The notes under the pieces were generated by a model. The model made no database searches. It was not told where the DNA came from and worked only from the letters and a program-made list of their open reading frames with translations. This document shows, one piece after another, positions 1 to 64,000 of a stretch of DNA of 64,000 nt. Position 1 is the stretch's first letter. Each line of letters begins with the position of its first letter. Position numbers and translations under genes: made by a program. This stretch comes from Seleniivibrio sp. (GTDB lineage: Bacteria; Chrysiogenota; Deferribacteres; Deferribacterales; Geovibrionaceae), in contig NZ_JAJOIL010000007.1 of assembly GCF_021209385.1 (NCBI RefSeq), positions 47,552 to 111,551 of the forward strand, given 5' to 3'.

Positions 1-3000
1 AAGGAGCTGTGTCAGTGGCTGGGCTATTATGCCGTATGCCATTGCGGTTGCTCCGGAGGTCTTTACGTCATAGTCCGATGCGGGCAGTGAAAACCCTGCC
101 ACCGAACCAAGATCACCTGCGGGAATTACAGCCAGATTGTCCTGCAATGTGTCCGAATATGAACCTGATATCTTAACCTGCGGAAAATAGTCCGCCTTTG
201 CGCCTGTAACTTTGCCATCAGCCTCGTCTATGCGAGCCTGTGCTATCTTTATGACGCGGCTGTTGTCCATTGCTGATTTAAGCGCCTGCTCCAGCGTCAT
301 GTTCACTGTTTCCGCATGCGCTGTGGAAACGATGAAGAACAATGCGAGAACTGCAACTGCCGGGCTTTTAACGCGTTTGCCCATGACGATGACATAAAGC
401 ACCGGAACAACCAGCAGTGTGAAGAACATGGAAAATATCAGCCCCACCGCCATAACGCTTGCGAGGGGACTCCAGAGTGTCGAGCCTGAAAGTATCATAG
501 GTATAACGCCTACCGCCGCCGCCATGGTCGTAAGGAAGATGGGGCGCAGTCTGCGCTGTCCCGCTTCCATTGCGGCAAGCTCAATGGGGTGTCCTTCCGC
601 TATCTTCTCTTTTATGTAATCCACCAGTATGATGGAGTTTCTGACAACTATACCGCTCAGGCTTATGACCCCCATGAAAGCGGTGAACCCGAACGGATTG
701 CCAGTTATGAACAGACCAAACATCGCACCAAGAATGGAGAGCGGTATGGACGACATGACTATGAGGGGTTCGCTGAAATTGCGGAATTGAACCAGCAAGA
801 CGATGAATATCGCCAGAAGGCTTATGCCCAAAGCACTTATCATCTGCGGCATTGTCTCTTCCTGATTGGAATTTTCACCGCCGTATGTCACTGTGTAGCC
901 TTCGGGCAGGTTCAGTTTTTCTATCTTCGGTCGTATCTCGTTCAGCATTGATGATGCGTAATGTCCCTTTTTGATGAAGGCGTTGACGGTTATCGTCCGC
1001 ACGCCGTTGCGCCGCACGAGACGGCTTGTCTGCCATTGGGGTTTGATGTCGGCAAAAGCCTTGACCGCTATGCCTTTTCCCGTTACTGACGATGCGACGT
1101 ATGAGTCCTCTATGTCGCCGAAGTTTTTGCGCTTATCTTCCGGCAGTCTGAATATGATGGGAATACTTCTGTCGCCTTCGTGGTATATGCTGATGGTCTG
1201 CCCGTCCAGCGCCGCATCCAATGTGCCTGACACTCCGTAGTTCGTAATTCCCAATCGATTAGCCAGCTCATTATTAACCTCAACGTCCACCATTCCGGAG
1301 TCGTTGAAATAGTTGGTGTGGATGTCTCTGCTGTAAGGCACCTCGCGCATGATAGCCATAACGTCGTTTGCCGCTTTTTTGAGGGTAGGGATGTCATAGC
1401 CTGATATCCGCACCTCTATGGGGGCTTCCATCTGCTGACCCTGCTGGAGTTCCTTCACAAGAACCAGTGCTTCGGGTGTCTCTTTGCCAAGCTTGGAGCT
1501 CAGTGAGCCGACCAGTTTTTTAGTCGCCTCAACAGATTCGGTGTTCACGATTATCTGCGCATAGGCAGTGTCGGGCTGCTGCGGGTTAACATTATAATAG
1601 AACCTCGGCGCGCTCTGACCTATAAAAGATGCGTAGTGCAGAACTCCTTTGGTGTCCTTTAAAGTGTTTTCTATGTGAGCAACTGTCGTGTCGGTGCTGT
1701 CGGTCTTTGTCCCCTGCGGCATCCAGATGTCTATGGTGAACTGATTGCGCTCCGCAGAGGGGAAGAATTCCTGCGGGATATGCATGTAAAGGTACAGACC
1801 GCAGACGAACGACAGGATACCGATGCCTACGGCAAAGGTTTTGTTTTTCATGAAAAACCGCATGTTATGCCCGTATGCCGTTTGCAGGAAGTCCAGCAGG
1901 CTGAATTTTTTCACTTTAGTTTCGCTATGCAGCCCTTTTTTGATAAAAAATCGGCAGATTATCGGCGTAAGCAGTGTCGCAACGATGAACGATGTGGAAA
2001 GGGCAATGGTAACTGTCAGCGGAAGCGCCCTGATGAACTCGCCCACGGAGCCTGTGAGTATCAGCATGGGGAGAAACGCGCAGATGATCGTCACGGTGGC
2101 TGTCAGGACGGGGATCAGCACCTCGCCCACGGCACGCCATCCGACCTCTTCGCCTGTTACCTTTCTGTCCAGCAGATCGACGTAGTTGTCTGCAATAACA
2201 ATCGCATCGTCAACCACAATTCCAAGCACCAGAATCAGCGATGCTATGGACACCTGATGCAGCTCTATGCCGAAAAAGTTCATCACGGCAAGGGTAGCAA
2301 GGAGCGTGACGGGAATTGCCAGAGCCGCGATCACCGCCACCCTTATCGGGAGCAGAATAATTGTGACTATTATTACCGATGCTATCGCCAGCAGAAATTC
2401 ATGGGTGAGCGATTCCATCCTGTCGGAAACCACCTGCGGCTGGTTAGCTATCATGTCGAGTTTTATGTCAGGCGGCAGTATATTGTTAATCCTTGTGAAA
2501 ACGCCAGAAAGACTCTCGCCGAGCTGTACTATGTTGTTTCCTTTCTGCATCTCAACTGAAATTATGATACTCGGCTTTCCGTCGTAACGAACCTTGAAGT
2601 CGGAATCTTCATATGTTCTTGTCACATCGGCGATATCCCGCACATATAGCGGCTGTCCCGTCTGTGAAACGTTTATCAGTGTATTCCGTATGTCGTCCAG
2701 CGATGAGTATTCGCCTGTGGTCTTGACAGGTATGGACGTTGTATCCGTGTCCAGAGTTCCCGCACCGCCGGTGACATTTCGCGCCTGTATGGTCTGAATC
2801 ATTCCTGCCGGGGTGACGGAGAACTGAGCCATCCTTTTCAGATCGCCCTTAATCTGTATCTGTTCCTCTTTTTCGCCGTAAAGCGCCAGTTTGCCCACTT
2901 CGCGCACGGTACGCATCTCGTCCTCTATCCTTTCGGCGTAGTCCTTAAGCTGTGTGTATGTGTAGTTATCACCATGCACCGCGAGAAGCATCGCCACTGT

Positions 3001-3414
3001 GTCGCCGAAGTCAGAAACCACCATGACACCGCGAACGCCTCTGGGAAGTTCTGTGTACGAAGTTTCGTTCATTTCGTGGCGCAGTTTTGCCCAGAAAAGG
3101 TCTGCATCCTTCACACTGTCTTCGAGTTCAACGTTTATTATCGCTATGCCGGGTCTGCTGGTGGAATAAGTCCTGCTTTTGTATACTTCCTGATATTTGA
3201 AGATATGCCTTTCAAGCACCTTTGTGACCTGTTTTTCCACCTCTTCTGTGGTTGCGCCCGGATAGGACGCCATTACAAGTCCTGTGCGGATAGTTATTGA
3301 AGGGTCTTCCGTCTTCGGCATGGTGAAGAAGGCATGAAGCCCGACGGCAAGCATAAGAAGCGCCATGAAAATGGCGACTGCGGGGTATTTCTGCGAAGCT
3401 TTTACAAGATTCAT
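1..3414 (-). CDS. RND multidrug efflux permease fused in frame to a TolC-like outer-membrane factor (incomplete at window edge)
   Basis: The frame opens at ATG 3414, 10 nt after the adaptor gene, and stays open to base 1 (1138 codons, no stop), so the C-terminus lies outside the window. Residues 1 to about 1015 are a full-length HAE-type RND pump: first transmembrane helix at the N-terminus, the proton-relay pair D402/D403 in GIVVDDAIVIAD, and a TM10 segment GIVVRNSIILVDY with Arg where AcrB has Lys940. After the last helix the chain runs through GKRVKS, a hydrophobic stretch and STAHA-E (residues 1011-1035), which reads as a classical signal peptide, then into TolC-family N-terminal sequence (TVNMTLEQALKSA). 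The expected role is proton-driven drug or solvent efflux. I checked codon by codon that the pump and channel share one frame across the junction. The family calls rest on motifs and should be sound; how the fused chain is processed is inference. Confidence 0.9.
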   Translation of the reverse strand, partial: MNLVKASQKYPAVAIFMALLMLAVGLHAFFTMPKTEDPSITIRTGLVMASYPGATTEEVEKQVTKVLERHIFKYQEVYKSRTYSTSRPGIAIINVELEDSVKDADLFWAKLRHEMNETSYTELPRGVRGVMVVSDFGDTVAMLLAVHGDNYTYTQLKDYAERIEDEMRTVREVGKLALYGEKEEQIQIKGDLKRMAQFSVTPAGMIQTIQARNVTGGAGTLDTDTTSIPVKTTGEYSSLDDIRNTLINVSQTGQPLYVRDIADVTRTYEDSDFKVRYDGKPSIIISVEMQKGNNIVQLGESLSGVFTRINNILPPDIKLDMIANQPQVVSDRMESLTHEFLLAIASVIIVTIILLPIRVAVIAALAIPVTLLATLAVMNFFGIELHQVSIASLILVLGIVVDDAIVIADNYVDLLDRKVTGEEVGWRAVGEVLIPVLTATVTIICAFLPMLILTGSVGEFIRALPLTVTIALSTSFIVATLLTPIICRFFIKKGLHSETKVKKFSLLDFLQTAYGHNMRFFMKNKTFAVGIGILSFVCGLYLYMHIPQEFFPSAERNQFTIDIWMPQGTKTDSTDTTVAHIENTLKDTKGVLHYASFIGQSAPRFYYNVNPQQPDTAYAQIIVNTESVEATKKLVGSLSSKLGKETPEALVLVKELQQGQQMEAPIEVRISGYDIPTLKKAANDVMAIMREVPYSRDIHTNYFNDSGMVDVEVNNELANRLGITNYGVSGTLDAALDGQTISIYHEGDRSIPIIFRLPEDKRKNFGDIEDSYVASSVTGKGIAVKAFADIKPQWQTSRLVRRNGVRTITVNAFIKKGHYASSMLNEIRPKIEKLNLPEGYTVTYGGENSNQEETMPQMISALGISLLAIFIVLLVQFRNFSEPLIVMSSIPLSILGAMFGLFITGNPFGFTAFMGVISLSGIVVRNSIILVDYIKEKIAEGHPIELAAMEAGQRRLRPIFLTTMAAAVGVIPMILSGSTLWSPLASVMAVGLIFSMFFTLLVVPVLYVIVMGKRVKSPAVAVLALFFIVSTAHAETVNMTLEQALKSAMDNSRVIKIAQARIDEADGKVTGAKADYFPQVKISGSYSDTLQDNLAVIPAGDLGSVAGFSLPASDYDVKTSGATAMAYGIIAQPLTQLL
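313..384 (-). other. internal signal-peptide-like junction between pump and channel
   Basis: Codons 1011-1034 of the pump-channel frame begin with Met-Gly-Lys-Arg, continue through about 11 hydrophobic residues and end in AHA just before Glu1035. This is the n-, h-, c-region layout of a type I signal peptide. An in-frame ATG sits at 384, but no convincing Shine-Dalgarno sequence precedes it. Either signal peptidase releases the channel from a fused precursor, or the channel is also translated from the internal ATG. Confidence 0.7.
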
Positions 3415-3424
3415 GAGAAAACCC

Positions 3425-4615
3425 CTATTTGACAGGGCTGACATCCAGCCCGTCAGAAAGTTTGTTCTGTCCGGCGGTGACTATCAATTCGTCGCCTTTC
3501 AGTCCCGATCTTATTATTGTTTGCTGTCCGTATACGGAGCCTGTTTCAACCTGTTTGGAGTATGCTTTCTTTTTATCGGGGAAATAGACGTATACGATGG
3601 TTGCGCCCTGCGGGTCTCGCAGAACTGATTCAACAGGCACCGTCAGCGCCTTTACCGGCTGTTTAGTATCTATTGATATCTCCGCAACCATTCCCAGACG
3701 GATCGCATGATCCGGGTTCGGCACGGTTATTCTTGTCATGTAGGTTCTGGTGGCGGGATCAGCAGAAACGTTTATCACCCTTACGGTTCCGGTGAATTTT
3801 CTGTCGGGCATGGCGGGGACGGAAACGTCAGCCGTCTGCCCTGTGGCGGCGAAGCGGATGTCTGTTTCAGCTATGCCCGCGTTGACCTCCACCGGGTCGA
3901 GGGGGGATATCTCGAATACGGGATAGCCTGCCTGTATGGTTTCGCCGGCTTCACAGAGGCGCTTTGTCACAAATCCGCTGACGGGCGCTTTTAACACAGT
4001 GTCGTTCAGAGCTTTTTCCGCGAGCTTAACATATGCCGCTGCCTGTTCGTATCCTGCCTTAGCCTGTGCCTTGTCTTCGGGCTGTGCGCCTGTCTGAGCC
4101 ATTTCATACTGTTGCTTTGCTGATTCGTATGCCGCTTTGAATTTTTCAAAATCGTTAGGGGCGAGGCTCTTATTGTCATATAGCATTTTCATGCGTCTGT
4201 ATTCGTCCGACGCTCTGTCATATGCTATTTTTGCCTGTTCGAGCTGTTCCGCACGGGCAGGGGATTTCGCCTTCATGTAGGCGGCGTTCGCCATGTCAGC
4301 CGACGCCTTGGCTTTGTCCAGATTGCTTCTGTAGTCTGTGTTGTCAAGCTCCGCAAGCACCTGACCCGCCTGAACGTAGTCACCCTCTCTGGGGATGGAT
4401 TTGACGACCCGTCCGCTGACGAGGAACGAAACCTTTGACGGGTTGTCCTGCGCCGTGATAACGCCGGATGCTGTTATTTTATATGTATCGTCGATGCGCT
4501 TTACCTGTGAAACCTTAACGGGTATCGGTTCGCGTTTCGGCTGTTCCTCTTTGCCTTTGCAGCCGACAAGTGAAATAATGAAAATTGCAATTAAAAAATA
4601 TCCGATATTCTTCAT
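3425..4615 (-). CDS. RND periplasmic adaptor (membrane fusion) lipoprotein
   Basis: This 396-residue protein is the HlyD/AcrA-type adaptor of the adjacent pump. It begins with a lipoprotein signal ending in the lipobox LVGC (Cys19), so it should be anchored in the inner membrane facing the periplasm. It has the usual order: barrel-sandwich half (SGRVVKSIPREGDYVQAGQ), a long helical hairpin rich in Ala, Lys and Glu (about residues 95-200), the second lipoyl half (APVSGFVTKRLCEAGETI), then the beta-barrel and membrane-proximal domains. Its ATG overlaps the tetR stop (ATGA) and its stop lies 10 nt before the pump start, so the three genes form one operon. Confidence 0.93.
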   Translation of the reverse strand: MKNIGYFLIAIFIISLVGCKGKEEQPKREPIPVKVSQVKRIDDTYKITASGVITAQDNPSKVSFLVSGRVVKSIPREGDYVQAGQVLAELDNTDYRSNLDKAKASADMANAAYMKAKSPARAEQLEQAKIAYDRASDEYRRMKMLYDNKSLAPNDFEKFKAAYESAKQQYEMAQTGAQPEDKAQAKAGYEQAAAYVKLAEKALNDTVLKAPVSGFVTKRLCEAGETIQAGYPVFEISPLDPVEVNAGIAETDIRFAATGQTADVSVPAMPDRKFTGTVRVINVSADPATRTYMTRITVPNPDHAIRLGMVAEISIDTKQPVKALTVPVESVLRDPQGATIVYVYFPDKKKAYSKQVETGSVYGQQTIIRSGLKGDELIVTAGQNKLSDGLDVSPVK

Positions 4616-5208
4616 TTGCCGCTCCCTGTGAATCCTTTAATAAGTGTGTCTATAGCTAAGTTTATCAATTTATCCGGTTGTTCCCACGGGAAATTGCGAT
4701 TTTGTATAAGGTTTGAAACTATGCCGTGCATGGAACTCCACATAACCTGAACGCCTGCTTCAGGTTCTCCGGATATCTGCGAAGCTATGTTAAGCACTGT
4801 TCCGTATGCCCTCATTCCGTTTGTTCCGCTTTCCAGAAAACGGAAAAAAGATTTTTCGCTGCGCGGGGTCATGAAGGCAATTGTGTAACTGTCCTGATTT
4901 TCCAGACCGAATTTTGCATAGGTTAGCATGCACCTTTTAAGATTCTCTTCCGGCGTATTGTTTTCGTCAACTGCGGCGGCGATCAATCCGGCAACCTGAG
5001 CGAATATTTCGTCGCATACACAGAAGATGATCTCGTCTTTACTTTTGAAATATGTGTATATCGCGGTGGGGGAGTAATCTATCTCCGCCGCTATGCGACG
5101 CATGGAAAGACTGGCTATACCGTCTTTCAGAATGGTTTTGCGGGCAACGGACAATATCTTTTCCCTTAGCGGCTTATTTACGTTCTGCTTTCTTTTTTTC
5201 GCATACAT
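4612..5208 (-). CDS. TetR-family transcriptional regulator of the efflux operon
   Basis: The 198-residue protein has the TetR N-terminal helix-turn-helix (about residues 12-60: ILSVARKTILKDG then SMRRIAAEIDYSPTAIYTYF) followed by a ligand-binding C-terminal domain typical of AcrR-like efflux repressors. GAGGT precedes the ATG at 5208. It is the first gene of the tetR-adaptor-pump operon, and a 27-bp palindrome lies directly upstream, so it most likely represses its own operon until an efflux substrate binds. The inducer cannot be told from sequence. Confidence 0.92.
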   Translation of the reverse strand: MYAKKRKQNVNKPLREKILSVARKTILKDGIASLSMRRIAAEIDYSPTAIYTYFKSKDEIIFCVCDEIFAQVAGLIAAAVDENNTPEENLKRCMLTYAKFGLENQDSYTIAFMTPRSEKSFFRFLESGTNGMRAYGTVLNIASQISGEPEAGVQVMWSSMHGIVSNLIQNRNFPWEQPDKLINLAIDTLIKGFTGSGK

Positions 5209-5225
5209 ATCAGAACCTCACTTGG

Positions 5226-5252
5226 TTAACACTGTTAAGTTAACAGTGTTAA
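5226..5252. promoter_or_regulatory. nested palindromic operator upstream of tetR
   Basis: TTAACACTGTTAA is followed by one G and then its exact reverse complement, giving a perfect 27-bp inverted repeat. Each 13-nt half is itself palindromic around its central base, so two overlapping smaller dyads are nested in the large one. The site is 18 nt upstream of the tetR start codon, the usual place for a TetR autoregulatory operator. Confidence 0.75.
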
Positions 5253-5298
5253 GTTAGCTCGTAAAGAAAAAACCGTCAATAGGGAAATAGGAAAAAAA

Positions 5299-6981
5299 TC
5301 AGTTAACGGCGGGAAGTATTATCTCGAAATCAGCGCCCAGAGAGGTGTTAGTGACAGTTATTGTTCCGTTCATGTGGTTATGAATGATAAGCTTTGCCAG
5401 ATAGAGTCCCAGACCTGTACCTTTTCCTTCTTCTTTTGTGGTGAAGTACGGATTGAATATATGTGGTTTGACCTCTTCTTTTATACCGCCTCCGGTGTCC
5501 TCGATGTTTATGGTCACATGGGTTCCGGTCTTGTTTATCCTGACATGGATATATCCTTCGGTCTGGTAGCCGGCATTTATCCGCTCCTCTATGGCGAATA
5601 TGGAGTTATACACCAGATTGGTTATAACCTGTTTAAACTCTCCTCTGAACCCTTTCACAACTGTTTCGTTGTTATGTGAGCTTGGTATATCTGCAATGCT
5701 TGCGTTTTCGATGACTCTGGTGGGACTTGAATATGATACGAAAGGTTTAATGTTTTTCGCCAGCATCTGTATCTCCACCAGACGCAGAAGGCTGATTACC
5801 TCGTTGCTTACGTCGAATTCGCTCTCTTTGTCGTCAGGTTTAAAGAACGTTCTGAAATCGTCAATGGTTGACGACAGATAGTCCAGAGTGTTCATCTGTT
5901 TTTCTTCAAACTCGGCTATCTCTTCTTCAGTCAGTGTGTTTTCGCGGAAACTGTCGGCTATGTTCTGGGTGCGCAGACCGATTATATTAAGCGGCTGACG
6001 CCACTGGTGGGCGATGGCGTTTATCATCATGCCCATATCCGCAAGTTTCTTTTGCTCAAAGATTATTTCCTGCTGTTTGCGAACGAAGGCGACTTCTTCC
6101 TCAACTCTGTTTTTAAGTTTATTGTTAAGCTCTTTCAGTTCATTTTCCAGCTTTTTTATCTTGGTTATATCCTTAGAAACGTTAAGAAGAACCCTTTTGC
6201 CTTTATATTCGTGTATGCTGGCGGACATGATCCCGTGAACTATTGTTCCGTTTTTGCTTATAAAATCAGCTTCAAAATTGTGGCAATACCCGTATTTTTT
6301 GACGGTTTCGATAAGATACTGTCTTGCCTCAGGATTTTTCCAGATGTTGAGATCGAGTGAGGATTTGCCGATAACCTCTTCGGGAGTGTAGCCCATTATC
6401 GCAGTAAATCCGTTATTGATTTGTATGTAAATGCCGGTTTCTATGTCGTTAAGGTTAATAGCATCCTGACTGGTTTTGAAGGCATTTATGAACATCTCTT
6501 CGTTCTGGCGAGCCAGCTCTTTGGATTTTTGCAGTTCTTCTACCTTTTTTGAAAGTGCCGCTGTTTTTTCATCGACCGCTTTCAAAAGAGTTCTTTCAAG
6601 CTGCGTCTTCTCAGAGATGTCGAATATGTAGTTGACCGAGAACTCAACGTCGTTGATTTTGTGATAGCCGGAGATGATTTCAACTTCGATCTCTGCACCG
6701 TTTTTATTTCTGTGTCTGGTGGTGAACCTGTTCACCATTTTGGTGCGCAGGTACCTTATGAATTCCCCGACCTCTTCTGTGGAGTGTGCCGAATCAATGA
6801 AACTGACATGCTTGCCTTTAAGCTCATCTTCGGTATAGCCCAGATAGTTGGTTACGGCATCATTGATTTTGAGAATACAACCGCTGGCATCCACCCAGAA
6901 AACAGGAAGATATGGGTTAGATTGAAGAGCTTCAAAATACAGTTTACGGAACTCGTCGTTGTTCTCTATTCTGTTTTTCAC
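5299..6981 (-). CDS. PAS-PAS sensor histidine kinase, cytoplasmic, orphan
   Basis: This 560-residue kinase starts at a GTG preceded by GAGTGA. It has no membrane segment. The order is PAS 1 (about residues 15-130, FWVDASGCILKINDAV), a coiled coil (about 130-165), PAS 2 (about 165-280, NDIETGIYIQINNGF), a second coiled coil, then the phospho-acceptor box AHQWRQPLN with His325. The ATPase domain carries the N-box (NLVYNSIFAIE), DTGGGI and GTGLGLYL. The HQWRQPL H-box is a recognised bacterial subgroup. No response regulator is adjacent. It lies upstream of the TetR efflux operon on the same strand, but the operator in between suggests separate transcription. The signal is unknown. Confidence 0.92.
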   Translation of the reverse strand: MKNRIENNDEFRKLYFEALQSNPYLPVFWVDASGCILKINDAVTNYLGYTEDELKGKHVSFIDSAHSTEEVGEFIRYLRTKMVNRFTTRHRNKNGAEIEVEIISGYHKINDVEFSVNYIFDISEKTQLERTLLKAVDEKTAALSKKVEELQKSKELARQNEEMFINAFKTSQDAINLNDIETGIYIQINNGFTAIMGYTPEEVIGKSSLDLNIWKNPEARQYLIETVKKYGYCHNFEADFISKNGTIVHGIMSASIHEYKGKRVLLNVSKDITKIKKLENELKELNNKLKNRVEEEVAFVRKQQEIIFEQKKLADMGMMINAIAHQWRQPLNIIGLRTQNIADSFRENTLTEEEIAEFEEKQMNTLDYLSSTIDDFRTFFKPDDKESEFDVSNEVISLLRLVEIQMLAKNIKPFVSYSSPTRVIENASIADIPSSHNNETVVKGFRGEFKQVITNLVYNSIFAIEERINAGYQTEGYIHVRINKTGTHVTINIEDTGGGIKEEVKPHIFNPYFTTKEEGKGTGLGLYLAKLIIHNHMNGTITVTNTSLGADFEIILPAVN

Positions 6982-7063
6982 AAATCACTCTGTATGGATG
7001 AATATATGAGTATTATATATCAAATTCACAAATATCACAACAAAGCGATTTTTATGTTATTAC

Positions 7064-8107
7064 TCATCGTGTCTGTTCAAATTTTGATACTCTCTCAGTG
7101 GGATAGAAAGCGTGCAAAAGTTCTGAGGCGTAAGGTGTTATTCTGTTTTTCGGGTCTTCCGTGTATCTTTCAAACCAGAGACCTGCGACTTTATTTTTAC
7201 CCTCATGCACTTTTTTGCTGTTTCTGTCCGCGTATCTTTCGCATAGTTCAGCAAGGCAGGGAAGCTTTTCATATTCAGCCTTAACAGCTTCTTTTCTGGT
7301 TTCAACCACTTCTGAGCAGTCTGCGGAAAGGATGCTTTTAATATTTTCAGGCTCAAAATAGACGAACATGCCTATGTTGTCGGGATTCTTTTCATCGCAT
7401 GACGCAAGCCTGTCCGCCCACTGCCTTTCTGAAAGAAGTTCCTCCGGCATCATATAGCGCATTACGCCTGCCGGAATCTGCTTAACGTCGTTTTCATCTA
7501 TCCTGATATCCTCCAGTTCACGGGCGTTGCCTCTGAAATGGAGCGGATAAACGCTTCTTCTCTGGGGTTTACCTATGGCGTCCAGATCGTCGCAGAGCTG
7601 TTCTATGCTGTTGATATTCTCTTTTGTTATGAAAATCCGCTGTTCAACGTTCAGTCCCAAAGCGAAAGCAGCCCTCTGTGCGCCGAGCAGATATTCCAGA
7701 TCGCCTTTGCGTCTGTTCATTGCGTCGTGGAACTGTGCGGTTCCGCTCATTGAGAAGATTACCTTCTTAAGTCCAAGTTCCTTGCGCTGCGCCAGCCAGT
7801 CGAACATCTCCGCTTCGTTTCTCATTTTCATGCCGCCCATGAGCAGGCTGTCAGAGAGTTTTCCGCATTTTCTGGTCATTTCCAGATACCATTTGTACTG
7901 GTCTATAGTCAGGTCATAGTTGCTGGCAAGCTCAAAACCTATAGCCATTCCGTTCTGATTGCCCCATTTTACATATTTTTCAACTGTTTGTGTGTAGTCT
8001 TCCCATTGAAGACCTGGCTGTGACTGGTCGCCCTGAAGGCAATATCTGCACCTGTGGGCGCATTTTGTAACTCTTCCCCAGACAGTTATCCTTTTAATAT
8101 TTGTCAT
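7064..8107 (-). CDS. radical SAM protein of unknown function
   Basis: I start the 347-residue protein at ATG 8107, behind a GGGGG ribosome site, because the longer frame to 8284 adds sequence with no family character. The cluster motif is near the N-terminus as CAHRCRYC (CX3CX2C), the standard radical SAM spacing, so it should bind a [4Fe-4S] cluster and S-adenosylmethionine. The following region (IGFELASNYDLTIDQYK, LLMGGMKMRNEAEMF) looks like the beginning of the radical SAM barrel. I see no extra Cys-rich SPASM domain. It stands alone, divergent from the Rrf2 gene across about 210 nt. Substrate unknown. Confidence 0.85.
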   Translation of the reverse strand: MTNIKRITVWGRVTKCAHRCRYCLQGDQSQPGLQWEDYTQTVEKYVKWGNQNGMAIGFELASNYDLTIDQYKWYLEMTRKCGKLSDSLLMGGMKMRNEAEMFDWLAQRKELGLKKVIFSMSGTAQFHDAMNRRKGDLEYLLGAQRAAFALGLNVEQRIFITKENINSIEQLCDDLDAIGKPQRRSVYPLHFRGNARELEDIRIDENDVKQIPAGVMRYMMPEELLSERQWADRLASCDEKNPDNIGMFVYFEPENIKSILSADCSEVVETRKEAVKAEYEKLPCLAELCERYADRNSKKVHEGKNKVAGLWFERYTEDPKNRITPYASELLHAFYPTERVSKFEQTR

Positions 8108-8262
8108 GTTAATTTTCCCCCGTTGTCGTACATCTTGCCGCCGTTTCATTGCCGCGTCAAGTACCTGCGGATATTCAATAACGCCGCAATAATGTGACTG
8201 TCGGAATACAGCCGCAAAATGGCATTTGAACAATAACGCATATAATTGCAGTCCTTTTCCTG

Positions 8263-8308
8263 TTGAATATTCTACATAATACATATATCTTGTTGACTGA
8301 AAAGTTAA
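8263..8308 (+). promoter_or_regulatory. rrf2 promoter with overlapping inverted repeat
   Basis: TTGAAT (8263-8268), a 17-nt spacer and TATCTT (8286-8291) form a plausible sigma-70 promoter. Just downstream, across the expected start point, TTGACT-GAAA-AGTTAA (8293-8308) is an inverted repeat with one mismatch. The position suits autorepression by the encoded Rrf2 protein. This is inference from position only. Confidence 0.4.
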
Positions 8309-8320
8309 AGGACGGGCAAT

Positions 8321-8782
8321 ATGTTCTCAATGAAAACGGTATACGGACTTAAAGCATTACAATTTCTGGCATCAAAGGGTGCCGGCGAGCATGTTCTCAT
8401 CTCCGAGATAGCCGAGCACGAAAAGATACCGAAAAAATTCCTTGAGACCATCCTGCTCACCCTGAAAAACGAAGGACTGCTCACCAGCAAAATAGGAAAA
8501 GGCGGCGGTTATCAGCTTGCTTTTCCTCCGTCGTCCGTTACTATGGAACGTATAGTTTCAGCTCTGGAAGGTCCTCTGGCACTTGTCCCCTGTGTTTATG
8601 AGGAGACAGGTTCCAAGTGCGAATACTGCGACGACAGCTCTATCTGCGGTGTCCGCCTTGTCATGTCCGAGCTTACGGACGAATTCATCGCCTCTCTGCG
8701 CGGCAAAACTCTGCAGGATATGCAGACCATGACCGACGAGGCGATCCAGAACTCAAACGGTCTGATAAACTACACTATTTGA
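8321..8782 (+). CDS. Rrf2/IscR-family transcriptional regulator
   Basis: The 153-residue protein has the Rrf2 winged helix at its N-terminus (MKTVYGLKALQFLASKGAGE, then HEKIPKKFLETILLTLKNEG and the wing KGGGYQLAFP). A cysteine group follows at about residues 90-109: Cys-9aa-Cys-2aa-Cys-5aa-Cys, positioned like the Fe-S ligands of IscR/NsrR but spaced differently. It probably senses Fe-S status, cysteine supply or a redox/NO signal. AAAGGACGG precedes the ATG. The nearby cysteine desulfurase-mnmA pair and the sulfur operon are natural target candidates, though no shared operator was found. Its 3' end overlaps the convergent gene by 8 nt. Confidence 0.88.
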   Translation: MFSMKTVYGLKALQFLASKGAGEHVLISEIAEHEKIPKKFLETILLTLKNEGLLTSKIGKGGGYQLAFPPSSVTMERIVSALEGPLALVPCVYEETGSKCEYCDDSSICGVRLVMSELTDEFIASLRGKTLQDMQTMTDEAIQNSNGLINYTI

Positions 8783-9251
8783 TTGATCTCATGAACGCTT
8801 TCAGATATTTCATGCTGTCTGCATCTTTAACTGCCACCCAATAGTTGCCCGTATCTTTCAGAAAATAATAATTGTCCATGCCCATTCCCTGAACCTGAGT
8901 AACGCCGATTCCATTGATATTCATCCTTTTCATATCGCTGAATACTTTGCTCTGGGGCATTCTAACGTCCATATCTTTATAAAGCTGCTGTGCTTTCAGA
9001 TTGTTTTCCGAGAAAGACGCCCAGACATAGACGCTTCCGTCGGCACATTTGTATTCCGCGGAATACGCATCTTTCGCATCTATCTGTTTTCTGTGGAGAT
9101 AGGCTATCTCCGTAAGCGCTGTTCTGCCTGATCTTTCTGCTATTATTGAACATCCTGCAACGGAAGGTATTTCAGGGTCTTTCTGTGCCGCCTGCGCAGC
9201 CCATGCGTATAACATCATCATAATTGCAATAAATGAAATTTTTATGGTCAT
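8775..9251 (-). CDS. secreted protein of unknown function
   Basis: The 158-residue protein has a clear signal peptide (Lys near the start, hydrophobic run, cleavage near AAQAAQ) and a mature domain of about 135 residues with two Cys (GCSIIAE and YKCADGS) that could form a disulfide. The mature part mixes helices and strands and ends DADSMKYLKAFMRSIK. I do not recognise a family. It is a single gene, convergent with rrf2 and divergent from the cysteine desulfurase gene. A periplasmic or surface location is the only inference offered. Confidence 0.75.
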   Translation of the reverse strand: MTIKISFIAIMMMLYAWAAQAAQKDPEIPSVAGCSIIAERSGRTALTEIAYLHRKQIDAKDAYSAEYKCADGSVYVWASFSENNLKAQQLYKDMDVRMPQSKVFSDMKRMNINGIGVTQVQGMGMDNYYFLKDTGNYWVAVKDADSMKYLKAFMRSIK

Positions 9252-9316
9252 TTTTCCTCCTAAACATTTGTTTTATGCAGATATGACACCGACTCAATGC
9301 AATAGTTCACTGCACC

Positions 9317-9345
9317 TTGACAGCACAGACGGCTATATATATTAT
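9317..9345 (+). promoter_or_regulatory. sigma-70 promoter of the cysteine desulfurase-mnmA pair
   Basis: TTGACA at 9317-9322, exactly 17 nt, then TATTAT at 9340-9345. The -35 is perfect and the -10 near-perfect, about 40 nt upstream of the ATG at 9388. Confidence 0.65.
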
Positions 9346-9387
9346 CTATAAATGCTATCAAAATTCTGATATTTTATTGGTGATCAG

Positions 9388-10512
9388 ATGATCTATTTCG
9401 ACAACAACGCAACAACTCCTCTTGCAAAAGAGGTAAAGGAAGAAATGGCGTCCTGCTTCGACATATTCGGCAACCCTTCCAGCCTCCACATAGAGGGGCA
9501 AAGATCCCGACAGGTAATAGACAAGGCAAGAAAACGGGTGGCTGACTTCATAGGCGCCCGTCCCGAAGAAATAGTTTTTACAGGGAGCGGAACCGAGGCT
9601 GACAACATAGCCGTTTCAGGCTTTGCGTTCTCAGAACCGGAGGGTGCTTTCATCACAACAGCGATAGAACACTCCGCAATCCTTAAGCCTGTTTGCAGGC
9701 TTGAGGATGAAGGGCGCACCGTGATAAAGCTTCTGCCTGATGACAACGGAAGCATCAACCCTGAACACGCCATGGGAGCTATCCGAAGCGTAGACAAAGG
9801 ACTTCTTACCATAATGACGGCGAACAACGAAACGGGAGTTATTCAGCCTATAAAGGAACTCGCTGCTGCGGCAAAGGCACAGGGGCTTCTGGTGCATACC
9901 GATGCTGTTCAGGCGGCGGGAAAGATTCCGCTGAACGTTGACGAACTTGGGGTTGATATGCTGAGCATCTCTGCCCATAAATTCCACGGCCCCAAGGGCA
10001 TAGGCGCTCTTTATATCAGAGGCGGCGTAAAGCTTTCCCCAGTCCATCTCGGCGGAACGCAGGAACACGCAATGCGCCCCGGAACCGAGAACATAATCGC
10101 CATAGCCGGAATCGGAATGGCTTGCGAGCTTGCGGGACAGCACATGTGCGACAGCAGGCTAAGGGATATGTTCGAGGAGATGATACTCGCGTCAGTTCCC
10201 AATTCGTTCGTTAACGGCAAAGACGCACCCCGCGTGCCGAACACATCCAACATCGGTTTCAGAGGGCTTGAAAATCAGGCTATAGTGATAAATCTTGACC
10301 TTGAGGATATTGCCGCATCAACAGGCGCGGCTTGCAGTGCAGCGAAAAAGGAAGCGTCACACGTTCTGACGGCTATGTGTATGTCGTCTGCGGAAGCGCG
10401 CTCATCGGTTCGCTTCTCTTTCAGCAGGTATAACACGGAAGAGGAGATAGTGACCGCCGTTGAAAAGATACGCACAACAGTTGAAAGGATGAGGAAAAGA
10501 CTTGCAAAATAA
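9388..10512 (+). CDS. cysteine desulfurase (NifS/IscS class)
   Basis: This PLP enzyme of 374 residues converts cysteine to alanine and passes a persulfide sulfur to acceptors. It shows the family start YFDNNATTPL, the PLP lysine K198 in SAHKFHGPKG, the GTEADN phosphate-contact region and the catalytic cysteine C316 in STGAACSAAK. Length and loop fit the group I NifS/IscS type. The last 11 nt overlap mnmA, so the likely main job is delivering sulfur to MnmA for tRNA thiolation, with general Fe-S assembly as an alternative. No IscU or IscA scaffold gene is adjacent. Confidence 0.93.
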   Translation: MIYFDNNATTPLAKEVKEEMASCFDIFGNPSSLHIEGQRSRQVIDKARKRVADFIGARPEEIVFTGSGTEADNIAVSGFAFSEPEGAFITTAIEHSAILKPVCRLEDEGRTVIKLLPDDNGSINPEHAMGAIRSVDKGLLTIMTANNETGVIQPIKELAAAAKAQGLLVHTDAVQAAGKIPLNVDELGVDMLSISAHKFHGPKGIGALYIRGGVKLSPVHLGGTQEHAMRPGTENIIAIAGIGMACELAGQHMCDSRLRDMFEEMILASVPNSFVNGKDAPRVPNTSNIGFRGLENQAIVINLDLEDIAASTGAACSAAKKEASHVLTAMCMSSAEARSSVRFSFSRYNTEEEIVTAVEKIRTTVERMRKRLAK

Positions 10513-11575
10513 ACGTGTCATAGCCGCCATGAGCGGCGGAGTGGATTCGTCTGCGGCGGCGGCAATGCTGGTTGAACAGGGCTACGATGTGATAGGCGTC
10601 ACCATGAAGCTCCGCGAATGTTCAGAAACGGAGGAAAGCCCCTCCTGCTGCGGTGTGGACGGCATACTGAAAGCGTCCGCCGCGTGTGCGAAGCTCGGCA
10701 TCAGACACTATGTCTACGATTGTATAAAGGATTTCGAGGAGATGATACTCAAGCCCGCATGGGAGGAGTATTCAAACGGCAGAACGCCAAGCCCCTGCCT
10801 TAACTGCAACGAAAAGGTGAAGTTCGGGCTTCTGATGAAATTTGCAGACGAACTGGGTGCGGATTACATAGCCACAGGGCATTATTCCAGAACAGTAACG
10901 GATGAGAACGGCGTGACATGCCTCATGCGCGGACAGGACAAGAACAAAGATCAGTCATATTTCCTTGCTGGGCTAACCCGTGAACAGCTCAAAAGGGTTC
11001 TGTTTCCGCTTGGCGAGATGGTGAAACCGCAGGTTCGTGAATATGCCAGAACGCACGATATCCCAAGCGCAGAAACCCCCGACAGTCAGGACGCCTGTCT
11101 TGTGGGCGCGTTCGGCAGTTTTTCCGAGATGCTCCGTCACAGGTTTTCCGGCGTTGCTCTGAAAGGGGATGTTGTTGACGAACAGGGCGTTAAGATAGCA
11201 CCCCATGAGGGCATCCACAGATTCACCGTCGGTCAGCGGCGCGGACTGAATCTGAATACCCATAAGACCTACTGGGTTAAGAATATATCCGGCAATACGG
11301 TAACGGTCACTGACAACAGCGAGAACGTCTTCGGCAATTTCCTGATAGCTGATAATATGTCCACCGTATACGAATATGCAGAGGGCGAAACCGTGCGCTG
11401 TCAGGTACAGGTGCGATACAGACAGAAGCCTGTTAGCGGCACATACACCTGTCTCGGCGGCGGAAAGGGCAGTGTCGTGTTTGATGAACCTGTCTCAGCC
11501 ATAGCACCCGGGCAGGCTGTCGTTCTTTTCGACGGTGAGAAGGTTCTTGGTCGCGGACGCATAATCTCTTCTTAA
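10502..11575 (+). CDS. mnmA: tRNA-specific 2-thiouridylase MnmA
   Basis: The 357-residue enzyme adenylates and thiolates U34 of Lys, Glu and Gln tRNAs. It starts at TTG 10502, inside the desulfurase gene, with GAGGAAAA a few bases upstream; no ATG lies before the P-loop. Visible motifs are the PP-loop SGGVDSS, the catalytic cysteine in SPCLNCNEKVKFG and the second cysteine in SQDACLV, with the C-terminal beta-barrel (EGIHRFTVGQRRGLN). The overlap with the desulfurase gene implies translational coupling of sulfur donor and acceptor. An intrinsic terminator follows. Confidence 0.95.
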   Translation: MQNKRVIAAMSGGVDSSAAAAMLVEQGYDVIGVTMKLRECSETEESPSCCGVDGILKASAACAKLGIRHYVYDCIKDFEEMILKPAWEEYSNGRTPSPCLNCNEKVKFGLLMKFADELGADYIATGHYSRTVTDENGVTCLMRGQDKNKDQSYFLAGLTREQLKRVLFPLGEMVKPQVREYARTHDIPSAETPDSQDACLVGAFGSFSEMLRHRFSGVALKGDVVDEQGVKIAPHEGIHRFTVGQRRGLNLNTHKTYWVKNISGNTVTVTDNSENVFGNFLIADNMSTVYEYAEGETVRCQVQVRYRQKPVSGTYTCLGGGKGSVVFDEPVSAIAPGQAVVLFDGEKVLGRGRIISS

Positions 11576-11595
11576 CAAACAATAATCACATCTTT

Positions 11596-11625
11596 AAGGC
11601 ACGGCTTTGACCGTGCCTTTTTTTT
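11596..11625 (+). terminator. intrinsic terminator after mnmA
   Basis: GGCACGG (11598-11604), a 6-nt loop, CCGTGCC (11611-11617), then eight T. Confidence 0.9.
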
Positions 11626-11771
11626 GCCTGAAAACAGTGTCGAAAATTATACACAGGTACATTTTCCTATGCAGAATAGTCGGCATGAGAACATACCGAA
11701 TCACCCATTCACCATCTCTTTGTTTGTCTTCTAAAGCCTTTATATTTAAATCTTTTTATGCTTCCAGTGCC

Positions 11772-11814
11772 GTTCCGGAACAACTTGGCATGTTTAATGT
11801 TATTGTTCTGGAAG
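11772..11814 (+). promoter_or_regulatory. paired dyad sites upstream of the copper efflux operon
   Basis: GTTCCGGAAC (11772-11781) is a perfect 10-bp palindrome. An imperfect copy, GTTCTGGAAG, lies 33 bp downstream at 11805-11814, three helical turns away and 24 nt before the first gene. These could be operators of a metal sensor encoded elsewhere; no regulator gene lies in the cluster. The rest of 11626-11838 shows nothing distinctive. Confidence 0.35.
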
Positions 11815-11838
11815 AATTTATTTTCAGGAGGCGATCTT

Positions 11839-12231
11839 ATGAAAAAGATCATTATGACACTGTCCCTTATCATTTGCGTTGCGGCTCTCGCTATTGCTGC
11901 CCCCCTCAGCATCACTAAGAAAACAGGCAACTACACAGTTGTTTCCGTTTTCGACAAAAACCCTGCGACTATGGGCAAAAACAAAGTGAACATCACCATC
12001 AAAGACGGCGACAAGGCTGTTGACGGTGCAAAAGTTGCCGTTTACTACTCAATGCCCGCCATGGCAGGGATGCCCGCAATGGAATACAAAGTGATTGCAA
12101 ACGGCAAAGGCGGTTCTTATTCCGCAGTGCTCGATCTGGGAATGTCAGGTCCCTGGAACGTTGATGTCAAATTTGTTCTGCCCGGTTCAAAAGCAGTTCA
12201 GCAGGCATCTTACTCCATCGACGCCAGATAA
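11839..12231 (+). CDS. small periplasmic YtkA/FixH-like protein at the head of the copper efflux operon
   Basis: Start ATG 11839 is chosen for the strong AGGAGG just upstream and the signal peptide that follows (MKKIIMTLSLIICVAALAIA). The mature protein of about 110 residues is an immunoglobulin-like beta domain (NKVNITIKDGDKAVDGAKV) with a Met-rich loop MPAMAGMPAM, as in YtkA-like domains that often precede Cu/Ag efflux genes. Four Met in ten residues, with no Cys and no His, suggest a Cu(I) site. It probably hands copper to the CusB adaptor or acts as a periplasmic accessory. A hairpin separates it from the next gene, so it may be made in excess over the pump. Confidence 0.75.
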   Translation: MKKIIMTLSLIICVAALAIAAPLSITKKTGNYTVVSVFDKNPATMGKNKVNITIKDGDKAVDGAKVAVYYSMPAMAGMPAMEYKVIANGKGGSYSAVLDLGMSGPWNVDVKFVLPGSKAVQQASYSIDAR

Positions 12232-12244
12232 TCATGCATAGAGG

Positions 12245-12269
12245 GGGGAGGTTTTCCTCCCCTTCTTTT
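12245..12269 (+). terminator. hairpin with T-rich tail inside the copper operon
   Basis: GGGGAGG, loop TTTT, CCTCCCC, then TTCTTTT, between the YtkA-like gene and the outer-membrane factor gene. It may act as a partial terminator that lowers expression of the downstream pump genes, or protect the 3' end of the first transcript. Confidence 0.6.
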
Positions 12270-12282
12270 GCGGAGGAAAAAC

Positions 12283-13539
12283 GTGAAGATACAAGCATAT
12301 TTACTTTCAATTTTCATTTTAACGGCAGGCGCGGCAAAGGCTGAAACGGTAGATATTGACGCTCTCACCGAAACCGCCCTTTCAAAAAATATAAAACTGG
12401 AATCCATGAAATACGGCGTAAGTGCGTCGGAAAATGCAGAGGTTTATTCTGGAAGCCTTACAGACCCGATGGTGAGCCTCGGCTTGGTCAACGAAGGAAC
12501 CAACTATACCGTCGGTCAGGCGGGAATGTCCCGTTATACCGTGATGGTGAGCCAGATGTTTCCGTTCTTCGGAAAGCTGGGCGCTAAACAGACAGAGGCG
12601 AAATATAAAACTCAGGCTCTGCGCGAAAGTGTCCGTGCCGAAAAACTGGAGGTCATCAATTCAGTAAGGTCACTTTATCTTGACCTTTATAACATTCAGG
12701 AATCGAAAAAACTGCTGAACACAAAAATGAGGCTGATCCAGATGACGGAAAGCTCCGCACAGGCGAAATACAGCTCCGGCATGATGGATTCTAAAGACGT
12801 TCTCATGGTTCAGCGTGAAAAATATATGGTGATGGAAGCACTTGAGATGATGAACGAGAAAGAGCGGATGCTTAAGACCTCGCTTGCACACATCACAGGA
12901 AAGGATTCGGACGATTTCGGTGAGTTTGCACTTCTGCCCGACAGAGAGGGTGAACTCGACGTTCAGGCGCTTTATAAGATGGCAGTGGAAAGCTCCGTCA
13001 CTCTTAAAAGCATGGAGAACGAGGTCAACGCAATGGCGGCGAACGTAAAGATGAAGGAGCTTGAAAAATATCCTGATTTCACAGTCACCCTCGGTTATGA
13101 ACCCAGACCCGGCTATACAATGTCCGATGTCTATTCAGCAAGCATAGGGTTCAACATTCCGCTTTATTACAGCAGCCGTCAGCTTCCCGCCATAAACGAG
13201 GCGAAGGCGCAGAAGCTGAAAGCAGATACGGTCTACAGCAACATGCGCCACGAGCTTAGAAGCATGCTTACGGAGCTTGTTGCAAATGCGGATTCATCAA
13301 AACGCATAATGGACATATATCAGTCAGGTATTTCCGCCAAAGCTGACCAGACAAGAGACGCCGCACTTGCCGCATATAAACAGGGCAGAGGCAACGCATC
13401 GGACGTTATCGCGGCGGTTAACACTTCTGTTGAATACAAAATGAAATATCTCGAAAAATATTCCGAGAGAGAAAAGAGCCTCAGCAGGCTCAACGTGCTT
13501 ACGGGAGGAAAGCTCTATGGAACGATCATCGAGGATTAA
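12283..13539 (+). CDS. TolC-family outer-membrane factor (CusC-like)
   Basis: I place the start at GTG 12283 because GGAGG lies 6 nt before it and the signal peptide begins there; a frame from 12268 adds only five residues. The 418-residue protein is the outer-membrane channel of the Cus-type system. It has a signal peptide cut near AKAET, two OEP repeats of long amphipathic helices (about residues 30-215 and 225-400, the second opening with LYKMAVESSVTLKSMENEV), and short strand regions with many Tyr and Pro (FTVTLGYEPRPGYTM). Its 3' end overlaps the adaptor gene by 23 nt. Confidence 0.88.
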   Translation: MKIQAYLLSIFILTAGAAKAETVDIDALTETALSKNIKLESMKYGVSASENAEVYSGSLTDPMVSLGLVNEGTNYTVGQAGMSRYTVMVSQMFPFFGKLGAKQTEAKYKTQALRESVRAEKLEVINSVRSLYLDLYNIQESKKLLNTKMRLIQMTESSAQAKYSSGMMDSKDVLMVQREKYMVMEALEMMNEKERMLKTSLAHITGKDSDDFGEFALLPDREGELDVQALYKMAVESSVTLKSMENEVNAMAANVKMKELEKYPDFTVTLGYEPRPGYTMSDVYSASIGFNIPLYYSSRQLPAINEAKAQKLKADTVYSNMRHELRSMLTELVANADSSKRIMDIYQSGISAKADQTRDAALAAYKQGRGNASDVIAAVNTSVEYKMKYLEKYSEREKSLSRLNVLTGGKLYGTIIED

Positions 13540-14635
13540 GATATACGCAATGACATTTCTTGCCGCTCTTGCGCTGGCTATGCCTGCGTTTGCGGATGAG
13601 TTTGATATATTTGACGAGCAGAAGCTTCTTGAGATAAAACCGGCAATCCTGCAAAAGATGGGAGTGCGCCTTACAAAAGTTAAATACGGCGACAGTACAA
13701 AATCAATAAAACTGCCCGGTATCGTGAATACCGACGAGACTTCAACCTTTACCGTTAACACAAAGTTCGGCGGCTGGATAGAGAGGCTCTATCTGGATTA
13801 TACAGGCAAAACAGTGGGCAAAGGCGCGAAAATAGCGGAAATATACAGCCCCGAAATGGTTGCCGCACAGGAGGAATACCTTTCGTTCCTGCGTCATGCC
13901 AACGGGTTTAAAACCCAGCAGGATTCATACGGCGGTGTGTTTGCCGACGATGCGAAACAGCTTGCCGCCGGCGCGCGTGCAAGGCTTAAATACTGGGATA
14001 TGAGCGAGGCGCAGATACGCGAACTTGAGCGCACGGGTAAAACGCGCCGTACTGTTTCAGTATACAGCCCGTCCAACGGCTACGTTCTGGCGAAGAACGT
14101 TTCCGCGGGTATGATGGTTCAGCCCGGAATGGCTCTTTTCACTCTGGCATCAACCGACAGAATGTGGGTTATTGCCGACGTGTATGAAGAGGATATGAAA
14201 TTCATCCGGCAGGGTGCCACAGCTAAGTTTACGCTGTCAAGCCAGCCTAATGTCGCTTTTGACATAAAGGCGGATTACATATATCCCGAAGTTTCACCAA
14301 ATACAAGAACGCTCAAGGTTCGTTTTCCCGTGGTCAACCGCGGAAACAAACTTAAACCCGCGATGTACGGTGATATAACTCTTAACGTTAAATCAGGAAA
14401 GATACTTAAGGTTGAAGAGGATGCCGTTATCGACGACGGAAAACGCAAGATAGTTTTCGTTTCAAAGGGCGAGGGCAAGTTTGAACCCCGCGAAATAGTG
14501 ACAGGCGTGAAAGCCGACGGTTTTTATGAGATACGCCGCGGGCTTAAAGCCAATGACGTTGTTGCCAGAGGCGCGAACTTCCTTCTGGATTCCGAGGCAC
14601 AGCTTAAAGGTATCAACCCCGTCAAGGTGCAGTAA
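13517..14635 (+). CDS. cusB: CusB-like periplasmic adaptor of heavy-metal RND efflux
   Basis: The 372-residue adaptor links pump and channel. The N-terminus is a signal peptide (cut near PAFAD), the barrel-sandwich part is KFGGWIERLYLDYTGKTVGKG, followed by the short helical hairpin typical of CusB (IYSPEMVAAQEEYLSFLRH) and the beta-barrel (TDRMWVIADVYEEDMKFIRQG). Unlike E. coli CusB I see no Met-rich N-terminal copper site, and the YtkA-like protein may fill that role. The start is inside the preceding gene and the stop overlaps the cusA start by 1 nt. Confidence 0.9.
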   Translation: MERSSRIKIYAMTFLAALALAMPAFADEFDIFDEQKLLEIKPAILQKMGVRLTKVKYGDSTKSIKLPGIVNTDETSTFTVNTKFGGWIERLYLDYTGKTVGKGAKIAEIYSPEMVAAQEEYLSFLRHANGFKTQQDSYGGVFADDAKQLAAGARARLKYWDMSEAQIRELERTGKTRRTVSVYSPSNGYVLAKNVSAGMMVQPGMALFTLASTDRMWVIADVYEEDMKFIRQGATAKFTLSSQPNVAFDIKADYIYPEVSPNTRTLKVRFPVVNRGNKLKPAMYGDITLNVKSGKILKVEEDAVIDDGKRKIVFVSKGEGKFEPREIVTGVKADGFYEIRRGLKANDVVARGANFLLDSEAQLKGINPVKVQ

Positions 14636-17600
14636 TGATAGAGAAACTTATCGGTTTTTCCGCCAGAAACAAGTTTCTGGTGATACTGTTTATTCTGGCG
14701 GCAGTGGGCGCAGGGTTGTGGTCTGCTAAAAAGACCCCTCTGGATGCAATACCCGACCTGAGCGACGTTCAGGTCATAGTTTTCACCGAATGGTCAGGGC
14801 GCTCCCCCGACCTTGTGGAAGACCAGATAACCTACCCCATCGTCAGCAGTCTGCTGGCGGCTCCGAAGGTTAAGGTGGTAAGGGGTTATTCGTTCTTCGG
14901 ATTCTCCTACGTTTACGCCATTTTCGACGACGGAACGGATATCTACTGGGCGCGCAGCCGTGTTCTTGAGAACATAAGCAAGATAAGCGGAAAACTGCCG
15001 CCGAACGTCAGCCCCGCTCTGGGACCCGATGCGACTGGCGTAGGCTGGGTGTATCAGTATGCGCTGGTGGACAAATCCGGCAAACATAACCTCAGTGAAC
15101 TGCGGTCATATCAGGACTGGTATCTGAAGTACGCTCTTGAAGAGGTAAAAGGTGTTGCGGAAGTAGCATCTGTGGGCGGACACGTCAAAGAATACCAGAT
15201 AAACATAGATCCCGACAAACTCCGCGGATACGGCATAAGCCTGAACCAGCTTGTTAAAGCGGTGCGCGACAGCAACCGCGACACGGGCGGGCGCTCCGTT
15301 GAGCTTTCCGGCAGAGACTTCATGGTCAAGGGTATCGGATATATCAAAAATCTGGACGATATCCGCAACATAGTCATCAAAAACGACGGAATGGGCGTTC
15401 CCGTGCTTGTCAGTGACGTTGCATCTGTTGAAACAGGACCCACCATGCGAAGAGGCATAGCCGACTTTAACGGCGACGGCGAAGCTGTCGGCGGCGTTGT
15501 GGTCATGCGCTACGGCGAAAACGCACTCAACGTAATCAACAATGTTAAAGCCAAAATAGAAACCCTGAAATCGTCACTTCCCGAAGGTGTTGAGCTGGTT
15601 CCCGTATACGACCGCTCAACTCTCATCGTGGATTCCATAAAGACACTGCGCGACAAACTTATCGAGGAGATAATCATTGTCAGTCTCGTGTGCATAGTGT
15701 TCCTGTTCCATTTCCGTTCGGCGCTGGTGGCGATACTCACGCTTCCCGTGGCAATTGTGATGTCGTTCATCATGTTCCGCTGGCTTGGCATCACATCAAA
15801 CATCATGTCGCTTGGCGGTATAGCTATTGCAATCGGTGCAATGGTGGATGCGGCGATAGTTATGGTTGAGAATGCTCACAAACAGCTTGAGCATAATCCC
15901 GATGCGAACAGGGTAGAGGTGATTATCGCCGCCGCGCAGAAGGTGGGCAAGCCGCTCTTCTTCTCGCTTCTGATAATCACCGTGTCTTTCCTTCCCGTTT
16001 TCGCTCTTGAAGCGCAGGAAGGCAGGCTGTTCAAGCCACTTGCATATACAAAGACCTTTTCAATGCTGTTTGCGTCCATCCTTTCGGTGACGCTGGTTCC
16101 GGCACTTATGGTCATATTCATAAAAGGAAAGATACGCCACGAGCAGGATAACCCTATAACCAAGGCGCTGGTGTTTCTGTATAACCCGTTCGTGCAGTTC
16201 GCACTGAAATACAGATATTTTGTAATGGCGCTGGCGGTGGTATCTCTTGCCGCAACCTATCCCATAGTTAAAAAACTCGGCTCGGAGTTTATGCCCGTAC
16301 TGAACGAAGGCGCCATTTTCTATATGCCGACCACTCTGCCGGGGATATCCGCATCCGAGGCGGCAAAGAGCTTACAGGCGCAGAACGAGCTGATAAAGAG
16401 CGTTCCTGAAGTTGACACCGTTTTCGGAAAGGCGGGCAACGCAACCACAGCCACAGACCCTGCCGGTCTCTCAATGGCAGAGACGGTCATTACCCTTAAA
16501 CCCCACGACCAGTGGCGCAAAGGCATGACGTTTGAAAAGCTCATAGACGAGATGAACGAAAAGGTGAAGGTTGCAGGCTGGGTGAACTCGTGGACCATGC
16601 CCATCAAAGCCCGTATAGACATGCTTTCAACAGGCATCAAAACGCCTGTGGGGATCAAAGTGTTCGGCCCCGACCCTGCGAAACTTCAGGAGATTGGACA
16701 GGAGCTTGAAACGTCGCTCATGAGAGTTGACGGCACAAGAAGTGTCTATTCCGAGCGTACCGACGGCGGATACTATCTTTATATCGAGCCCGACATGTTC
16801 AAAATGTCCAGATACGGCATAACCGTTGAGGATGTCAACATGGTCATAGAATCTGCCATAGGCGGTATGCCTGTCACAAAAACAGTTGAAGGCAGGGAAC
16901 GTTACCCCGTTGCAGTACGCTATAAAAAAGCGTTCAGAAACGATGTCGAGTCCATAAAGAACGTGCTTGTCCCCGTTGGCGGCATGAACGGGCAGGCAAA
17001 CTATATTCCCCTCGGCGATATAGCGAACGTCTATCTGAAGTCAGGTCCCGACATGCTGAAAGAGGAGAACGGAATGTTGGTCTCCTATGTATATGTCGAC
17101 CTGCAGCAGGGACTTGACGTAGGCAGTTATGTTAAGAAAGCTATTGCAGAGGTTGACAACACTATAAAGCTTCCGCAGGGGTATACTCTCAAATGGAGCG
17201 GTGAATATGAGTCAATGCAGAGGGTTAAAGAGAAGCTGAAACTTGCCGTTCCGCTCACGCTGGGACTGATATTCATGCTTCTGTATCTCAACTTCCGCTC
17301 GGTGACAAAAACTGCGATAGTCATGCTTTCAGTACCTTTTGCACTGGTTGGCGGATTCCTCTACCTGTATTTTCTGGGCTACAACATGTCCGTTGCGGTC
17401 TGGGTGGGGCTTATAGCCCTTGCGGGGGTGTCAGCGGAGACGGGGGTTGTTATGATAGTCTATCTGGACGAGGCGTTTGACGAATGGAAGGCGCGGGGAC
17501 AGATGAACAATGACGAAGACCTCAAGGCTGCCGTTGTTTACGGAGCAGTGCAGAGAGTGCGTCCGAAGATAATGACCGTGGCGACGCTTATCATCGGTCT

Positions 17601-17763
17601 GGTGCCTATCATGTGGGCAACGGGAAGCGGTGCGGACGTTATGAAGCGTATCGCGGCACCAATGATCGGCGGTATGGTCACGTCAACCATTCTGACCCTT
17701 ATAATCATACCAGCTCTATATTTCTCATGGAAAAAGTGGGAAATTAAAAAGCAAACAGTATAA
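14635..17763 (+). CDS. cusA: CusA-type Cu(I)/Ag(I) RND efflux pump
   Basis: At 1042 residues this is a complete heavy-metal RND pump. The family motif GAMVDAAIVMVENAH (TM4 region, with the proton-relay Asp) is present. The three methionines that form the substrate site in E. coli CusA are all conserved: M564 (FYMPTTLPG), M614 (LSMAETV) and M663 (RIDMLSTGIK), with the same 50- and 49-residue spacing. This supports monovalent copper/silver rather than Co/Zn/Cd specificity. The pump should export metal from periplasm and cytoplasm through the adaptor and channel encoded upstream. A strong terminator follows. Confidence 0.94.
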   Translation: MIEKLIGFSARNKFLVILFILAAVGAGLWSAKKTPLDAIPDLSDVQVIVFTEWSGRSPDLVEDQITYPIVSSLLAAPKVKVVRGYSFFGFSYVYAIFDDGTDIYWARSRVLENISKISGKLPPNVSPALGPDATGVGWVYQYALVDKSGKHNLSELRSYQDWYLKYALEEVKGVAEVASVGGHVKEYQINIDPDKLRGYGISLNQLVKAVRDSNRDTGGRSVELSGRDFMVKGIGYIKNLDDIRNIVIKNDGMGVPVLVSDVASVETGPTMRRGIADFNGDGEAVGGVVVMRYGENALNVINNVKAKIETLKSSLPEGVELVPVYDRSTLIVDSIKTLRDKLIEEIIIVSLVCIVFLFHFRSALVAILTLPVAIVMSFIMFRWLGITSNIMSLGGIAIAIGAMVDAAIVMVENAHKQLEHNPDANRVEVIIAAAQKVGKPLFFSLLIITVSFLPVFALEAQEGRLFKPLAYTKTFSMLFASILSVTLVPALMVIFIKGKIRHEQDNPITKALVFLYNPFVQFALKYRYFVMALAVVSLAATYPIVKKLGSEFMPVLNEGAIFYMPTTLPGISASEAAKSLQAQNELIKSVPEVDTVFGKAGNATTATDPAGLSMAETVITLKPHDQWRKGMTFEKLIDEMNEKVKVAGWVNSWTMPIKARIDMLSTGIKTPVGIKVFGPDPAKLQEIGQELETSLMRVDGTRSVYSERTDGGYYLYIEPDMFKMSRYGITVEDVNMVIESAIGGMPVTKTVEGRERYPVAVRYKKAFRNDVESIKNVLVPVGGMNGQANYIPLGDIANVYLKSGPDMLKEENGMLVSYVYVDLQQGLDVGSYVKKAIAEVDNTIKLPQGYTLKWSGEYESMQRVKEKLKLAVPLTLGLIFMLLYLNFRSVTKTAIVMLSVPFALVGGFLYLYFLGYNMSVAVWVGLIALAGVSAETGVVMIVYLDEAFDEWKARGQMNNDEDLKAAVVYGAVQRVRPKIMTVATLIIGLVPIMWATGSGADVMKRIAAPMIGGMVTSTILTLIIIPALYFSWKKWEIKKQTV

Positions 17764-17770
17764 ATCATTT

Positions 17771-17806
17771 GCCCCTTTTGCAAACTCAAAAGGGGCTTTT
17801 CTTTTA
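17771..17806 (+). terminator. intrinsic terminator after cusA
   Basis: GCCCCTTTTG, a 6-nt loop, CAAAAGGGGC, then TTTTCTTTT. Confidence 0.92.
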
Positions 17807-17816
17807 AAATAATCTG

Positions 17817-17845
17817 TTGACACAAAACGTTTCGTGGAGTATTGT
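17817..17845 (+). promoter_or_regulatory. sigma-70 promoter of the sulfur amino-acid operon
   Basis: TTGACA (17817-17822), 17 nt, TATTGT (17840-17845), about 50 nt upstream of cysK. The leader carries AGGAGAGG before the start codon. Confidence 0.6.
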
Positions 17846-17897
17846 TCATTCATCTAGTAAATCTATAGGTAATATGATAAATAGAGGAGAGGATAAT

Positions 17898-18833
17898 ATG
17901 GCAAGGATAGCAAACACACTGACAGACCTGATAGGAAACACACCCCTGCTCAAAATAAACAGAGCGGCAGAAGGAGCCGGAGCGGAGATAGTTGCGAAGG
18001 TTGAATCTTTCAACCCCGGCGGAAGCGTTAAAGACCGCATCGGTTTCGCAATGATCGAAGACGCGGAGAAGAAAGGGCTTATAACAAAAGACACAGTTAT
18101 CATCGAACCCACAAGCGGTAACACAGGTATCGCGCTGGCGCTTGTTTCTGCGGCTCGCGGTTACAAACTAATCCTGACTATGCCCGAAACAATGAGCGTT
18201 GAACGCCGTTCACTGCTTAAGGCTTACGGAGCGGAGATAGTTCTCACCCCCGGCGCACTGGGCATGAAAGGTGCTGTTCAGAAAGCGGAGGAACTTGCTG
18301 CGGAAACACCCAATTCGTTCGTTCCTCAGCAGTTCAACAACCTTGCCAACCCTGCTATACACAGGGCTACCACAGCGGAAGAGATCTGGAGAGACACAGA
18401 CGGCAAAGTTGACATAGTTGTGGGTGGCGTGGGTACAGGCGGAACGATCACTGGTATCGGTCAGGTGCTTAAAGGGCGAAAAGCAGACCTTCATGTTGTT
18501 GCTGTCGAACCCGTTGAATCACCCGTTCTTTCAGGCGGAAATCCCGGTCCTCACAAAATTCAGGGTATCGGTGCAGGTTTTGTTCCCGGTGTACTGGACA
18601 GAGAAGTTATATCCGAGATCTATCAGGTGCAGAGTGAAGAGGCTCTTGTCGCCGCACGCAAACTGGCGAAAGAGGACGGTCTTCTGGTGGGTATCTCATC
18701 CGGCGCGGCTTTCCATGCGGCATACGAGATATCAAAAAGACCTGAGAACAAAGGCAAGCTGATAGTGGTTATTCTGCCCGACACAGGTGAAAGATATCTC
18801 TCCACAGTTCTTTTCAACGAGGTAACTGCGTGA
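17898..18833 (+). CDS. cysK: cysteine synthase (O-acetylserine sulfhydrylase)
   Basis: The start is ATG 17898, after AGGAGAGG; the longer TTG frame crosses the promoter. The 311-residue PLP enzyme makes cysteine from O-acetylserine and sulfide. It has the early NTPLL motif, the PLP lysine K45 in NPGGSVKDR, the substrate loop [11 protein letters not shown] and the phosphate-binding [10 protein letters not shown]. The C-terminus ends with the usual [13 protein letters not shown]. It is the first gene of an operon with DUF1847, two transsulfuration enzymes and bioB. Confidence 0.96.
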
Positions 18834-18846
18834 TAGAGTGTCTGAG

Positions 18847-18865
18847 CAAAAGTTTATAACTTTTG
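18847..18865 (+). promoter_or_regulatory. inverted repeat between cysK and the DUF1847 gene
   Basis: CAAAAGTT-TAT-AACTTTTG is a perfect 8-bp inverted repeat with a 3-nt spacer, 22 nt before the next start codon. It is AT-rich with no T tract, so an operator or an mRNA processing hairpin is more likely than a terminator. Confidence 0.4.
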
Positions 18866-18887
18866 ACATCATGTTTTGGGGATATAA

Positions 18888-19532
18888 ATGGCAGAAAAAG
18901 AGATAATTAAAGATTGCTCCGTTTGCGGCTCGCTTAATTGCTATAAAAGGGACAAGAACTTCTCAAAAAACTGTCCCACGGAGAATCTTGATGCTGAGCT
19001 GAATGACAGTTCGTTCAGAGAGTATTTCGATGATGAGTTCACTGCGAAGGCCTCCAGAGTTTCGGCGGAGGTCGAAGGCAAGTTTTACGGGAAGATAACC
19101 CGCATTGAAGAGATAGCGGAATTTGCATCCCGCATGGGGTACAAAACTCTCGGCGTAGCCTCCTGTGTGGGGCTGGCGAAAGAGACGGCGGTATTCGCCA
19201 GGTTTCTCAGGGGCAAGGGCTTCACCGTACACGATTTTGTGTGCAAGGTAGGCTCCAGAGACAAGACGGAAAGCGGTATTCCCGAAGAACACAAGATAGC
19301 GCCCGGAAATTTTGAAGCGATGTGCAACCCCGTGCTTCAGGCACAACTTCTGGCTGAACACGGGACAGAGTTTAATATAATAGTGGGGCTTTGCGTGGGG
19401 CATGATTCAATATTCATACACCACTCCAAGGCTCCCGTTACATACTTTATTGTGAAAGACCGCGTGCTGGCGCACAATCCGGCGGCGGCGGTCTATACCT
19501 GCGGTTCATATTATAAAAGGATTTTTGATTAA
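18888..19532 (+). CDS. DUF1847 family cysteine-rich protein
   Basis: This 214-residue protein matches my recollection of the DUF1847 (predicted metal-binding) family. The N-terminus carries CSVCGSLNCY and a further Cys in KNCPTEN, which could form a zinc or Fe-S site. The core (MGYKTLGVASCVGLAKETAVF, then GTEFNIIVGLCVGHDSIF) has alternating strands and helices with conserved Cys. No biochemical function is established to my knowledge. Its place between cysK and the transsulfuration genes suggests a role linked to sulfur or metal handling. Confidence 0.75.
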   Translation: MAEKEIIKDCSVCGSLNCYKRDKNFSKNCPTENLDAELNDSSFREYFDDEFTAKASRVSAEVEGKFYGKITRIEEIAEFASRMGYKTLGVASCVGLAKETAVFARFLRGKGFTVHDFVCKVGSRDKTESGIPEEHKIAPGNFEAMCNPVLQAQLLAEHGTEFNIIVGLCVGHDSIFIHHSKAPVTYFIVKDRVLAHNPAAAVYTCGSYYKRIFD

Positions 19533-19550
19533 AAATTAACGGGGAAAAAC

Positions 19551-20702
19551 ATGAATATCGAAACGAGGCTTGCCCATTCGGGCAGCAGACGCGACCCTGC
19601 CACCGGAGCCGTGACGGTACCGGTGTACAATTCGGCGACATACAGGCACCCTGCGCTTGGGCAGAGTACGGGATATGATTACTCCCGCTCGAAAAATCCC
19701 ACCAGACAGGCGCTTGAGGATGCCATAGCAGATGCGGAGGACGGAGCGAGGGGGCTTGCCTTCTCATCCGGTCTGGCGGCTATCGACAACGTGATAAGAC
19801 TGCTTAAGCCGAACGACAGGATAATCGTTACGGAAGACCTTTACGGCGGAACCTACAGACTGTTTCAACAGGTTTATTCCGTTTACGGGATTCAGGCGGT
19901 ATATGTTGATACGTCAGACATTGCGGCTGTAGAAGAGGCGCTTAAAGACAGCGCCGTAAAAATGATATTCATAGAAAACCCCACAAACCCCATGCTTAAA
20001 GTTGCAGATATAAAAGCTATTTCGGCGGCGGCATCCGCAAAAGGTGTACTGACTGTGGTGGACAATACGTTTTTGTCTCCCTGCCTGCAAAATCCGCTCA
20101 GTCTCGGTGCGGATGTCGTTCTGCACAGCGCCACAAAATACCTCGGCGGTCACAACGATGTGGTGGCGGGTGTTCTTGTGACAAAAGATGCTGAACTGGG
20201 CGAAAAACTGGCTTTCTTTCAGAATGCTGTGGGTTCGGTTCTGGGTCCCAACGATGCGTGGCTTGTCCTTCGCGGAATGAAGACCCTGCATCTCAGGGTG
20301 AAACAGCAGGAGCAGAACGCACTTGAGATTGCAAAATTCCTTGAACAGCATCCGCTGGTGACAAAGGTGAATTACCCCGGACTTAAAACCCACTCCGGTC
20401 ACACGCTTCTGAAAAGTCAGGCGAAGGGGTTCGGCGCGATGGTTTCTTTTGAGGTGAAAGATCCTTCTTTGGTGCCTTCGGTGCTTGAACGTGTTAAAGT
20501 GTTTCTGTTTGCGGAGAGCCTTGGCGGTGTGGAATCGCTGATAACGTTTCCCGCTGTGCAGACCCATGCCGACATTGAGCCTGAGATACGCGAAAGGCTT
20601 GGAGTTTCAGACAGACTTTTAAGAATATCCGTCGGTGTGGAGAACGTCGAAGACCTTATAAACGACCTTGCACAGGCGCTTCAGGGAGGCATAGATGGCT
20701 AA
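19551..20702 (+). CDS. cystathionine gamma-synthase / O-acyl-homoserine sulfhydrylase-like enzyme (MetI/MetB type)
   Basis: A PLP enzyme of the Cys/Met metabolism family, 383 residues. It has YDYSRSKNPTRQALE near the N-terminus, ENPTNP in the cofactor region and the PLP lysine in HSATKYLGGHNDVVAG. The SATKYLGGHNDV form is typical of MetI-like gamma-synthases that add cysteine or sulfide to an activated homoserine. With the next gene it resembles the Bacillus metI-metC pair, which makes homocysteine from cysteine. A gamma-lyase acting in the reverse direction cannot be excluded. Its end overlaps the next gene by 8 nt. Confidence 0.85.
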   Translation: MNIETRLAHSGSRRDPATGAVTVPVYNSATYRHPALGQSTGYDYSRSKNPTRQALEDAIADAEDGARGLAFSSGLAAIDNVIRLLKPNDRIIVTEDLYGGTYRLFQQVYSVYGIQAVYVDTSDIAAVEEALKDSAVKMIFIENPTNPMLKVADIKAISAAASAKGVLTVVDNTFLSPCLQNPLSLGADVVLHSATKYLGGHNDVVAGVLVTKDAELGEKLAFFQNAVGSVLGPNDAWLVLRGMKTLHLRVKQQEQNALEIAKFLEQHPLVTKVNYPGLKTHSGHTLLKSQAKGFGAMVSFEVKDPSLVPSVLERVKVFLFAESLGGVESLITFPAVQTHADIEPEIRERLGVSDRLLRISVGVENVEDLINDLAQALQGGIDG

Positions 20703-21861
20703 GAAGAAAGCGGGAAAAAACACCAGACTTGTTCATAACGGATTCGGCATTGATCCTGCCACCGGAGCATTGAGCGTGCCGCTCATCCACGCATCCACAT
20801 TTGCGCAGGTTTCTGCTGACAGTTTCGGAAGGTATGATTATTCCCGTTCGGGAAACCCAACCAGAGAGGCGCTTGAAACCATCATAGCCGAGCTTGAAAG
20901 CGGCAGTCACGGGTATGCGTTCGCATCGGGAATGGCGGCGATATCGGCAGTTCTGATGATATTTTCCCCCGGCGATCATATAGTCGTCTGCGAGGACGTG
21001 TACGGCGGAACGTGGCGCGTGCTGACCGGACTTCTGTCCAGATTCGGCATAGAGGCGACCTTTGCAGACGCCACGTCTGTGGAAGCTTTTGAGGCGGCAA
21101 TAAAGCCCAATACAAAGGCACTCTATCTGGAAACACCATCCAATCCCCTGCTTAAGATAACAGACCTTAAGGCAATGGCTGATCTGGCGAAGAAACACGG
21201 ACTTATATCAATTGTGGATAACACTTTTATGAGTCCGTATCTGCAAAGACCCATCGAGCTTGGATGCGATATTGTTGTCCACAGCGGAACTAAGTTCATC
21301 AACGGTCACAGCGACGTGCTTTGCGGGTTCGCGGTGACAGCGGATAAAGATCTTGCCAAACGCATTAAATACATCCAGAACGCTGTTGGTTCCGTACTGC
21401 CTCCCAACGACTGCTGGCTGGTGATACGCGGACTGAAAACCCTCGGCGTGCGGCTTGAGGCGGGGCAGCGTTCCGCAGGTATCATAGCGGAAGCACTGTC
21501 TAAGCATCCGAAGGTCAAAAAAGTATATTATCCGGGGCTTGAGAGCCATCCGGGATATGAGATAAACAAAAAACAGGCTGACGGTGCAGGAGCCGTGCTG
21601 TCTTTCGAGCTTGAAACCCCCGAACTTGCCCATAAACTGCTGGAAAATGCAAAATATGCGGCGTTTGCTGTGAGCCTCGGCGGTGTTGAGAGTATTATCT
21701 CCTACCCCGCGAAGATGTCCCATGCGGCAATGCCTGCGGAAGAACGTGCGGCAAGGGGGATAAGCGACAGTCTTGTTCGGTTGTCTCTGGGTGTTGAAGA
21801 TGCCGAGGATATTCTTAATGATATTCTTAACATAATCGAACTGTACTGTAAAAAGAAATGA
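20695..21861 (+). CDS. cystathionine beta-lyase-like PLP enzyme (MetC type)
   Basis: A 388-residue paralogue of the preceding protein, with YDYSRSGNPTREALE, ETPSNPLLKITD and the PLP lysine in HSGTKFINGHSDVLCG. The SGTKFINGHSDV signature and its place directly after a MetI-like gene favour cystathionine beta-lyase, releasing homocysteine for methionine synthesis; gamma-lyase is the alternative. It overlaps metI-like by 8 nt and bioB by 4 nt, so the three genes are probably translationally coupled. Confidence 0.85.
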   Translation: MAKKKAGKNTRLVHNGFGIDPATGALSVPLIHASTFAQVSADSFGRYDYSRSGNPTREALETIIAELESGSHGYAFASGMAAISAVLMIFSPGDHIVVCEDVYGGTWRVLTGLLSRFGIEATFADATSVEAFEAAIKPNTKALYLETPSNPLLKITDLKAMADLAKKHGLISIVDNTFMSPYLQRPIELGCDIVVHSGTKFINGHSDVLCGFAVTADKDLAKRIKYIQNAVGSVLPPNDCWLVIRGLKTLGVRLEAGQRSAGIIAEALSKHPKVKKVYYPGLESHPGYEINKKQADGAGAVLSFELETPELAHKLLENAKYAAFAVSLGGVESIISYPAKMSHAAMPAEERAARGISDSLVRLSLGVEDAEDILNDILNIIELYCKKK

Positions 21862-22805
21862 TAGAAAAAATATATGAAAAGGCGCTTGGCGGCGGGCTGA
21901 TATGCCTCAGCGAAGCCTGCGCACTGATAGACGGCGACCTTGAAGGGGTCATGGGCTATGCCCGCAGGCTGCGTGACAGGTTCACTGGGAAAACGGTTAA
22001 AACCTGTGCCATTGTGAATGCAAGAAGCGGACATTGCAGTGAAGACTGTGTTTTCTGCGCTCAGTCTTCTCATTACGGCACAAAAGCTCCAGTATTTCCG
22101 TTCATTGATATCGCCGAGATCGAAAAAGCGGCAAAACGCGTCAAAGAGCTTGGAGTTGAGCGGTTCAGCATAGTTTCAAGCGGACTTTCGCCCACGCCGG
22201 AAGAATTTTTGAAGATAAAACAGGCGGTGTCGCTGGTCTCCTCAATTGGTCTGCAAACCGATATATCTGTCGGGTGCCTGTCTTATGAACAGCTTAAAGA
22301 GCTTAAAAAGGCGGGGCTTGATTCGTATCACCACAACCTTGAGACCTCTCGGAGCTTTTTCCCGGAGATATGCACCACCCACAGCTACGACGACGACGTG
22401 AACGCTGTTAAAGAGGCTCTGCGGGCAGGGATAGACGTATGCAGCGGAGGGATATTCGGCATAGGTGAGAACTGGGAACACAGATACGAACTTGCGGTTC
22501 TCCTGCGTGAGCTTGGCGTGCAGTCAGTGCCGATAAACTTCCTGAACCCTGTTGCGGGCACTCCGAAAGAGGGCACAGACGTGCTTTTGGAAGAGGAGGC
22601 GATGCGCATAATCGCCGTTTACAGGTTTATTCTTCCCGACCGTACGCTTCGTGTTTGCGGTGGACGCAATGCAGTTTTTAAGGCAGACAGCGCCATGAAG
22701 ATTTTCTCAGCCGGAGCCAGCGGTATGATGGTGGGTGACTATCTCACTGTTAAGGGAACTGATATTTTTGAAGATATGGATTTCATTCACCGTAAACTCG
22801 ATTGA
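21858..22805 (+). CDS. bioB: biotin synthase
   Basis: The 315-residue radical SAM enzyme inserts sulfur into dethiobiotin. The [4Fe-4S] motif is CSEDCVFC (CX3CX2C) inside ARSGHCSEDCVFCAQSS, a BioB hallmark, and the auxiliary-cluster region is present (DISVGCLSYEQ, ICTTHSYDDDV, FLNPVAGTP). Its ATG overlaps the metC-like stop. No other biotin gene lies nearby; placing it in a cysteine/methionine operon makes sense because the enzyme consumes S-adenosylmethionine and cluster sulfide derived from cysteine. Confidence 0.95.
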   Translation: MIEKIYEKALGGGLICLSEACALIDGDLEGVMGYARRLRDRFTGKTVKTCAIVNARSGHCSEDCVFCAQSSHYGTKAPVFPFIDIAEIEKAAKRVKELGVERFSIVSSGLSPTPEEFLKIKQAVSLVSSIGLQTDISVGCLSYEQLKELKKAGLDSYHHNLETSRSFFPEICTTHSYDDDVNAVKEALRAGIDVCSGGIFGIGENWEHRYELAVLLRELGVQSVPINFLNPVAGTPKEGTDVLLEEEAMRIIAVYRFILPDRTLRVCGGRNAVFKADSAMKIFSAGASGMMVGDYLTVKGTDIFEDMDFIHRKLD

Positions 22806-22863
22806 CAAAGATAACCTGCTGAAATAGAATTATTTTATATTCAATTTTTTCAGCGGGGTTATT

Positions 22864-24234
22864 GTGTTGCAAAATGTTATTTTTTTAATCTTTTTTGTTA
22901 TTTTCCCTCTTTTTTCATTTGCAGACGGTCTTTCAGCAGTGCAGAAAGATTTCATTAAAAATCACGGTACGGTTAAAGTCTGTGTGGATCCCGACTGGTA
23001 CCCTTTTGAGATGCTGGACGGTAATGGCGGACACATCGGCATCGGAGCCGATCTTTTGCGGCTTGCGGCTAAAAAGGCGGGTGTCAAACTTGAAATTGTC
23101 AGAACAGCCGATTGGGATGAAAGCTTAACGTTCTCCCAGAGCGGCAGATGTGAGGTTTTGAGTTTTCTTAACAGCACGCCGGAACGCGACACATGGCTGA
23201 ATTTCACCCGACCCGTATTCACAGACATCAACGTATTCGTAACCCGCGAAGAACACAGATATATCCCTGATCCTGCGGAGCTTTCCGGCGAAACAATAGT
23301 GTTTCCCAAAGGAACCGCCATGGAGGAGCTTATCCGCAGGGATTATCCTGAATTGCGTGTGCTGACATGCGAGAGCGAGAGGGATGCTTTTCAGATGGTT
23401 TCCGACAGAAAAGCCGACATGACAATGCGTTCGCTGATAATGGCGGCGTATACCATTAAAGAAAAAGGGCTTTTTAATCTAAAAATATCAGGACAGCTCC
23501 CTGACTATACGAACGAACTGAGAATAGGCATTATCAAAAGCGAACCTGCTCTGGCGGAGATACTGGATTTTGGCGTTTTGCATATAACCAATGCAGAGAG
23601 GCAGGAGATAGTCAACAGACACATCTATATAAAAGCCGAAACTGGCACGGATTACGAACTCGTTGCGATAATTCTTGGGATCTTCGCAATCTTAGCGGTT
23701 TTGGTCGGCTTCTGGGTTGTAAGCATCCGCAGGCTGAACCGCGAGCTGGTGCGCATTTCTCAGGTTGACAGCCTTACCCAGATCAGCAACCGCACAAGGC
23801 TGGACACTATATTTGAGCAGGAGCTTGACAGAGCGCGCAGGTATGGCAGAGAACTTTCTATTTTACTTCTGGATATAGATTATTTTAAACGGATTAACGA
23901 TGAGTTCGGGCATCTTGCCGGAGACCGCGTACTGAAGGATTTTGTTAAGGCGGCTAAAGACAGCATCCGCACAACGGATTTCATAGGCAGATGGGGTGGT
24001 GAGGAATTTCTTGTTATATGCCCCGAAACCGGCATTGAACAGGCAGAGCTTATAGCTGAACGTGTGAGAATAGCCGTCAGCAATTTCATGTTCCCCACAG
24101 GCAGACAGCATACTGTCAGCATAGGGGTGACTTCTTACAAAGAGGGTGATACGGCTGATATGATGCTTATGCGTGCGGATGCGGCGATGTACTGCGCAAA
24201 AAATTCAGGCAGAAACAGGATTTGCTGTAAATAG
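22864..24234 (+). CDS. periplasmic-binding-domain diguanylate cyclase
   Basis: Starting at GTG 22864, the 456-residue protein has a signal peptide, a family 3 solute-binding domain in the periplasm (about residues 27-250, HGTVKVCVDPDWYPFEM), one transmembrane helix (about 262-284, IILGIFAILAVLVGFWVV) and a cytoplasmic GGDEF domain with the active GGEEF at 378-382. The inhibitory RxxD (RTTD) lies five residues before it, so product feedback is likely. It should make c-di-GMP in response to an amino-acid-like ligand. The transcription unit is single, between bioB and a bidirectional terminator. Confidence 0.93.
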   Translation: MLQNVIFLIFFVIFPLFSFADGLSAVQKDFIKNHGTVKVCVDPDWYPFEMLDGNGGHIGIGADLLRLAAKKAGVKLEIVRTADWDESLTFSQSGRCEVLSFLNSTPERDTWLNFTRPVFTDINVFVTREEHRYIPDPAELSGETIVFPKGTAMEELIRRDYPELRVLTCESERDAFQMVSDRKADMTMRSLIMAAYTIKEKGLFNLKISGQLPDYTNELRIGIIKSEPALAEILDFGVLHITNAERQEIVNRHIYIKAETGTDYELVAIILGIFAILAVLVGFWVVSIRRLNRELVRISQVDSLTQISNRTRLDTIFEQELDRARRYGRELSILLLDIDYFKRINDEFGHLAGDRVLKDFVKAAKDSIRTTDFIGRWGGEEFLVICPETGIEQAELIAERVRIAVSNFMFPTGRQHTVSIGVTSYKEGDTADMMLMRADAAMYCAKNSGRNRICCK

Positions 24235-24243
24235 AAACAAAAA

Positions 24244-24263
24244 AAGCACGCAGATGCGTGCTT
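24244..24263. terminator. bidirectional hairpin between diguanylate cyclase and fur-like gene
   Basis: AAGCACGC-AGAT-GCGTGCTT lies between two convergent genes. An A-run precedes it (a T-run for the minus strand) and an AT-rich tail follows, so it can serve both strands. Confidence 0.7.
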
Positions 24264-24290
24264 AAATTAGTTTTAATACGTTTTTGCCGC

Positions 24291-24692
24291 TTAGTTGCTG
24301 CAATTTTTGCAGACACCCTGAAGCATCACTGCGATGCGCTCATATTTGTGTCCGCTCTGTCTTTCAGCTTCCTTGAGCATGGGCGCAGTGTCGATATCCA
24401 TGATATCAGATACCTCCCCGCATTTTGTACAGCAAAGATGCACATGGTCGCCTATGTTGATTTCGTAAACGGGTTTTCTTCCGTGGATGGGAACCTCTCT
24501 GAGGATGTTTTCCTCAACAAGAATGTGTATGTTCTTGTATATTGTTGCAAGGCTGACAGAGGAATATACCTCTTTAACCCTTTCGTGGAGGTCTTCGATT
24601 CCGGCGTGTCCCATTTTTCTGATCTCTTCAAGGATGAAAATCCTCTGAGGAGTGACCTTGAGTTCTTTGTCTCTTAAAATTCTGTCGTACAT
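24291..24692 (-). CDS. Fur-family metalloregulator
   Basis: The start is ATG 24692, preceded by GGAG. The 133-residue protein has the Fur winged helix (LKVTPQRIFILEEI, YSSVSLATIYKNIHIL), the metal-site segment HVHLCCTKCGEV, and a second CxxC pair at the end (CKNCSN), so a structural zinc is expected. Sequence alone does not separate Fur, Zur, PerR and Mur. It is divergent from the metal ABC operon, making that operon the obvious target. A second regulator, fused to the permease, lies in that operon. Confidence 0.92.
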   Translation of the reverse strand: MYDRILRDKELKVTPQRIFILEEIRKMGHAGIEDLHERVKEVYSSVSLATIYKNIHILVEENILREVPIHGRKPVYEINIGDHVHLCCTKCGEVSDIMDIDTAPMLKEAERQSGHKYERIAVMLQGVCKNCSN

Positions 24693-24814
24693 TGTTATTC
24701 TCCGCAAATAATTAATTAATCTCGAAAGCCAAGCAAAAAACTTGTATATTTGGTAGTAGCTATAATATTCTATGATAATAAAAAATATCAATAGTTTTTT
24801 TTGCGGAGTTAACT
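24693..24814. promoter_or_regulatory. divergent control region between fur-like gene and metal ABC operon
   Basis: These 122 nt are strongly AT-rich. The stretch from 24768 to 24797 (TATAATATTCTATGATAATA and what follows) holds overlapping A/T dyads resembling Fur/PerR-type boxes without a clean consensus match. I cannot assign a specific operator. Confidence 0.35.
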
Positions 24815-25699
24815 ATGTTTATCAGAATTATAATTCTTTTATTTCTGCTTTTTTCGTCTTTCGGCGCATATGCTCAAAAGACTGTAACCGTGTCTACTAC
24901 ACAGATATACGATATAACGAAAAATATAGCGGGAGATGATATCCGCGTGCTTTCTATTCTTGCTCCGGGGCAGGATCCGCACACATATACCCCTGTTCCT
25001 GCGGACATGGACAAGGTTAAATCCAGCGACCTGCTTATCGAAAACGGTTTTCACCTTGAGGGGAAAAACTGGATGAGATCGCTGGCTATTGACGCAAAAA
25101 AACCAATAGTAACAGCTACTGACGGAATTCAGCCCCTCACCCTTGAAACCGGCGGGGAAAAGATAAAAGATCCCCATTCATGGTTCACACCTGCAAATGC
25201 CGCAGTGTATGTGAACAATATCACCCGCGCACTCATTAAACTTTCCCCTGAAAACAAAGATAATTTCATCATGCGGGCAAGGCTTTACCTTGCACAGCTT
25301 CGCGCGCTTGATTCCTGGATACGCAAGGAGGTCTCCGTCATTCCGCCTGCAAAACGGATACTTGTGACAAACCACGATGCGTTCGGGTATTTTGCACATG
25401 AATACGGATTTGTGAACACTGCGCCCGTTGGCTGGTCTACAGGTGGTGAGGTCGGCGGCGGTGTTACGCCCCAGAGACGCGAGGCGGCGGTGAACTCCAT
25501 CAGACAGCACAACGTTAAAACCATTTTTGTGGAGACCACCATCAACCCGAAACTCATCCGCGAGATAGCAAAGGATGCGGGAGTTACAGTCGGCGGAACG
25601 CTCTATTCCGATTCCATGGGCGATTCAGGTACACCCGGCGAAACATACATAGGCATGATGCGCGAGAATGTGTTAAAAATAGTGAGGGGGCTTAGATGA
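24815..25699 (+). CDS. TroA/ZnuA-type metal-binding periplasmic protein
   Basis: The 294-residue cluster A-I binding protein has a signal peptide cut near AYAQ. Candidate ligands match the TroA pattern of three His and one Asp: His in PGQDPHTY, His in KDPHSW, His in VTNHDAFGYF and Asp in DSMGD. The His at the third position, instead of the Glu of PsaA/SitA, leans towards zinc or the broader Zn/Mn/Fe range of TroA. It lacks the His-rich loop of ZnuA. It should deliver the metal to the ABC transporter encoded downstream; its stop overlaps the next gene by 4 nt. Confidence 0.9.
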   Translation: MFIRIIILLFLLFSSFGAYAQKTVTVSTTQIYDITKNIAGDDIRVLSILAPGQDPHTYTPVPADMDKVKSSDLLIENGFHLEGKNWMRSLAIDAKKPIVTATDGIQPLTLETGGEKIKDPHSWFTPANAAVYVNNITRALIKLSPENKDNFIMRARLYLAQLRALDSWIRKEVSVIPPAKRILVTNHDAFGYFAHEYGFVNTAPVGWSTGGEVGGGVTPQRREAAVNSIRQHNVKTIFVETTINPKLIREIAKDAGVTVGGTLYSDSMGDSGTPGETYIGMMRENVLKIVRGLR

Positions 25700-26172
25700 A
25701 GTTCTTACTCACCATAGCTGTTTGGATCGTCACTGCATGCATAGTTCTGTTCTTTTTCATATACAGAGGCACACAGCGCACCGAAACAGACCACACGCAG
25801 TTTTCTGCTGAGCGGGAAATAACTATGGATATCACGACGACCTTTGCCACGGCGAAAGATCCCTTTGCCCTTGATATAGGTGAAAAAACGAAAGGATTTT
25901 CCGTCCTTCTGGACGGCAAAAAGATATATGAGACCGACAGCGGCATATCCAAAGGTGTTCCGCTGGAACTCAAGGCTGCGCACATTGCAGACGGAAAACA
26001 CGAGATAACCGTGAACGCAAGCCCTGTTTCAGACGGAGGAGCGAATGCGGTACGCATCCGTGCGCTTGAAAACGGGATCGTGATAAGCGAAGAGACGCAG
26101 TGGTTTGACGACGGGCAGGATATCGTTGCCGCTCTAAGATTTGAAACAGGAAAAAATAATGGTCAGCAGTGA
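25696..26172 (+). CDS. membrane-anchored protein of unknown function in metal ABC operon
   Basis: A 158-residue protein with one N-terminal transmembrane helix (about residues 5-24) and a periplasmic beta-rich domain (GFSVLLDGKKIYETDSGI, KHEITVNASPV) that resembles a small immunoglobulin-like fold. I do not recognise a family. It overlaps the binding-protein gene by 4 nt and the ATPase gene by 14 nt, so it is translated with the transporter and may be an accessory component. Confidence 0.75.
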   Translation: MKFLLTIAVWIVTACIVLFFFIYRGTQRTETDHTQFSAEREITMDITTTFATAKDPFALDIGEKTKGFSVLLDGKKIYETDSGISKGVPLELKAAHIADGKHEITVNASPVSDGGANAVRIRALENGIVISEETQWFDDGQDIVAALRFETGKNNGQQ

Positions 26173-26908
26173 TTATGCAATTCAGGTCAGGAACCTGACA
26201 GTAAGCTACGGTCCCAAACCTGCGCTTCTGGATGTGAGCTTTATGATACAGAAGGGCGAGCTTGTTGGGATAATCGGACCCAACGGGGCGGGCAAATCCA
26301 CTCTGATGAAAGCTATGCTGGGGTTTGTGAAAAGGGACATAGGCGAGGTTCTTGTGTTCGGAAAACCTGTTGAGCAGACCCGCGGGATGATAGCCTACGT
26401 CCCTCAGCGCGGAACCGTGGACTGGGATTTCCCCGTCACGGTTGCGGACGTTGCCATGATGGGGCGTTACGGGCATCTCGGCTGGTGGAGAAATCCTTCT
26501 AAGGCTGATGTTGAGATAGTTGACAAATGTCTTGAGATGGTTCGGATGAGCGATTTCAAAAAACGTCAGATAGGTCAGCTTTCCGGCGGTCAGCAGCAGA
26601 GGGTTTTCATGGCGCGGGCATTGGCGCAGGGGGCTCAGATACTCTTGCTGGACGAGCCGTTCGCGGGTGTTGACGCCGCGACGGAGAGCGCTATTCTTGA
26701 CGTTCTGGCGGAGGCAAAGAAGGCGGGCATAACCCTTGTGGTGGTGCATCATGACCTTGCCACCGCTTCAGAATATTTTGATAAACTGCTTCTGGTTAAG
26801 CAGAGGCTTTATGCCGCAGGTCCTCCCGATCTGGTTTTCAGACAGGAGCTTCTTTCCGAAGTTTACGAAGGCAGGCTGAAGGTTTTCACCGACCTTCTGA
26901 AAGGGTGA
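26159..26908 (+). CDS. metal ABC transporter ATP-binding protein
   Basis: I choose ATG 26159, behind an AGGA at suitable distance. The 249-residue ATPase has Walker A GPNGAGKST, the Q-loop region YVPQRGTVDW, signature LSGGQQQR, Walker B ILLLDEPF and the H-loop VVHHD. It belongs to the ZnuC/TroB/MntB group that pairs with family 9 binding proteins and ABC-3 permeases, as here. Confidence 0.93.
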   Translation: MVSSDYAIQVRNLTVSYGPKPALLDVSFMIQKGELVGIIGPNGAGKSTLMKAMLGFVKRDIGEVLVFGKPVEQTRGMIAYVPQRGTVDWDFPVTVADVAMMGRYGHLGWWRNPSKADVEIVDKCLEMVRMSDFKKRQIGQLSGGQQQRVFMARALAQGAQILLLDEPFAGVDAATESAILDVLAEAKKAGITLVVVHHDLATASEYFDKLLLVKQRLYAAGPPDLVFRQELLSEVYEGRLKVFTDLLKG

Positions 26909-26912
26909 CGGC

Positions 26913-28394
26913 ATGGATACATTATATACACTGTTCATAGACCCGCTTACGAAGATATATTTTTTAAAGGCGCTTGCGGGAGGCAGTATCGTTGCCATCG
27001 TTTGCGCCGTTACAGGATGTCTTGTTATTCTGCAAAGGATGGCGTTTCTTGGTGATGCCCTTTCACACGCCATGATAGCAGGCGTCGGCGCTGGGTACCT
27101 TTTCATGAAGCTGGTGTTCGGGGTTGAGGCGGCGGCGGGCGCAATGCTCGTGGGTTCGCTTATTTCCGCATTCATCACAGTGTTTATGATAGGCTTTGTT
27201 GCAAAGGTTTCACGGATAAAAGAGGATGCGTCCATTGGCATAATGTATACGGGTGTGTTTGCGGCGGGTGTGGTGCTTGTTTCCGTGTTCGGGAAATATA
27301 TACACATAGACCTTATGCATTTCATAATGGGGGACATTCTCGGTATCTCGGATTTTGACATGGTGGTTTCCGCCATAGTTTCAGCCGCTGTGCTTTCTGT
27401 CATCATATTGTTCTTCCGTTACTTCAAAATAACCAGTTTCGATCCCGTTATGGCGGCGTCCATAGGGATTCCGGTTCTGTTGTTCAAATACGTTTTTACA
27501 GGATGCGTTTCCCTCATAGTCGTTTCCGCAGTGAGCATGGTCGGAGTCATACTTGTCGTCGGGCTTCTCATAACCCCCGCAGCGACTGCATATCTGCTTA
27601 CGGACAGACTGGAAAAGATGATGGCTCTGGCGGCGCTGTTCGGTTTTACAAGCATACTGGGCGGGCTTTATCTGTCTGTCTGGCTCAACTCCGCAGGCGG
27701 CGGCGCTGTTATGCTTTTTGCTACGCTTCAATTCCTTGCGGTTCTGATGCTGGCGCCCAGATACGGACTGCTTGCCGACTGGCAGCGCAGGCGGAATATG
27801 GTTCCTCAGCAGGTGATAGAGGATATTATCGCCAGTATGTTCAAATCCGCCAAGCCGGTTGCTGACACGGATATAACAAAATATGTTGAGATGAAGCCCA
27901 AAATGATGAGAAACGCCATGAAATATCTCATTGAAGAGGGGCTTGCGTCAGGAACTGATATGTACGAGCTGACTGACAAGGGCAGAACCGAGGCGCTGCG
28001 ACTTAAAAAAGCACACAGAGTCTGGGAAACTTATCTGCATTATATGGGGGTTCCCGACAGTGAACTTCACGAGAAAGCCCATGTGCTTGAACACTATAAT
28101 GACCTTGAATCAATAGATTATATTTACGAAAAAATGGGATATCCCGATACGGATCCCCACGGGGCTAAGATACCGCCGGTATATTCCGACGGTTCGTTCT
28201 GTCTGACCGCTTTATACGGTTTTTCGGATAAGGATGTTGAGATAGTTTCGGTTGATACTGATAAGGATGTAGCTGTCGGCGATATTGTGCGGATAATCCA
28301 TACGGACGACGGCTGGAGTGTGCAGAAGGACGGTGGTACGATAGATCTGACGGATTCAGAGGTCGAAAGTATGACTGTACGGTTTTTGTCATAA
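26913..28394 (+). CDS. metal ABC permease fused to a DtxR/MntR-like metalloregulator (YtgCR-like)
   Basis: One uninterrupted 493-residue frame. Residues 1 to about 281 are a complete ABC-3 family permease with about eight helices (QRMAFLGDALSHAMIAGVG is the family signature). After a linker (RYGLLADWQRRRN), residues about 295-360 form a DtxR-type winged helix (VIEDIIASMF to YELTDKGR) and about 365-417 the metal-binding/dimerisation domain. The DtxR ligand set aligns: H368, E372, H386, H390 (Cys102 in DtxR, Glu99 in MntR), E393, H394, then the family DPHG at 414-417. The last 75 residues resemble a small SH3-like domain. Chlamydial YtgCR has this same fusion, and its repressor is released by cleavage. 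No second permease gene follows. Confidence 0.9.
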   Translation: MDTLYTLFIDPLTKIYFLKALAGGSIVAIVCAVTGCLVILQRMAFLGDALSHAMIAGVGAGYLFMKLVFGVEAAAGAMLVGSLISAFITVFMIGFVAKVSRIKEDASIGIMYTGVFAAGVVLVSVFGKYIHIDLMHFIMGDILGISDFDMVVSAIVSAAVLSVIILFFRYFKITSFDPVMAASIGIPVLLFKYVFTGCVSLIVVSAVSMVGVILVVGLLITPAATAYLLTDRLEKMMALAALFGFTSILGGLYLSVWLNSAGGGAVMLFATLQFLAVLMLAPRYGLLADWQRRRNMVPQQVIEDIIASMFKSAKPVADTDITKYVEMKPKMMRNAMKYLIEEGLASGTDMYELTDKGRTEALRLKKAHRVWETYLHYMGVPDSELHEKAHVLEHYNDLESIDYIYEKMGYPDTDPHGAKIPPVYSDGSFCLTALYGFSDKDVEIVSVDTDKDVAVGDIVRIIHTDDGWSVQKDGGTIDLTDSEVESMTVRFLS

Positions 28395-28448
28395 TATTTT
28401 GATTTTTCCGCCGGAATCTGTTATCGTACTTGCTTCAAAAGGGGGCAT

Positions 28449-28958
28449 ATGTTGAGATTTATTCTACTTTCACTGATTACGGTGCTTTTTCTTTCAGGCT
28501 GCGGTTATGATTTTTACATGAACAAGCCTGTAACCAAACAGATAGTGAGTGTTACCCGCGGCGATCAGACGCTTTCGCTTGATTCCGAAGTTGCTGTGGG
28601 CAATGACTTTTTTGCGACAAAACTTAAGTCAAACTTTTTCAGAGGCTATGCAGATATAAAGTATGAGAACGGTCAGTATTATGTGAAATACCGCAATCTG
28701 CCCATCGATGAAGACAAGATTAAGCAGCTTGAAAAAGATATATACGCCATATACTTCGCGGGAGATTACCCGTACATTGCTACAAGTAAGATGTTCGGCA
28801 AAACAACCATGTCCGGCAGAACAAAGACAGTTTACGATACGGACGGTTACGAGCTTTACAAGGTGACGTATTCAAACAATCAGATATATCTTTACAACAA
28901 CTTAATGGAGTATTCCATTGTAATAGATGTGGGTGCCGACTCGTGGGGTCAAAACTGA
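28449..28958 (+). CDS. lipoprotein of unknown function
   Basis: The 169-residue protein has a lipoprotein signal with lipobox LSGC (Cys18). The mature part is strand-rich with many Tyr (QYYVKYRNLPID, TDGYELYKVTYSNNQIYLYNN) and no Cys. I do not recognise a family. It sits between the metal ABC operon (55 nt upstream) and the BMP transporter (61 nt downstream), and could belong to either or stand alone. Confidence 0.75.
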   Translation: MLRFILLSLITVLFLSGCGYDFYMNKPVTKQIVSVTRGDQTLSLDSEVAVGNDFFATKLKSNFFRGYADIKYENGQYYVKYRNLPIDEDKIKQLEKDIYAIYFAGDYPYIATSKMFGKTTMSGRTKTVYDTDGYELYKVTYSNNQIYLYNNLMEYSIVIDVGADSWGQN

Positions 28959-29019
28959 TTGACAGACGGTATCGGCTGAATTATTTATGATACGGTTAAG
29001 ACCGTTTAGAGGTGGTTGT

Positions 29020-30144
29020 ATGAAAAAACTGTTATTATTGGCGGTTCTTGCTTCGTTCCTCGTTCTTCCCGGCTGTTCAAAAAAGAAGGAAGAGGAAGCG
29101 AAAGCTCCTGAGGCGAAATCCGCAGAAGCGGCTTTACCCGCAGGAAAAGACATCAGAGCGGCGTTTGTTTATGTCGGACCTGTCGGCGATGGCGGATGGA
29201 CATTTGCACATGACCTCGGCAGACAGATGATGGCAAAACTTCCCTATGTGAAGGACGTTACATTCATCGAATCAGTTCCGGAAGGCGCTGAATCCACAAG
29301 GATAATCACCAGTCTTGCACAGAAAGGCTATAACCTGATATTTACAACCAGCTTCGGCTATATGGATCCCACCATCGAAGTTGCGGCAAAATTCCCCGAC
29401 GTTGTGTTCATGCACTGCTCCGGCTACAAATCTGCCGAGAACGTGGGAACATACTTCGGACGTATTTACCAGCCCCGCTACCTTGCGGGTATGGTGGCGG
29501 GTAAAATGACAAAGAGCAACATCATCGGCTATGTTGCGGCTTTCCCAATTCCCGAAGTTATCAGAGGCATCAACGCCTTCACACTCGGCGTACGCAGTGT
29601 TAACCCCAAAGCAGTTGTCAAAGTTGTCTGGACACAGACGTGGTTTGACCCCGGCAAAGAGCGCGATGCGGCAGAATCCCTGCTTGATGTGAAAGCAGAC
29701 GTCATTACTATGCACCAGGATACTCCCGCACCTCTTCAGGCTGCTGAAAAACGCGGCGCATTCGCCATCGGTTATAACTCCGACATGGCTTCACAGATAC
29801 CCGGCGCATGGCTCACTGCTCCCGTCTGGAACTGGGGAACCCTGTATGAAGAGATAGCAAAAGAGGTTCACGAAGGCACTTGGAAGTCCAGCAAGATATG
29901 GTACGGACTTGAACATAACCTTGTTGACCTTGCACCCATGAGCAAACTTGTTCCTGCCGACGTTCAGGAAATCGTTAACGCGAAAAAAGCTGAACTTGCA
30001 TCAGGCAAGGACGAGATATTCATGGGACCCATCAAGGACAATACTGGCAAGGTTGTTGTTGAAGCAGGAAAGACCCTTACCGACGACGAGAAACTCAGCA
30101 TGAACTTCCTCGTTGAAGGTGTTCAGGGTACCATCCCCAAATAA
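29020..30144 (+). CDS. BMP-family (BmpA/PnrA-like) substrate-binding lipoprotein
   Basis: The start is ATG 29020, with AGAGGTGG before it; the ATG at 28987 is less well placed. The 374-residue lipoprotein (lipobox LPGC) has an Ala/Glu/Lys-rich linker, then the BMP fold: VGPVGDGGWTFAHDLGRQ, NLIFTTSFGYMDP and IGYNSDMASQIPGAWLT. Members bind purine nucleosides or related bases for ABC uptake. The xanthine phosphoribosyltransferase at the end of the operon supports a purine ligand. A terminator-like hairpin after it probably raises its level relative to the membrane parts. Confidence 0.92.
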   Translation: MKKLLLLAVLASFLVLPGCSKKKEEEAKAPEAKSAEAALPAGKDIRAAFVYVGPVGDGGWTFAHDLGRQMMAKLPYVKDVTFIESVPEGAESTRIITSLAQKGYNLIFTTSFGYMDPTIEVAAKFPDVVFMHCSGYKSAENVGTYFGRIYQPRYLAGMVAGKMTKSNIIGYVAAFPIPEVIRGINAFTLGVRSVNPKAVVKVVWTQTWFDPGKERDAAESLLDVKADVITMHQDTPAPLQAAEKRGAFAIGYNSDMASQIPGAWLTAPVWNWGTLYEEIAKEVHEGTWKSSKIWYGLEHNLVDLAPMSKLVPADVQEIVNAKKAELASGKDEIFMGPIKDNTGKVVVEAGKTLTDDEKLSMNFLVEGVQGTIPK

Positions 30145-30168
30145 CTATAAGACATTTAGAAACTTACG

Positions 30169-30207
30169 GTCCCCCCGCTTAACAAAAACGGGGGGACTTG
30201 TTTTTTT
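30169..30207 (+). terminator. attenuating hairpin between binding protein and ABC ATPase
   Basis: GTCCCCCCG, an 11-nt loop, CGGGGGGAC, then TTGTTTTTTT. It lies inside the operon, 11 nt before the next start, as commonly seen where a binding protein is needed in excess. Confidence 0.85.
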
Positions 30208-30218
30208 AAGGACAGAAA

Positions 30219-31727
30219 TTGGAAGCATTACTCAAAGTTGAATCCGTTGTTAAGACATTCCCCGGTGTTAAGGCGCTGGACGGTGTCTGCCTGAATGTCT
30301 ATCAGGGTGAGATACACACACTGCTGGGCGAGAACGGCGCAGGCAAGTCCACCTTAATGAACGTTCTTAACGGGCTTTACAGCCCCGACAGCGGAAATCT
30401 TCTGATAAACGGTCAGCCGTATATATTCAGATCTCCCAAAGACTCCATAAAAGCAGGAATAGGCATGGTACATCAGCACTTTATGCTGGTGTATAACCAT
30501 ACCGTGTTTGAGAATATACTCCTTGCCGTTTCCGATCTTCCATTCTGGCTGGATAAAAAGAAACTGCGTATACGCATCAAAGAGATAGTGGACAGGTTCG
30601 GTCTCAGCATCGACCTTGACGAACCTATCCGCAAGCTGTCCATAGGTCAGCAGCAGTGGGTTGAACTTATCAAACTGCTCATCCGCGACTGTAAAGTTCT
30701 TATCCTCGACGAACCTACGGCGGTTCTTACCCCGCAGGAATCCGACAGACTGTTCGGGTTTCTGAAACGTTTTAAAGAGGAGGGGAGGTCTGTAATCTTC
30801 ATAAGCCACAAGATGCGCGAAGTTATGGAGCTTTCCGACAGGGTGACGGTTCTTAAAAAAGGTACGACCGTGAAAGAGCTTGCCCGCGGCGAGTTCGACG
30901 AGAATGTTCTCGCAGGGCTTATGATCGGCACCGACGAGATACCAGTCTGGGAAAGAGAGAAGAAACAATTCACCGAAAACGTTCTTACCATAGAGCATCT
31001 CTTTGCGGATAAAGAGAAGAATATGAGCGACCTCATAGACTTCAGCCTTGAACTGCGCAAGGGCGAGATTCTGGGCATCGCAGGAGTTGCCGGAAACGGT
31101 CAGAAGACTCTGGCAGAGGTTCTGACAGGGCTTAAACCGCCTGTTTCAGGGAAAATATTCGCCGACGGAAAGGACATCACAAACGCTGACAGCCGTAAAG
31201 CATATATTGCAGGTATAGCTCATGTTCCAGAAGACAGAAAGAGTATGGGCATCGCCCCTGAAATGACTGTGGACGAGAACCTTATACTCAAAAGTTACAA
31301 GGAAAAACCGTTCAGGAAGTTCATCTTCCAGAACTTTAAAGCTATCAAGGAAAATGCTGAAAAGCAGATAGCTGATTTCGCCATAAAGGCGGGACCAAAA
31401 GGAACACCTATCAGACTGCTTTCCGGCGGAAATATACAGAAGGTCATAATCGCGCGGGAACTTTCCATGCGCCCCAGCGTTCTGGTTGCGCTTTACCCAA
31501 CCAGAGGGCTTGATATGGGTTCCGCAGAATACGTCCATAAGGTCATTATGGATGCGAGAAAGGACAACATGAGCACCATTGTAATATCGGAAGACCTCGA
31601 CGAACTGCTTAAGCTGTCCGACAGGATAGCCGTAATGTTCAGAGGACGCATAACAGGCATAGTTGATCCCGAACACACAAGCCGCGAGGAGATAGGACTT
31701 CTCATGAGCGGGGAGACAGTGCAATGA
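30219..31727 (+). CDS. ABC transporter ATPase, tandem nucleotide-binding domains (BMP/nucleoside type)
   Basis: The 502-residue protein starts at TTG 30219 with TAAGGA just upstream. It holds two ATPase domains. The first is canonical: Walker A GENGAGKST, signature LSIGQQQ, Walker B VLILDEPT. The second is degenerate: GVAGNGQKT at Walker A and LVALYPTRG where Walker B should be, with the acidic residues missing, but it keeps LSGGNIQK. This asymmetry is normal in ribose/nucleoside-type importers. It overlaps the first permease gene by 4 nt. Confidence 0.94.
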   Translation: MEALLKVESVVKTFPGVKALDGVCLNVYQGEIHTLLGENGAGKSTLMNVLNGLYSPDSGNLLINGQPYIFRSPKDSIKAGIGMVHQHFMLVYNHTVFENILLAVSDLPFWLDKKKLRIRIKEIVDRFGLSIDLDEPIRKLSIGQQQWVELIKLLIRDCKVLILDEPTAVLTPQESDRLFGFLKRFKEEGRSVIFISHKMREVMELSDRVTVLKKGTTVKELARGEFDENVLAGLMIGTDEIPVWEREKKQFTENVLTIEHLFADKEKNMSDLIDFSLELRKGEILGIAGVAGNGQKTLAEVLTGLKPPVSGKIFADGKDITNADSRKAYIAGIAHVPEDRKSMGIAPEMTVDENLILKSYKEKPFRKFIFQNFKAIKENAEKQIADFAIKAGPKGTPIRLLSGGNIQKVIIARELSMRPSVLVALYPTRGLDMGSAEYVHKVIMDARKDNMSTIVISEDLDELLKLSDRIAVMFRGRITGIVDPEHTSREEIGLLMSGETVQ

Positions 31728-32782
31728 TAAGATTTGAAAAGCGCAAAGATGCATCAAAACTTTTCACGGTTTTTGCTCCCTTTATGTCGGTTCTGTTCGC
31801 TTTGGCAACTGCCGCTGTAATAATGCTTTTCGCGGGGATTAACCCAATCGCGGCATACGCCGGAATGCTGAACGAATCCCTCGGCTCGTTTTATGGCATC
31901 TCCGAAACACTTGTAAAATCCACCCCTCTGATACTCACAGGTCTGGGGGTTTCAATAGCGTTCCGCATGAAGATATGGAATATCGGTGCGGAAGGTCAGC
32001 TCTATATGGGAGCCATGGGTGCATCGTATGTTGCACTTAACAGCGGACTGACAGGCTTTGTCGGACTTGCCGCAATGTTTGTCATGGCGGCTGTTTTCGG
32101 CGGCATATGGGCCGGTATCTCAGGCTTTCTTAAGGCTAAGGCGAACGTCAACGAGATAATTGTCACCCTGCTTATGAACTACATAGCTATTGCATGGGTT
32201 TCTTATCTTGTTTATGGACCATGGAAAGATCCGAACGGGTTCAACTTTCCCCTTACGCCCCGTTTTTCGCCGGATCTTGTGCTTTCAACATTTTTTAATA
32301 CACGCCTTCACACAGGGTTCATAATTGCCCTTGCGCTTGTCGCTGTCATGTATATCTTCATGGAGAAGACAGTCTGGGGTTATGAGATAAAGGTCATCGG
32401 AAACAACCCTAAAGCCGCTAAATACGCCGGAATAAGCATAGACAGAAAAATAATCGGCGTGATGTTCATCAGCGGGGCACTGGCAGGAATCGCAGGTTTC
32501 GGCGAGGCTGCGGGTGTTCAGGGCAGGTTGCAGGAGGGGATATCCCACGGCTATGGCTATACTGCGATAATCGTTGCATGGCTTGCCGGACGAAGCGCCA
32601 TAGGTGTTTTCATTGTTTCAGTAATTATGGCTGTGATACTGGTCGGCGGTGACAGCCTCCAGATTCTTATGCAGCTTCCCGTTGCTTTTGTTAATTTGTT
32701 TCAGGGACTTATACTGTTCTTTATCCTTGCCTCCGACTTTTTAATACAGAACAAACCCGTCATGAAAAGGAGCGGAAAATGA
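31724..32782 (+). CDS. BMP-type ABC transporter permease 1
   Basis: A 352-residue inner-membrane permease of the branched-chain/ribose/nucleoside family, with about nine helices. The conserved cytoplasmic loop is visible as IGNNPKAAKYAGISIDRK, the ATPase coupling region. Start and stop each overlap a neighbour by 4 nt (ATGA), tying it to the ATPase and the second permease. Confidence 0.92.
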   Translation: MIRFEKRKDASKLFTVFAPFMSVLFALATAAVIMLFAGINPIAAYAGMLNESLGSFYGISETLVKSTPLILTGLGVSIAFRMKIWNIGAEGQLYMGAMGASYVALNSGLTGFVGLAAMFVMAAVFGGIWAGISGFLKAKANVNEIIVTLLMNYIAIAWVSYLVYGPWKDPNGFNFPLTPRFSPDLVLSTFFNTRLHTGFIIALALVAVMYIFMEKTVWGYEIKVIGNNPKAAKYAGISIDRKIIGVMFISGALAGIAGFGEAAGVQGRLQEGISHGYGYTAIIVAWLAGRSAIGVFIVSVIMAVILVGGDSLQILMQLPVAFVNLFQGLILFFILASDFLIQNKPVMKRSGK

Positions 32783-33699
32783 TCGAGATACTGCTCTTTG
32801 CGACAATAAAGGCGGGAACTCCTCTGCTTTTTGCCACGCTCGGTGCAATCCTTATGGAGCGTTCCGGCGTGATAAACCTTGGTGTTGAGGGGCTTATGCT
32901 GGTGGGTGCGCTTACCGGATTTGCGGCGGCACATACTGCGGACAGCCTTTTCATAGGCGTTATAGCTGCCTTTTTTGCGGCTATGGCGGCGGGCGCGATA
33001 CACGGGTTCATATGTGTGTATCTGCGCGGCAACCAGATAGTGAGCGGTCTTTCACTCACAATGTTTGGAATAGGGATAACATCTCTGTTCGGGCGTTCCT
33101 TTGTGGGGCTTACCATCGCAGGATTCTCAAAGGTTGAGATACCTGTACTGTCAAAGATACCTTACATCGGTCAGGCAATTTTCAATCAGGACGTTCTTGT
33201 GTATTTCTCCATCATTCTGGTGGCAGCGATGCACATATTTTTATATAGAACAAAAACAGGTCTTTATCTGCGCTCCGTTGGTGAAAACCCGGGTGCGGCA
33301 GATACGTCGGGGATCAACGTAGGGCTGTACAGAATGTCTGCCGTGCTTGTGGGTTCCGGACTGGCAGGAATAGGCGGAGCTTACCTTTCGCTGGCGTATA
33401 CACCTTTCTGGGTGGAGAATATGACAGCAGGAAGGGGCTGGATAGCCGTTGCTCTGGTCATCTTTGCACAGTGGAACAGCACGCGCGCAATGGCGGGTGC
33501 ATATCTTTTCGGCGGAATAAACGCCGTACAGCTTCGGATGCAGGCAATGGGAACCAGCCTTTCGCCGCATCTGCTTATGATGCTTCCCTATTTATTTACA
33601 ATTGCGGTACTTGTCATGGCAACACTGAGACTCGAAAAAGGCTCCACACCGGAACCGGAGGCGCTTGGAACTGCGTATGACAGAGAGGACAGAAAGTGA
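32779..33699 (+). CDS. BMP-type ABC transporter permease 2
   Basis: The 306-residue second permease of the heterodimer, about nine helices, with LMERSGVINLGVEGLMLVGA near the N-terminus and the coupling loop SVGENPGAADTSGIN. Its GTGA overlap with the phosphoribosyltransferase start points to co-translation of transport and salvage functions. Confidence 0.92.
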   Translation: MIEILLFATIKAGTPLLFATLGAILMERSGVINLGVEGLMLVGALTGFAAAHTADSLFIGVIAAFFAAMAAGAIHGFICVYLRGNQIVSGLSLTMFGIGITSLFGRSFVGLTIAGFSKVEIPVLSKIPYIGQAIFNQDVLVYFSIILVAAMHIFLYRTKTGLYLRSVGENPGAADTSGINVGLYRMSAVLVGSGLAGIGGAYLSLAYTPFWVENMTAGRGWIAVALVIFAQWNSTRAMAGAYLFGGINAVQLRMQAMGTSLSPHLLMMLPYLFTIAVLVMATLRLEKGSTPEPEALGTAYDREDRK

Positions 33700-34334
33700 C
33701 GAGAGAATCCAGAAAACTGCTTATCAAAGCGCTGAGAGACAAGGGAAAAGTTACAGATAACATTATTAAGGTCGATACGTTTTTAAACCACTGCGTGGAT
33801 ATGAATCTGGCAAAACACATAGGTCAGGATATCGCGCGCTATCATGCGGGAACAAGCATTGACAAGATAATCACTGTTGAGGCGAGCGGAATAATACCCG
33901 CCATGGCGGCTGCCATGTACATCGGCTGTGATATGGTATATGCTAAGAAAAAAATTCCGTTGACAATGGAAAAGCATTATTCGGCAAAAAGCTACTCTTT
34001 TACAAAGCAGGAAGAGACCACTCTGCACGTTTCCGAAGAGGTTTTGCACAAGGGAGACAGACTGCTTTTTGTTGATGACTTCTATGCCGGCGGGAACACG
34101 CTGAAAGCTGTCGAATCCATTGCCGAACAGGCGGGCGCGAAGATAATCGGACGCGCAGTCATAATCGACAAGGCGGGCAGGGACGATATTTTCAGCATAG
34201 TTACTCTTGACGAGATAAAAAAGGTCTTTGCTGCACAGGAGATAGAGGACGACGATGTTTGCTTACGTTGCGGCTTTGGCTGCTGGCCTGATGGCGGGGA
34301 TGCTCCTGGCTGCTGGCTTCGCGGCAAAAATTAA
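33696..34334 (+). CDS. xpt: xanthine phosphoribosyltransferase-like enzyme with overlapping C-terminal tail
   Basis: GTG start with GAGAGGAC upstream. The N-terminus follows Xpt of Bacillus closely (KVDTFLNHCVDMNL, ITVEASGIIPAMAAAM, YAKKKIPLTM). The PRPP loop is LLFVDDFYAGGNTLKA, so it should convert xanthine or a related purine to the nucleotide. Typical Xpt is about 190 residues. Here residues 187-212 (VCLRCGFGCWPDGG onward) are read from the first 80 nt of the next gene in another frame and do not resemble Xpt. The enzyme matches the purine-type transporter upstream. Confidence 0.85.
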   Translation: MTRESRKLLIKALRDKGKVTDNIIKVDTFLNHCVDMNLAKHIGQDIARYHAGTSIDKIITVEASGIIPAMAAAMYIGCDMVYAKKKIPLTMEKHYSAKSYSFTKQEETTLHVSEEVLHKGDRLLFVDDFYAGGNTLKAVESIAEQAGAKIIGRAVIIDKAGRDDIFSIVTLDEIKKVFAAQEIEDDDVCLRCGFGCWPDGGDAPGCWLRGKN

Positions 34335-34527
34335 GAATACGTTTTTCAATTTTTCGCTCCTTGCTCTTCTGTTCTTTATGGGTGTCAGCCTCGGAAAGGA
34401 TAAGGATATCCTCTCAAAAATAGCTGATTTCGGCATAATTTCAGGCATCATGAGCATTTCTGTAGTGATTTTCAGCATTATCGGTGTGCTTATCATAACC
34501 AAACTCTTCAAAAAGGCGGAAAAATGA
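34255..34527 (+). CDS. LysO-family exporter, N-terminal half as a separate gene
   Basis: A 90-residue membrane protein with three helices, matching the N-terminal part of LysO/YbjE (DUF340): LALLFFMGVSLGKDKDIL is a family-like segment. It starts inside the xpt gene with GGAG and GAGG upstream, and its stop overlaps the C-terminal gene by 4 nt. Single-chain LysO is about 300 residues; 90 plus 197 gives a similar total, so the two halves probably assemble as a lysine-type exporter. Confidence 0.75.
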   Translation: MFAYVAALAAGLMAGMLLAAGFAAKIKNTFFNFSLLALLFFMGVSLGKDKDILSKIADFGIISGIMSISVVIFSIIGVLIITKLFKKAEK

Positions 34528-35117
34528 TTATTGTCATGATGATAGCCATACTGGCAGGGGCTTCTGCGGCATATCTCGGTTTTCTGCCGGAACAGGTTTT
34601 AAATCTCAGCGGATCGCTGACCGACTGGTCGCTTATCCTTCTGCTTTTTCTCATAGGATTTGATATAGGCAATAACAAACAGTCCATGAAAACTCTTATG
34701 TCTGCCGACAGATTCACCGTGCTTGTGCCTGTGGGAACGATTCTCGGCACACTTTTCGGAGGTTACGTCGTTTCCTTCATCACGGTGCTTGCACCGAAGG
34801 ATGCGCTTGCTATAGCTTCCGGTTTCGGGTGGTACTCTTTTTCAGCGGTCATGATTGCGCAGGTGAAAGGCAGTGATCTGGGCGCAATCGCTTTTCTTTC
34901 AAACGTTTTCAGGGAAACGATAACTCTTCTCTGCGTTCCTTTCGTTGTAAAATATTTCGGAGCTTATGCGGCTGTGGCACCGGGCGGAGCGACCACTATG
35001 GACGTCACCCTTCCTGTCATAGAGAAATATGCAGGAAAACGCGCAGCTATCGTCGGATTTGTCCACGGCGTTATTCTTTCCGCACTTGCTCCCGTGTTTG
35101 TCCCTCTGTTTTTATGA
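34524..35117 (+). CDS. LysO-family exporter, C-terminal half
   Basis: The 197-residue membrane protein has about six helices and the LysO core motifs LLFLIGFDIGNNK, ASGFGWYSFSAVMI and the charged SNVFRETITLL. It is the larger half of the split exporter and overlaps the small half by 4 nt (ATGA). LysO exports lysine or thialysine in E. coli; the substrate here is not shown by sequence, and a purine-linked role is possible given the operon. Confidence 0.85.
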   Translation: MIIVMMIAILAGASAAYLGFLPEQVLNLSGSLTDWSLILLLFLIGFDIGNNKQSMKTLMSADRFTVLVPVGTILGTLFGGYVVSFITVLAPKDALAIASGFGWYSFSAVMIAQVKGSDLGAIAFLSNVFRETITLLCVPFVVKYFGAYAAVAPGGATTMDVTLPVIEKYAGKRAAIVGFVHGVILSALAPVFVPLFL

Positions 35118-35299
35118 TTTTTTACATGGTCATCACAGAGAGTACATAGGATAAAAAAAATCTCACACTTACCCTTTCAAACAACAGACATAACCAGACT
35201 ATCAGACCGGAACAAACTCCTATAATCATTAAGTATTTCATCCCCATACCCCAGTTGCTCCGCAGGAAAATAATCTAATAATTCTGAACAGAATGAGCG

Positions 35300-35367
35300 C
35301 TATAGGTTATAAATAACCTGGTAGTAACACCTATAGTTCATATTTTATTCAAAGTCAACACCTATAG
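35300..35367. promoter_or_regulatory. operator cluster upstream of the XRE regulator
   Basis: The region holds a 16-bp inverted repeat AGGTTAT-AA-ATAACCT (35304-35319) and three copies of CCTATAG: one inverted (35300-35306) and two direct (35330-35336 and 35361-35367). The two direct copies lie in an identical 11-nt block AACACCTATAG, 31 bp apart. They stop 12 nt before the ATG at 35380, fitting autoregulation by the encoded protein. The rest of 35118-35299 is AT-rich without recognisable genes. Confidence 0.6.
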
Positions 35368-35379
35368 ACGGTATTTAAC

Positions 35380-35733
35380 ATGAAAAAAACACCGATACTT
35401 ATAATATGGTGCAACATGTCTGACTTACTTTTAAAAATGGGACTGAAAATCAGAGAGCTTAGAAAAAAGCGTGGTCTGTCTCAGGAAAAGCTTGCTGTGA
35501 AAGCGAATATCAGTTCAAAGTATGTCGGCGAGATAGAGCGCGGCGAGGTCAATATTTCTGTGTCCGTACTGTTTGTGATAGCGGATGCACTTGGTGTTTC
35601 GTGTGATGAACTTATGGAAACAGATCATATCGCCGACAAGGCTGAACTTGTGAATAAAATTCATGATTTCATCAAAAAGGCGGATGAAGAGAGTGTAAAG
35701 AAGGTCTATCTGTTCATTAAGAATTTCTGTTGA
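35380..35733 (+). CDS. XRE-family DNA-binding regulator
   Basis: A 117-residue protein with a Cro/C1-type helix-turn-helix at about residues 22-76 (LKIRELRKKRGLSQEKLAVKA, SSKYVGEIERGEVNISV) and a short helical tail that could dimerise. The start is uncertain: ATG 35380 or ATG 35416, neither with a good ribosome site. It overlaps the convergent ROK gene by 17 nt. Its target may be only itself, through the CCTATAG sites. Confidence 0.88.
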   Translation: MKKTPILIIWCNMSDLLLKMGLKIRELRKKRGLSQEKLAVKANISSKYVGEIERGEVNISVSVLFVIADALGVSCDELMETDHIADKAELVNKIHDFIKKADEESVKKVYLFIKNFC

Positions 35734-36607
35734 GCATACATATCGCTGCACAGCCGGAGAGTCCGGCATTATTGCGGAGACCTGAAAGTTCTATAATAAC
35801 CCTTTCTTTGTAAGACGGATAAACGTGCTTTGAAAATACCTTTATGGCGTTTGGCAGGAACGCTTCCGCCATTTCGGAAAGCCCGCCCCCTATCTTTATC
35901 TTTTCCGGAACCAGAATGTTCGCCAGTGTTGCCATGCCTATGCCCAGACACCCGCCCAGCACGTCAAAACTGAGTTTAGCCACCCTGTCGCCCGATTTAT
36001 ACAGCGAGAATACTTTGTTTGCTCCGTCCGGTTTAACGTTGCCGGACGAAAGGTTTTCATATGTACGCAGAAGCCCGCCCACATTTGCGTAGGTTTCCAG
36101 ACATCCGCGTTTTCCGCATCCGCATCGCGGACCTTCGGGGTTTATGTTTATATGTCCCGCCTCAAAAAGCGATATGTCGGAAGTCAGAAGCTGGCCGTTA
36201 AGTATCGCTCCGCCGCCGACACCCGTTCCGAGGGTGAGGAATATCATATTTTTTATTTTGTTGCGTTCAAAGAAGAAATATTCGCCCAGCGCCGCCATGT
36301 TCGCATCGTTTTCAAGGAACACAGGAATATCCAGCGCGTTTTCCAGATCGTGTTTCAGGTTATGTCCGTTCAGAGCCGTGAGGTTCGGGCAAAAAATGAC
36401 CTGTCCGTCCTGAGGCATACAGGTGCCGGGAACTGCAACAGCACAGGCGCATACGCCTTTGAAACTTTTTGCTGTCAGTATGAGTATTTCAAGTATCTGT
36501 CTATACTCTGACGGGGTTTTGACGGATATTTTTTCAACCATTTCTCCGTCGTGTCCGAAAAGTCCTGTCTTAATGTTTGTTCCGCCTATGTCAAAACAGA
36601 TATACAT
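35717..36607 (-). CDS. ROK-family sugar kinase (glucokinase-like)
   Basis: The 296-residue kinase has the N-terminal phosphate loop DIGGTNIKTG, the catalytic ENDANMAALGE with Asp, the GTGVGGG loop, and the ROK zinc motif in GHININPEGPRCGCGKRGCLE. It should phosphorylate glucose or another hexose with ATP. It has no DNA-binding domain, so it is the kinase rather than the repressor branch. It begins 1 nt after the Fic-protein stop, so the two are co-transcribed. Confidence 0.93.
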   Translation of the reverse strand: MYICFDIGGTNIKTGLFGHDGEMVEKISVKTPSEYRQILEILILTAKSFKGVCACAVAVPGTCMPQDGQVIFCPNLTALNGHNLKHDLENALDIPVFLENDANMAALGEYFFFERNKIKNMIFLTLGTGVGGGAILNGQLLTSDISLFEAGHININPEGPRCGCGKRGCLETYANVGGLLRTYENLSSGNVKPDGANKVFSLYKSGDRVAKLSFDVLGGCLGIGMATLANILVPEKIKIGGGLSEMAEAFLPNAIKVFSKHVYPSYKERVIIELSGLRNNAGLSGCAAICMLNRNS

Positions 36608-36608
36608 A

Positions 36609-37700
36609 TCAGCCCAGCACGAATCTGTTGAATGTGAACTCTTTCCCGTCGGTAGAGGTTATTATGTTCAGTTCACGCATACGCTTAATATCGTTTCTTG
36701 CCGTATTTTCCGTATAGCCTTTATAAAGTCCGCTGAACACGGGATTCGTGAGCAGGTCGGCGAAAGTGAACGGTTTTTCGTATACGAACAGAATCTCAAG
36801 CAGATCTTTCTGACGTTCGGTTATTTTTTTCTGAGCGCGCAGTGTGCGGATGTAGTCGCGCAGACCTATTGCGCGCAGTCCGCTGACCGCCATATCCGTC
36901 AGCAGTCTGTACGCGCGTGTTGCACCGTCCAGACAGAACACAAGAAACGGCGTCATATCGAATCCGCCTGTTTTTTCGTTCTGTATGAAAGCTTTTATAT
37001 AGTCTTTGCGGTTTCGTCTGTAATATTGGGAGAGCGCATGGTGCAGGTATCTGTGTCCGCTCTGTTTCAGAAGCATCGCCTCCGCAGCTCTTGCCGTTCT
37101 GCCGTTGCCGTTTGTAAACGGCTGGAGCATCCCGATGTGGTAATGGGCAAGGAAAGCACGTACAGCAGGATGCTGTTTCTGCATATCCTCAGATGCGAAC
37201 CACTTGCAGAGGTCTTCCGTAAGCTGTTGAAGAGAGGTTGCAGGTGGTGTGTAATCGCGATTTCCCTCCTGACGTTTGCTGTCGCGGAATACACCGGGCA
37301 TGGCATTTTCGGTGTCCAGAGTGAACATCATATGGAGTTTGCGCAGCTCTTCCGTGTTCATTTCAAAGGTTTTATGGTTGCGGTCAATATATTCAAATGC
37401 CCGCTTAATATTGTTTACGAATCTTAGCTGTTTTTCGTCCAGAGTGTTTGGGGAATTTTTCAGAAACAGGCGCACATCCTGCTCGTCCAGCTCCGGTCTG
37501 CCTATGAGCGCAGTGGAGAAAACGGAAGAGGCGACCAGCTCGCCTGTGAGAAAATTGCGTACGTCGGGAACTATAGGCAGCTTGGCAAAGTGGGAAGCGC
37601 GCACGTCAAGCTCTCGCACCATAACGGAGACCGCTTCGCTGTCGTATTTATCACTGAAATGTACGTTCTCATAGTTGTCCGTGATTACCTTTCTGATCAT
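36609..37700 (-). CDS. Fic-domain protein with Gln in place of the catalytic His, plus winged helix
   Basis: The start is ATG 37700; the frame also allows TTG 37712. The 363-residue protein has the Fic/DUF4172-like layout: N-terminal helices, the Fic core, and a C-terminal winged helix (RQKDLLEILFVYEKPFTFADLL onward). The core motif reads LQPFTNGNGRTAR instead of HPFx(D/E)GNGRxxR: the catalytic His is Gln193 and the acidic metal ligand is Asn197. The usual N-terminal inhibitory SSxIEG is also absent (ASSVFSTALIG). AMPylation is therefore doubtful. It may act as a regulator using its winged helix, perhaps on the co-transcribed ROK kinase. Confidence 0.88.
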   Translation of the reverse strand: MIRKVITDNYENVHFSDKYDSEAVSVMVRELDVRASHFAKLPIVPDVRNFLTGELVASSVFSTALIGRPELDEQDVRLFLKNSPNTLDEKQLRFVNNIKRAFEYIDRNHKTFEMNTEELRKLHMMFTLDTENAMPGVFRDSKRQEGNRDYTPPATSLQQLTEDLCKWFASEDMQKQHPAVRAFLAHYHIGMLQPFTNGNGRTARAAEAMLLKQSGHRYLHHALSQYYRRNRKDYIKAFIQNEKTGGFDMTPFLVFCLDGATRAYRLLTDMAVSGLRAIGLRDYIRTLRAQKKITERQKDLLEILFVYEKPFTFADLLTNPVFSGLYKGYTENTARNDIKRMRELNIITSTDGKEFTFNRFVLG

Positions 37701-37717
37701 AAAAACCCGCAAGTTCA

Positions 37718-37790
37718 GACTGCTTCGTCGTATTGCTCCTCGCAGAGACAGGGTTAGTCTTCGCGAGGAACGGAGTGACGCGGCGATCCC
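37718..37790. repeat. dispersed palindromic repeat, copy 1
   Basis: The left arm starts GACTGCTTCGTC and ends CCTCGCAGAGAC; the right arm, read on the other strand, begins GATCGCCGCGTC and ends CCTCGCGAAGAC. Together they make an imperfect hairpin. It lies between the Fic gene and terS, with no gene of its own. Confidence 0.8.
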
Positions 37791-37871
37791 GTATTTTGTA
37801 TTCTGAATCTAACTGATTATATCAGATAGATTTTTCAATGCAAGTCCGCATAGTCTGTCGCTCTTATACAT

Positions 37872-37887
37872 ATAGAAAATGTTCTAT
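37872..37887. promoter_or_regulatory. inverted repeat upstream of terS
   Basis: ATAGAA-AATG-TTCTAT is a perfect 6-bp inverted repeat with a 4-nt spacer, 31 nt before the terS start. It may be a phage repressor or LexA-like operator; the identity is not established. Confidence 0.4.
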
Positions 37888-37918
37888 CGCTTATAATCTC
37901 CGGAAAACGGAGAGGTGT

Positions 37919-38359
37919 ATGGCAAGACCTACAGCGGAAAAGTGGAGACAGATGAAGCAGGACTATGAAGAGGGTGTTTACGACCTTTCAGAGATAGCCG
38001 TGCATTATGAGATTGAGATTGAAAATGTGCGCAGACAGGCGGCGGAAAAGCACTGGAAGCGACCTGAGACAGACAGAACGGTGCGCAGACTTAAAGCTCA
38101 CCGTGTGCAGATGCTTCAGGCAATATGCACAAGCACAATGGAGGGGCTTAAAAAAGCTGATGACCTTCTTGCGGAGTGCGAGAGTCTGCGCGATGTGGAG
38201 GTTCACTCTAAAACAGTGAAAAATTACCGCGATATCTGCCTTGGCAAAGCGACGGACGAGATGTTTGACAGCTCTAAACGTCCTGCGCTTTCCGAGCTTC
38301 AGGCGGAGCTTGAGAACCTGTCGGAAGAGGATATCCGTGCAGTCCTTGAAAACGCCTGA
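37919..38359 (+). CDS. phage terminase small subunit-like protein
   Basis: The start is ATG 37919, after GGAGAGGTGT. The 146-residue protein opens with a helix-turn-helix (YDLSEIAVHYEIEIENVRRQAAEKHW), the pattern of small terminases that recognise phage DNA, followed by a helical region for oligomerisation. The call leans on position: it overlaps the large terminase by 23 nt. A general phage DNA-binding protein is the alternative. Confidence 0.65.
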   Translation: MARPTAEKWRQMKQDYEEGVYDLSEIAVHYEIEIENVRRQAAEKHWKRPETDRTVRRLKAHRVQMLQAICTSTMEGLKKADDLLAECESLRDVEVHSKTVKNYRDICLGKATDEMFDSSKRPALSELQAELENLSEEDIRAVLENA

Positions 38360-39737
38360 GAAACTCACGGCGCTTAAAATGGCGAGGGAAAACCTCGCCT
38401 CTTTTGCCGTGCTGACATGCAGAGGATACCGCCCTAACTGGCACCACAAAGTGCTTGCTGAAAAACTCACCGCGCTGATGCATGGGGAAATTGACCGCCT
38501 GATGGTTCTGATGCCTCCGCGCCACGGGAAATCGGAACTCGCCTCAGTTCGCTTTCCCGCATGGTTTCTGGGGCATAATCCGCAGAAACGGGTCATAGCC
38601 ACATCCTACAGTGCAAGGCTCGCAGAGACCTTCGGCAGACGGGTGCGTGATATCTCTGACAGCTGGGTTTACCGCCTCGTTTTTCCATCTCTTTTGCTTA
38701 AAGAGGGTGCTAAATCGGCTAACCGCTGGGAGACTTCCGATGGGGGAGGGTATGTTTCGGCAGGTGTGGGAGGCTCCATAACGGGGATGGGGGGCGACCT
38801 GCTGATAATCGACGACCCGTTCAAAAATCAGGAGGAAGCAGATTCCGAGGTGTACCGAGAGAAGGTGTGGGAGTGGTACCAGTCCACCCTGTATACCCGT
38901 ATCGAAAAGGGTGGAAAGATTCTGGTGATTTTGACGCGGTGGCACGAGGACGACCTCGCGGGCAGACTTCTGGAACAGAGCGGCGAGGAGTGGACGGTTG
39001 TTTGTTTTCCGGCGGTTGCGGAGGAGGAAGAGGAGTTCCGCGCCGTAGGTGAACCTCTCTGGGCAGACAAATACGGCATCGACACTCTGAAACGGATGGA
39101 ACGCGCTGTGGGGTCGCGGGTATGGAACGCGCTCTATCAGCAGAGACCGGCACCGGCATCCGGCACGGTCTTTCGGCGCGAATGGTGGCGATTCTACGAC
39201 GAACTGCCCACAGGGCTTAGGCTGTTTCAGTCGTGGGATATGACGTTTAAGGACAGCGCCGGAGCAGATTACGTTGTTGGGCAGGTGTGGGGTAATAAGG
39301 GGGCTGACTATTACCTTATCGACCAGATACGCGACAGGATGGATTTCTCGCAGGCGCTCAAGGCGCTGAAACATCTTTCGGAGCAATACCCGGAAGCCAC
39401 GGCAAAGTATATTGAGGATAAAGCCAACGGACCCGCTGTGATATCCGCTCTGAAGGGTTCTGTGGGTGGTCTGATAGCAGTTAATCCGCGCGGAAGCAAA
39501 GTTGCGAGGTCAAATGCCGTCTGTCCGCTCATCGAGGCAGGGAACGTGTATCTCAAGCGGGGAGCGGCGTTCACGCGGGAGCTTATCGAGGAGGCGGCAT
39601 ATTTCCCATCCGGCAAACATGACGACATGGTGGATGCCATGACGCAGGCGCTCTCCGCAGGTAAAGAGAAGAGTGCTCCGAAGACGGCATTTTCAGGCTT
39701 AAACAGGGGCGTCGGAAGGATGATAGACAGGTATTAA
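38337..39737 (+). CDS. phage terminase large subunit
   Basis: I start at GTG 38337, behind GGAAGAGG, because upstream sequence in the frame is antisense-like and inside terS. The 466-residue motor has an ATPase domain with Walker A PPRHGKSE, Walker B LLIIDDPF and the coupling region ILTRWHEDD, then an RNase H-like nuclease domain (SWDMTFK, YIEDKANG, GKHDDMVDAMTQAL with the late acidic residues). Length and motifs look complete, so the protein could be functional although no capsid genes are nearby. Confidence 0.92.
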   Translation: MQSLKTPEKLTALKMARENLASFAVLTCRGYRPNWHHKVLAEKLTALMHGEIDRLMVLMPPRHGKSELASVRFPAWFLGHNPQKRVIATSYSARLAETFGRRVRDISDSWVYRLVFPSLLLKEGAKSANRWETSDGGGYVSAGVGGSITGMGGDLLIIDDPFKNQEEADSEVYREKVWEWYQSTLYTRIEKGGKILVILTRWHEDDLAGRLLEQSGEEWTVVCFPAVAEEEEEFRAVGEPLWADKYGIDTLKRMERAVGSRVWNALYQQRPAPASGTVFRREWWRFYDELPTGLRLFQSWDMTFKDSAGADYVVGQVWGNKGADYYLIDQIRDRMDFSQALKALKHLSEQYPEATAKYIEDKANGPAVISALKGSVGGLIAVNPRGSKVARSNAVCPLIEAGNVYLKRGAAFTRELIEEAAYFPSGKHDDMVDAMTQALSAGKEKSAPKTAFSGLNRGVGRMIDRY

Positions 39738-39742
39738 AGAGA

Positions 39743-39800
39743 GATTGCTTCGTCACTGCGTTCCTCGCAATGACGTCTCTGCGAGCGGAGCGAAGCAGTC
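39743..39800. repeat. dispersed palindromic repeat, copy 2
   Basis: The left arm starts GATTGCTTCGTCACTGCG and ends CTCGCAATGAC; the right arm in complement starts GACTGCTTCGCTCCG and ends CTCGCAGAGAC. It occupies the gap between terL and the portal gene, an unusual place for a repeat within a phage late operon. Confidence 0.85.
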
Positions 39801-39816
39801 TATAGGAGTTAATATA

Positions 39817-40917
39817 ATGAAAAGACTTACAAACGTGCTTACGGCAGGAACAGGAAACTGGTTCGGAAACATAATGCCCAATCCCGATGTACTTTTCGGC
39901 AAGGGCGGCGTGCGCATGAGCATCTTCGACGAGATGCTTCAGGATGCGCACATCTATGCGAAGCTGGAACAGCTCAAAGACACAGTGCTTTCAATGCAGT
40001 GGGATGTCAAACCGTCCGACAGCGAATCCGCAGAACAGGCATCGTTTATTAAAGGCTGCCTGCAAAAACTCGGCGTTCAGGGGATGTTGCAGGATATCCT
40101 GACGGCAGTGGAATACGGTTTTTCGGTAACGGAGATTGTATGGGAGCTGAAAGACGGCAACTGGATTCCTGTGAGGTCGCTGGGCAGACGGTCGGACAGG
40201 TTCGCGTTTGCACCCGATGGCGAACTGTCACTTATGGACGGCAGTGTCGCAACGCCACTTGAAGAGCAGTATAAATTCATTGTTCACCGCAACAGCCCGA
40301 AGGACGAAAACCCTTACGGTACCCCCGTGCTTTCCAAATGCTACTGGCCGTGGATGTTCAAGAAGGCTGGATTCCGCTACTGGCTCACAGTTGCGGAGAA
40401 ATACGGGGTGCCCACCGTGCTTGCGCTGTTCGAGTCTGCCGATGACGACGAATCCCGCGACAGGGCAAGGGAGCTTGCGGAGAATCTGTACAATATCCAG
40501 AACGATGCTGCGGTTGCCCTTGCAAACGTTGACAGTGTGCAGGTGCTTGAAACAAAGGGCACTTCCTCGGATTTCTCCTCACTTGTTCAGGTGTGCAATA
40601 CGGAAATATCAAAAGCCATCACAGGTGAGGTGCTGACCAGCGACACAGGCTCAACAGGTTCATATTCACTGGCGGCACAGCATCAGGAGACGCTTGAGCG
40701 CAAGGGCAGAAAGATTGCACGCGCGGCGGCGGAGACCATAACGACGACTATCGTGAACTGGATCTGGGAACTGAATTTCGGCGGCGAATGTAGGGCGGAG
40801 TTTGTGCTTTCAGAACAGGCGGAGGCTTCGTGGGATGTTGTGCGTGAGGCAAACGAAATGGGAATGAAGATTGACTTTGATGAAGTTTCCAGAAGGTTTG
40901 GAATACCTTTGGCTTGA
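39817..40917 (+). CDS. Mu gp29-like phage portal protein (DUF935), C-terminally shortened
   Basis: The start is ATG 39817 after ATAGGAG. The 366-residue protein has the DUF935 portal character: DEMLQDAHIYAKLEQLKDTV, VEYGFSVTEIVWELKDGNW, FRYWLTVAEKYGVPTVLALF and GEVLTSDTGSTGSYS. It ends FGIPLA, where full-length members (around 500 residues) continue. The stop codon abuts a palindromic repeat, so repeat insertion probably cut off the tail. Mu-type head genes such as gp30 are absent. Confidence 0.85.
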   Translation: MKRLTNVLTAGTGNWFGNIMPNPDVLFGKGGVRMSIFDEMLQDAHIYAKLEQLKDTVLSMQWDVKPSDSESAEQASFIKGCLQKLGVQGMLQDILTAVEYGFSVTEIVWELKDGNWIPVRSLGRRSDRFAFAPDGELSLMDGSVATPLEEQYKFIVHRNSPKDENPYGTPVLSKCYWPWMFKKAGFRYWLTVAEKYGVPTVLALFESADDDESRDRARELAENLYNIQNDAAVALANVDSVQVLETKGTSSDFSSLVQVCNTEISKAITGEVLTSDTGSTGSYSLAAQHQETLERKGRKIARAAAETITTTIVNWIWELNFGGECRAEFVLSEQAEASWDVVREANEMGMKIDFDEVSRRFGIPLA

Positions 40918-40987
40918 GACTGCTTCGTCGTATTACTCCTCGCAGAGACAAATAAATGTCATTGCGAGGTCGTAGACCGAAGCAATC
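40918..40987. repeat. dispersed palindromic repeat, copy 3
   Basis: The left arm starts GACTGCTTCGTCGTATTACT and ends CTCGCAGAGACA; after AATAAA the right arm TGTCATTGCGAGG runs to GAAGCAATC. It begins at the portal stop codon and ends 3 nt before the convergent response-regulator gene. Confidence 0.87.
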
Positions 40988-40990
40988 TAT

Positions 40991-41704
40991 TTACAGCCCC
41001 AGTGTATCTTTTAAAAGTTTCAGATATCGTCGGCTGACGGGAACAATTCTGCCGGAAAGCGTATACGCATCTGCGGATGAGTTCTCGTTCAGCACGATGC
41101 GGTCTATCTTTGCCAGATTTATCAGATATTGCCTGTGGCAGCGGAACAGCCCGCTTCTGCACTCTATAAGTTTAAGTGTCAGGTCGGTGAGATATTCCCT
41201 GTCTGATGTGACCGCATGAACGCCTGTCATATCGGAATAAACGTACTCTATGTCTGCCATGTCTATCAGCTTTATTGTGTTTATCAGAGCGCAGGGAATT
41301 TTTGTCAGCGGCTGGCGTTCGTATATCGGAACCTCTCCCTTTTCCAGAGAAAGCAGTATCTTTTCAAGCGTTTTTTCCAGTCGTTCCTGTTCAACAGGTT
41401 TCAGCAGATAATCAAGAGCCTTCTCCTCGAAAGCTTTCAGCGCGTACTGGTCATATGCTGTTACGAACACGACATAGGGCATTATTGATTTTTCTATCAT
41501 GCTCAACATATCAAACCCGTTGATTACAGGCATATTTATGTCGAGGAATATGATGTCGGGATGATTTTTGTTCACCAGTTTAACGCCTTCAACAGCGTTT
41601 CCAGCCTCGCCGACGATGTCGAATATTTTAGTTTTTTCCAGTTGAAATCTCAGTTCCTCTCTTGCGTAGGGTTCGTCGTCAATAATCAGGGCTTTGTATC
41701 TCAT
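40991..41704 (-). CDS. LytTR-family response regulator
   Basis: The 237-residue regulator has a receiver domain (about 1-120) with acidic DDEPYAREE, phospho-acceptor Asp in IIFLDINMPVNG-like context (IIFLDINMPVING) and the conserved Lys in DYLLKPVEQ, then a LytTR DNA-binding domain (about 135-235, YVYSDMTGVHAVTSDREYLT, RCHRQYLINL). It belongs to the LytR/BtsR type. It overlaps the sensor gene by 4 nt, forming a clear two-component pair. Confidence 0.94.
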   Translation of the reverse strand: MRYKALIIDDEPYAREELRFQLEKTKIFDIVGEAGNAVEGVKLVNKNHPDIIFLDINMPVINGFDMLSMIEKSIMPYVVFVTAYDQYALKAFEEKALDYLLKPVEQERLEKTLEKILLSLEKGEVPIYERQPLTKIPCALINTIKLIDMADIEYVYSDMTGVHAVTSDREYLTDLTLKLIECRSGLFRCHRQYLINLAKIDRIVLNENSSADAYTLSGRIVPVSRRYLKLLKDTLGL

Positions 41705-43374
41705 GCTGTCCTCATGGGCAGGTGTATTTCCACTATTGTGTATTCTGATTCTATGCTGCGGACGACGAGTCCGTATTCAGCGCCGAATTCGTTCTTTATG
41801 CGGGTGTCAACGCTGTTCATGCCTATGCCGTTGCTGCTTTTTCCGTCGGCGCGCCACATCCCGGCGTTGTCCTCAACCCTTATGACACACTGACTGTTTT
41901 CCGCGTGTGCAGATATCTTTATCCTTGCTTCGCCCAGAATGTTTGATAGTCCATGCTTAATTGCATTCTCAATTATCGGTTGTATTGTGAACGCAGGCAT
42001 GGAGACGTTTCCGACGTTCTCGTCTATGTCTATTGTAACTTTCAGCCTGTCGCTGAACCGTGCCTCTTCTATAACGAGATAGGAGCGGATATGGTCTATC
42101 TCTTCTGCAAGTGTTGCCGTTTCGGACGAACGTTTCAGGTTGTTCCTGAAAAAGAGCGACAGGTGATTGATGAGTTCCTTCGCTTTTTCCGGCTGACTGC
42201 GGACGACCGCGCCTATGGTGTTAAGTGTGTTGAAAAGGAAATGGGGATTGACCTGCGCCTGCATGAGTTTCAGTTCGGCTTCCGTCAGCAGCCGCTTCTG
42301 CTCCTCATATTTTGAAAGAAAAAGCTGTGTGGAAAGCACCTCTGCGATGCCTTCACCGAACGACTGGTTGAATCCGAGGAACCTTCTGTTTTTCGGCTCA
42401 TACATTTTTATGGTTCCTATTACTTCGCGTTCAAGCATCAGCGGAACTATCAGTGCGGAACCCAGCGGGCAGTTTTCGCTGATCGAGCATATATAATGCT
42501 CGGTTATGCCGTCTAAAAATATAACCTCACCAGTCTTTATGGCGAGTGCCGTTTGTTCGGAGGATATCGGATTGTCGGGGAGGTGGTGGTCTGCGCCTAT
42601 CCCCTGAAAAGCCAGAACGTTAGTTTTGTCGGTTATCGCAACCGCGCCTACACCCGTTTCGTTCAGTATCACACGGGCCAGAGCCTGTGCAGAGCAGCTG
42701 TTAAGTCCTTTGGAAAGCACCGGAAGGGTTTTATTGGCGATGTTAAGCGCCTTGCGTGAGAACTCCGCACCGTAGCTGTCCAGAGCATTTTTGCTGTCTT
42801 TGAATATACTGACGAAAAGTCCCGCGCCCGCCGCATTGGCGAACATCATAGGCAGAGCTATTACTTTAACCAGCTCCCACGCATCCGAATAGGGGCGGGA
42901 AAATGCGAGGATTATTATCATCTGAGCCATTTCGCTTATGAACGTTGTGAGAAAAGCCGCTTTAAAGCTGAAAACGCTGTCCGGCTGTCCCTTCTTTTTC
43001 AGCCAAAGATATACAAGTCCGCCGATAAGTCCTTCCGTAGTGGTGGATATTCCGCAGGATGCAGCCGTGAAGCCGCCCAGCATATATCTGTGCAGACCGC
43101 CAGTAACACCAACTGCAATACCCATCCACGGACCTGCCAGAAGACCCGCCATAACGGCGCCTATCGCTCGTGTGTTGGCTATTGCTCCACCGACTTCCAC
43201 ACCTAGATATGTTCCCATGATGGTGATGGCTGTGAAAAATGCGTACACGGCTACATTGTCCAGCGGCTTAAGCAGTCCTGTGGACAAAGGGCGGAAAGCC
43301 GGCGTCTTGCTGAAAAGGTACGCAGCCACCGCAAAAACAGACATTTCCTGAATAAGACTGAAAAATATGTTCAT
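41701..43374 (-). CDS. LytS/BtsS-type membrane sensor histidine kinase
   Basis: The 557-residue sensor has an N-terminal 5TM-LYT membrane domain (about 1-190, GAIANTRAIGAVMAGLLAGP, GGLHRYMLGGF), a GAF domain (about 215-350), the LytS H-box VNPHFLFNTLNTIGAV, and an ATPase domain with PIIENAIKHG and NGIGMNSVDTR. Members sense pyruvate in E. coli BtsS or cell-envelope state in Gram-positive LytS; the ligand here is unknown. No LrgAB-type target gene is adjacent. Confidence 0.94.
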   Translation of the reverse strand: MNIFFSLIQEMSVFAVAAYLFSKTPAFRPLSTGLLKPLDNVAVYAFFTAITIMGTYLGVEVGGAIANTRAIGAVMAGLLAGPWMGIAVGVTGGLHRYMLGGFTAASCGISTTTEGLIGGLVYLWLKKKGQPDSVFSFKAAFLTTFISEMAQMIIILAFSRPYSDAWELVKVIALPMMFANAAGAGLFVSIFKDSKNALDSYGAEFSRKALNIANKTLPVLSKGLNSCSAQALARVILNETGVGAVAITDKTNVLAFQGIGADHHLPDNPISSEQTALAIKTGEVIFLDGITEHYICSISENCPLGSALIVPLMLEREVIGTIKMYEPKNRRFLGFNQSFGEGIAEVLSTQLFLSKYEEQKRLLTEAELKLMQAQVNPHFLFNTLNTIGAVVRSQPEKAKELINHLSLFFRNNLKRSSETATLAEEIDHIRSYLVIEEARFSDRLKVTIDIDENVGNVSMPAFTIQPIIENAIKHGLSNILGEARIKISAHAENSQCVIRVEDNAGMWRADGKSSNGIGMNSVDTRIKNEFGAEYGLVVRSIESEYTIVEIHLPMRTA

Positions 43375-43712
43375 AAAACAGCATAAAACATGTCCGTGAT
43401 TTTTTACAGAACAAAATATGATATCAAAGGTGTATAATGAACCGTTGTTGGGAAGGAGTTTGATCCTCTGTGCGTATCAAATCTGTCAATAAGACAGGCT
43501 TTCAAGAGGCTATTTGATAATTTTATAACACGGTTTATGTTTTTGTGAAATATTGCGTCCCGCTCTGCAATAGTCTGTTTATGCGGGACTTTATCATTTT
43601 ATTGCTGTATATTGTATACAATCCGGTTGACACGGAAACACTATTATGATAACTGTTGTAATTGAGATTTTAACAGTGTTTGTATCTTAAATACTTTTTT
43701 CAGGAGTGTAAG
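43375..43712 (+). other. intergenic region upstream of sdh with several possible RNA/DNA structures
   Basis: No gene was found in these 338 nt. Visible structures: an inverted repeat TTTGAT...ATCAAA (about 43459-43481); a small hairpin CTGTC-AATAA-GACAG just after it; GTCCCGC...GCGGGAC (43557-43589) with an AT-rich tail; and the 12-bp palindrome ATTGTATACAAT (43610-43621). TTGACA at 43627-43632 is a candidate -35 for sdhC, without a clear -10. The block could be a long regulated leader, an sRNA with its terminator, or operators. Confidence 0.4.
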
Positions 43713-44069
43713 ATGCCGAGGAAAGACCTTGAAAATTACCCTAAGAAAACAGGGTACCGCAAACACCCCGGAATGGTGGCGTGGCTTCTTCACCGTGGCA
43801 CAGGAGTGATAATCGGACTTTATCTGATCCTTCACATTCTGGGTGTCTCCGGTACAGTTGCTCCCTTTCTGGAAGTGACAAAGCTTTCTGTTGTGAAAGC
43901 GCTCTTTCTTGCCAGCTTCTCTTTTCACGCTTTTAATGGTGTCCGTATCGTCCTTATGGAATTCGGAGCCGCAGCCGAAAGGGAATCTTTCAAGAAATAC
44001 TTTATGGCCGTTGTGTTTCTCACACTTATAATCACAATTATCGGAATCATTCCGATATTCGCAGCGTAA
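43713..44069 (+). CDS. sdhC: succinate dehydrogenase cytochrome b subunit
   Basis: ATG 43713 follows CAGGAG. The 118-residue protein has three membrane helices and a family-like LHRGTGVIIGLYLILHILG, whose Arg and His residues fit the quinone and haem b sites, plus FSFHAFNGVRIVLMEFG as a second haem-ligand helix. With sdhD it anchors the flavoprotein and Fe-S subunits in the membrane. Confidence 0.88.
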   Translation: MPRKDLENYPKKTGYRKHPGMVAWLLHRGTGVIIGLYLILHILGVSGTVAPFLEVTKLSVVKALFLASFSFHAFNGVRIVLMEFGAAAERESFKKYFMAVVFLTLIITIIGIIPIFAA

Positions 44070-44081
44070 GGGGGAATTGCA

Positions 44082-44387
44082 ATGAGACATTACAAGTATA
44101 ACGGAACCAGCGACGCTGGTACTATCGGATGGATAATGCAGAGAGTTTCAGGTATCATCCTGATCCTCGTTGTGTTCACACACTTTTTCTCAATGCTGAA
44201 AGGCGGAGAGGCAGGTATGATGCAGATCGTAACGGGTCCCATCGCTGCATTCGGCGTATTCCATACTTTTAACGGCTTTAAAATGATCACAGACGACTAT
44301 GTGGCTTCTGCCGGATGGCGCGGCGTTATCTACGGCATCTACTGGCTGCTGGGAATCGCTCTGGTGATCCTTGCTGTTAAAATATAA
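44082..44387 (+). CDS. sdhD: succinate dehydrogenase membrane anchor subunit
   Basis: The 101-residue protein has three helices. IMQRVSGIILILVVFTHFF and GVFHTFNGFKMITDDY contain the Arg/Ser and His residues expected for quinone and haem contact. It lies 12 nt after sdhC and 16 nt before sdhA. Membrane subunits diverge widely, so the call depends partly on gene order. Confidence 0.86.
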   Translation: MRHYKYNGTSDAGTIGWIMQRVSGIILILVVFTHFFSMLKGGEAGMMQIVTGPIAAFGVFHTFNGFKMITDDYVASAGWRGVIYGIYWLLGIALVILAVKI

Positions 44388-44403
44388 GACAGGAGTTGTA
44401 AGG

Positions 44404-46173
44404 ATGTCAGTAAAAATAGAATATCATAAGTTTGACGTTGTGGTTGTCGGTGCGGGCGGCGCAGGTCTGAACGCGGCTCAGGTCGCTTCACAGTACTGCA
44501 AAACTGCGGTTATCTCCGAAGTTTACCCCACCAGAAGCCACACCATTTCGGCACAGGGCGGTATTTCCGCTGCTCTTGGCAACCTCGAAGAGGATCACTG
44601 GCACTGGCACATGTATGACACGGTAAAAGGTTCTGACTACCTTTGCGATCAGGATGCCGCAGAATACATGACAAAACAGGCTCCCGAAATGATCATCGCT
44701 CTTGAGCACATCGGTCTGCCCTTCTCAAGAACACCCGAAGGCAAGATCGCACAGCGTCCTTTCGGCGGTCACACTGCCGAATTCGGTAAAAGAGCCGTTA
44801 AAAGAGCCTGCTACGCCGCAGACCGTACAGGTCACGCGATGCTGCAGACCCTTTATGAGAAATCAGTCGCACAGGGTACACACTTCTACAGCGAATTTTA
44901 CGCTCTCGAACTGCTTGTAAACGACGGCGCAGTGAACGGCGTTCTCTGCTTCGACATACAGAACGGCGAACTCCACATCTTCAACGCGAAAGCGGTTGTT
45001 TTCGCAACAGGCGGTAACTGCCGTATCTTCCAGACTAACTCAAACGCACACATCAACACCGGTGACGGTCTTGCACTTGCAATGCGCAAAGGTTTTTCAT
45101 GGAGTGACGCTGAGTTCTTCCAGTTCCACCCCACAGGTATCTACGGCGCAGGAAACCTTATCACTGAAGGCGTGCGCGGTGAGGGCGGTATCCTTCTGAA
45201 TGCTCAGGGCGAGCGCTTCATGGAAAGATATGCTCCCACCATCAAAGACCTTGCACCCAGAGACATCGTTTCCCGTTCAATGACCAAAGAGGTTCTTGAA
45301 GGAAGAGGCGTAGGTCAGTTCAAAGACCACACTCTGCTTAAAATAGACCACATCGGCGCGGCAAACATTATGGAAAAACTTCCCGGTATCCACGAGCTTG
45401 CTCTTGTGTTTGCGGGTGTTGACTGTACAAAAGAACCCATCCCCGTTAACCCCACTGCCCACTACCAGAACGGCGGTATCCCCACAGGATATCTGTCTCA
45501 GGTTATCAAAGGCAACATGGAGAAAGAGGAATTCGTTCCCGGATTCTTCGCTGCGGGTGAGTGCGCTTCCGCTTCCGTTCACGGTGCGAACCGTCTCGGA
45601 ACAAACTCTCTGCTCGACCTTGTCGTCTTCGGACGTACTGCTGGCGAACAGGCGGCAAAATATGCAATGGCAAACAGCATCGTTTCCCTTAAAGATGATG
45701 CCGGTTCAGAAGGTCTCGCAAACCTTCAGAAATATGCCAATGCAAACGGCAAGCACACATTCGGCGAAATCTGGGGCGAACTGACCAGAACAATGCAGAC
45801 AAAAATGGGCGTTTTCAGAACTGAAAAACTCATGAAAGAATGTTATGCAACTCTGCTTGAACTGGAAGCCAAAATGGACGACTATCGTGTTAACGACAAA
45901 TCTTCCGTTTACAACCTTGACCTTATCGAGGCTCTTGAGCTTAACAACATGATTCTCGTTGCCAAGGCTTGTACACAGGCTGCTATACTCAGAAAAGAGT
46001 CAAGAGGCGGTCACTTCCGCGATGACTATCCGGACAGGGACGATGTCAACTTCCTGAAACACACAGAAGTGTATCTTGAAGAAGACTGCAAAACTCCGAG
46101 AGTGGACTACAGAAAAGTACGTCTTCAGCCTCTCACTGTTGAAACTTTCCCGCCTAAGGCAAGAGTTTACTAA
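44404..46173 (+). CDS. sdhA: succinate dehydrogenase flavoprotein subunit
   Basis: ATG 44404 follows CAGGAG. The 589-residue subunit oxidises succinate to fumarate. It has the FAD-binding GAGGAGLNAA, the His for covalent FAD in RSHTISAQGG, the capping-domain region QFHPTGIYGAG, and the catalytic segment RGEGGILLN with LAPRDIVSRSM. HWHWHMYDTVKGSDYLCDQ is typical of SdhA from aerobic-type complex II rather than quinol:fumarate reductase FrdA of Campylobacterota. Confidence 0.96.
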   Translation: MSVKIEYHKFDVVVVGAGGAGLNAAQVASQYCKTAVISEVYPTRSHTISAQGGISAALGNLEEDHWHWHMYDTVKGSDYLCDQDAAEYMTKQAPEMIIALEHIGLPFSRTPEGKIAQRPFGGHTAEFGKRAVKRACYAADRTGHAMLQTLYEKSVAQGTHFYSEFYALELLVNDGAVNGVLCFDIQNGELHIFNAKAVVFATGGNCRIFQTNSNAHINTGDGLALAMRKGFSWSDAEFFQFHPTGIYGAGNLITEGVRGEGGILLNAQGERFMERYAPTIKDLAPRDIVSRSMTKEVLEGRGVGQFKDHTLLKIDHIGAANIMEKLPGIHELALVFAGVDCTKEPIPVNPTAHYQNGGIPTGYLSQVIKGNMEKEEFVPGFFAAGECASASVHGANRLGTNSLLDLVVFGRTAGEQAAKYAMANSIVSLKDDAGSEGLANLQKYANANGKHTFGEIWGELTRTMQTKMGVFRTEKLMKECYATLLELEAKMDDYRVNDKSSVYNLDLIEALELNNMILVAKACTQAAILRKESRGGHFRDDYPDRDDVNFLKHTEVYLEEDCKTPRVDYRKVRLQPLTVETFPPKARVY

Positions 46174-46187
46174 GGGGAGATGGAAAT

Positions 46188-46895
46188 ATGACTACAGTTA
46201 CTTTTGAAATTTTCAGATACGACCCTGATAAGGATAAAGAGCCTTACTACCAGGCATATAAGGTTGAGCTGAGAAGACCCGGCTACCTTATGCTGGATGC
46301 TCTTAATCAGATAAAATGGGAGCAGGACCCCACTCTTACATACCGCCGCTCTTGCCGAGAAGGCGTTTGCGGATCTGACGGTCTGAATGTTAACGGCGTT
46401 AACATGCTTTCATGTATGACAAAAGTTGAGGATCTGGGTTCTGACCACATAGTTGTTCAGCCCCTTCCCGGTATGAACGTTATGAGAGACCTTGTTGTCG
46501 ATGTCGACGATTTCTTCAACAAGTTCATAGCTGTTAAACCCTACCTCATCAGAAAGTCTCCGAACCCTGATAAAGAAATCTATCAGTCACCGGAAGACAG
46601 AAAGAAACTGGACGGACTGTATGAGTGTATCCTTTGCGGATGCTGCTCATCTTCTTGCCCCTCTTTCTGGGCAGACAAAAAATATCTCGGACCCAACGCG
46701 GCACTGCGCGCATGGAGATATATTGTCGACTCAAGAGACGAGGGCGCGGAAGAGCGTCTGCCTATCCTGAACGACAAGCACGGCGTGTGGAGATGCCACA
46801 CCATTTACAACTGTGTGGAGGCATGCCCGAAAGAGCTGAACCCCACAGAAGCTATCATGAATATCAGGAAAATGCTGCTGGATCAGCAGGTTTAA
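46188..46895 (+). CDS. sdhB: succinate dehydrogenase iron-sulfur subunit
   Basis: The 235-residue subunit carries the electron path. [2Fe-2S] ligands are in CREGVCGSDG and MLSC, [4Fe-4S] ligands in CILCGCCSSSCP, and [3Fe-4S] ligands in CHTIYNCVEACPK. All three cluster motifs look intact. It is the last gene of sdhCDAB and is followed by a strong terminator. Confidence 0.96.
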   Translation: MTTVTFEIFRYDPDKDKEPYYQAYKVELRRPGYLMLDALNQIKWEQDPTLTYRRSCREGVCGSDGLNVNGVNMLSCMTKVEDLGSDHIVVQPLPGMNVMRDLVVDVDDFFNKFIAVKPYLIRKSPNPDKEIYQSPEDRKKLDGLYECILCGCCSSSCPSFWADKKYLGPNAALRAWRYIVDSRDEGAEERLPILNDKHGVWRCHTIYNCVEACPKELNPTEAIMNIRKMLLDQQV

Positions 46896-46898
46896 TAG

Positions 46899-46926
46899 AA
46901 GGGGAGCTTCGGCTCCCCTTTTTTTT
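46899..46926 (+). terminator. intrinsic terminator after sdhB
   Basis: AAGGGGAGC-TTCG-GCTCCCCTT with a UUCG-type loop, followed by six more T. Confidence 0.95.
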
Positions 46927-47247
46927 GGCGCTTATATGCTTTGCATTACTGCGTCAGTTTTTCAATTTTTCGGGTCATGTACTTATGTGTACACTCCCCT
47001 TCAAAATCAAAAATCTTCCTTGTACTGCTTGCATCTAAGCACCAAAATCCTGCTCCTCCCTTTGATAAAGCATTTGCCTTCTTTTGTGGAATGTTTCTGA
47101 ACCAAGTAGCTTTAAAATTATCCTCACATACTTCTATGTATGCTCGTCAATTTTTACTCGTCCGCCTTGAACTACTCGGTTCTGAAAAGCAAAAGCATAT
47201 TATTGTTTTTGCTTCACAGATACGTTTGATCTGATGTATTATCTATT
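46927..47247. other. AT-rich gene-free region with degenerate direct repeats
   Basis: No credible gene lies in these 321 nt. Two diverged related segments are visible: one around 46978-47035 (ATGTACTTATGTGTAC, then CTTCAAAAT, CTTGTACTGCTT) and one around 47127-47180 (CATACTTCTATGTATG, then GTCAATTTTT, CTTGAACTACTC). Base composition differs from the flanking genes. It looks like decayed acquired DNA next to the RhuM gene. Confidence 0.5.
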
Positions 47248-47985
47248 ATGAATATTGAAAAAGCACCTGATTCAGAACTACTTTTTTATCAATCAGAAAA
47301 CGGAGAAACACGGATTCAGGTGCGTGTCCATGAAGACACCATCTGGATGAATCAAAAGAGTATTGCAGAACTTTATCAAGTTACAGTTCCTACCATCAAT
47401 CATCATTTAATGAACATCTATGAAGATGGAGAACTTGCACCCGAATCAACTATTAGAAAATATCTAATAGTTCAAACCGAGGGCAGAAGGGATGTTGAAC
47501 GTTTGGTTGATCATTACAGTCTTGAGATGATTATTGCTGTTGGTTATCGTGTGCGCTCAAAAGCCGGTACTCGATTCAGACAATGGGCAACAGATAAAAT
47601 CAAAGAATATGTAATTAAAGGCTTCACCATTGATGACGAAAGACTGAAAGGCAACCGAAGTGTTGACGGCAAAGACTACTTTGATGAACTGCTGGAACGC
47701 ATCAGAGACATCAGGGCATCAGAGAGACGTTTCTATCAGAAGATTACAGATATATACGCTTCATGCAGCGTTGATTACGACAATAATTCTGAGATCACAA
47801 AGGAATTCTACGCCACGGTACAAAACAAACTTCACTGGGCAATACATGGTCACACAGCGGCAGAAGTCATAAAAGAACGTGCTGACGCAGATAAACCTAA
47901 TATGGGGCTTACTACCGTCTTTGGACGCATTACGAATAGAACACTCGTTTCTTCTCTGAACTTTTCCTGTAAAAAATTTTCTTAG
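47248..47985 (+). pseudogene. RhuM-family protein, C-terminally truncated
   Basis: The 245-residue product matches RhuM (a virulence-associated, toxin-like family found in islands): DTIWMNQKSIAELYQVTVP, then TEGRRDVERLVDHYSLEMIIAVGYRVRS split over the DNA-binding-like core, and HTAAEVIKERADADKPNMGLT. Full members are usually well above 300 residues and continue after MGLT with a conserved helical region. Here the frame departs after GLT into FGRITNRTLVSSLNFS and stops, consistent with a frameshift or deletion. Codon use is more A/T-rich than in the neighbours, suggesting transfer. Confidence 0.75.
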
Positions 47986-48050
47986 TTCCGCTATCATTTT
48001 GACGCGCGTTAATATATAATCCGCGCAAACTACACTGAGGTGAAAAGTAT

Positions 48051-48800
48051 ATGGAGTGGCTTGCCGATCCGTCCCAATGGTTTGCATTTGCAGTGCTTCT
48101 GCTGCTTGAAATCGTTCTGGGTATCGACAACATCATATTTATCAGCGTCCTGACAAACAAACTTCCCATAGAAAAAAGGGAAAAAGTGCGCAGGCTCGGG
48201 CTTACCCTTGCAATGGTGATGCGTATCCTGCTTGTTATGGGTATCTCATGGGTAATAGGACTCACTGAACCCGTGTTCACAGCTTTTGAAAAGGCGATAT
48301 CATGGAAAGACCTGATCCTTGTCGTGGGCGGTCTGTTCCTTCTGGCGAAAAGTACAATGGAGATACATCACTCCGTTGAAGACGGCGGACATGAAGAGAA
48401 AGAGGTTAAGCTCTCAGCAAATATGACGGGGATCATCATACAGATTCTGATGCTCGACCTTGTTTTCTCAGTAGATTCCGTGATAACTGCCGTCGGCATG
48501 GTGAAATTTGTGTCCATGATGGTTGCGGTGATAATCATATCCGTAGCCGTTATGATGTTTACCAGCAAATACATTGCAGACTTCATCGAAAAACACCCGA
48601 CATTTAAGATGCTGGCTCTCAGCTTCCTTATGCTCATTGGGATGAGTCTTGTCGGCGAAGGTCTGCATTTCCACATTCCTAAAGGATATCTGTATTTTGC
48701 GATTTCCTTCTCACTGATTGTTGAGGTGCTGAATACGAAGGTGCGTAAGAAACATCAGAAGAGCATGCTGCTGCGTGCGCCTGCTGTCAGTAAAGATTAA
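48051..48800 (+). CDS. TerC-family integral membrane protein
   Basis: The 249-residue protein has about seven helices and the two TerC motifs with acidic residues in the membrane: LEIVLGIDNIIFISVL and LDLVFSVDSVITAVGM. Members have been linked to metal export, including manganese, or to metalation of secreted enzymes; the substrate here is not shown. GAGGTGAAAAG precedes ATG 48051. It is a single gene after the RhuM remnant; the C-terminal tail is basic and cytoplasmic. Confidence 0.92.
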   Translation: MEWLADPSQWFAFAVLLLLEIVLGIDNIIFISVLTNKLPIEKREKVRRLGLTLAMVMRILLVMGISWVIGLTEPVFTAFEKAISWKDLILVVGGLFLLAKSTMEIHHSVEDGGHEEKEVKLSANMTGIIIQILMLDLVFSVDSVITAVGMVKFVSMMVAVIIISVAVMMFTSKYIADFIEKHPTFKMLALSFLMLIGMSLVGEGLHFHIPKGYLYFAISFSLIVEVLNTKVRKKHQKSMLLRAPAVSKD

Positions 48801-48803
48801 TGA

Positions 48804-48842
48804 GACTGCCGCGTCGGCTTAAAGTCTCCTCGCAGAGACAGG
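48804..48842. repeat. dispersed palindromic repeat, half copy 4
   Basis: GACTGCCGCGTCGGCTTAAA...CTCCTCGCAGAGACAGG matches the left arm of the other copies, but no right arm is visible. It lies between the convergent 3' ends of the TerC gene and the kinase-like gene. Confidence 0.65.
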
Positions 48843-48860
48843 TTATTTTGACGTACTGTT

Positions 48861-50288
48861 TCAAAGCTCGATAATGAAACTAAGACCGGCGGAGTCTTTG
48901 CGAAGATGCATTGCTCCGCCGTGTTTTTCCACTATAACGTTTGAAATGACTATGCCCCAGTAATCGAAACTCTGGGAGAGAACCTGATGGTTCCATGGCT
49001 GGAGCATGGTATTTATGATGGCTGTGTCAACGTCAACGTAGTGCAAATGTATCTCTATGATAAATCTGTCTTTTCTTTGTTCTGTGGTTATTTTGAACTT
49101 AAGCGGTACATACTCGTCGAAAAACCGTATGGAATCTTTGATTATGTAACATATCGCCATCTTAAGGAACATGCGGCTGCCGTGGGCTGTGAAGTTTGCG
49201 TTATCTTTAAATTCGGTTGTCATGGTGTACTGGTCGAGGAAGTTGTAAAGGAACGCGGAGAAGTTCTTTGAAAAGTTCTTGTCACGCACCTCGCCTATCA
49301 CCGTGCGGAGAAATTCCGCTATGTCGAAATCCTCATCAAGCCTCATGGATATTGCGTTTGTGTAGTCGTTGTATCCCGTGACTATCTCCTCGATAAGTCT
49401 GCATTTATGCTCAACAACGTTCCATTTCTGTTCCTGCTGTTCGTTCAGCTGTGATTCCGAGCGTATCTTTCTGAGAAATCCTGCGGCAACTGTGAGCGCA
49501 TTGAGAATGTTGTGCGAAAGGTGTCTGGAAAATCCGGCGACGATAGCCTTTTCCTCCAGTTTTTTCATATGCTGTTCGATGAGCAGTTTTTTGCTGATGT
49601 CTTCAAAGATGATTTCATAGTGGGGGATAGCGTTGGTGACCATTGTGGCGTAGGCATTAACGGTGATATATGCACCGTTTTCCGCTCTGAGCTGCATCTG
49701 TAGATTTGCAGTCTTCTCCGTTGCCACCAGATTCAGCGTATCCTTGAAATGATTGATGTCCTGAGTGTGGATGAGCGCCGAAAAATCTTTTCCCACAGAT
49801 GCCTGCATGTCGTATCCTGTTGTGTCGGCAAACTTCTGGTTGGCATATGTTATGTGCATATCCTCGTTCAGCTCAACGATGCTTTCGCCTGCGGAGTTGA
49901 TAATGTTCTCCAGCTTGGTTTTAAGGAATTCTATCTGGTGGTTTTTGTTGTCTATGAGGTTATAAAGTTCCACAAGCCCTTTGTTCGCTTCGGAAAGCAG
50001 GGCATTTTGCTCCTGCAGAAAGCTGATGCGGTCTATGCGGGGTGAAATAGAATAGGTTTTTACTACAAGCTTAATCGCTTCCAGCATATAAGATGTTGGG
50101 ATATCAGGACTAATGCTGACATGGTTTTCCGGAACGTTTTCGGATATTATTATATTCAGCTTATTTTCTTTAATGAAATCCGTATTGTCCGTGACGATTA
50201 TATCGGATTCGTCCGGATCGTCTGTGATACGGAAGCAGGTTTCAAGCTCTGCATCCAGCTCCTTAAAATTGTTCAGCCTCTTATACAC
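48861..50288 (-). CDS. PAS-containing histidine-kinase-like protein with degenerate ATP-binding domain
   Basis: The frame runs back to 50402 inside glnD; I favour GTG 50288 (475 residues), which overlaps the glnD end by 8 nt, but the start is uncertain. The N-terminal about 100 residues look like a divergent receiver-type fold without clear phosphorylation residues. A coiled coil and a PAS domain follow (IINSAGESIVELNEDMHITYANQKF), then an H-box-like RHLSHNILNAL (His259). The N-box reads AICYIIKDSIRF, with Tyr and Asp where Asn residues are expected; DxGxG is missing, and the glycine lid is reduced to YWGIVISNVIVEKHGG. It probably cannot bind ATP normally. Confidence 0.75.
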   Translation of the reverse strand: MYKRLNNFKELDAELETCFRITDDPDESDIIVTDNTDFIKENKLNIIISENVPENHVSISPDIPTSYMLEAIKLVVKTYSISPRIDRISFLQEQNALLSEANKGLVELYNLIDNKNHQIEFLKTKLENIINSAGESIVELNEDMHITYANQKFADTTGYDMQASVGKDFSALIHTQDINHFKDTLNLVATEKTANLQMQLRAENGAYITVNAYATMVTNAIPHYEIIFEDISKKLLIEQHMKKLEEKAIVAGFSRHLSHNILNALTVAAGFLRKIRSESQLNEQQEQKWNVVEHKCRLIEEIVTGYNDYTNAISMRLDEDFDIAEFLRTVIGEVRDKNFSKNFSAFLYNFLDQYTMTTEFKDNANFTAHGSRMFLKMAICYIIKDSIRFFDEYVPLKFKITTEQRKDRFIIEIHLHYVDVDTAIINTMLQPWNHQVLSQSFDYWGIVISNVIVEKHGGAMHLRKDSAGLSFIIEL

Positions 50289-52860
50289 TGCGGCTTTCAA
50301 TTTCTTTGAAAAGCTCCTTCTTAATATCTTCGAGAATAGCAGAATCAGTGAGTTTGCGTCCTTCGGCATCTGTGAGATAGAAGGAATCCACAACTCTGTC
50401 AACGTCGGTGGATATTTTTGCTTTATCCACGCTGACGCCCATGCGGTTAAACACTCCCAGTATGCTGTAAAGCAGTCCGAGCCTGTCCTGTGCGTATATA
50501 TCTATTACAGTGTACTGCGAAGATACTTCGTTGTCGAATGTGATTTTTTCTTTTTTGCTCATGAGCTTCGGCTGTGCCAGAATAGAGTTTGATGAGCGCT
50601 CCAGAAGCTTTTCTATGTCGGTGGCACCGTTTATGGTGTCGATGATGCGGTTTATCAGAAGTTCTTTTTTGCTGTCAGGTATTTTTGAGCCTGCAAAAGG
50701 GTTGTCCACCAGAATATTGTCGATGGTTATGTCGTTGTTCATTGTGTATATCTGCGCCCATTTGATGTTATAGCCCAGAGATGCCAGCGCACCGCATATT
50801 TTGCGCAGAAGACCGACGTGGTCATATGTACAGACGAGTATCTGCATGGTGTCCAGCTCTTCTCTGGTGTCCACCTCGACGATGATTCTGTTGCTTTCGT
50901 TTATTTTAAGCGCCATTGACAGATAGCTGATTATCTGACCGACCTTGTTTCCGTAGATGAACTCTTCGTCAAGAGTTTTTGATGCTTCGTATATCTCCGG
51001 CGTGAGTTTGCAGCGTTCTTCCAGTTTTTCCCGACGCAGTTTCACCACGGCGTTGTACTCTTTTACGAGGTCTTCGTTGTTCAGCGCCTGTTCGGCTTTT
51101 TCATGCAGTTCCTTGAGCAGGCTGTTTTTCCACTCGTTGAACGATGCTCCGCCGACGGCGTTCATGTCTGCGTATGTAAGCAGGAAAAGGATGTCGAGTT
51201 CCTGCTGGTTGTTAACGTAGCTTATGAAGTGGTTTATAACGTCTATACTGTGCAGGTCGCGCCTTTGGGCGATGTGGCTCATCAGAAGGTGATGCTCCAC
51301 CATACTGCACACAGTGTCCGTATCTTCAAGCCCCATTCCGAGGAATTTACAGATTGAACGTGCCATCTGTGCGCCCACGATGCTGTGGTTTTTGCCCTGT
51401 CCCTTGCCTATATCGTGCAGAAGCAGTGCAAGCGCCAGCAGGTCTTTGCGTTTAAGCCTGTTGAACGCCTCCTGATATCTTTCAAGGTGGGGCGGAAGAG
51501 TGCCTGTGAGCTTGTCCAGATAGCTGAGGGCAAGGTATGTGTGTTCATCCACCGTGTAGTGGTGGTAATAGTCGAACTGCGCACGGCAGATGATGTATTC
51601 AAATTCGGGTATGATCGCCTGTAAAACGCCGCATTTTGCCATGTTTGATACTATGCGGCTGGATTCTGGAAAAGACGCTATCGCTTTAAGAAATACGGAG
51701 CCGTATTTCTGTGTGAATTCGGAATCTATGAGATATGTCTTCTCTTTGATAAGGTCAATGGTGGAATCCGCCAGTTTAAGCCCCTTGTTAGCGGCATAGG
51801 TGAATACTGATATCAGTTTTCTGGGGTTTTCGTCGAAAATATTTTTGCTTTCCACTGTAAGGGTGTTTGCGTACTGAACGAAACCGTCTGAAAGTCTGAG
51901 AGAGAATACTTTCTTCTGGAACCATTTATGGGAAAGCTCCGCCAGAGTACGGTTGATTACCTTCTGGGTTATTTCCGAGGTGGATTTCGCCATTATATAA
52001 TAGTCGCGCATGAAAATTTCGACGCTCTGCACGCTGGAAGTGGCGGTATAGCCGAGGTTCTTGGCTATCTCCATCTGCGCCTCAAGGCTCATAACATCGT
52101 ATTTTCTGTTGTGATAATAGTGCAGTTCGTTGCGCACGCGGAACATAAATTCCGCGTTCTCTATCAGTTTTTCGTATTCGCTGTTGGTGAGGATGTTGTG
52201 TTTAACTGTTTCGTGGAGACTTTTTGTTTTATAGAGTATTTTGCAGATCCAGTAGATGGTGTTGATATCGCGCATGCCGCCGTTGCCCTCTTTTATGTTT
52301 GGCTGGAGGCGGAAGATGGAGTCGCGGAATTTGCTGTTCCGGTTGCGCACCCCGTCTATCTTCATCAGGAGAAATTCGTGTTTTCCTTTCTCCATGACCT
52401 TTTCGTTGATTATCTTAAGAAAGGCTTCATACTCCTTGCGGGAGCCGAAGATGAATCTGTTGTCAATGAAGGATGTGCGGACAACTTCGTCTTCAAGTGC
52501 CGCCTTAGCGACCTCTTTAAGCTCCTTCACCTGAATTCCGGGGTTAACGCCTATGTCCCACATGAAGGTCGTGAACTCGCTTATGAACCGCTCATAATTT
52601 TTGTTCATTCTTCCTTTATGGAGTATGAGTATGTCGATATCCGAGAAGGGAGCCATCTGTTCTCTGGCATATCCGCCGAGGGCAAGAACGGCTATTCCGT
52701 CAGTTTCTCCGGCAGACTGACAGGTTTTGATGACTATCTCGTCTGCAAGCTCCGTAAGTCTCTGGCTGAGCTGCCATGATGTAGTGTAGGAAAAGCGGTT
52801 CTTTTTTATGTTTTCCCACGTTTCCTGATAATATTTTTTAATGGCTTGAGAATTACACAT
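50281..52860 (-). CDS. glnD: bifunctional uridylyltransferase / uridylyl-removing enzyme GlnD
   Basis: The 859-residue sensor of nitrogen status modifies PII proteins. The nucleotidyltransferase motif is GGYAREQMAPFSDIDIL (residues 62-78, metal-binding D74 and D76), followed by the GlnD-specific helical region, an HD domain (LLHDIGKGQGKNHS) for uridylyl removal and two C-terminal ACT domains that bind glutamine (TYDHVGLLRKICGAL and AQDRLGLLYSILGVF). The length is normal. No glnB or glnA is nearby; the downstream kinase-like gene is probably co-transcribed. Confidence 0.95.
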   Translation of the reverse strand: MCNSQAIKKYYQETWENIKKNRFSYTTSWQLSQRLTELADEIVIKTCQSAGETDGIAVLALGGYAREQMAPFSDIDILILHKGRMNKNYERFISEFTTFMWDIGVNPGIQVKELKEVAKAALEDEVVRTSFIDNRFIFGSRKEYEAFLKIINEKVMEKGKHEFLLMKIDGVRNRNSKFRDSIFRLQPNIKEGNGGMRDINTIYWICKILYKTKSLHETVKHNILTNSEYEKLIENAEFMFRVRNELHYYHNRKYDVMSLEAQMEIAKNLGYTATSSVQSVEIFMRDYYIMAKSTSEITQKVINRTLAELSHKWFQKKVFSLRLSDGFVQYANTLTVESKNIFDENPRKLISVFTYAANKGLKLADSTIDLIKEKTYLIDSEFTQKYGSVFLKAIASFPESSRIVSNMAKCGVLQAIIPEFEYIICRAQFDYYHHYTVDEHTYLALSYLDKLTGTLPPHLERYQEAFNRLKRKDLLALALLLHDIGKGQGKNHSIVGAQMARSICKFLGMGLEDTDTVCSMVEHHLLMSHIAQRRDLHSIDVINHFISYVNNQQELDILFLLTYADMNAVGGASFNEWKNSLLKELHEKAEQALNNEDLVKEYNAVVKLRREKLEERCKLTPEIYEASKTLDEEFIYGNKVGQIISYLSMALKINESNRIIVEVDTREELDTMQILVCTYDHVGLLRKICGALASLGYNIKWAQIYTMNNDITIDNILVDNPFAGSKIPDSKKELLINRIIDTINGATDIEKLLERSSNSILAQPKLMSKKEKITFDNEVSSQYTVIDIYAQDRLGLLYSILGVFNRMGVSVDKAKISTDVDRVVDSFYLTDAEGRKLTDSAILEDIKKELFKEIESRSV

Positions 52861-52978
52861 AACCTTCTCTTTCTAACCTTTAAACAGCAAATAAGACACA
52901 CCGCGAAAGTTTTTCAGGAACTTTCCGTGCTGTGGAAGCATCAATTTGTGTTAAAAGATAATTCTTTGCATGAATATA

Positions 52979-53437
52979 TTAATTATATACATAATTTGTA
53001 AAATACAAATCCTTAATTTTGATATCAGGGTAATATTCCTCAATTTTCATGGCGATAAGCTGTTTTGCCCTCATGCGTTCCGCTTCGGAATTCAGCTCGT
53101 CAGGCGTGAGCGATGTCATCACGGAATTGATGATTATTGCGACCCTGTCCTTGCGCTTTTGTATTTCTTTCGCGCTGGCTTTGTCATATGTCTCAAAAGA
53201 AAGGTCGTATCTGTAATACTGTTTTCCGCCGGAACCTGTACTTGTGACCAGATCCTTGAGTTCAACGCGGAATATTCCGTCTTTGAAATTGGTCTCGGTC
53301 TTATAATCTTCAAAGGCGTTTTTTCTGGTACCAATATCGCCGATGCTGAAAGACAGGTTGCCTTGAAGGAAATAAACCATATATGCGAGCAAGCATACAA
53401 ATAAAATTAAAAGGATAAACTGAAAAAACTTTTTCAT
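52979..53437 (-). CDS. FliL-like membrane protein
   Basis: The 152-residue protein has a short basic start, one transmembrane helix (about 5-25) and a periplasmic domain that follows the FliL pattern: YYRYDLSFETYDKASAKEI, then KDRVAIIINSVMTSLTPDEL, and the ending IKIKDLYFTNYVYN, which corresponds to the VYFTxFVxQ ending of FliL. FliL supports the flagellar stator. No flagellar gene is near, so this may be an orphan FliL or a paralogue with another role. It lies upstream of glnD on the same strand. Confidence 0.65.
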   Translation of the reverse strand: MKKFFQFILLILFVCLLAYMVYFLQGNLSFSIGDIGTRKNAFEDYKTETNFKDGIFRVELKDLVTSTGSGGKQYYRYDLSFETYDKASAKEIQKRKDRVAIIINSVMTSLTPDELNSEAERMRAKQLIAMKIEEYYPDIKIKDLYFTNYVYN

Positions 53438-53513
53438 AAAAAACTCCGGGCAAAGTTTTTCTACAATATAGCACTATACTTTTGAATTAAAACAGATATA
53501 TTCTTTTTAATGA

Positions 53514-53553
53514 AAAAAAGCACTTCCGCTATAAACGCTGAAAGTGCTTTTTT
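53514..53553 (+). terminator. terminator-like hairpin in the leader of mtaB
   Basis: AAGCACTT and AAGTGCTT form the stem base (53518-53525 and 53542-53549), flanked by an A run before and a T run after. It sits between two divergent genes, 36 nt before the mtaB ATG, where no transcript should end. It may be an attenuator if the mtaB promoter lies upstream around TTGAAT (53482-53487). Confidence 0.6.
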
Positions 53554-53588
53554 ATATCTAAAACCTACAGGGGAATACACCTGAAAAA

Positions 53589-54863
53589 ATGAATATATTT
53601 ATCTATACCTTTGGATGCAAAGTAAATCAAGTGGAAAGTGAAAATATTGTAAATAATGCAAAAAAATACGGTTTTACTCCTGTTTCCAATATCGAAGAAG
53701 CTGAACTGATAGTGATTAATAGTTGTGCAGTTACAGAGAACGCAGAGAAAAAGTTCCGCAATCTTATAAAAAAACTGAAAAAAGACAATCCTGCTGTTAT
53801 TGTCGCCGCAACAGGCTGTGCAGCGGAGAAAGAGAAAGAGAAACTTAAGAATATAGGCGCTGATATTGTGGTTACTAACTCCGGAAAAATGGACATTTTG
53901 CAGTATATTTCTGAAAATTCCGATTTTTTGCGCAGTATTTCGGAACCTCATGAGTTTGTTCTTGCTGAAAACCCGAAGATGATCACCAGAACACGAGCAT
54001 TCGTAAAAATTCAGGACGGATGCGACAGTTTCTGCGCCTACTGCATAATCCCGTCTCTGCGCGGAAAACCTTCAAGTCGCGATATGGATTCTATTGTGAA
54101 CGAGGTCAGGCACCTTGTTGAAAGCGGACACAAAGAGATAGTCCCGGTCGGTATACACGTCGGGAAATACGGTTTGGATCTCGGAGACGGAGTTAACCTA
54201 GTTACCCTTATAAAAAAACTGCTTAAAGAGATAGACGGGTTCCGCATAAGGCTCACCTCCATAGAACTTAACGAGCTTACTGATGAAATGGTTGCTCTGC
54301 TGACAGAAAATCAGGACAGAATATGCCGTCATTACCATATACCACTCCAAAGCGGTTCCACAGAAATACTTAAAAAAATGAGAAGACACTACACCGCCGA
54401 AGAGTATATTGAAAAAGCGCAGATGCTCAAAAAACTGGTGCCGGACTGTACCATTGGCGCGGATATCATCGTCGGTTTTCCCACAGAGACGGACAAAAAT
54501 TTTAAAGAAACGATGGACACTGTCCGCAGGGCGGCGATAGATCATATACATGTATTCAGCTATTCCGACCGTTCCGGCACTGAAGCTAGTCTTATGAACG
54601 GCAAAATAGACGGCAAAACGAAGTCCGCCCGTGCAAAAGAACTGCGCGTGACAGCAGGCGAAATGAAACGGATGTCGGCTGAAAGAATGGTGGGCAAATG
54701 CCTGAAAACTCTGACTCAGAATGATAATACGGGGCTGACGGATAATTTTTTTACGGTCATATTCCCAAATGGGGTTGTGCAGAATCAGCTTTTAGATGTA
54801 TTAATAACAGATGTCGAAAGCGATAATACACTGAAAGCGGAGATAATTGAGCATGAACACTAA
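53589..54863 (+). CDS. mtaB: tRNA methylthiotransferase MtaB-like radical SAM enzyme
   Basis: The 424-residue enzyme has the UPF0004 domain (YTFGCKVNQVESE, NSCAVTENAEKK, ATGCAAEKE supply the three auxiliary-cluster Cys), the radical SAM motif CDSFCAYC (CX3CX2C) and a TRAM-like C-terminal region. TFGCKVNQ and the VGIHVGKYGLDLGDG segment favour MtaB, which methylthiolates t6A37, over MiaB. It ends inside the start of the CoA-disulfide reductase gene, so the two are coupled. Confidence 0.9.
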   Translation: MNIFIYTFGCKVNQVESENIVNNAKKYGFTPVSNIEEAELIVINSCAVTENAEKKFRNLIKKLKKDNPAVIVAATGCAAEKEKEKLKNIGADIVVTNSGKMDILQYISENSDFLRSISEPHEFVLAENPKMITRTRAFVKIQDGCDSFCAYCIIPSLRGKPSSRDMDSIVNEVRHLVESGHKEIVPVGIHVGKYGLDLGDGVNLVTLIKKLLKEIDGFRIRLTSIELNELTDEMVALLTENQDRICRHYHIPLQSGSTEILKKMRRHYTAEEYIEKAQMLKKLVPDCTIGADIIVGFPTETDKNFKETMDTVRRAAIDHIHVFSYSDRSGTEASLMNGKIDGKTKSARAKELRVTAGEMKRMSAERMVGKCLKTLTQNDNTGLTDNFFTVIFPNGVVQNQLLDVLITDVESDNTLKAEIIEHEH

Positions 54864-56505
54864 AATAGTTATAATCGGAGGGGTCGCCGCAGGCGCGACA
54901 GCGGCAGCGAAAGCCAGACGCACCAGCGAGGACGTCTCAATCACTATGGCGGAAAAGGGCAGATATATTTCGTTTGCCAACTGCGGTCTGCCATACTACA
55001 CAGGCGGAACCATCGCCTCCAGAAACAGCATCCTTCTTCACACCAAAAAAACCTTCGGCGACAGATTCAACGCCGATGTAATGACAAACACCGAGGCTCT
55101 TTCAATCGACCCTGTGAAAAAAACTGTTCTTTTCGCAACAGAGAAAGGGCAGGTTGAAACACCATATGACAAATTACTCATTGCAACAGGAGCAAAGACT
55201 TTCATCCCGAAGATTGAGGGGATAGACACCGTTCCGTATTTCACCATGCGTACGGTGGACGATGCCGACGGCGTTAAAGCGTGGATAGAGACGAAAAAAC
55301 CTAAGAGCGCCCTTATCATCGGCGGCGGTTTCATCGGTATCGAAACTGCGGAGGCAATGCTTCACTGCGGTATAAAACCTGTTGTTGTTGAAGCGCTGGA
55401 TGAAATAATGCCGAATCTACCGCGCATCATAGCCATGAACCTGCGCGAGAAGATGGTGTCCGATGGTTGTGATGTAGTTATCAGAAAATACGTCAAAAAG
55501 CTCACCCAAACGGACAGAATTCATGCCGAACTTTCTGACGGAACGGTTATTGATACCGATCTTGTTATCCTCTGCACAGGTGTGCGTCCCGCGACGGAGC
55601 TTGCTGCTGCGGCAGGTGTTGTGGTTGGTGAAAGGGGCGGTATCCTCACAAACGAACGCATGGAAACCAATGTAAAGGATATCTATGCGGCAGGTGACGT
55701 GGTCGAGAAGACCAATCTCATCACGGGTAAAAAAGTGCTGATGCCCCTTGCGGGTCCCGCAAACAGAGAGGGCAGAGCCGCCGGATGCAACATGGCAGGC
55801 GGCGATATGGTATTCAAAGGTGTCATAGGCTCATCCGTGGTGGGTTTCAACGGATTTGTGTCTGCCCAGACCGGACTTACATACGAACAGGCTATTGCCG
55901 CCGGATTCGATGCCGACTACGTTTATACTGAAGACGTTAACACCTCTTCATATTATCCGGGACACGGGTATATATTCATGATGACAGTATTTGATAAAAA
56001 AACGGGCAGACTGCTGGGGCTTTCCGCCTGCGGTGCGGACGGAACGGAAAAGAGAGCTGACGAGGCGGCTGTTGCCATCTATGCCGGACTTTCCGTTTAC
56101 GATCTTGAGCATCTTGAGTTCTGTTATGCGCCACCCTTCGCATCAGCGAAAGACAACCTGAACATAGCGGGTTTTGTAGCTTCAAACAGTTTGCGCCACA
56201 CAGGTTTCACCGTCACTCCCGAATTTATATACGAAAAGATAAAGAAGGGTGAAAAACTCCAGCTTCTCGACGTTCGTTCCGCGCCGGAGCATAAAGCCTA
56301 TGCTATAGAGGGTTCTAAGCACGTTTTTGTAAATGATGTGAGAAATAGTACGGATAAAATTGACAGAAGCCAGCCTGTTTATGTATATTGTGCTGTCGGA
56401 TTCAGAGGCTACCTTGCCGTGCGCAGTCTCAGAAACCTCGGTTTCGAGGCGTACAACATAACCGGCGGCATAGAGGCCTATTTCAGAGTGAAGAAAATTT
56501 CCTGA
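54853..56505 (+). CDS. CoA-disulfide reductase-like flavoprotein with C-terminal rhodanese domain
   Basis: ATG 54853 is preferred to a TTG six bases earlier. The 550-residue protein has FAD-binding GGVAAGATAAAKARR, the redox cysteine in SFANCGLPYYTGG (as in CoA-disulfide reductase), the NAD(P)H fold GGGFIGIETAEAML, the second FAD motif IYAAGDVVE and a dimerisation domain. From about residue 455 a rhodanese domain follows (LLDVRSAPEHKAY) with its active cysteine in VYCAVGFRG. Fusions of this type reduce CoA disulfide, CoA persulfide or polysulfide, so it may take part in sulfur or redox metabolism. Confidence 0.92.
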   Translation: MNTKIVIIGGVAAGATAAAKARRTSEDVSITMAEKGRYISFANCGLPYYTGGTIASRNSILLHTKKTFGDRFNADVMTNTEALSIDPVKKTVLFATEKGQVETPYDKLLIATGAKTFIPKIEGIDTVPYFTMRTVDDADGVKAWIETKKPKSALIIGGGFIGIETAEAMLHCGIKPVVVEALDEIMPNLPRIIAMNLREKMVSDGCDVVIRKYVKKLTQTDRIHAELSDGTVIDTDLVILCTGVRPATELAAAAGVVVGERGGILTNERMETNVKDIYAAGDVVEKTNLITGKKVLMPLAGPANREGRAAGCNMAGGDMVFKGVIGSSVVGFNGFVSAQTGLTYEQAIAAGFDADYVYTEDVNTSSYYPGHGYIFMMTVFDKKTGRLLGLSACGADGTEKRADEAAVAIYAGLSVYDLEHLEFCYAPPFASAKDNLNIAGFVASNSLRHTGFTVTPEFIYEKIKKGEKLQLLDVRSAPEHKAYAIEGSKHVFVNDVRNSTDKIDRSQPVYVYCAVGFRGYLAVRSLRNLGFEAYNITGGIEAYFRVKKIS

Positions 56506-56523
56506 AACAGAGGTAACTTATAA

Positions 56524-57402
56524 ATGAACACGGTTCTTTCCACCGAGCTTAAAGGGCTCAAACTCCTCGGAAGAGGTAAGGTCAGAGACATCTATGATCT
56601 TGATGACAGGATGCTCATCGTAACAACCGACAGAATCTCGGCTTTCGACGTTATCATGCCAAACGGCATCCCCAACAAGGGCAAGATACTCACCGAGATG
56701 TCACTTTTCTGGTTTGAGAAGACAAAACACATTATCAAAAACCACCTTATCACCGCTGATGTGAACGAAATGCCTGAGGTCTGCCGTCAGTATGCTGACA
56801 TCCTTGAAGGCAGAACAATGCTTGTTCACAAATGCAAACCCTATCCGGTTGAGTGCGTGGCAAGGGGCTACATCACAGGTTCCGGCTGGAAAGACTATCT
56901 TGCCACAGGCGAAATATGCGGAATTAAGCTTCCCGCAGGGCTGAAAGAATCCGAAAGATTCCCCGAAACCCTTTTCACTCCCGCATCAAAAGCTGATCTG
57001 GGCGAACACGACGAAAACATTTCATTTGAACAGATGAAACAGAAGATCGGCGCTGAAACAGCACAGAAACTGAAAGACTATACCGTTAAAATATACGAAA
57101 CAGCGAGAGACCTCGCACTTGAAAAGGGCATCATCATTGCCGATACCAAGTTCGAGTTCGGCGAGCTGAACGGCGAGATCATACTTATCGACGAGATACT
57201 GACTCCCGACTCATCCAGATTCTGGAGCAAGGCTGACTATGCCGCGGGTAAACCTCAGCAGGGTATGGACAAACAGTTCGTCAGAAATTATCTGGAAACA
57301 CTGGACTGGGGCAAGAAAGCACCAGGACCGGTTCTTCCCGAAGACATCGTTAAAGGCACAGAAGCCATATATCGCAAAATAGCGGATATTCTGAAAAGTT
57401 AA
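56524..57402 (+). CDS. purC: SAICAR synthase (phosphoribosylaminoimidazole-succinocarboxamide synthase)
   Basis: The 292-residue ATP-dependent ligase of purine synthesis joins CAIR and aspartate. Family motifs are [54 protein letters not shown] and LTPDSSRFW. It is of the longer (about 290-300 residue) class. It is the last gene before a strong terminator and starts 18 nt after the flavoprotein gene, so it probably shares that transcript. Confidence 0.96.
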
Positions 57403-57413
57403 CTATCAATACA

Positions 57414-57441
57414 GCGGGTGTACAAAACACCCGCCTTTTTT
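57414..57441 (+). terminator. intrinsic terminator after purC
   Basis: GCGGGTGT-ACAAA-ACACCCGC, then C and six T. Confidence 0.93.
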
Positions 57442-57557
57442 AATCTGTAAATCTCTCCTTAAATATTTTGTAAAATGAGTAATTTTCTAGTGGCAAAATA
57501 ATTGAGGTGTGCTATTTTTTAAATAGATATCCGATATTACTACACATATGGGTGTTT

Positions 57558-59669
57558 ATGAAGAAATATAGCGACAACTTACTGACTTTATTGCTTGCAG
57601 CCATATTGGCGGCAGGAATGTTTATTGCTTTTTTATTGAACGACAACAGACATTTACATCATATTGATCATATGTATATTATTTCTCTCCTTTTTATAGC
57701 ATTTGGCTTATTCGTTTTGAAACTCTATCGTGATAATGAAAATAAAAAGTTAACTTCCGTTCTGTCTCTTGTGGAGACCATTGGAAGCATGGGCAGTTTT
57801 GAATGGAACAGCAGAGACGGGAAATTCTATTTTTCAACTCTTGCTGCCTCCCGTCTTGATCTTCCGCCAAACAGACGTGTGGGAATGGAAGAGTTTCTGG
57901 ATAAAGTGGCGGAACATGACAGAACAGCGGTTTCAGGTGCTTTTCTTCTTGATTGTTCCGTTAATAAGGAAGAGATAAACCTTACTTTCGAGACAGCGGA
58001 AAACCGCAGGCTTATAAAACTCACTGCCGTTCCCGTAATTTACAGGGAGGGATATGTCAGTGGCATTAAAGGTATAATGGAAGATATCACGGAACAGGTG
58101 AAGATAGAACGCGAGAGGGATATGCTTTTTCTTCTTTCCCGCGACGGCATAGCCATTCTGGATATGGATACCTATTTCAAAGATGTCAACGGTGCCTATG
58201 AGGCTATGACCGGATACGGGAGGGACGAACTTCTTAAAATGTCCTGTCTGGAGCTTACTCACAAGGACGATATCCCTGCGACAGTTGCTATGATGAAAAC
58301 ACTTGTGGAAACCGGCTACTGCGACAGATTTGAAAAACGCTGTATCAGAAAAGACGGCACATACATAAACGTCCAGATGAATCTTATCCTGCTGCCTAAC
58401 GGTACCATAATGATCACCACAAGGGATATATCCGACATCATGGAATATCAGCAGAAACTGAGACGAAACGAACAGAATCTTAGGCAGCTTTTCGAGGTTT
58501 CGCCGATACCGATGTGTCTTACAGATGGCAAAGGGAAGCCTATCCTTCTGAACAAAATGTTCACAGACATTTTCGGATACGACATACATGACCTGAACAC
58601 CAGCTCTGCATGGTGGAAACTTGCTTTTCCGAACGAACAGTACCGGATTATATCCAGAGAGCGCTGGAAAAAATATACTGTAAAGATTGCCGCCGGGGAA
58701 ACTCCTCAGCCAATCCAGGCTACTGTTACCTGTAAAAGCGGGGCAAAACGGGAGATTGTTTTCCTTTATTCAGTCATGGAAGACGTTGGGATTATAGCTT
58801 TCTACGACATAACGGACAGGGTTGCCGCCGAAAACAGACTTCAGGAGTATATCTCTATAGTCGACGACAACGTTCTTATACTCCGCACAGGGAACAAAGC
58901 GGAGATACTCACCGTCAGCAACGCATTCTGTCGCCTTTCGGGCTATACCAGAGAAGAACTTATCGGTAAACCGGCGATGATTCTTAACCATGAGGATTTT
59001 CTGGAAAGTGTTCAACCTGTCATAATGGAGACTATCTACTCCGGCAAGCCATGGTCGGGCGAGATAAAAAAAGTTAATAAGAACGGTGAGGAATTCTGGG
59101 TACAGAGCGTTATACAGCCTGTCTTTGAAAACGGGATACGCATGGGCTTTGTATCTGTTTCCACTGATATAACCGACAAGAAACGTATAGAAGTGCTTTC
59201 CGTAACGGATAAACTTACCGGAATATACAACAGAATAAGACTGGACGAAGTGCTTTCAACAGAATATGTTAGATTTAAGCGTCACGGGCTGGTATATTCT
59301 CTTATCATGTTCGACATAGATTTTTTCAAAAAAGTTAATGATACCTACGGGCATCTTGTCGGTGATGAAGTGCTTAAATCGCTGGCGCAACTTATAAAAA
59401 CTTCTATCCGCGAATCAGATGTTTTTGGCAGATGGGGCGGTGAGGAGTTTCTTATTGTCTGCTGCGGAACTGATGCTGATGGCGCATATAATCTTGCTTC
59501 AAAGCTCAGGCGGAAGGTTGAATTGTTTGAATTTCCATCCGTTGACAGACTTACTTGCAGTTTCGGTGTTGCGCAGATAGACGCTGCCGGAACGGATGAT
59601 ATGGTAAAAAGAGCGGACGACGCCCTTTACAGGGCAAAGCAGGGCGGACGTAACAGGGTTGAAAAATGA
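57558..59669 (+). CDS. membrane PAS-repeat diguanylate cyclase
   Basis: ATG 57558 is preferred to GTG 57507 because the membrane helices start there. The 703-residue protein has two transmembrane helices (about 8-28 and 38-56), then about four PAS/PAC units (around SLVETIGSMGSFEWNS, LFLLSRDGIAILDMDTYF, LFEVSPIPMCLTDGKGKP and ISIVDDNVLILRTG) and a GGDEF domain. The active motif GGEEF is at 627-631, with the inhibitory RESD five residues before it. It should make c-di-GMP in response to several cytoplasmic cues. It overlaps the flavodoxin gene by 4 nt. Confidence 0.93.
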   Translation: MKKYSDNLLTLLLAAILAAGMFIAFLLNDNRHLHHIDHMYIISLLFIAFGLFVLKLYRDNENKKLTSVLSLVETIGSMGSFEWNSRDGKFYFSTLAASRLDLPPNRRVGMEEFLDKVAEHDRTAVSGAFLLDCSVNKEEINLTFETAENRRLIKLTAVPVIYREGYVSGIKGIMEDITEQVKIERERDMLFLLSRDGIAILDMDTYFKDVNGAYEAMTGYGRDELLKMSCLELTHKDDIPATVAMMKTLVETGYCDRFEKRCIRKDGTYINVQMNLILLPNGTIMITTRDISDIMEYQQKLRRNEQNLRQLFEVSPIPMCLTDGKGKPILLNKMFTDIFGYDIHDLNTSSAWWKLAFPNEQYRIISRERWKKYTVKIAAGETPQPIQATVTCKSGAKREIVFLYSVMEDVGIIAFYDITDRVAAENRLQEYISIVDDNVLILRTGNKAEILTVSNAFCRLSGYTREELIGKPAMILNHEDFLESVQPVIMETIYSGKPWSGEIKKVNKNGEEFWVQSVIQPVFENGIRMGFVSVSTDITDKKRIEVLSVTDKLTGIYNRIRLDEVLSTEYVRFKRHGLVYSLIMFDIDFFKKVNDTYGHLVGDEVLKSLAQLIKTSIRESDVFGRWGGEEFLIVCCGTDADGAYNLASKLRRKVELFEFPSVDRLTCSFGVAQIDAAGTDDMVKRADDALYRAKQGGRNRVEK

Positions 59670-60211
59670 AGATACTTACAGTTTATGCAACAAAATACGG
59701 ATCAACTGAAACTGTGGCACAGTGGATTAACGACAGGTTTCTGATAGGCGGACATGATGCCAGATGCATGAACGTTGCAGAAAATCCCGAATGCGGCGGT
59801 TTTGACATGGTTCTTCTCGGTTCGGGTATATATTCTCACAAGTTTCTTTCTGAAATGGAACAGTATATTGCATCCAATATAGATGCGCTGATGCTCAGCA
59901 AAACGGCTCTTTTCGGCGTTGCCATGCGTACGGAAACTTTTTTCCGCAGGGGCAATGCCTACGGCGGAACCGTAATGCTGGAACGCTACGGTGCAATGCT
60001 CGGTCAGAGGTGCATTGTCGGAAGAATTCTTGGCGGTGAGATGGTCTTTGAAAGGCTCACTGACACAGATAAGCACAGACTGGAAAAATTCTATCACTCA
60101 ATAGCTCTGAGCGAAGCGGAGCAGGCAACCAGAAGGCACCCAAGAACATTTCTCAATAAACGTCAGTGTTGGGATTTTGCGGAAGAGATAATCGATTGCG
60201 CTGGTAAGTGA
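59666..60211 (+). CDS. flavodoxin-domain protein
   Basis: The 181-residue protein has the FMN phosphate loop ATKYGSTETVA at its N-terminus and the later flavin-contact region LLGSGIYSHKF, as in the flavodoxin/HemG-like oxidoreductase group. HemG-type protoporphyrinogen oxidase activity is possible but not supported by any nearby haem gene. The overlap with the diguanylate cyclase (ATGA) suggests co-translation and perhaps a redox link. Confidence 0.85.
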   Translation: MKILTVYATKYGSTETVAQWINDRFLIGGHDARCMNVAENPECGGFDMVLLGSGIYSHKFLSEMEQYIASNIDALMLSKTALFGVAMRTETFFRRGNAYGGTVMLERYGAMLGQRCIVGRILGGEMVFERLTDTDKHRLEKFYHSIALSEAEQATRRHPRTFLNKRQCWDFAEEIIDCAGK

Positions 60212-60217
60212 CGGCTA

Positions 60218-61516
60218 TTAAAGAATATTTAATTCCTGCTTAAGAGCGTCAATCGCGCGTTTTGCGTATGCCGCTTTCTTCTCTTTCTTGTCGCGAATGC
60301 GATGTTCAAATTGCGGAACCATGCCGAAATGGAAGTTGCTGGGGACGTATTCTTTCCTGTTTTCAGCAAGCTCTCCCGAAACGTGACGGGCAAGGGCGCC
60401 AAGAGCCGTGAATTCTGAAAATCCGTTAAAATCAGGATTACAAAGTGAATATGCAGCCAGAAGACCGCTTGCGGCGGATTCCATATAACCTTCCACACCT
60501 GTTATCTGCCCTGCGAAATAGAGCTGTTCGTCACCTTTAACGCGGAAACAGCGGTCGAGCACCTTAGGTGCGTGGATGTATGTGTTTCTGTGGATACTGC
60601 CGTATCGCAGAAATTCTGCGTTCTCAAGCCCCGGAATAAGTCCGAAGACCCGTTTCTGTTCCCCTATTTTCATCTTTGTCTGGCACCCCACAAGGTTGTA
60701 AGCTGTGCCTTCTTTGTTTTCCATACGCATTTGAAGCACAGCGGCGTATCTTTCGTTTGTGATTGGGTGTCGCAGACCAACAGGACGGAAAGGACCGAAC
60801 GTAAGGGTTTTTATACCGCGCGCCGCCATTTCCTCTATGGGCATACAGCCCTCGTATACGTTGAGCTTTTCAAAATCCTCGAAAGCAACTTTGTCCGCCG
60901 CCATAAGCTCGTTGTAGAAAAACTCATACTGTTCCTGATTCATGCCGATGTTCAGGTAATCGTTGTCGCCTTTTTCCCAGCGGCTTTTGAAGAAGGCCTT
61001 ATCCATGTCTATGCTGTCTTTGGATATGACAGGTGCTATTGCATCGAAGAAATAAAGTCCGCCGCCAAATTTCGACTTAATTTGTTGCGCGAAAACGTCG
61101 CTGGTTAGAGGACCTGTGGCGATTATGCAGGGGCGGTCGGTGGGTATTTCGGTAATTTCTTTTTCGATAACGGTGATGTTCGGGTGATTGCGTATCATGC
61201 CGTCAAGCTCTGCCGCGAAATTATCGCGGTCAACGGCAAGTGCGTTGCCTGCGGGGACAGATGTTTTCTCTGCGGCGCGCAGAACTACACTCCCAAGAAG
61301 GCGCATTTCGGATTTGAGAAGTCCGCTGGAAGTGTCTTCCGCGGTGCTTTTAAGAGAGTTTGAACAGACCAGCTCGCCGAGGAATTTTGTTTCATGGGCG
61401 GGAGTGTTTTTTGCAGGGCGCATTTCAAACAGCTCCACTGAAAAGCCGCGTTCGGCAAGAAAAAAGGCGGACTCGCATCCGGCAAGCCCGCCGCCTATTA
61501 TCGTAACTTTCTGCAT
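60218..61516 (-). CDS. trmFO: folate/FAD-dependent tRNA (uracil-5-)-methyltransferase
   Basis: The 432-residue flavoenzyme makes m5U54 in tRNA using methylene-tetrahydrofolate. It has FAD-binding IGGGLAGCESAFFLAERG, the family motif LVCSNSLKS with its cysteine, and the late segment AGQITGVEGYMESAASGLLA. The start overlaps the topA stop by 1 nt, a common topA-trmFO arrangement. It is convergent with the flavodoxin gene, with only 6 nt between and no visible terminator. Confidence 0.95.
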   Translation of the reverse strand: MQKVTIIGGGLAGCESAFFLAERGFSVELFEMRPAKNTPAHETKFLGELVCSNSLKSTAEDTSSGLLKSEMRLLGSVVLRAAEKTSVPAGNALAVDRDNFAAELDGMIRNHPNITVIEKEITEIPTDRPCIIATGPLTSDVFAQQIKSKFGGGLYFFDAIAPVISKDSIDMDKAFFKSRWEKGDNDYLNIGMNQEQYEFFYNELMAADKVAFEDFEKLNVYEGCMPIEEMAARGIKTLTFGPFRPVGLRHPITNERYAAVLQMRMENKEGTAYNLVGCQTKMKIGEQKRVFGLIPGLENAEFLRYGSIHRNTYIHAPKVLDRCFRVKGDEQLYFAGQITGVEGYMESAASGLLAAYSLCNPDFNGFSEFTALGALARHVSGELAENRKEYVPSNFHFGMVPQFEHRIRDKKEKKAAYAKRAIDALKQELNIL

Positions 61517-63861
61517 TATTTTACAGTGATGGTTCCGTCTTCAAGAACCTTTGTGGATTTGATGTTCTTGCACTCGGGATATCCTGTACATGCGAAGAAT
61601 TTGCCTCTGGGTCCTTTACGGAGAGCCATTTTTTTGCCGCATTTCTCGCAGACGACGTTTTCGTCCACCTTATCGGTGTGGGGCATTATCTCGCCTGTTT
61701 CCGTTACCTTCATATTGGCTGTGAAGTCGCATTTCGGATAGTTTGAGCATCCTATGAACATACCGTTCTTTCCGCCTTTGACAGTGAGTTTCGCACCGCA
61801 TTTGGGGCAGGGAACGGCGGCTTCTTCGCCTGTCGCCATGATCTTTATTGAGCCGTCTGCAAGTTTGACGTAGTTCTTGATGTTCTTGCACTCGGGATAT
61901 CCTGGGCAAGCGAGAACTTTGCCGAAACGGGTGGATTTGAATACCATCTCTTTACCGCATTTTTCACATTCGATACCGCTGGGTTCATCGCCCTGTTTTT
62001 CTGTAAGGCGAAATGTGCCGTCCTCAAGCCTTTCATAGTTCGATGTGAATTTGCAGTCGGGATATGAAGTGCAAGCGGCGAAAGAGCCGTTGCGACCGTG
62101 TTTTATAGTAAGATCTTTGCCGCATATAGGGCATTTCAGTTCGAGCTTAAGGTCAACTGTGAACTGTTTCTCTGCTTTGTTCAGTTCGGGTTTGAACTTC
62201 TTGAAGAAGTCTTCCAGAACACCTTTCCATGTGTTTTTGCCCTCTTCGACGCCGTCGAGTTCCTCTTCCAGATTCGCAGTGAATTTGGTGGCAAAGAACT
62301 TGTCAAAGTTGGCAAGGAGCAGGCTCCATACTATGCGTCCAAGCTCAGTGGGTTTGAAGCGTTTTTCCACCATTTCCGCGTACTCGCGGTCTATGATGGT
62401 GGATATGATGGATGCATATGTACTGGGTCGCCCGATGCCTTCCTGTTCCAGAGTTTTCACCAGAGTTGCTTCGGAATAGCGTGCGGGCGGCTGTGTGAAC
62501 ATTTGCTTGCTGTCGTGTTTTGAAGCTTTCAGATTTTCTCCGACGGCAGTTTCAAAGATAATTTCCTGATCTTTTTCGGCGGCTTCGTCGGTTCCTTCTA
62601 TGTAAAGGGTGCGGAAACCGGCAAATTTGATGACCTTGCCCTGAGATTTCAGCCCGTATGCGCCGTTGTTGATGTTTATGGTGTTCTGGTCATAGATCGC
62701 ATCCGCCATGTTGCTGGCGACGAATCTGTCCCATATGAGTTTGTAAAGTCTGTACTGGTCGTTGTCCAGTTTGCTTTTGACACTTTCCGGCGTGCGGAGA
62801 ACGGACGTGGGACGGATAGCTTCGTGAGCATCCTGAACGTTCTTTTTCTTCGCCGTGGTCTTTGTGCCTTTTGCGAGGAATTTTTCGCCGAACTCTTTTT
62901 TAACGTAGTCCGCCGCTTCTGTCTGCGCTTCCGGTGAAATCCTTGTGGAGTCGGTACGCATATAGGTGATGAGACCCACTGGACCCTCTTTGCCGAGGTC
63001 AACACCCTCGTAAAGTCTCTGAGCCACCATCATGGTCTTTTTGGCGGAGAAGTTCAGCTTGCGGCTGGCTTCCTGCTGGAGTTTTGAAGTTATGAAGGGC
63101 AGTGGAGCCTTTTCCGGCACCTCTTTCTTTATAACGTCGGCAACGATATAGTCGCCCGCTTTCAGTTCAGCAAGAACCTTTTTGGCTTCCTCTTCGTTCT
63201 CTATCTTATATTTTTTGTCGTCTTTCTTTTCCAGTCTGGCTTTGAGCTTGCCCTGTTCCTTCTTGTCGAAGGTAACGTCGATGAGCCAGTATTCTTCCGG
63301 TTTGAATTTTTCAATCTCTTCTTCACGCTCCACAAGCAGGCGAAGAGCAACTGACTGAACGCGTCCTGCTGAAAGACCGTATTTAAGCGGCTTCCAGAGC
63401 AGAGGGCTGACAAGATAGCCCACCAGACGGTCGAGTATGCGGCGCGCCTGCTGTGCGTTCACACGGTTTTCGTTCACAGGTCCGGTATGTTTGATACCGT
63501 CCTCGATACCCTTTTTTGTGATCTCGTTAAAGAGAACTCTGTGTATCTTCGGTGCGTTCTTTTTGCCGAGTTCTTCGGCAATATGCCAAGCTATGGCTTC
63601 CCCTTCGCGGTCGGGGTCAGGCGCCAGATAGATTGTTTCGGCAACGTTCGCCTCTTTTTTGAGGTCGTCGATAACCTTCTTTTTGCCTTTGATAACAGAG
63701 TATTTCGGCTCGAAGCCGTTTTCGATGTCAACGCCCAGGTCTTTTGCGGGCAGGTCTTTAACGTGTCCGACGCTGGCGAGAACTTTGAAGTCTTTTCCGA
63801 GATATTTTTCTATTGTCCTGGCTTTTGCAGGTGATTCCACAATAACTAGATTTTTAGGCAT
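61516..63861 (-). CDS. topA: DNA topoisomerase I
   Basis: The 781-residue type IA topoisomerase starts with the Toprim domain (LVIVESPAKARTIEKYLG, APDPDREGEAIAWH) and carries the catalytic tyrosine in GLITYMRTDSTRIS. Four C-terminal zinc ribbons of the CxxC...C...C type follow (starting CPICGKDL, CEKCGKEM, CPKCGAKL, CEKCGKKM). It relaxes negative supercoils. It stands between an Smg-like gene and trmFO, reminiscent of the smg-topA order in Proteobacteria. Confidence 0.96.
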   Translation of the reverse strand: MPKNLVIVESPAKARTIEKYLGKDFKVLASVGHVKDLPAKDLGVDIENGFEPKYSVIKGKKKVIDDLKKEANVAETIYLAPDPDREGEAIAWHIAEELGKKNAPKIHRVLFNEITKKGIEDGIKHTGPVNENRVNAQQARRILDRLVGYLVSPLLWKPLKYGLSAGRVQSVALRLLVEREEEIEKFKPEEYWLIDVTFDKKEQGKLKARLEKKDDKKYKIENEEEAKKVLAELKAGDYIVADVIKKEVPEKAPLPFITSKLQQEASRKLNFSAKKTMMVAQRLYEGVDLGKEGPVGLITYMRTDSTRISPEAQTEAADYVKKEFGEKFLAKGTKTTAKKKNVQDAHEAIRPTSVLRTPESVKSKLDNDQYRLYKLIWDRFVASNMADAIYDQNTININNGAYGLKSQGKVIKFAGFRTLYIEGTDEAAEKDQEIIFETAVGENLKASKHDSKQMFTQPPARYSEATLVKTLEQEGIGRPSTYASIISTIIDREYAEMVEKRFKPTELGRIVWSLLLANFDKFFATKFTANLEEELDGVEEGKNTWKGVLEDFFKKFKPELNKAEKQFTVDLKLELKCPICGKDLTIKHGRNGSFAACTSYPDCKFTSNYERLEDGTFRLTEKQGDEPSGIECEKCGKEMVFKSTRFGKVLACPGYPECKNIKNYVKLADGSIKIMATGEEAAVPCPKCGAKLTVKGGKNGMFIGCSNYPKCDFTANMKVTETGEIMPHTDKVDENVVCEKCGKKMALRKGPRGKFFACTGYPECKNIKSTKVLEDGTITVK

Positions 63862-63874
63862 TTATATTCCCGTA

Positions 63875-64000
63875 TCAGTGCAGGTAGTCCTCTTCATCCT
63901 CAACGCCGGAGGCATAGAGGGATTTTCTCTCCATAAGGGAGTACAGCACGAGATTTTTAACAGTTTCCACGTCCACCTTGAAAGCCTCGGAGGTCATGGC
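63875..64000 (-). CDS. C-terminal end of an Smg/DUF494-like protein (incomplete at window edge)
   Basis: Only the last 41 codons are in the window; the stop is at 63875-63877, 13 nt upstream of topA. The fragment FKVDVETVKNLVLYSLMERK resembles the end of Smg (FELDDLKWVILMVLF in E. coli), and Smg lies next to topA in E. coli. The similarity is short, so the call is provisional. Confidence 0.5.
   Translation of the reverse strand, partial: AMTSEAFKVDVETVKNLVLYSLMERKSLYASGVEDEEDYLH

What the first reader, a model, noticed from the sequence alone, without database searches (positions are those of the whole stretch)
1..480. RND efflux pump and TolC-like outer-membrane channel in one reading frame, joined by an internal signal peptide
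The frame opening at 3414 covers a full-length pump, then continues with no stop through a positively charged stretch, a hydrophobic run and an AHA cleavage site into TolC-family sequence. I read the codons one by one from 429 to 298 and checked the frame at 639, 2208 and 2211: no frameshift. The pump C-terminus is cytoplasmic and the channel belongs in the outer membrane, so the junction must work as a thirteenth membrane segment cut by signal peptidase, or the channel must be re-initiated at the ATG at 384. This would fix pump and channel synthesis at a 1:1 ratio or link their assembly. To my knowledge fused RND-channel proteins are annotated among Bacteroidetes heavy-metal pumps; a TetR-linked multidrug-type version looks unusual.
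Basis: partly seen in the sequence, partly recalled or inferred. Interest (0 to 1): 0.85.

Follow-up and report, generated by a model that had tools for sequence, protein, structure and literature searches.

The report
Pump and channel made as one
One gene encodes both the inner-membrane pump and the outer-membrane channel of a likely multidrug exporter, joined by a conserved signal-peptide-like stretch that would probably let the cell cut the two apart after making them in equal numbers; relatives with the same joined gene occur in five bacterial phyla.

Summary
The frame from ATG 3414 runs through a full RND pump, a signal-peptide-like junction and a complete TolC-type channel; its stop lies 948 bases beyond the window edge (1453 aa). 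It is no sequencing accident: 60 distinct loci carry the same fusion in one frame, 52 complete, across five phyla.

The junction diverges, yet over 126 aligned rows position -1 is Ala in 126 and -3 is Ala or Val in 123. The predicted cut lies four residues before the residue that superposes on residue 1 of mature TolC. Internal re-initiation is not supported: 2 of 129 junction start codons have a Shine-Dalgarno-like site (4.5 expected by shuffling) against 36 of 54 pump starts.

Best reading: a polyprotein predicted to be cut by signal peptidase I, giving pump and channel (both trimers) 1:1, while the hexameric adaptor stays a separate gene in 55 of 55 complete rows (52 distinct). Public annotation already names such fusions; my six paper searches on the topic showed no study of one. 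New variant of a known kind; cleavage is untested.

The parts
4612..5208 (-). TetR-type regulator gene, first of the likely operon
   Evidence: TetR_N 44.7 bits; overlaps the adaptor start by 4 bases
3425..4615 (-). Periplasmic adaptor (membrane fusion protein) gene with lipoprotein-like N-terminus
   Evidence: HlyD_D23 102 bits, TIGR01730 RND_mfp 215 bits over its cut-off 94.9; LVGC near the N-terminus read from the sequence
385..3414 (-). Pump half, residues 1-1010: RND permease, ends after the twelfth membrane segment
   Evidence: ACR_tran 9-1010; nearest solved structures MexK 499 bits and 6vej 465.5 bits
313..384 (-). Junction, residues 1011-1034: MGKRVKSPAVAVLALFFIVSTAHA, signal-peptide-like; predicted cut after residue 1034 (313|312)
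   Evidence: -1 Ala in 126 of 126 and -3 Ala/Val in 123 of 126 rows; 2 or more K/R in the first 10 residues in 126 of 126 rows, median peak hydropathy 2.94
1..312 (-). Start of the channel half, residues 1035-1138; the rest (to residue 1453 and the stop) lies outside the window, G000:C12:46604-47551

Best explanation
The gene encodes an RND pump and a TolC-type channel in one open frame, and the product is likely a polyprotein that signal peptidase I would cut after AHA-1034 into an inner-membrane pump and an outer-membrane channel. Steps: (1) shown: one frame, full pump, junction, full channel, conserved in relatives. (2) Inferred from the family: the pump enters the membrane with its C-terminus inside, so the basic stretch stays in the cytoplasm and the next hydrophobic run crosses outward, as a normal signal peptide does. 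(3) Inferred: signal peptidase I cuts after AHA; the short stub stays on the pump and the channel goes to the outer membrane by the usual BAM route. (4) Inferred: pump and channel, both trimers, are made 1:1, and join the separately encoded adaptor, needed as a hexamer, into an ordinary tripartite exporter. (5) Inferred from the nearest relatives MexK and TriC: the substrates are drug-like or hydrophobic compounds, under TetR control.
For: Fusion in 60 distinct loci besides the window, 52 complete. In the phylum 6 of 50 genomes carry this channel and in 6 of 6 it lies in the fused frame. Position -1 Ala 126 of 126, -3 Ala 112 and Val 11 of 126, while junction identity to the query is 0-47% in the 13 rows compared, pump 59-89%, channel 36-80%; Ala makes up 23% of the junction otherwise. 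2 or more K/R in the first 10 junction residues in 126 of 126. Control: tails of 14 unfused pumps, 13 without a hydrophobic run (peak 0.39 or less); the one exception, L032, is a motif misplacement that took in TM12 itself. Structure: model residue 50 (protein 1039) lies on residue 1 of TolC in 5ng5, 9tg4 and 1ek9, four residues after the predicted mature start. Only 4-8 residues part the cut from conserved Leu1041 in 126 of 126 rows, 14-29 A if fully extended, whereas the channel N-terminus belongs to the equatorial belt half-way up a 100 A barrel (PMC8277102, passages), so an uncut chain could hardly reach. Separate relatives of the channel carry the same kind of stretch as an ordinary N-terminal signal peptide, clear by eye in L090, L093, L098, L099, L100. 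Copy numbers trimer, hexamer, trimer: PMC10191380, passages; adaptor a separate frame upstream in 55 of 55 complete rows.
Against: No protein-level data: cleavage, localisation, stoichiometry and transport are untested. The junction is the least confident part of the model (pLDDT under 50 at 23-30 and 37-44). In the more divergent 53-row set -1 is Ala in 49 and -3 is Ala/Val in 45 as aligned, with Leu in 5 (Geothrix/Holophagaceae), Met in 2, Lys in 1; the four rows without Ala at -1 read ARG, AHA, VWG and VNA when ungapped. Rows are related, so 126 is not 126 independent tests. The reading of 1:1 as an advantage is weakened by Hymenobacter, where close relatives are two adjacent genes, and by the own genome, whose other 13 OEP frames are separate.
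Confidence: 0.85

Rival explanations
1. The channel is translated separately from an internal start (ATG 384 or nearby), so the long frame is mostly two overlapping products.
For: ATG 384 stands exactly where a signal peptide would begin, and Met there is kept in the window's own family. 60 of 63 fused rows have some ATG/GTG/TTG in the stretch.
Against: Met at that position in 11 of 126 rows; Shine-Dalgarno-like site before 2 of 129 junction start codons, 4.5 expected by shuffling, against 36 of 54 pump starts as control. A basic n-region and in-frame length changes are kept without a start.
Confidence: 0.06
2. The chain stays uncut and works as a tethered pump-channel with a thirteenth membrane helix.
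For: The junction is hydrophobic enough to stay as a membrane helix (median peak 2.94); the fusion is kept over five phyla.
Against: The signal peptidase motif is kept while the rest diverges; 4-8 residues after it cannot span from the inner membrane to the equatorial belt of the channel; a split version exists in Hymenobacter.
Confidence: 0.06
3. An assembly or sequencing error removed a stop between two ordinary genes.
For: None found beyond the draft state of the assembly (42 contigs).
Against: Same frame in 60 distinct further loci from independent assemblies, among them a complete chromosome, CP114561 (L071).
Confidence: 0.01

Closest known systems
CusA/CzcA-type heavy-metal pump fused to a channel, Bacteroidota (L123, L124, L125)
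   Same: Order pump-junction-OEP in one frame of 1476-1656 aa, with a signal-peptide-like junction read by eye in L123 and L125
   Different: Those pumps pass TIGR00914 (1181-1210 bits, cut-off 701); this one scores 378 and does not. In this window the cusCBA-like operon is three separate genes
MexJK and TriABC of Pseudomonas aeruginosa (nearest pumps with solved structures)
   Same: RND pump half matches over its whole length, 499 and 465.5 bits; paired with OprM/OpmH channels according to a table in PMC8277102 (passage)
   Different: Their channel is a separate gene (recalled); 6vej is TriC by recall, its listing says only 'probable RND efflux transporter'
AcrAB-TolC
   Different: Pump and channel are separate genes there; AcrB Lys940 is Arg925 here in 126 of 126 rows (AcrB number recalled)
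Cytochrome b-c1 polyprotein (fbcH) of Bradyrhizobium japonicum (recalled, no paper seen)
   Same: A polytopic inner-membrane protein followed by an internal signal peptide cut by signal peptidase
   Different: Both products stay at the inner membrane; here the second product would go to the outer membrane

Membership tests
RND permease, HAE-1 (multidrug) type | Full ACR_tran domain | tested here: met
   642 bits, profile 7-1020 of 1021
RND permease, HAE-1 (multidrug) type | Acidic pair in TM4 and basic residue in TM10 (recalled from AcrB) | tested here: met
   Asp402 in 120 of 120 ungapped rows; Asp403 in 104 of 120, Asn in 16; TM10 position is Arg in 126 of 126, not Lys
RND permease, HAE-1 (multidrug) type | Curated NCBIfam multidrug subfamily cut-off | tested here: not met
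   RND_permease_2 521 of 1250 bits needed; TIGR00915 405 of 940: related, outside the curated subfamilies
CusA/CzcA heavy-metal RND family (TIGR00914) | Score over the curated cut-off | tested here: not met
   378 of 701 bits
TolC/OMF outer-membrane channel | Two OEP repeats over the cut-off | tested here: met
   158 bits, cut-off 22, 2 stretches
TolC/OMF outer-membrane channel | TolC fold | tested here: met
TolC/OMF outer-membrane channel | Trimer in the outer membrane | not testable with these tools
   Needs fractionation or structure
Signal peptidase I substrate | Basic n-region, hydrophobic core, small residues at -3 and -1 | tested here: met
   no SignalP run was possible
Signal peptidase I substrate | Actual cleavage | not testable with these tools
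   Needs N-terminal proteomics or blots
Separately initiated channel gene | Conserved start codon with ribosome-binding site at the junction | tested here: not met
   Met in 11 of 126; SD-like site in 2 of 129 start codons

The most novel reading that the evidence does not exclude
A two-membrane polyprotein: by being born as the tail of its own pump, the channel is threaded through the same translocon co-translationally, cut out by signal peptidase I, and released beside its pump in a fixed 3:3 ratio, so that synthesis, delivery and pairing of the two trimers are coupled while the 6-copy adaptor is made apart. A TolC-type channel would thus skip the usual post-translational export route.
Probability: 0.35. 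Interest if true: 0.72.

Novelty: new variant of a known kind. Interest (0 to 1): 0.52.

Why it matters
How cells match pump, adaptor and channel numbers, and how a channel finds its pump, is an open question in tripartite efflux. Here evolution has locked together the two parts needed in equal number and kept the third apart, over five phyla. If cut as predicted, it is a bacterial polyprotein whose halves end in different membranes, and its junction gives a ready test of co-translational channel delivery.

Tried and rejected
Internal re-initiation, a tether without cleavage and an assembly artefact were considered and set low. Lipoprotein-type junctions would have been direct proof of cutting; none of the 126 rows has Cys at +1.

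A single origin of the fusion was tested and not settled. The pump tree of 74 rows needs two changes, with the Bacteroidota group (Flammeovirga fused, two Hymenobacter separate) next to the other 54 fused rows. A careful tree of 29 of these 74 rows rejects the fused rows as one clade (AU p 0.0045) and puts fused L114 outermost, which fits one fusion and a later split in Hymenobacter; both trees warn of long branches (L108, L113, L105). For the trees and for I dropped L043, L044 and L078, which contain L025, L024 and L028 letter for letter.

The protein search scored only 7995 candidates, listed 120 of 198 hits and admits only proteins 0.55-1.75 times the query's length, so it favours fused proteins and says nothing of the share of separate ones; the channel-only searches do that.

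Paper searches: six on the fusion, three on the internal-signal-peptide precedent, one on the organism (54). None listed a study of an RND-OMF fusion; of the papers listed I saw passages of PMC8277102 (of which the first 300,000 characters are held), PMC10191380 and PMC6256036 only, and the last did not bear on the question. The cytochrome b-c1 precedent is recalled.

Full report
What is there. The minus-strand frame that leaves the window at base 1 is real and complete in the contig. The window is G000:C12:47552-111551. From ATG 3414 the frame gives 1453 aa and stops 948 bases outside the window. Pfam finds ACR_tran 9-1010 and two OEP stretches from 1041. Upstream lie an adaptor gene (3425-4615) and a TetR-type gene (4612-5208), all on one strand and touching. 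The genome is of the same genus as G002, whose locus L025 is contained letter for letter in a record titled Seleniivibrio woodruffii (L043); that species is in Deferribacterota, family Geovibrionaceae.

How widespread. In 59 genomes, the window's own included, a full-length match in one frame without stops was listed in six: the own one, two of the same genus (86%) and three of the same family (55%). A search of 50 genomes of the phylum with the channel alone found it in six, each time inside a frame of 1454-1475 aa. In named genomes, a scan with the channel alone kept the best 80 matches, 76 loci: 58 fused, 15 with a separate channel, 3 cut by a contig end. With five loci this makes 63 fused rows, 55 with complete frames; three rows are duplicates, leaving 60 distinct loci, 52 complete. 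Titles and tree labels place them in Deferribacterota, Thermodesulfobacteriota (mostly Geobacteraceae), Nitrospirota, Acidobacteriota and Bacteroidota; a 'Bacillota' MAG (L083) and titles labelled Myxococcota are not counted. A protein search with the channel half, limited to proteins of similar whole length, gave 198 hits; the 120 listed carry both PF00873 and PF02321, 104 of them 1400 aa or longer, and several are named 'multidrug efflux pump subunit AcrB/outer membrane protein TolC' by their source.

The junction. Over 126 rows (120 listed proteins, five loci, the query) -1 is Ala in 126; -3 is Ala in 112, Val in 11, and Gln, Leu, Ser once each. In the 13 rows compared with the query, the junction is 0-47% identical, the pump 59-89% and the channel 36-80%. 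The first ten residues hold two or more K/R in 126 of 126; 93 have no acidic residue, 29 one, 4 two; peak hydropathy over 12 residues has median 2.94, minimum 1.75. Junction length varies from 23 to 42 residues without loss of frame. In a second, more divergent set of 53 rows -1 is Ala in 49; the other four read ARG, AHA, VWG and VNA when ungapped; -3 is Ala/Val in 45, Leu in 5, Met in 2, Lys in 1. As a negative control the tails of 14 unfused pumps were read: 13 have no hydrophobic run, and L032 is a misplacement on TM12.

Separate start or not. Met stands at the ATG-384 position in 11 of 126 rows. In 60 distinct fused loci the stretch holds 129 ATG/GTG/TTG codons; 2 have an AGGA/GGAG/GAGG site 4-14 bases upstream, 4.5 expected by shuffling; the same test on pump starts finds it in 36 of 54 loci.

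Pump type. Nearest solved pumps are MexK (499 bits) and 6vej (465.5 bits; TriC by recall). The curated cut-offs for heavy-metal (378 of 701) and multidrug (521 of 1250) RND subfamilies are both missed. Asp402 is kept in 120 of 120 ungapped rows, Asp403 in 104 of 120 (Asn in 16), and the TM10 basic residue is Arg in 126 of 126. Substrates are inferred only.

Origin. In Hymenobacter the pump (48-49% identity) and channel (32-33%) are adjacent genes, the channel ATG following the pump stop by four bases (L099) and two (L100), with their own signal-peptide-like N-termini. Flammeovirga L108 is fused. The trees leave open whether there was one fusion with a later split or more than one fusion. Bacteroidota also hold a separate family of fused CusA/CzcA-type pumps (L123, L124, L125), so joining pump and channel has arisen in at least two pump types, whereas the heavy-metal operon in this very window is not fused.

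Mechanism. The simplest reading is a polyprotein cut by signal peptidase I. RND pump and channel are trimers and the adaptor a hexamer (PMC10191380, passages). The two parts needed in equal number are fused; the adaptor is a separate frame upstream in 55 of 55 complete rows, 52 of them distinct. Whether equal synthesis is the advantage is not shown: the own genome has 13 other OEP frames that are not fused to a pump of this kind, and six of 12 genomes of the family lack the gene.

Noticed in passing
window 11758-17763: Ordinary cusCBA-like heavy-metal operon with separate genes: YtkA-like protein, OEP channel, CusB-like adaptor, CusA/CzcA pump (TIGR00914 1166 bits). The reverse of the Bacteroidota pattern, where the metal pump is the fused one.
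   Followed up: partly
L123:124-4557, L124:822-5789 (minus), L125:190-4617: Fused CusA/CzcA-type pump-channel frames of 1476-1656 aa in Flammeovirga and Hymenobacter, with signal-peptide-like junctions read in L123 and L125.
   Followed up: partly
G014:C104:392-4798, G052:C26:29781-33629, G026:C71:7280-10408, G017:C1:81451-84507: More distant pump matches in long frames (1487-1532 aa), two of them with stops inside; possibly other pump-channel or extended pumps.
   Followed up: no
G000:C41:127669-128847 (L013): An OEP channel in a frame of 680 aa, about 200 aa longer than the others of this genome.
   Followed up: no
G000:C12 left of the window, L002:34-5748 (plus strand): By their sequences, likely siderophore-uptake genes beyond the channel: permease, ATPase, binding protein, TonB-dependent receptor and an esterase-like gene, then an AraC-type regulator to 6603 ending next to the channel's stop (named by eye).
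   Followed up: no
L102: Nitrospiraceae MAG whose fused frame is broken inside the channel by a frame change.
   Followed up: no
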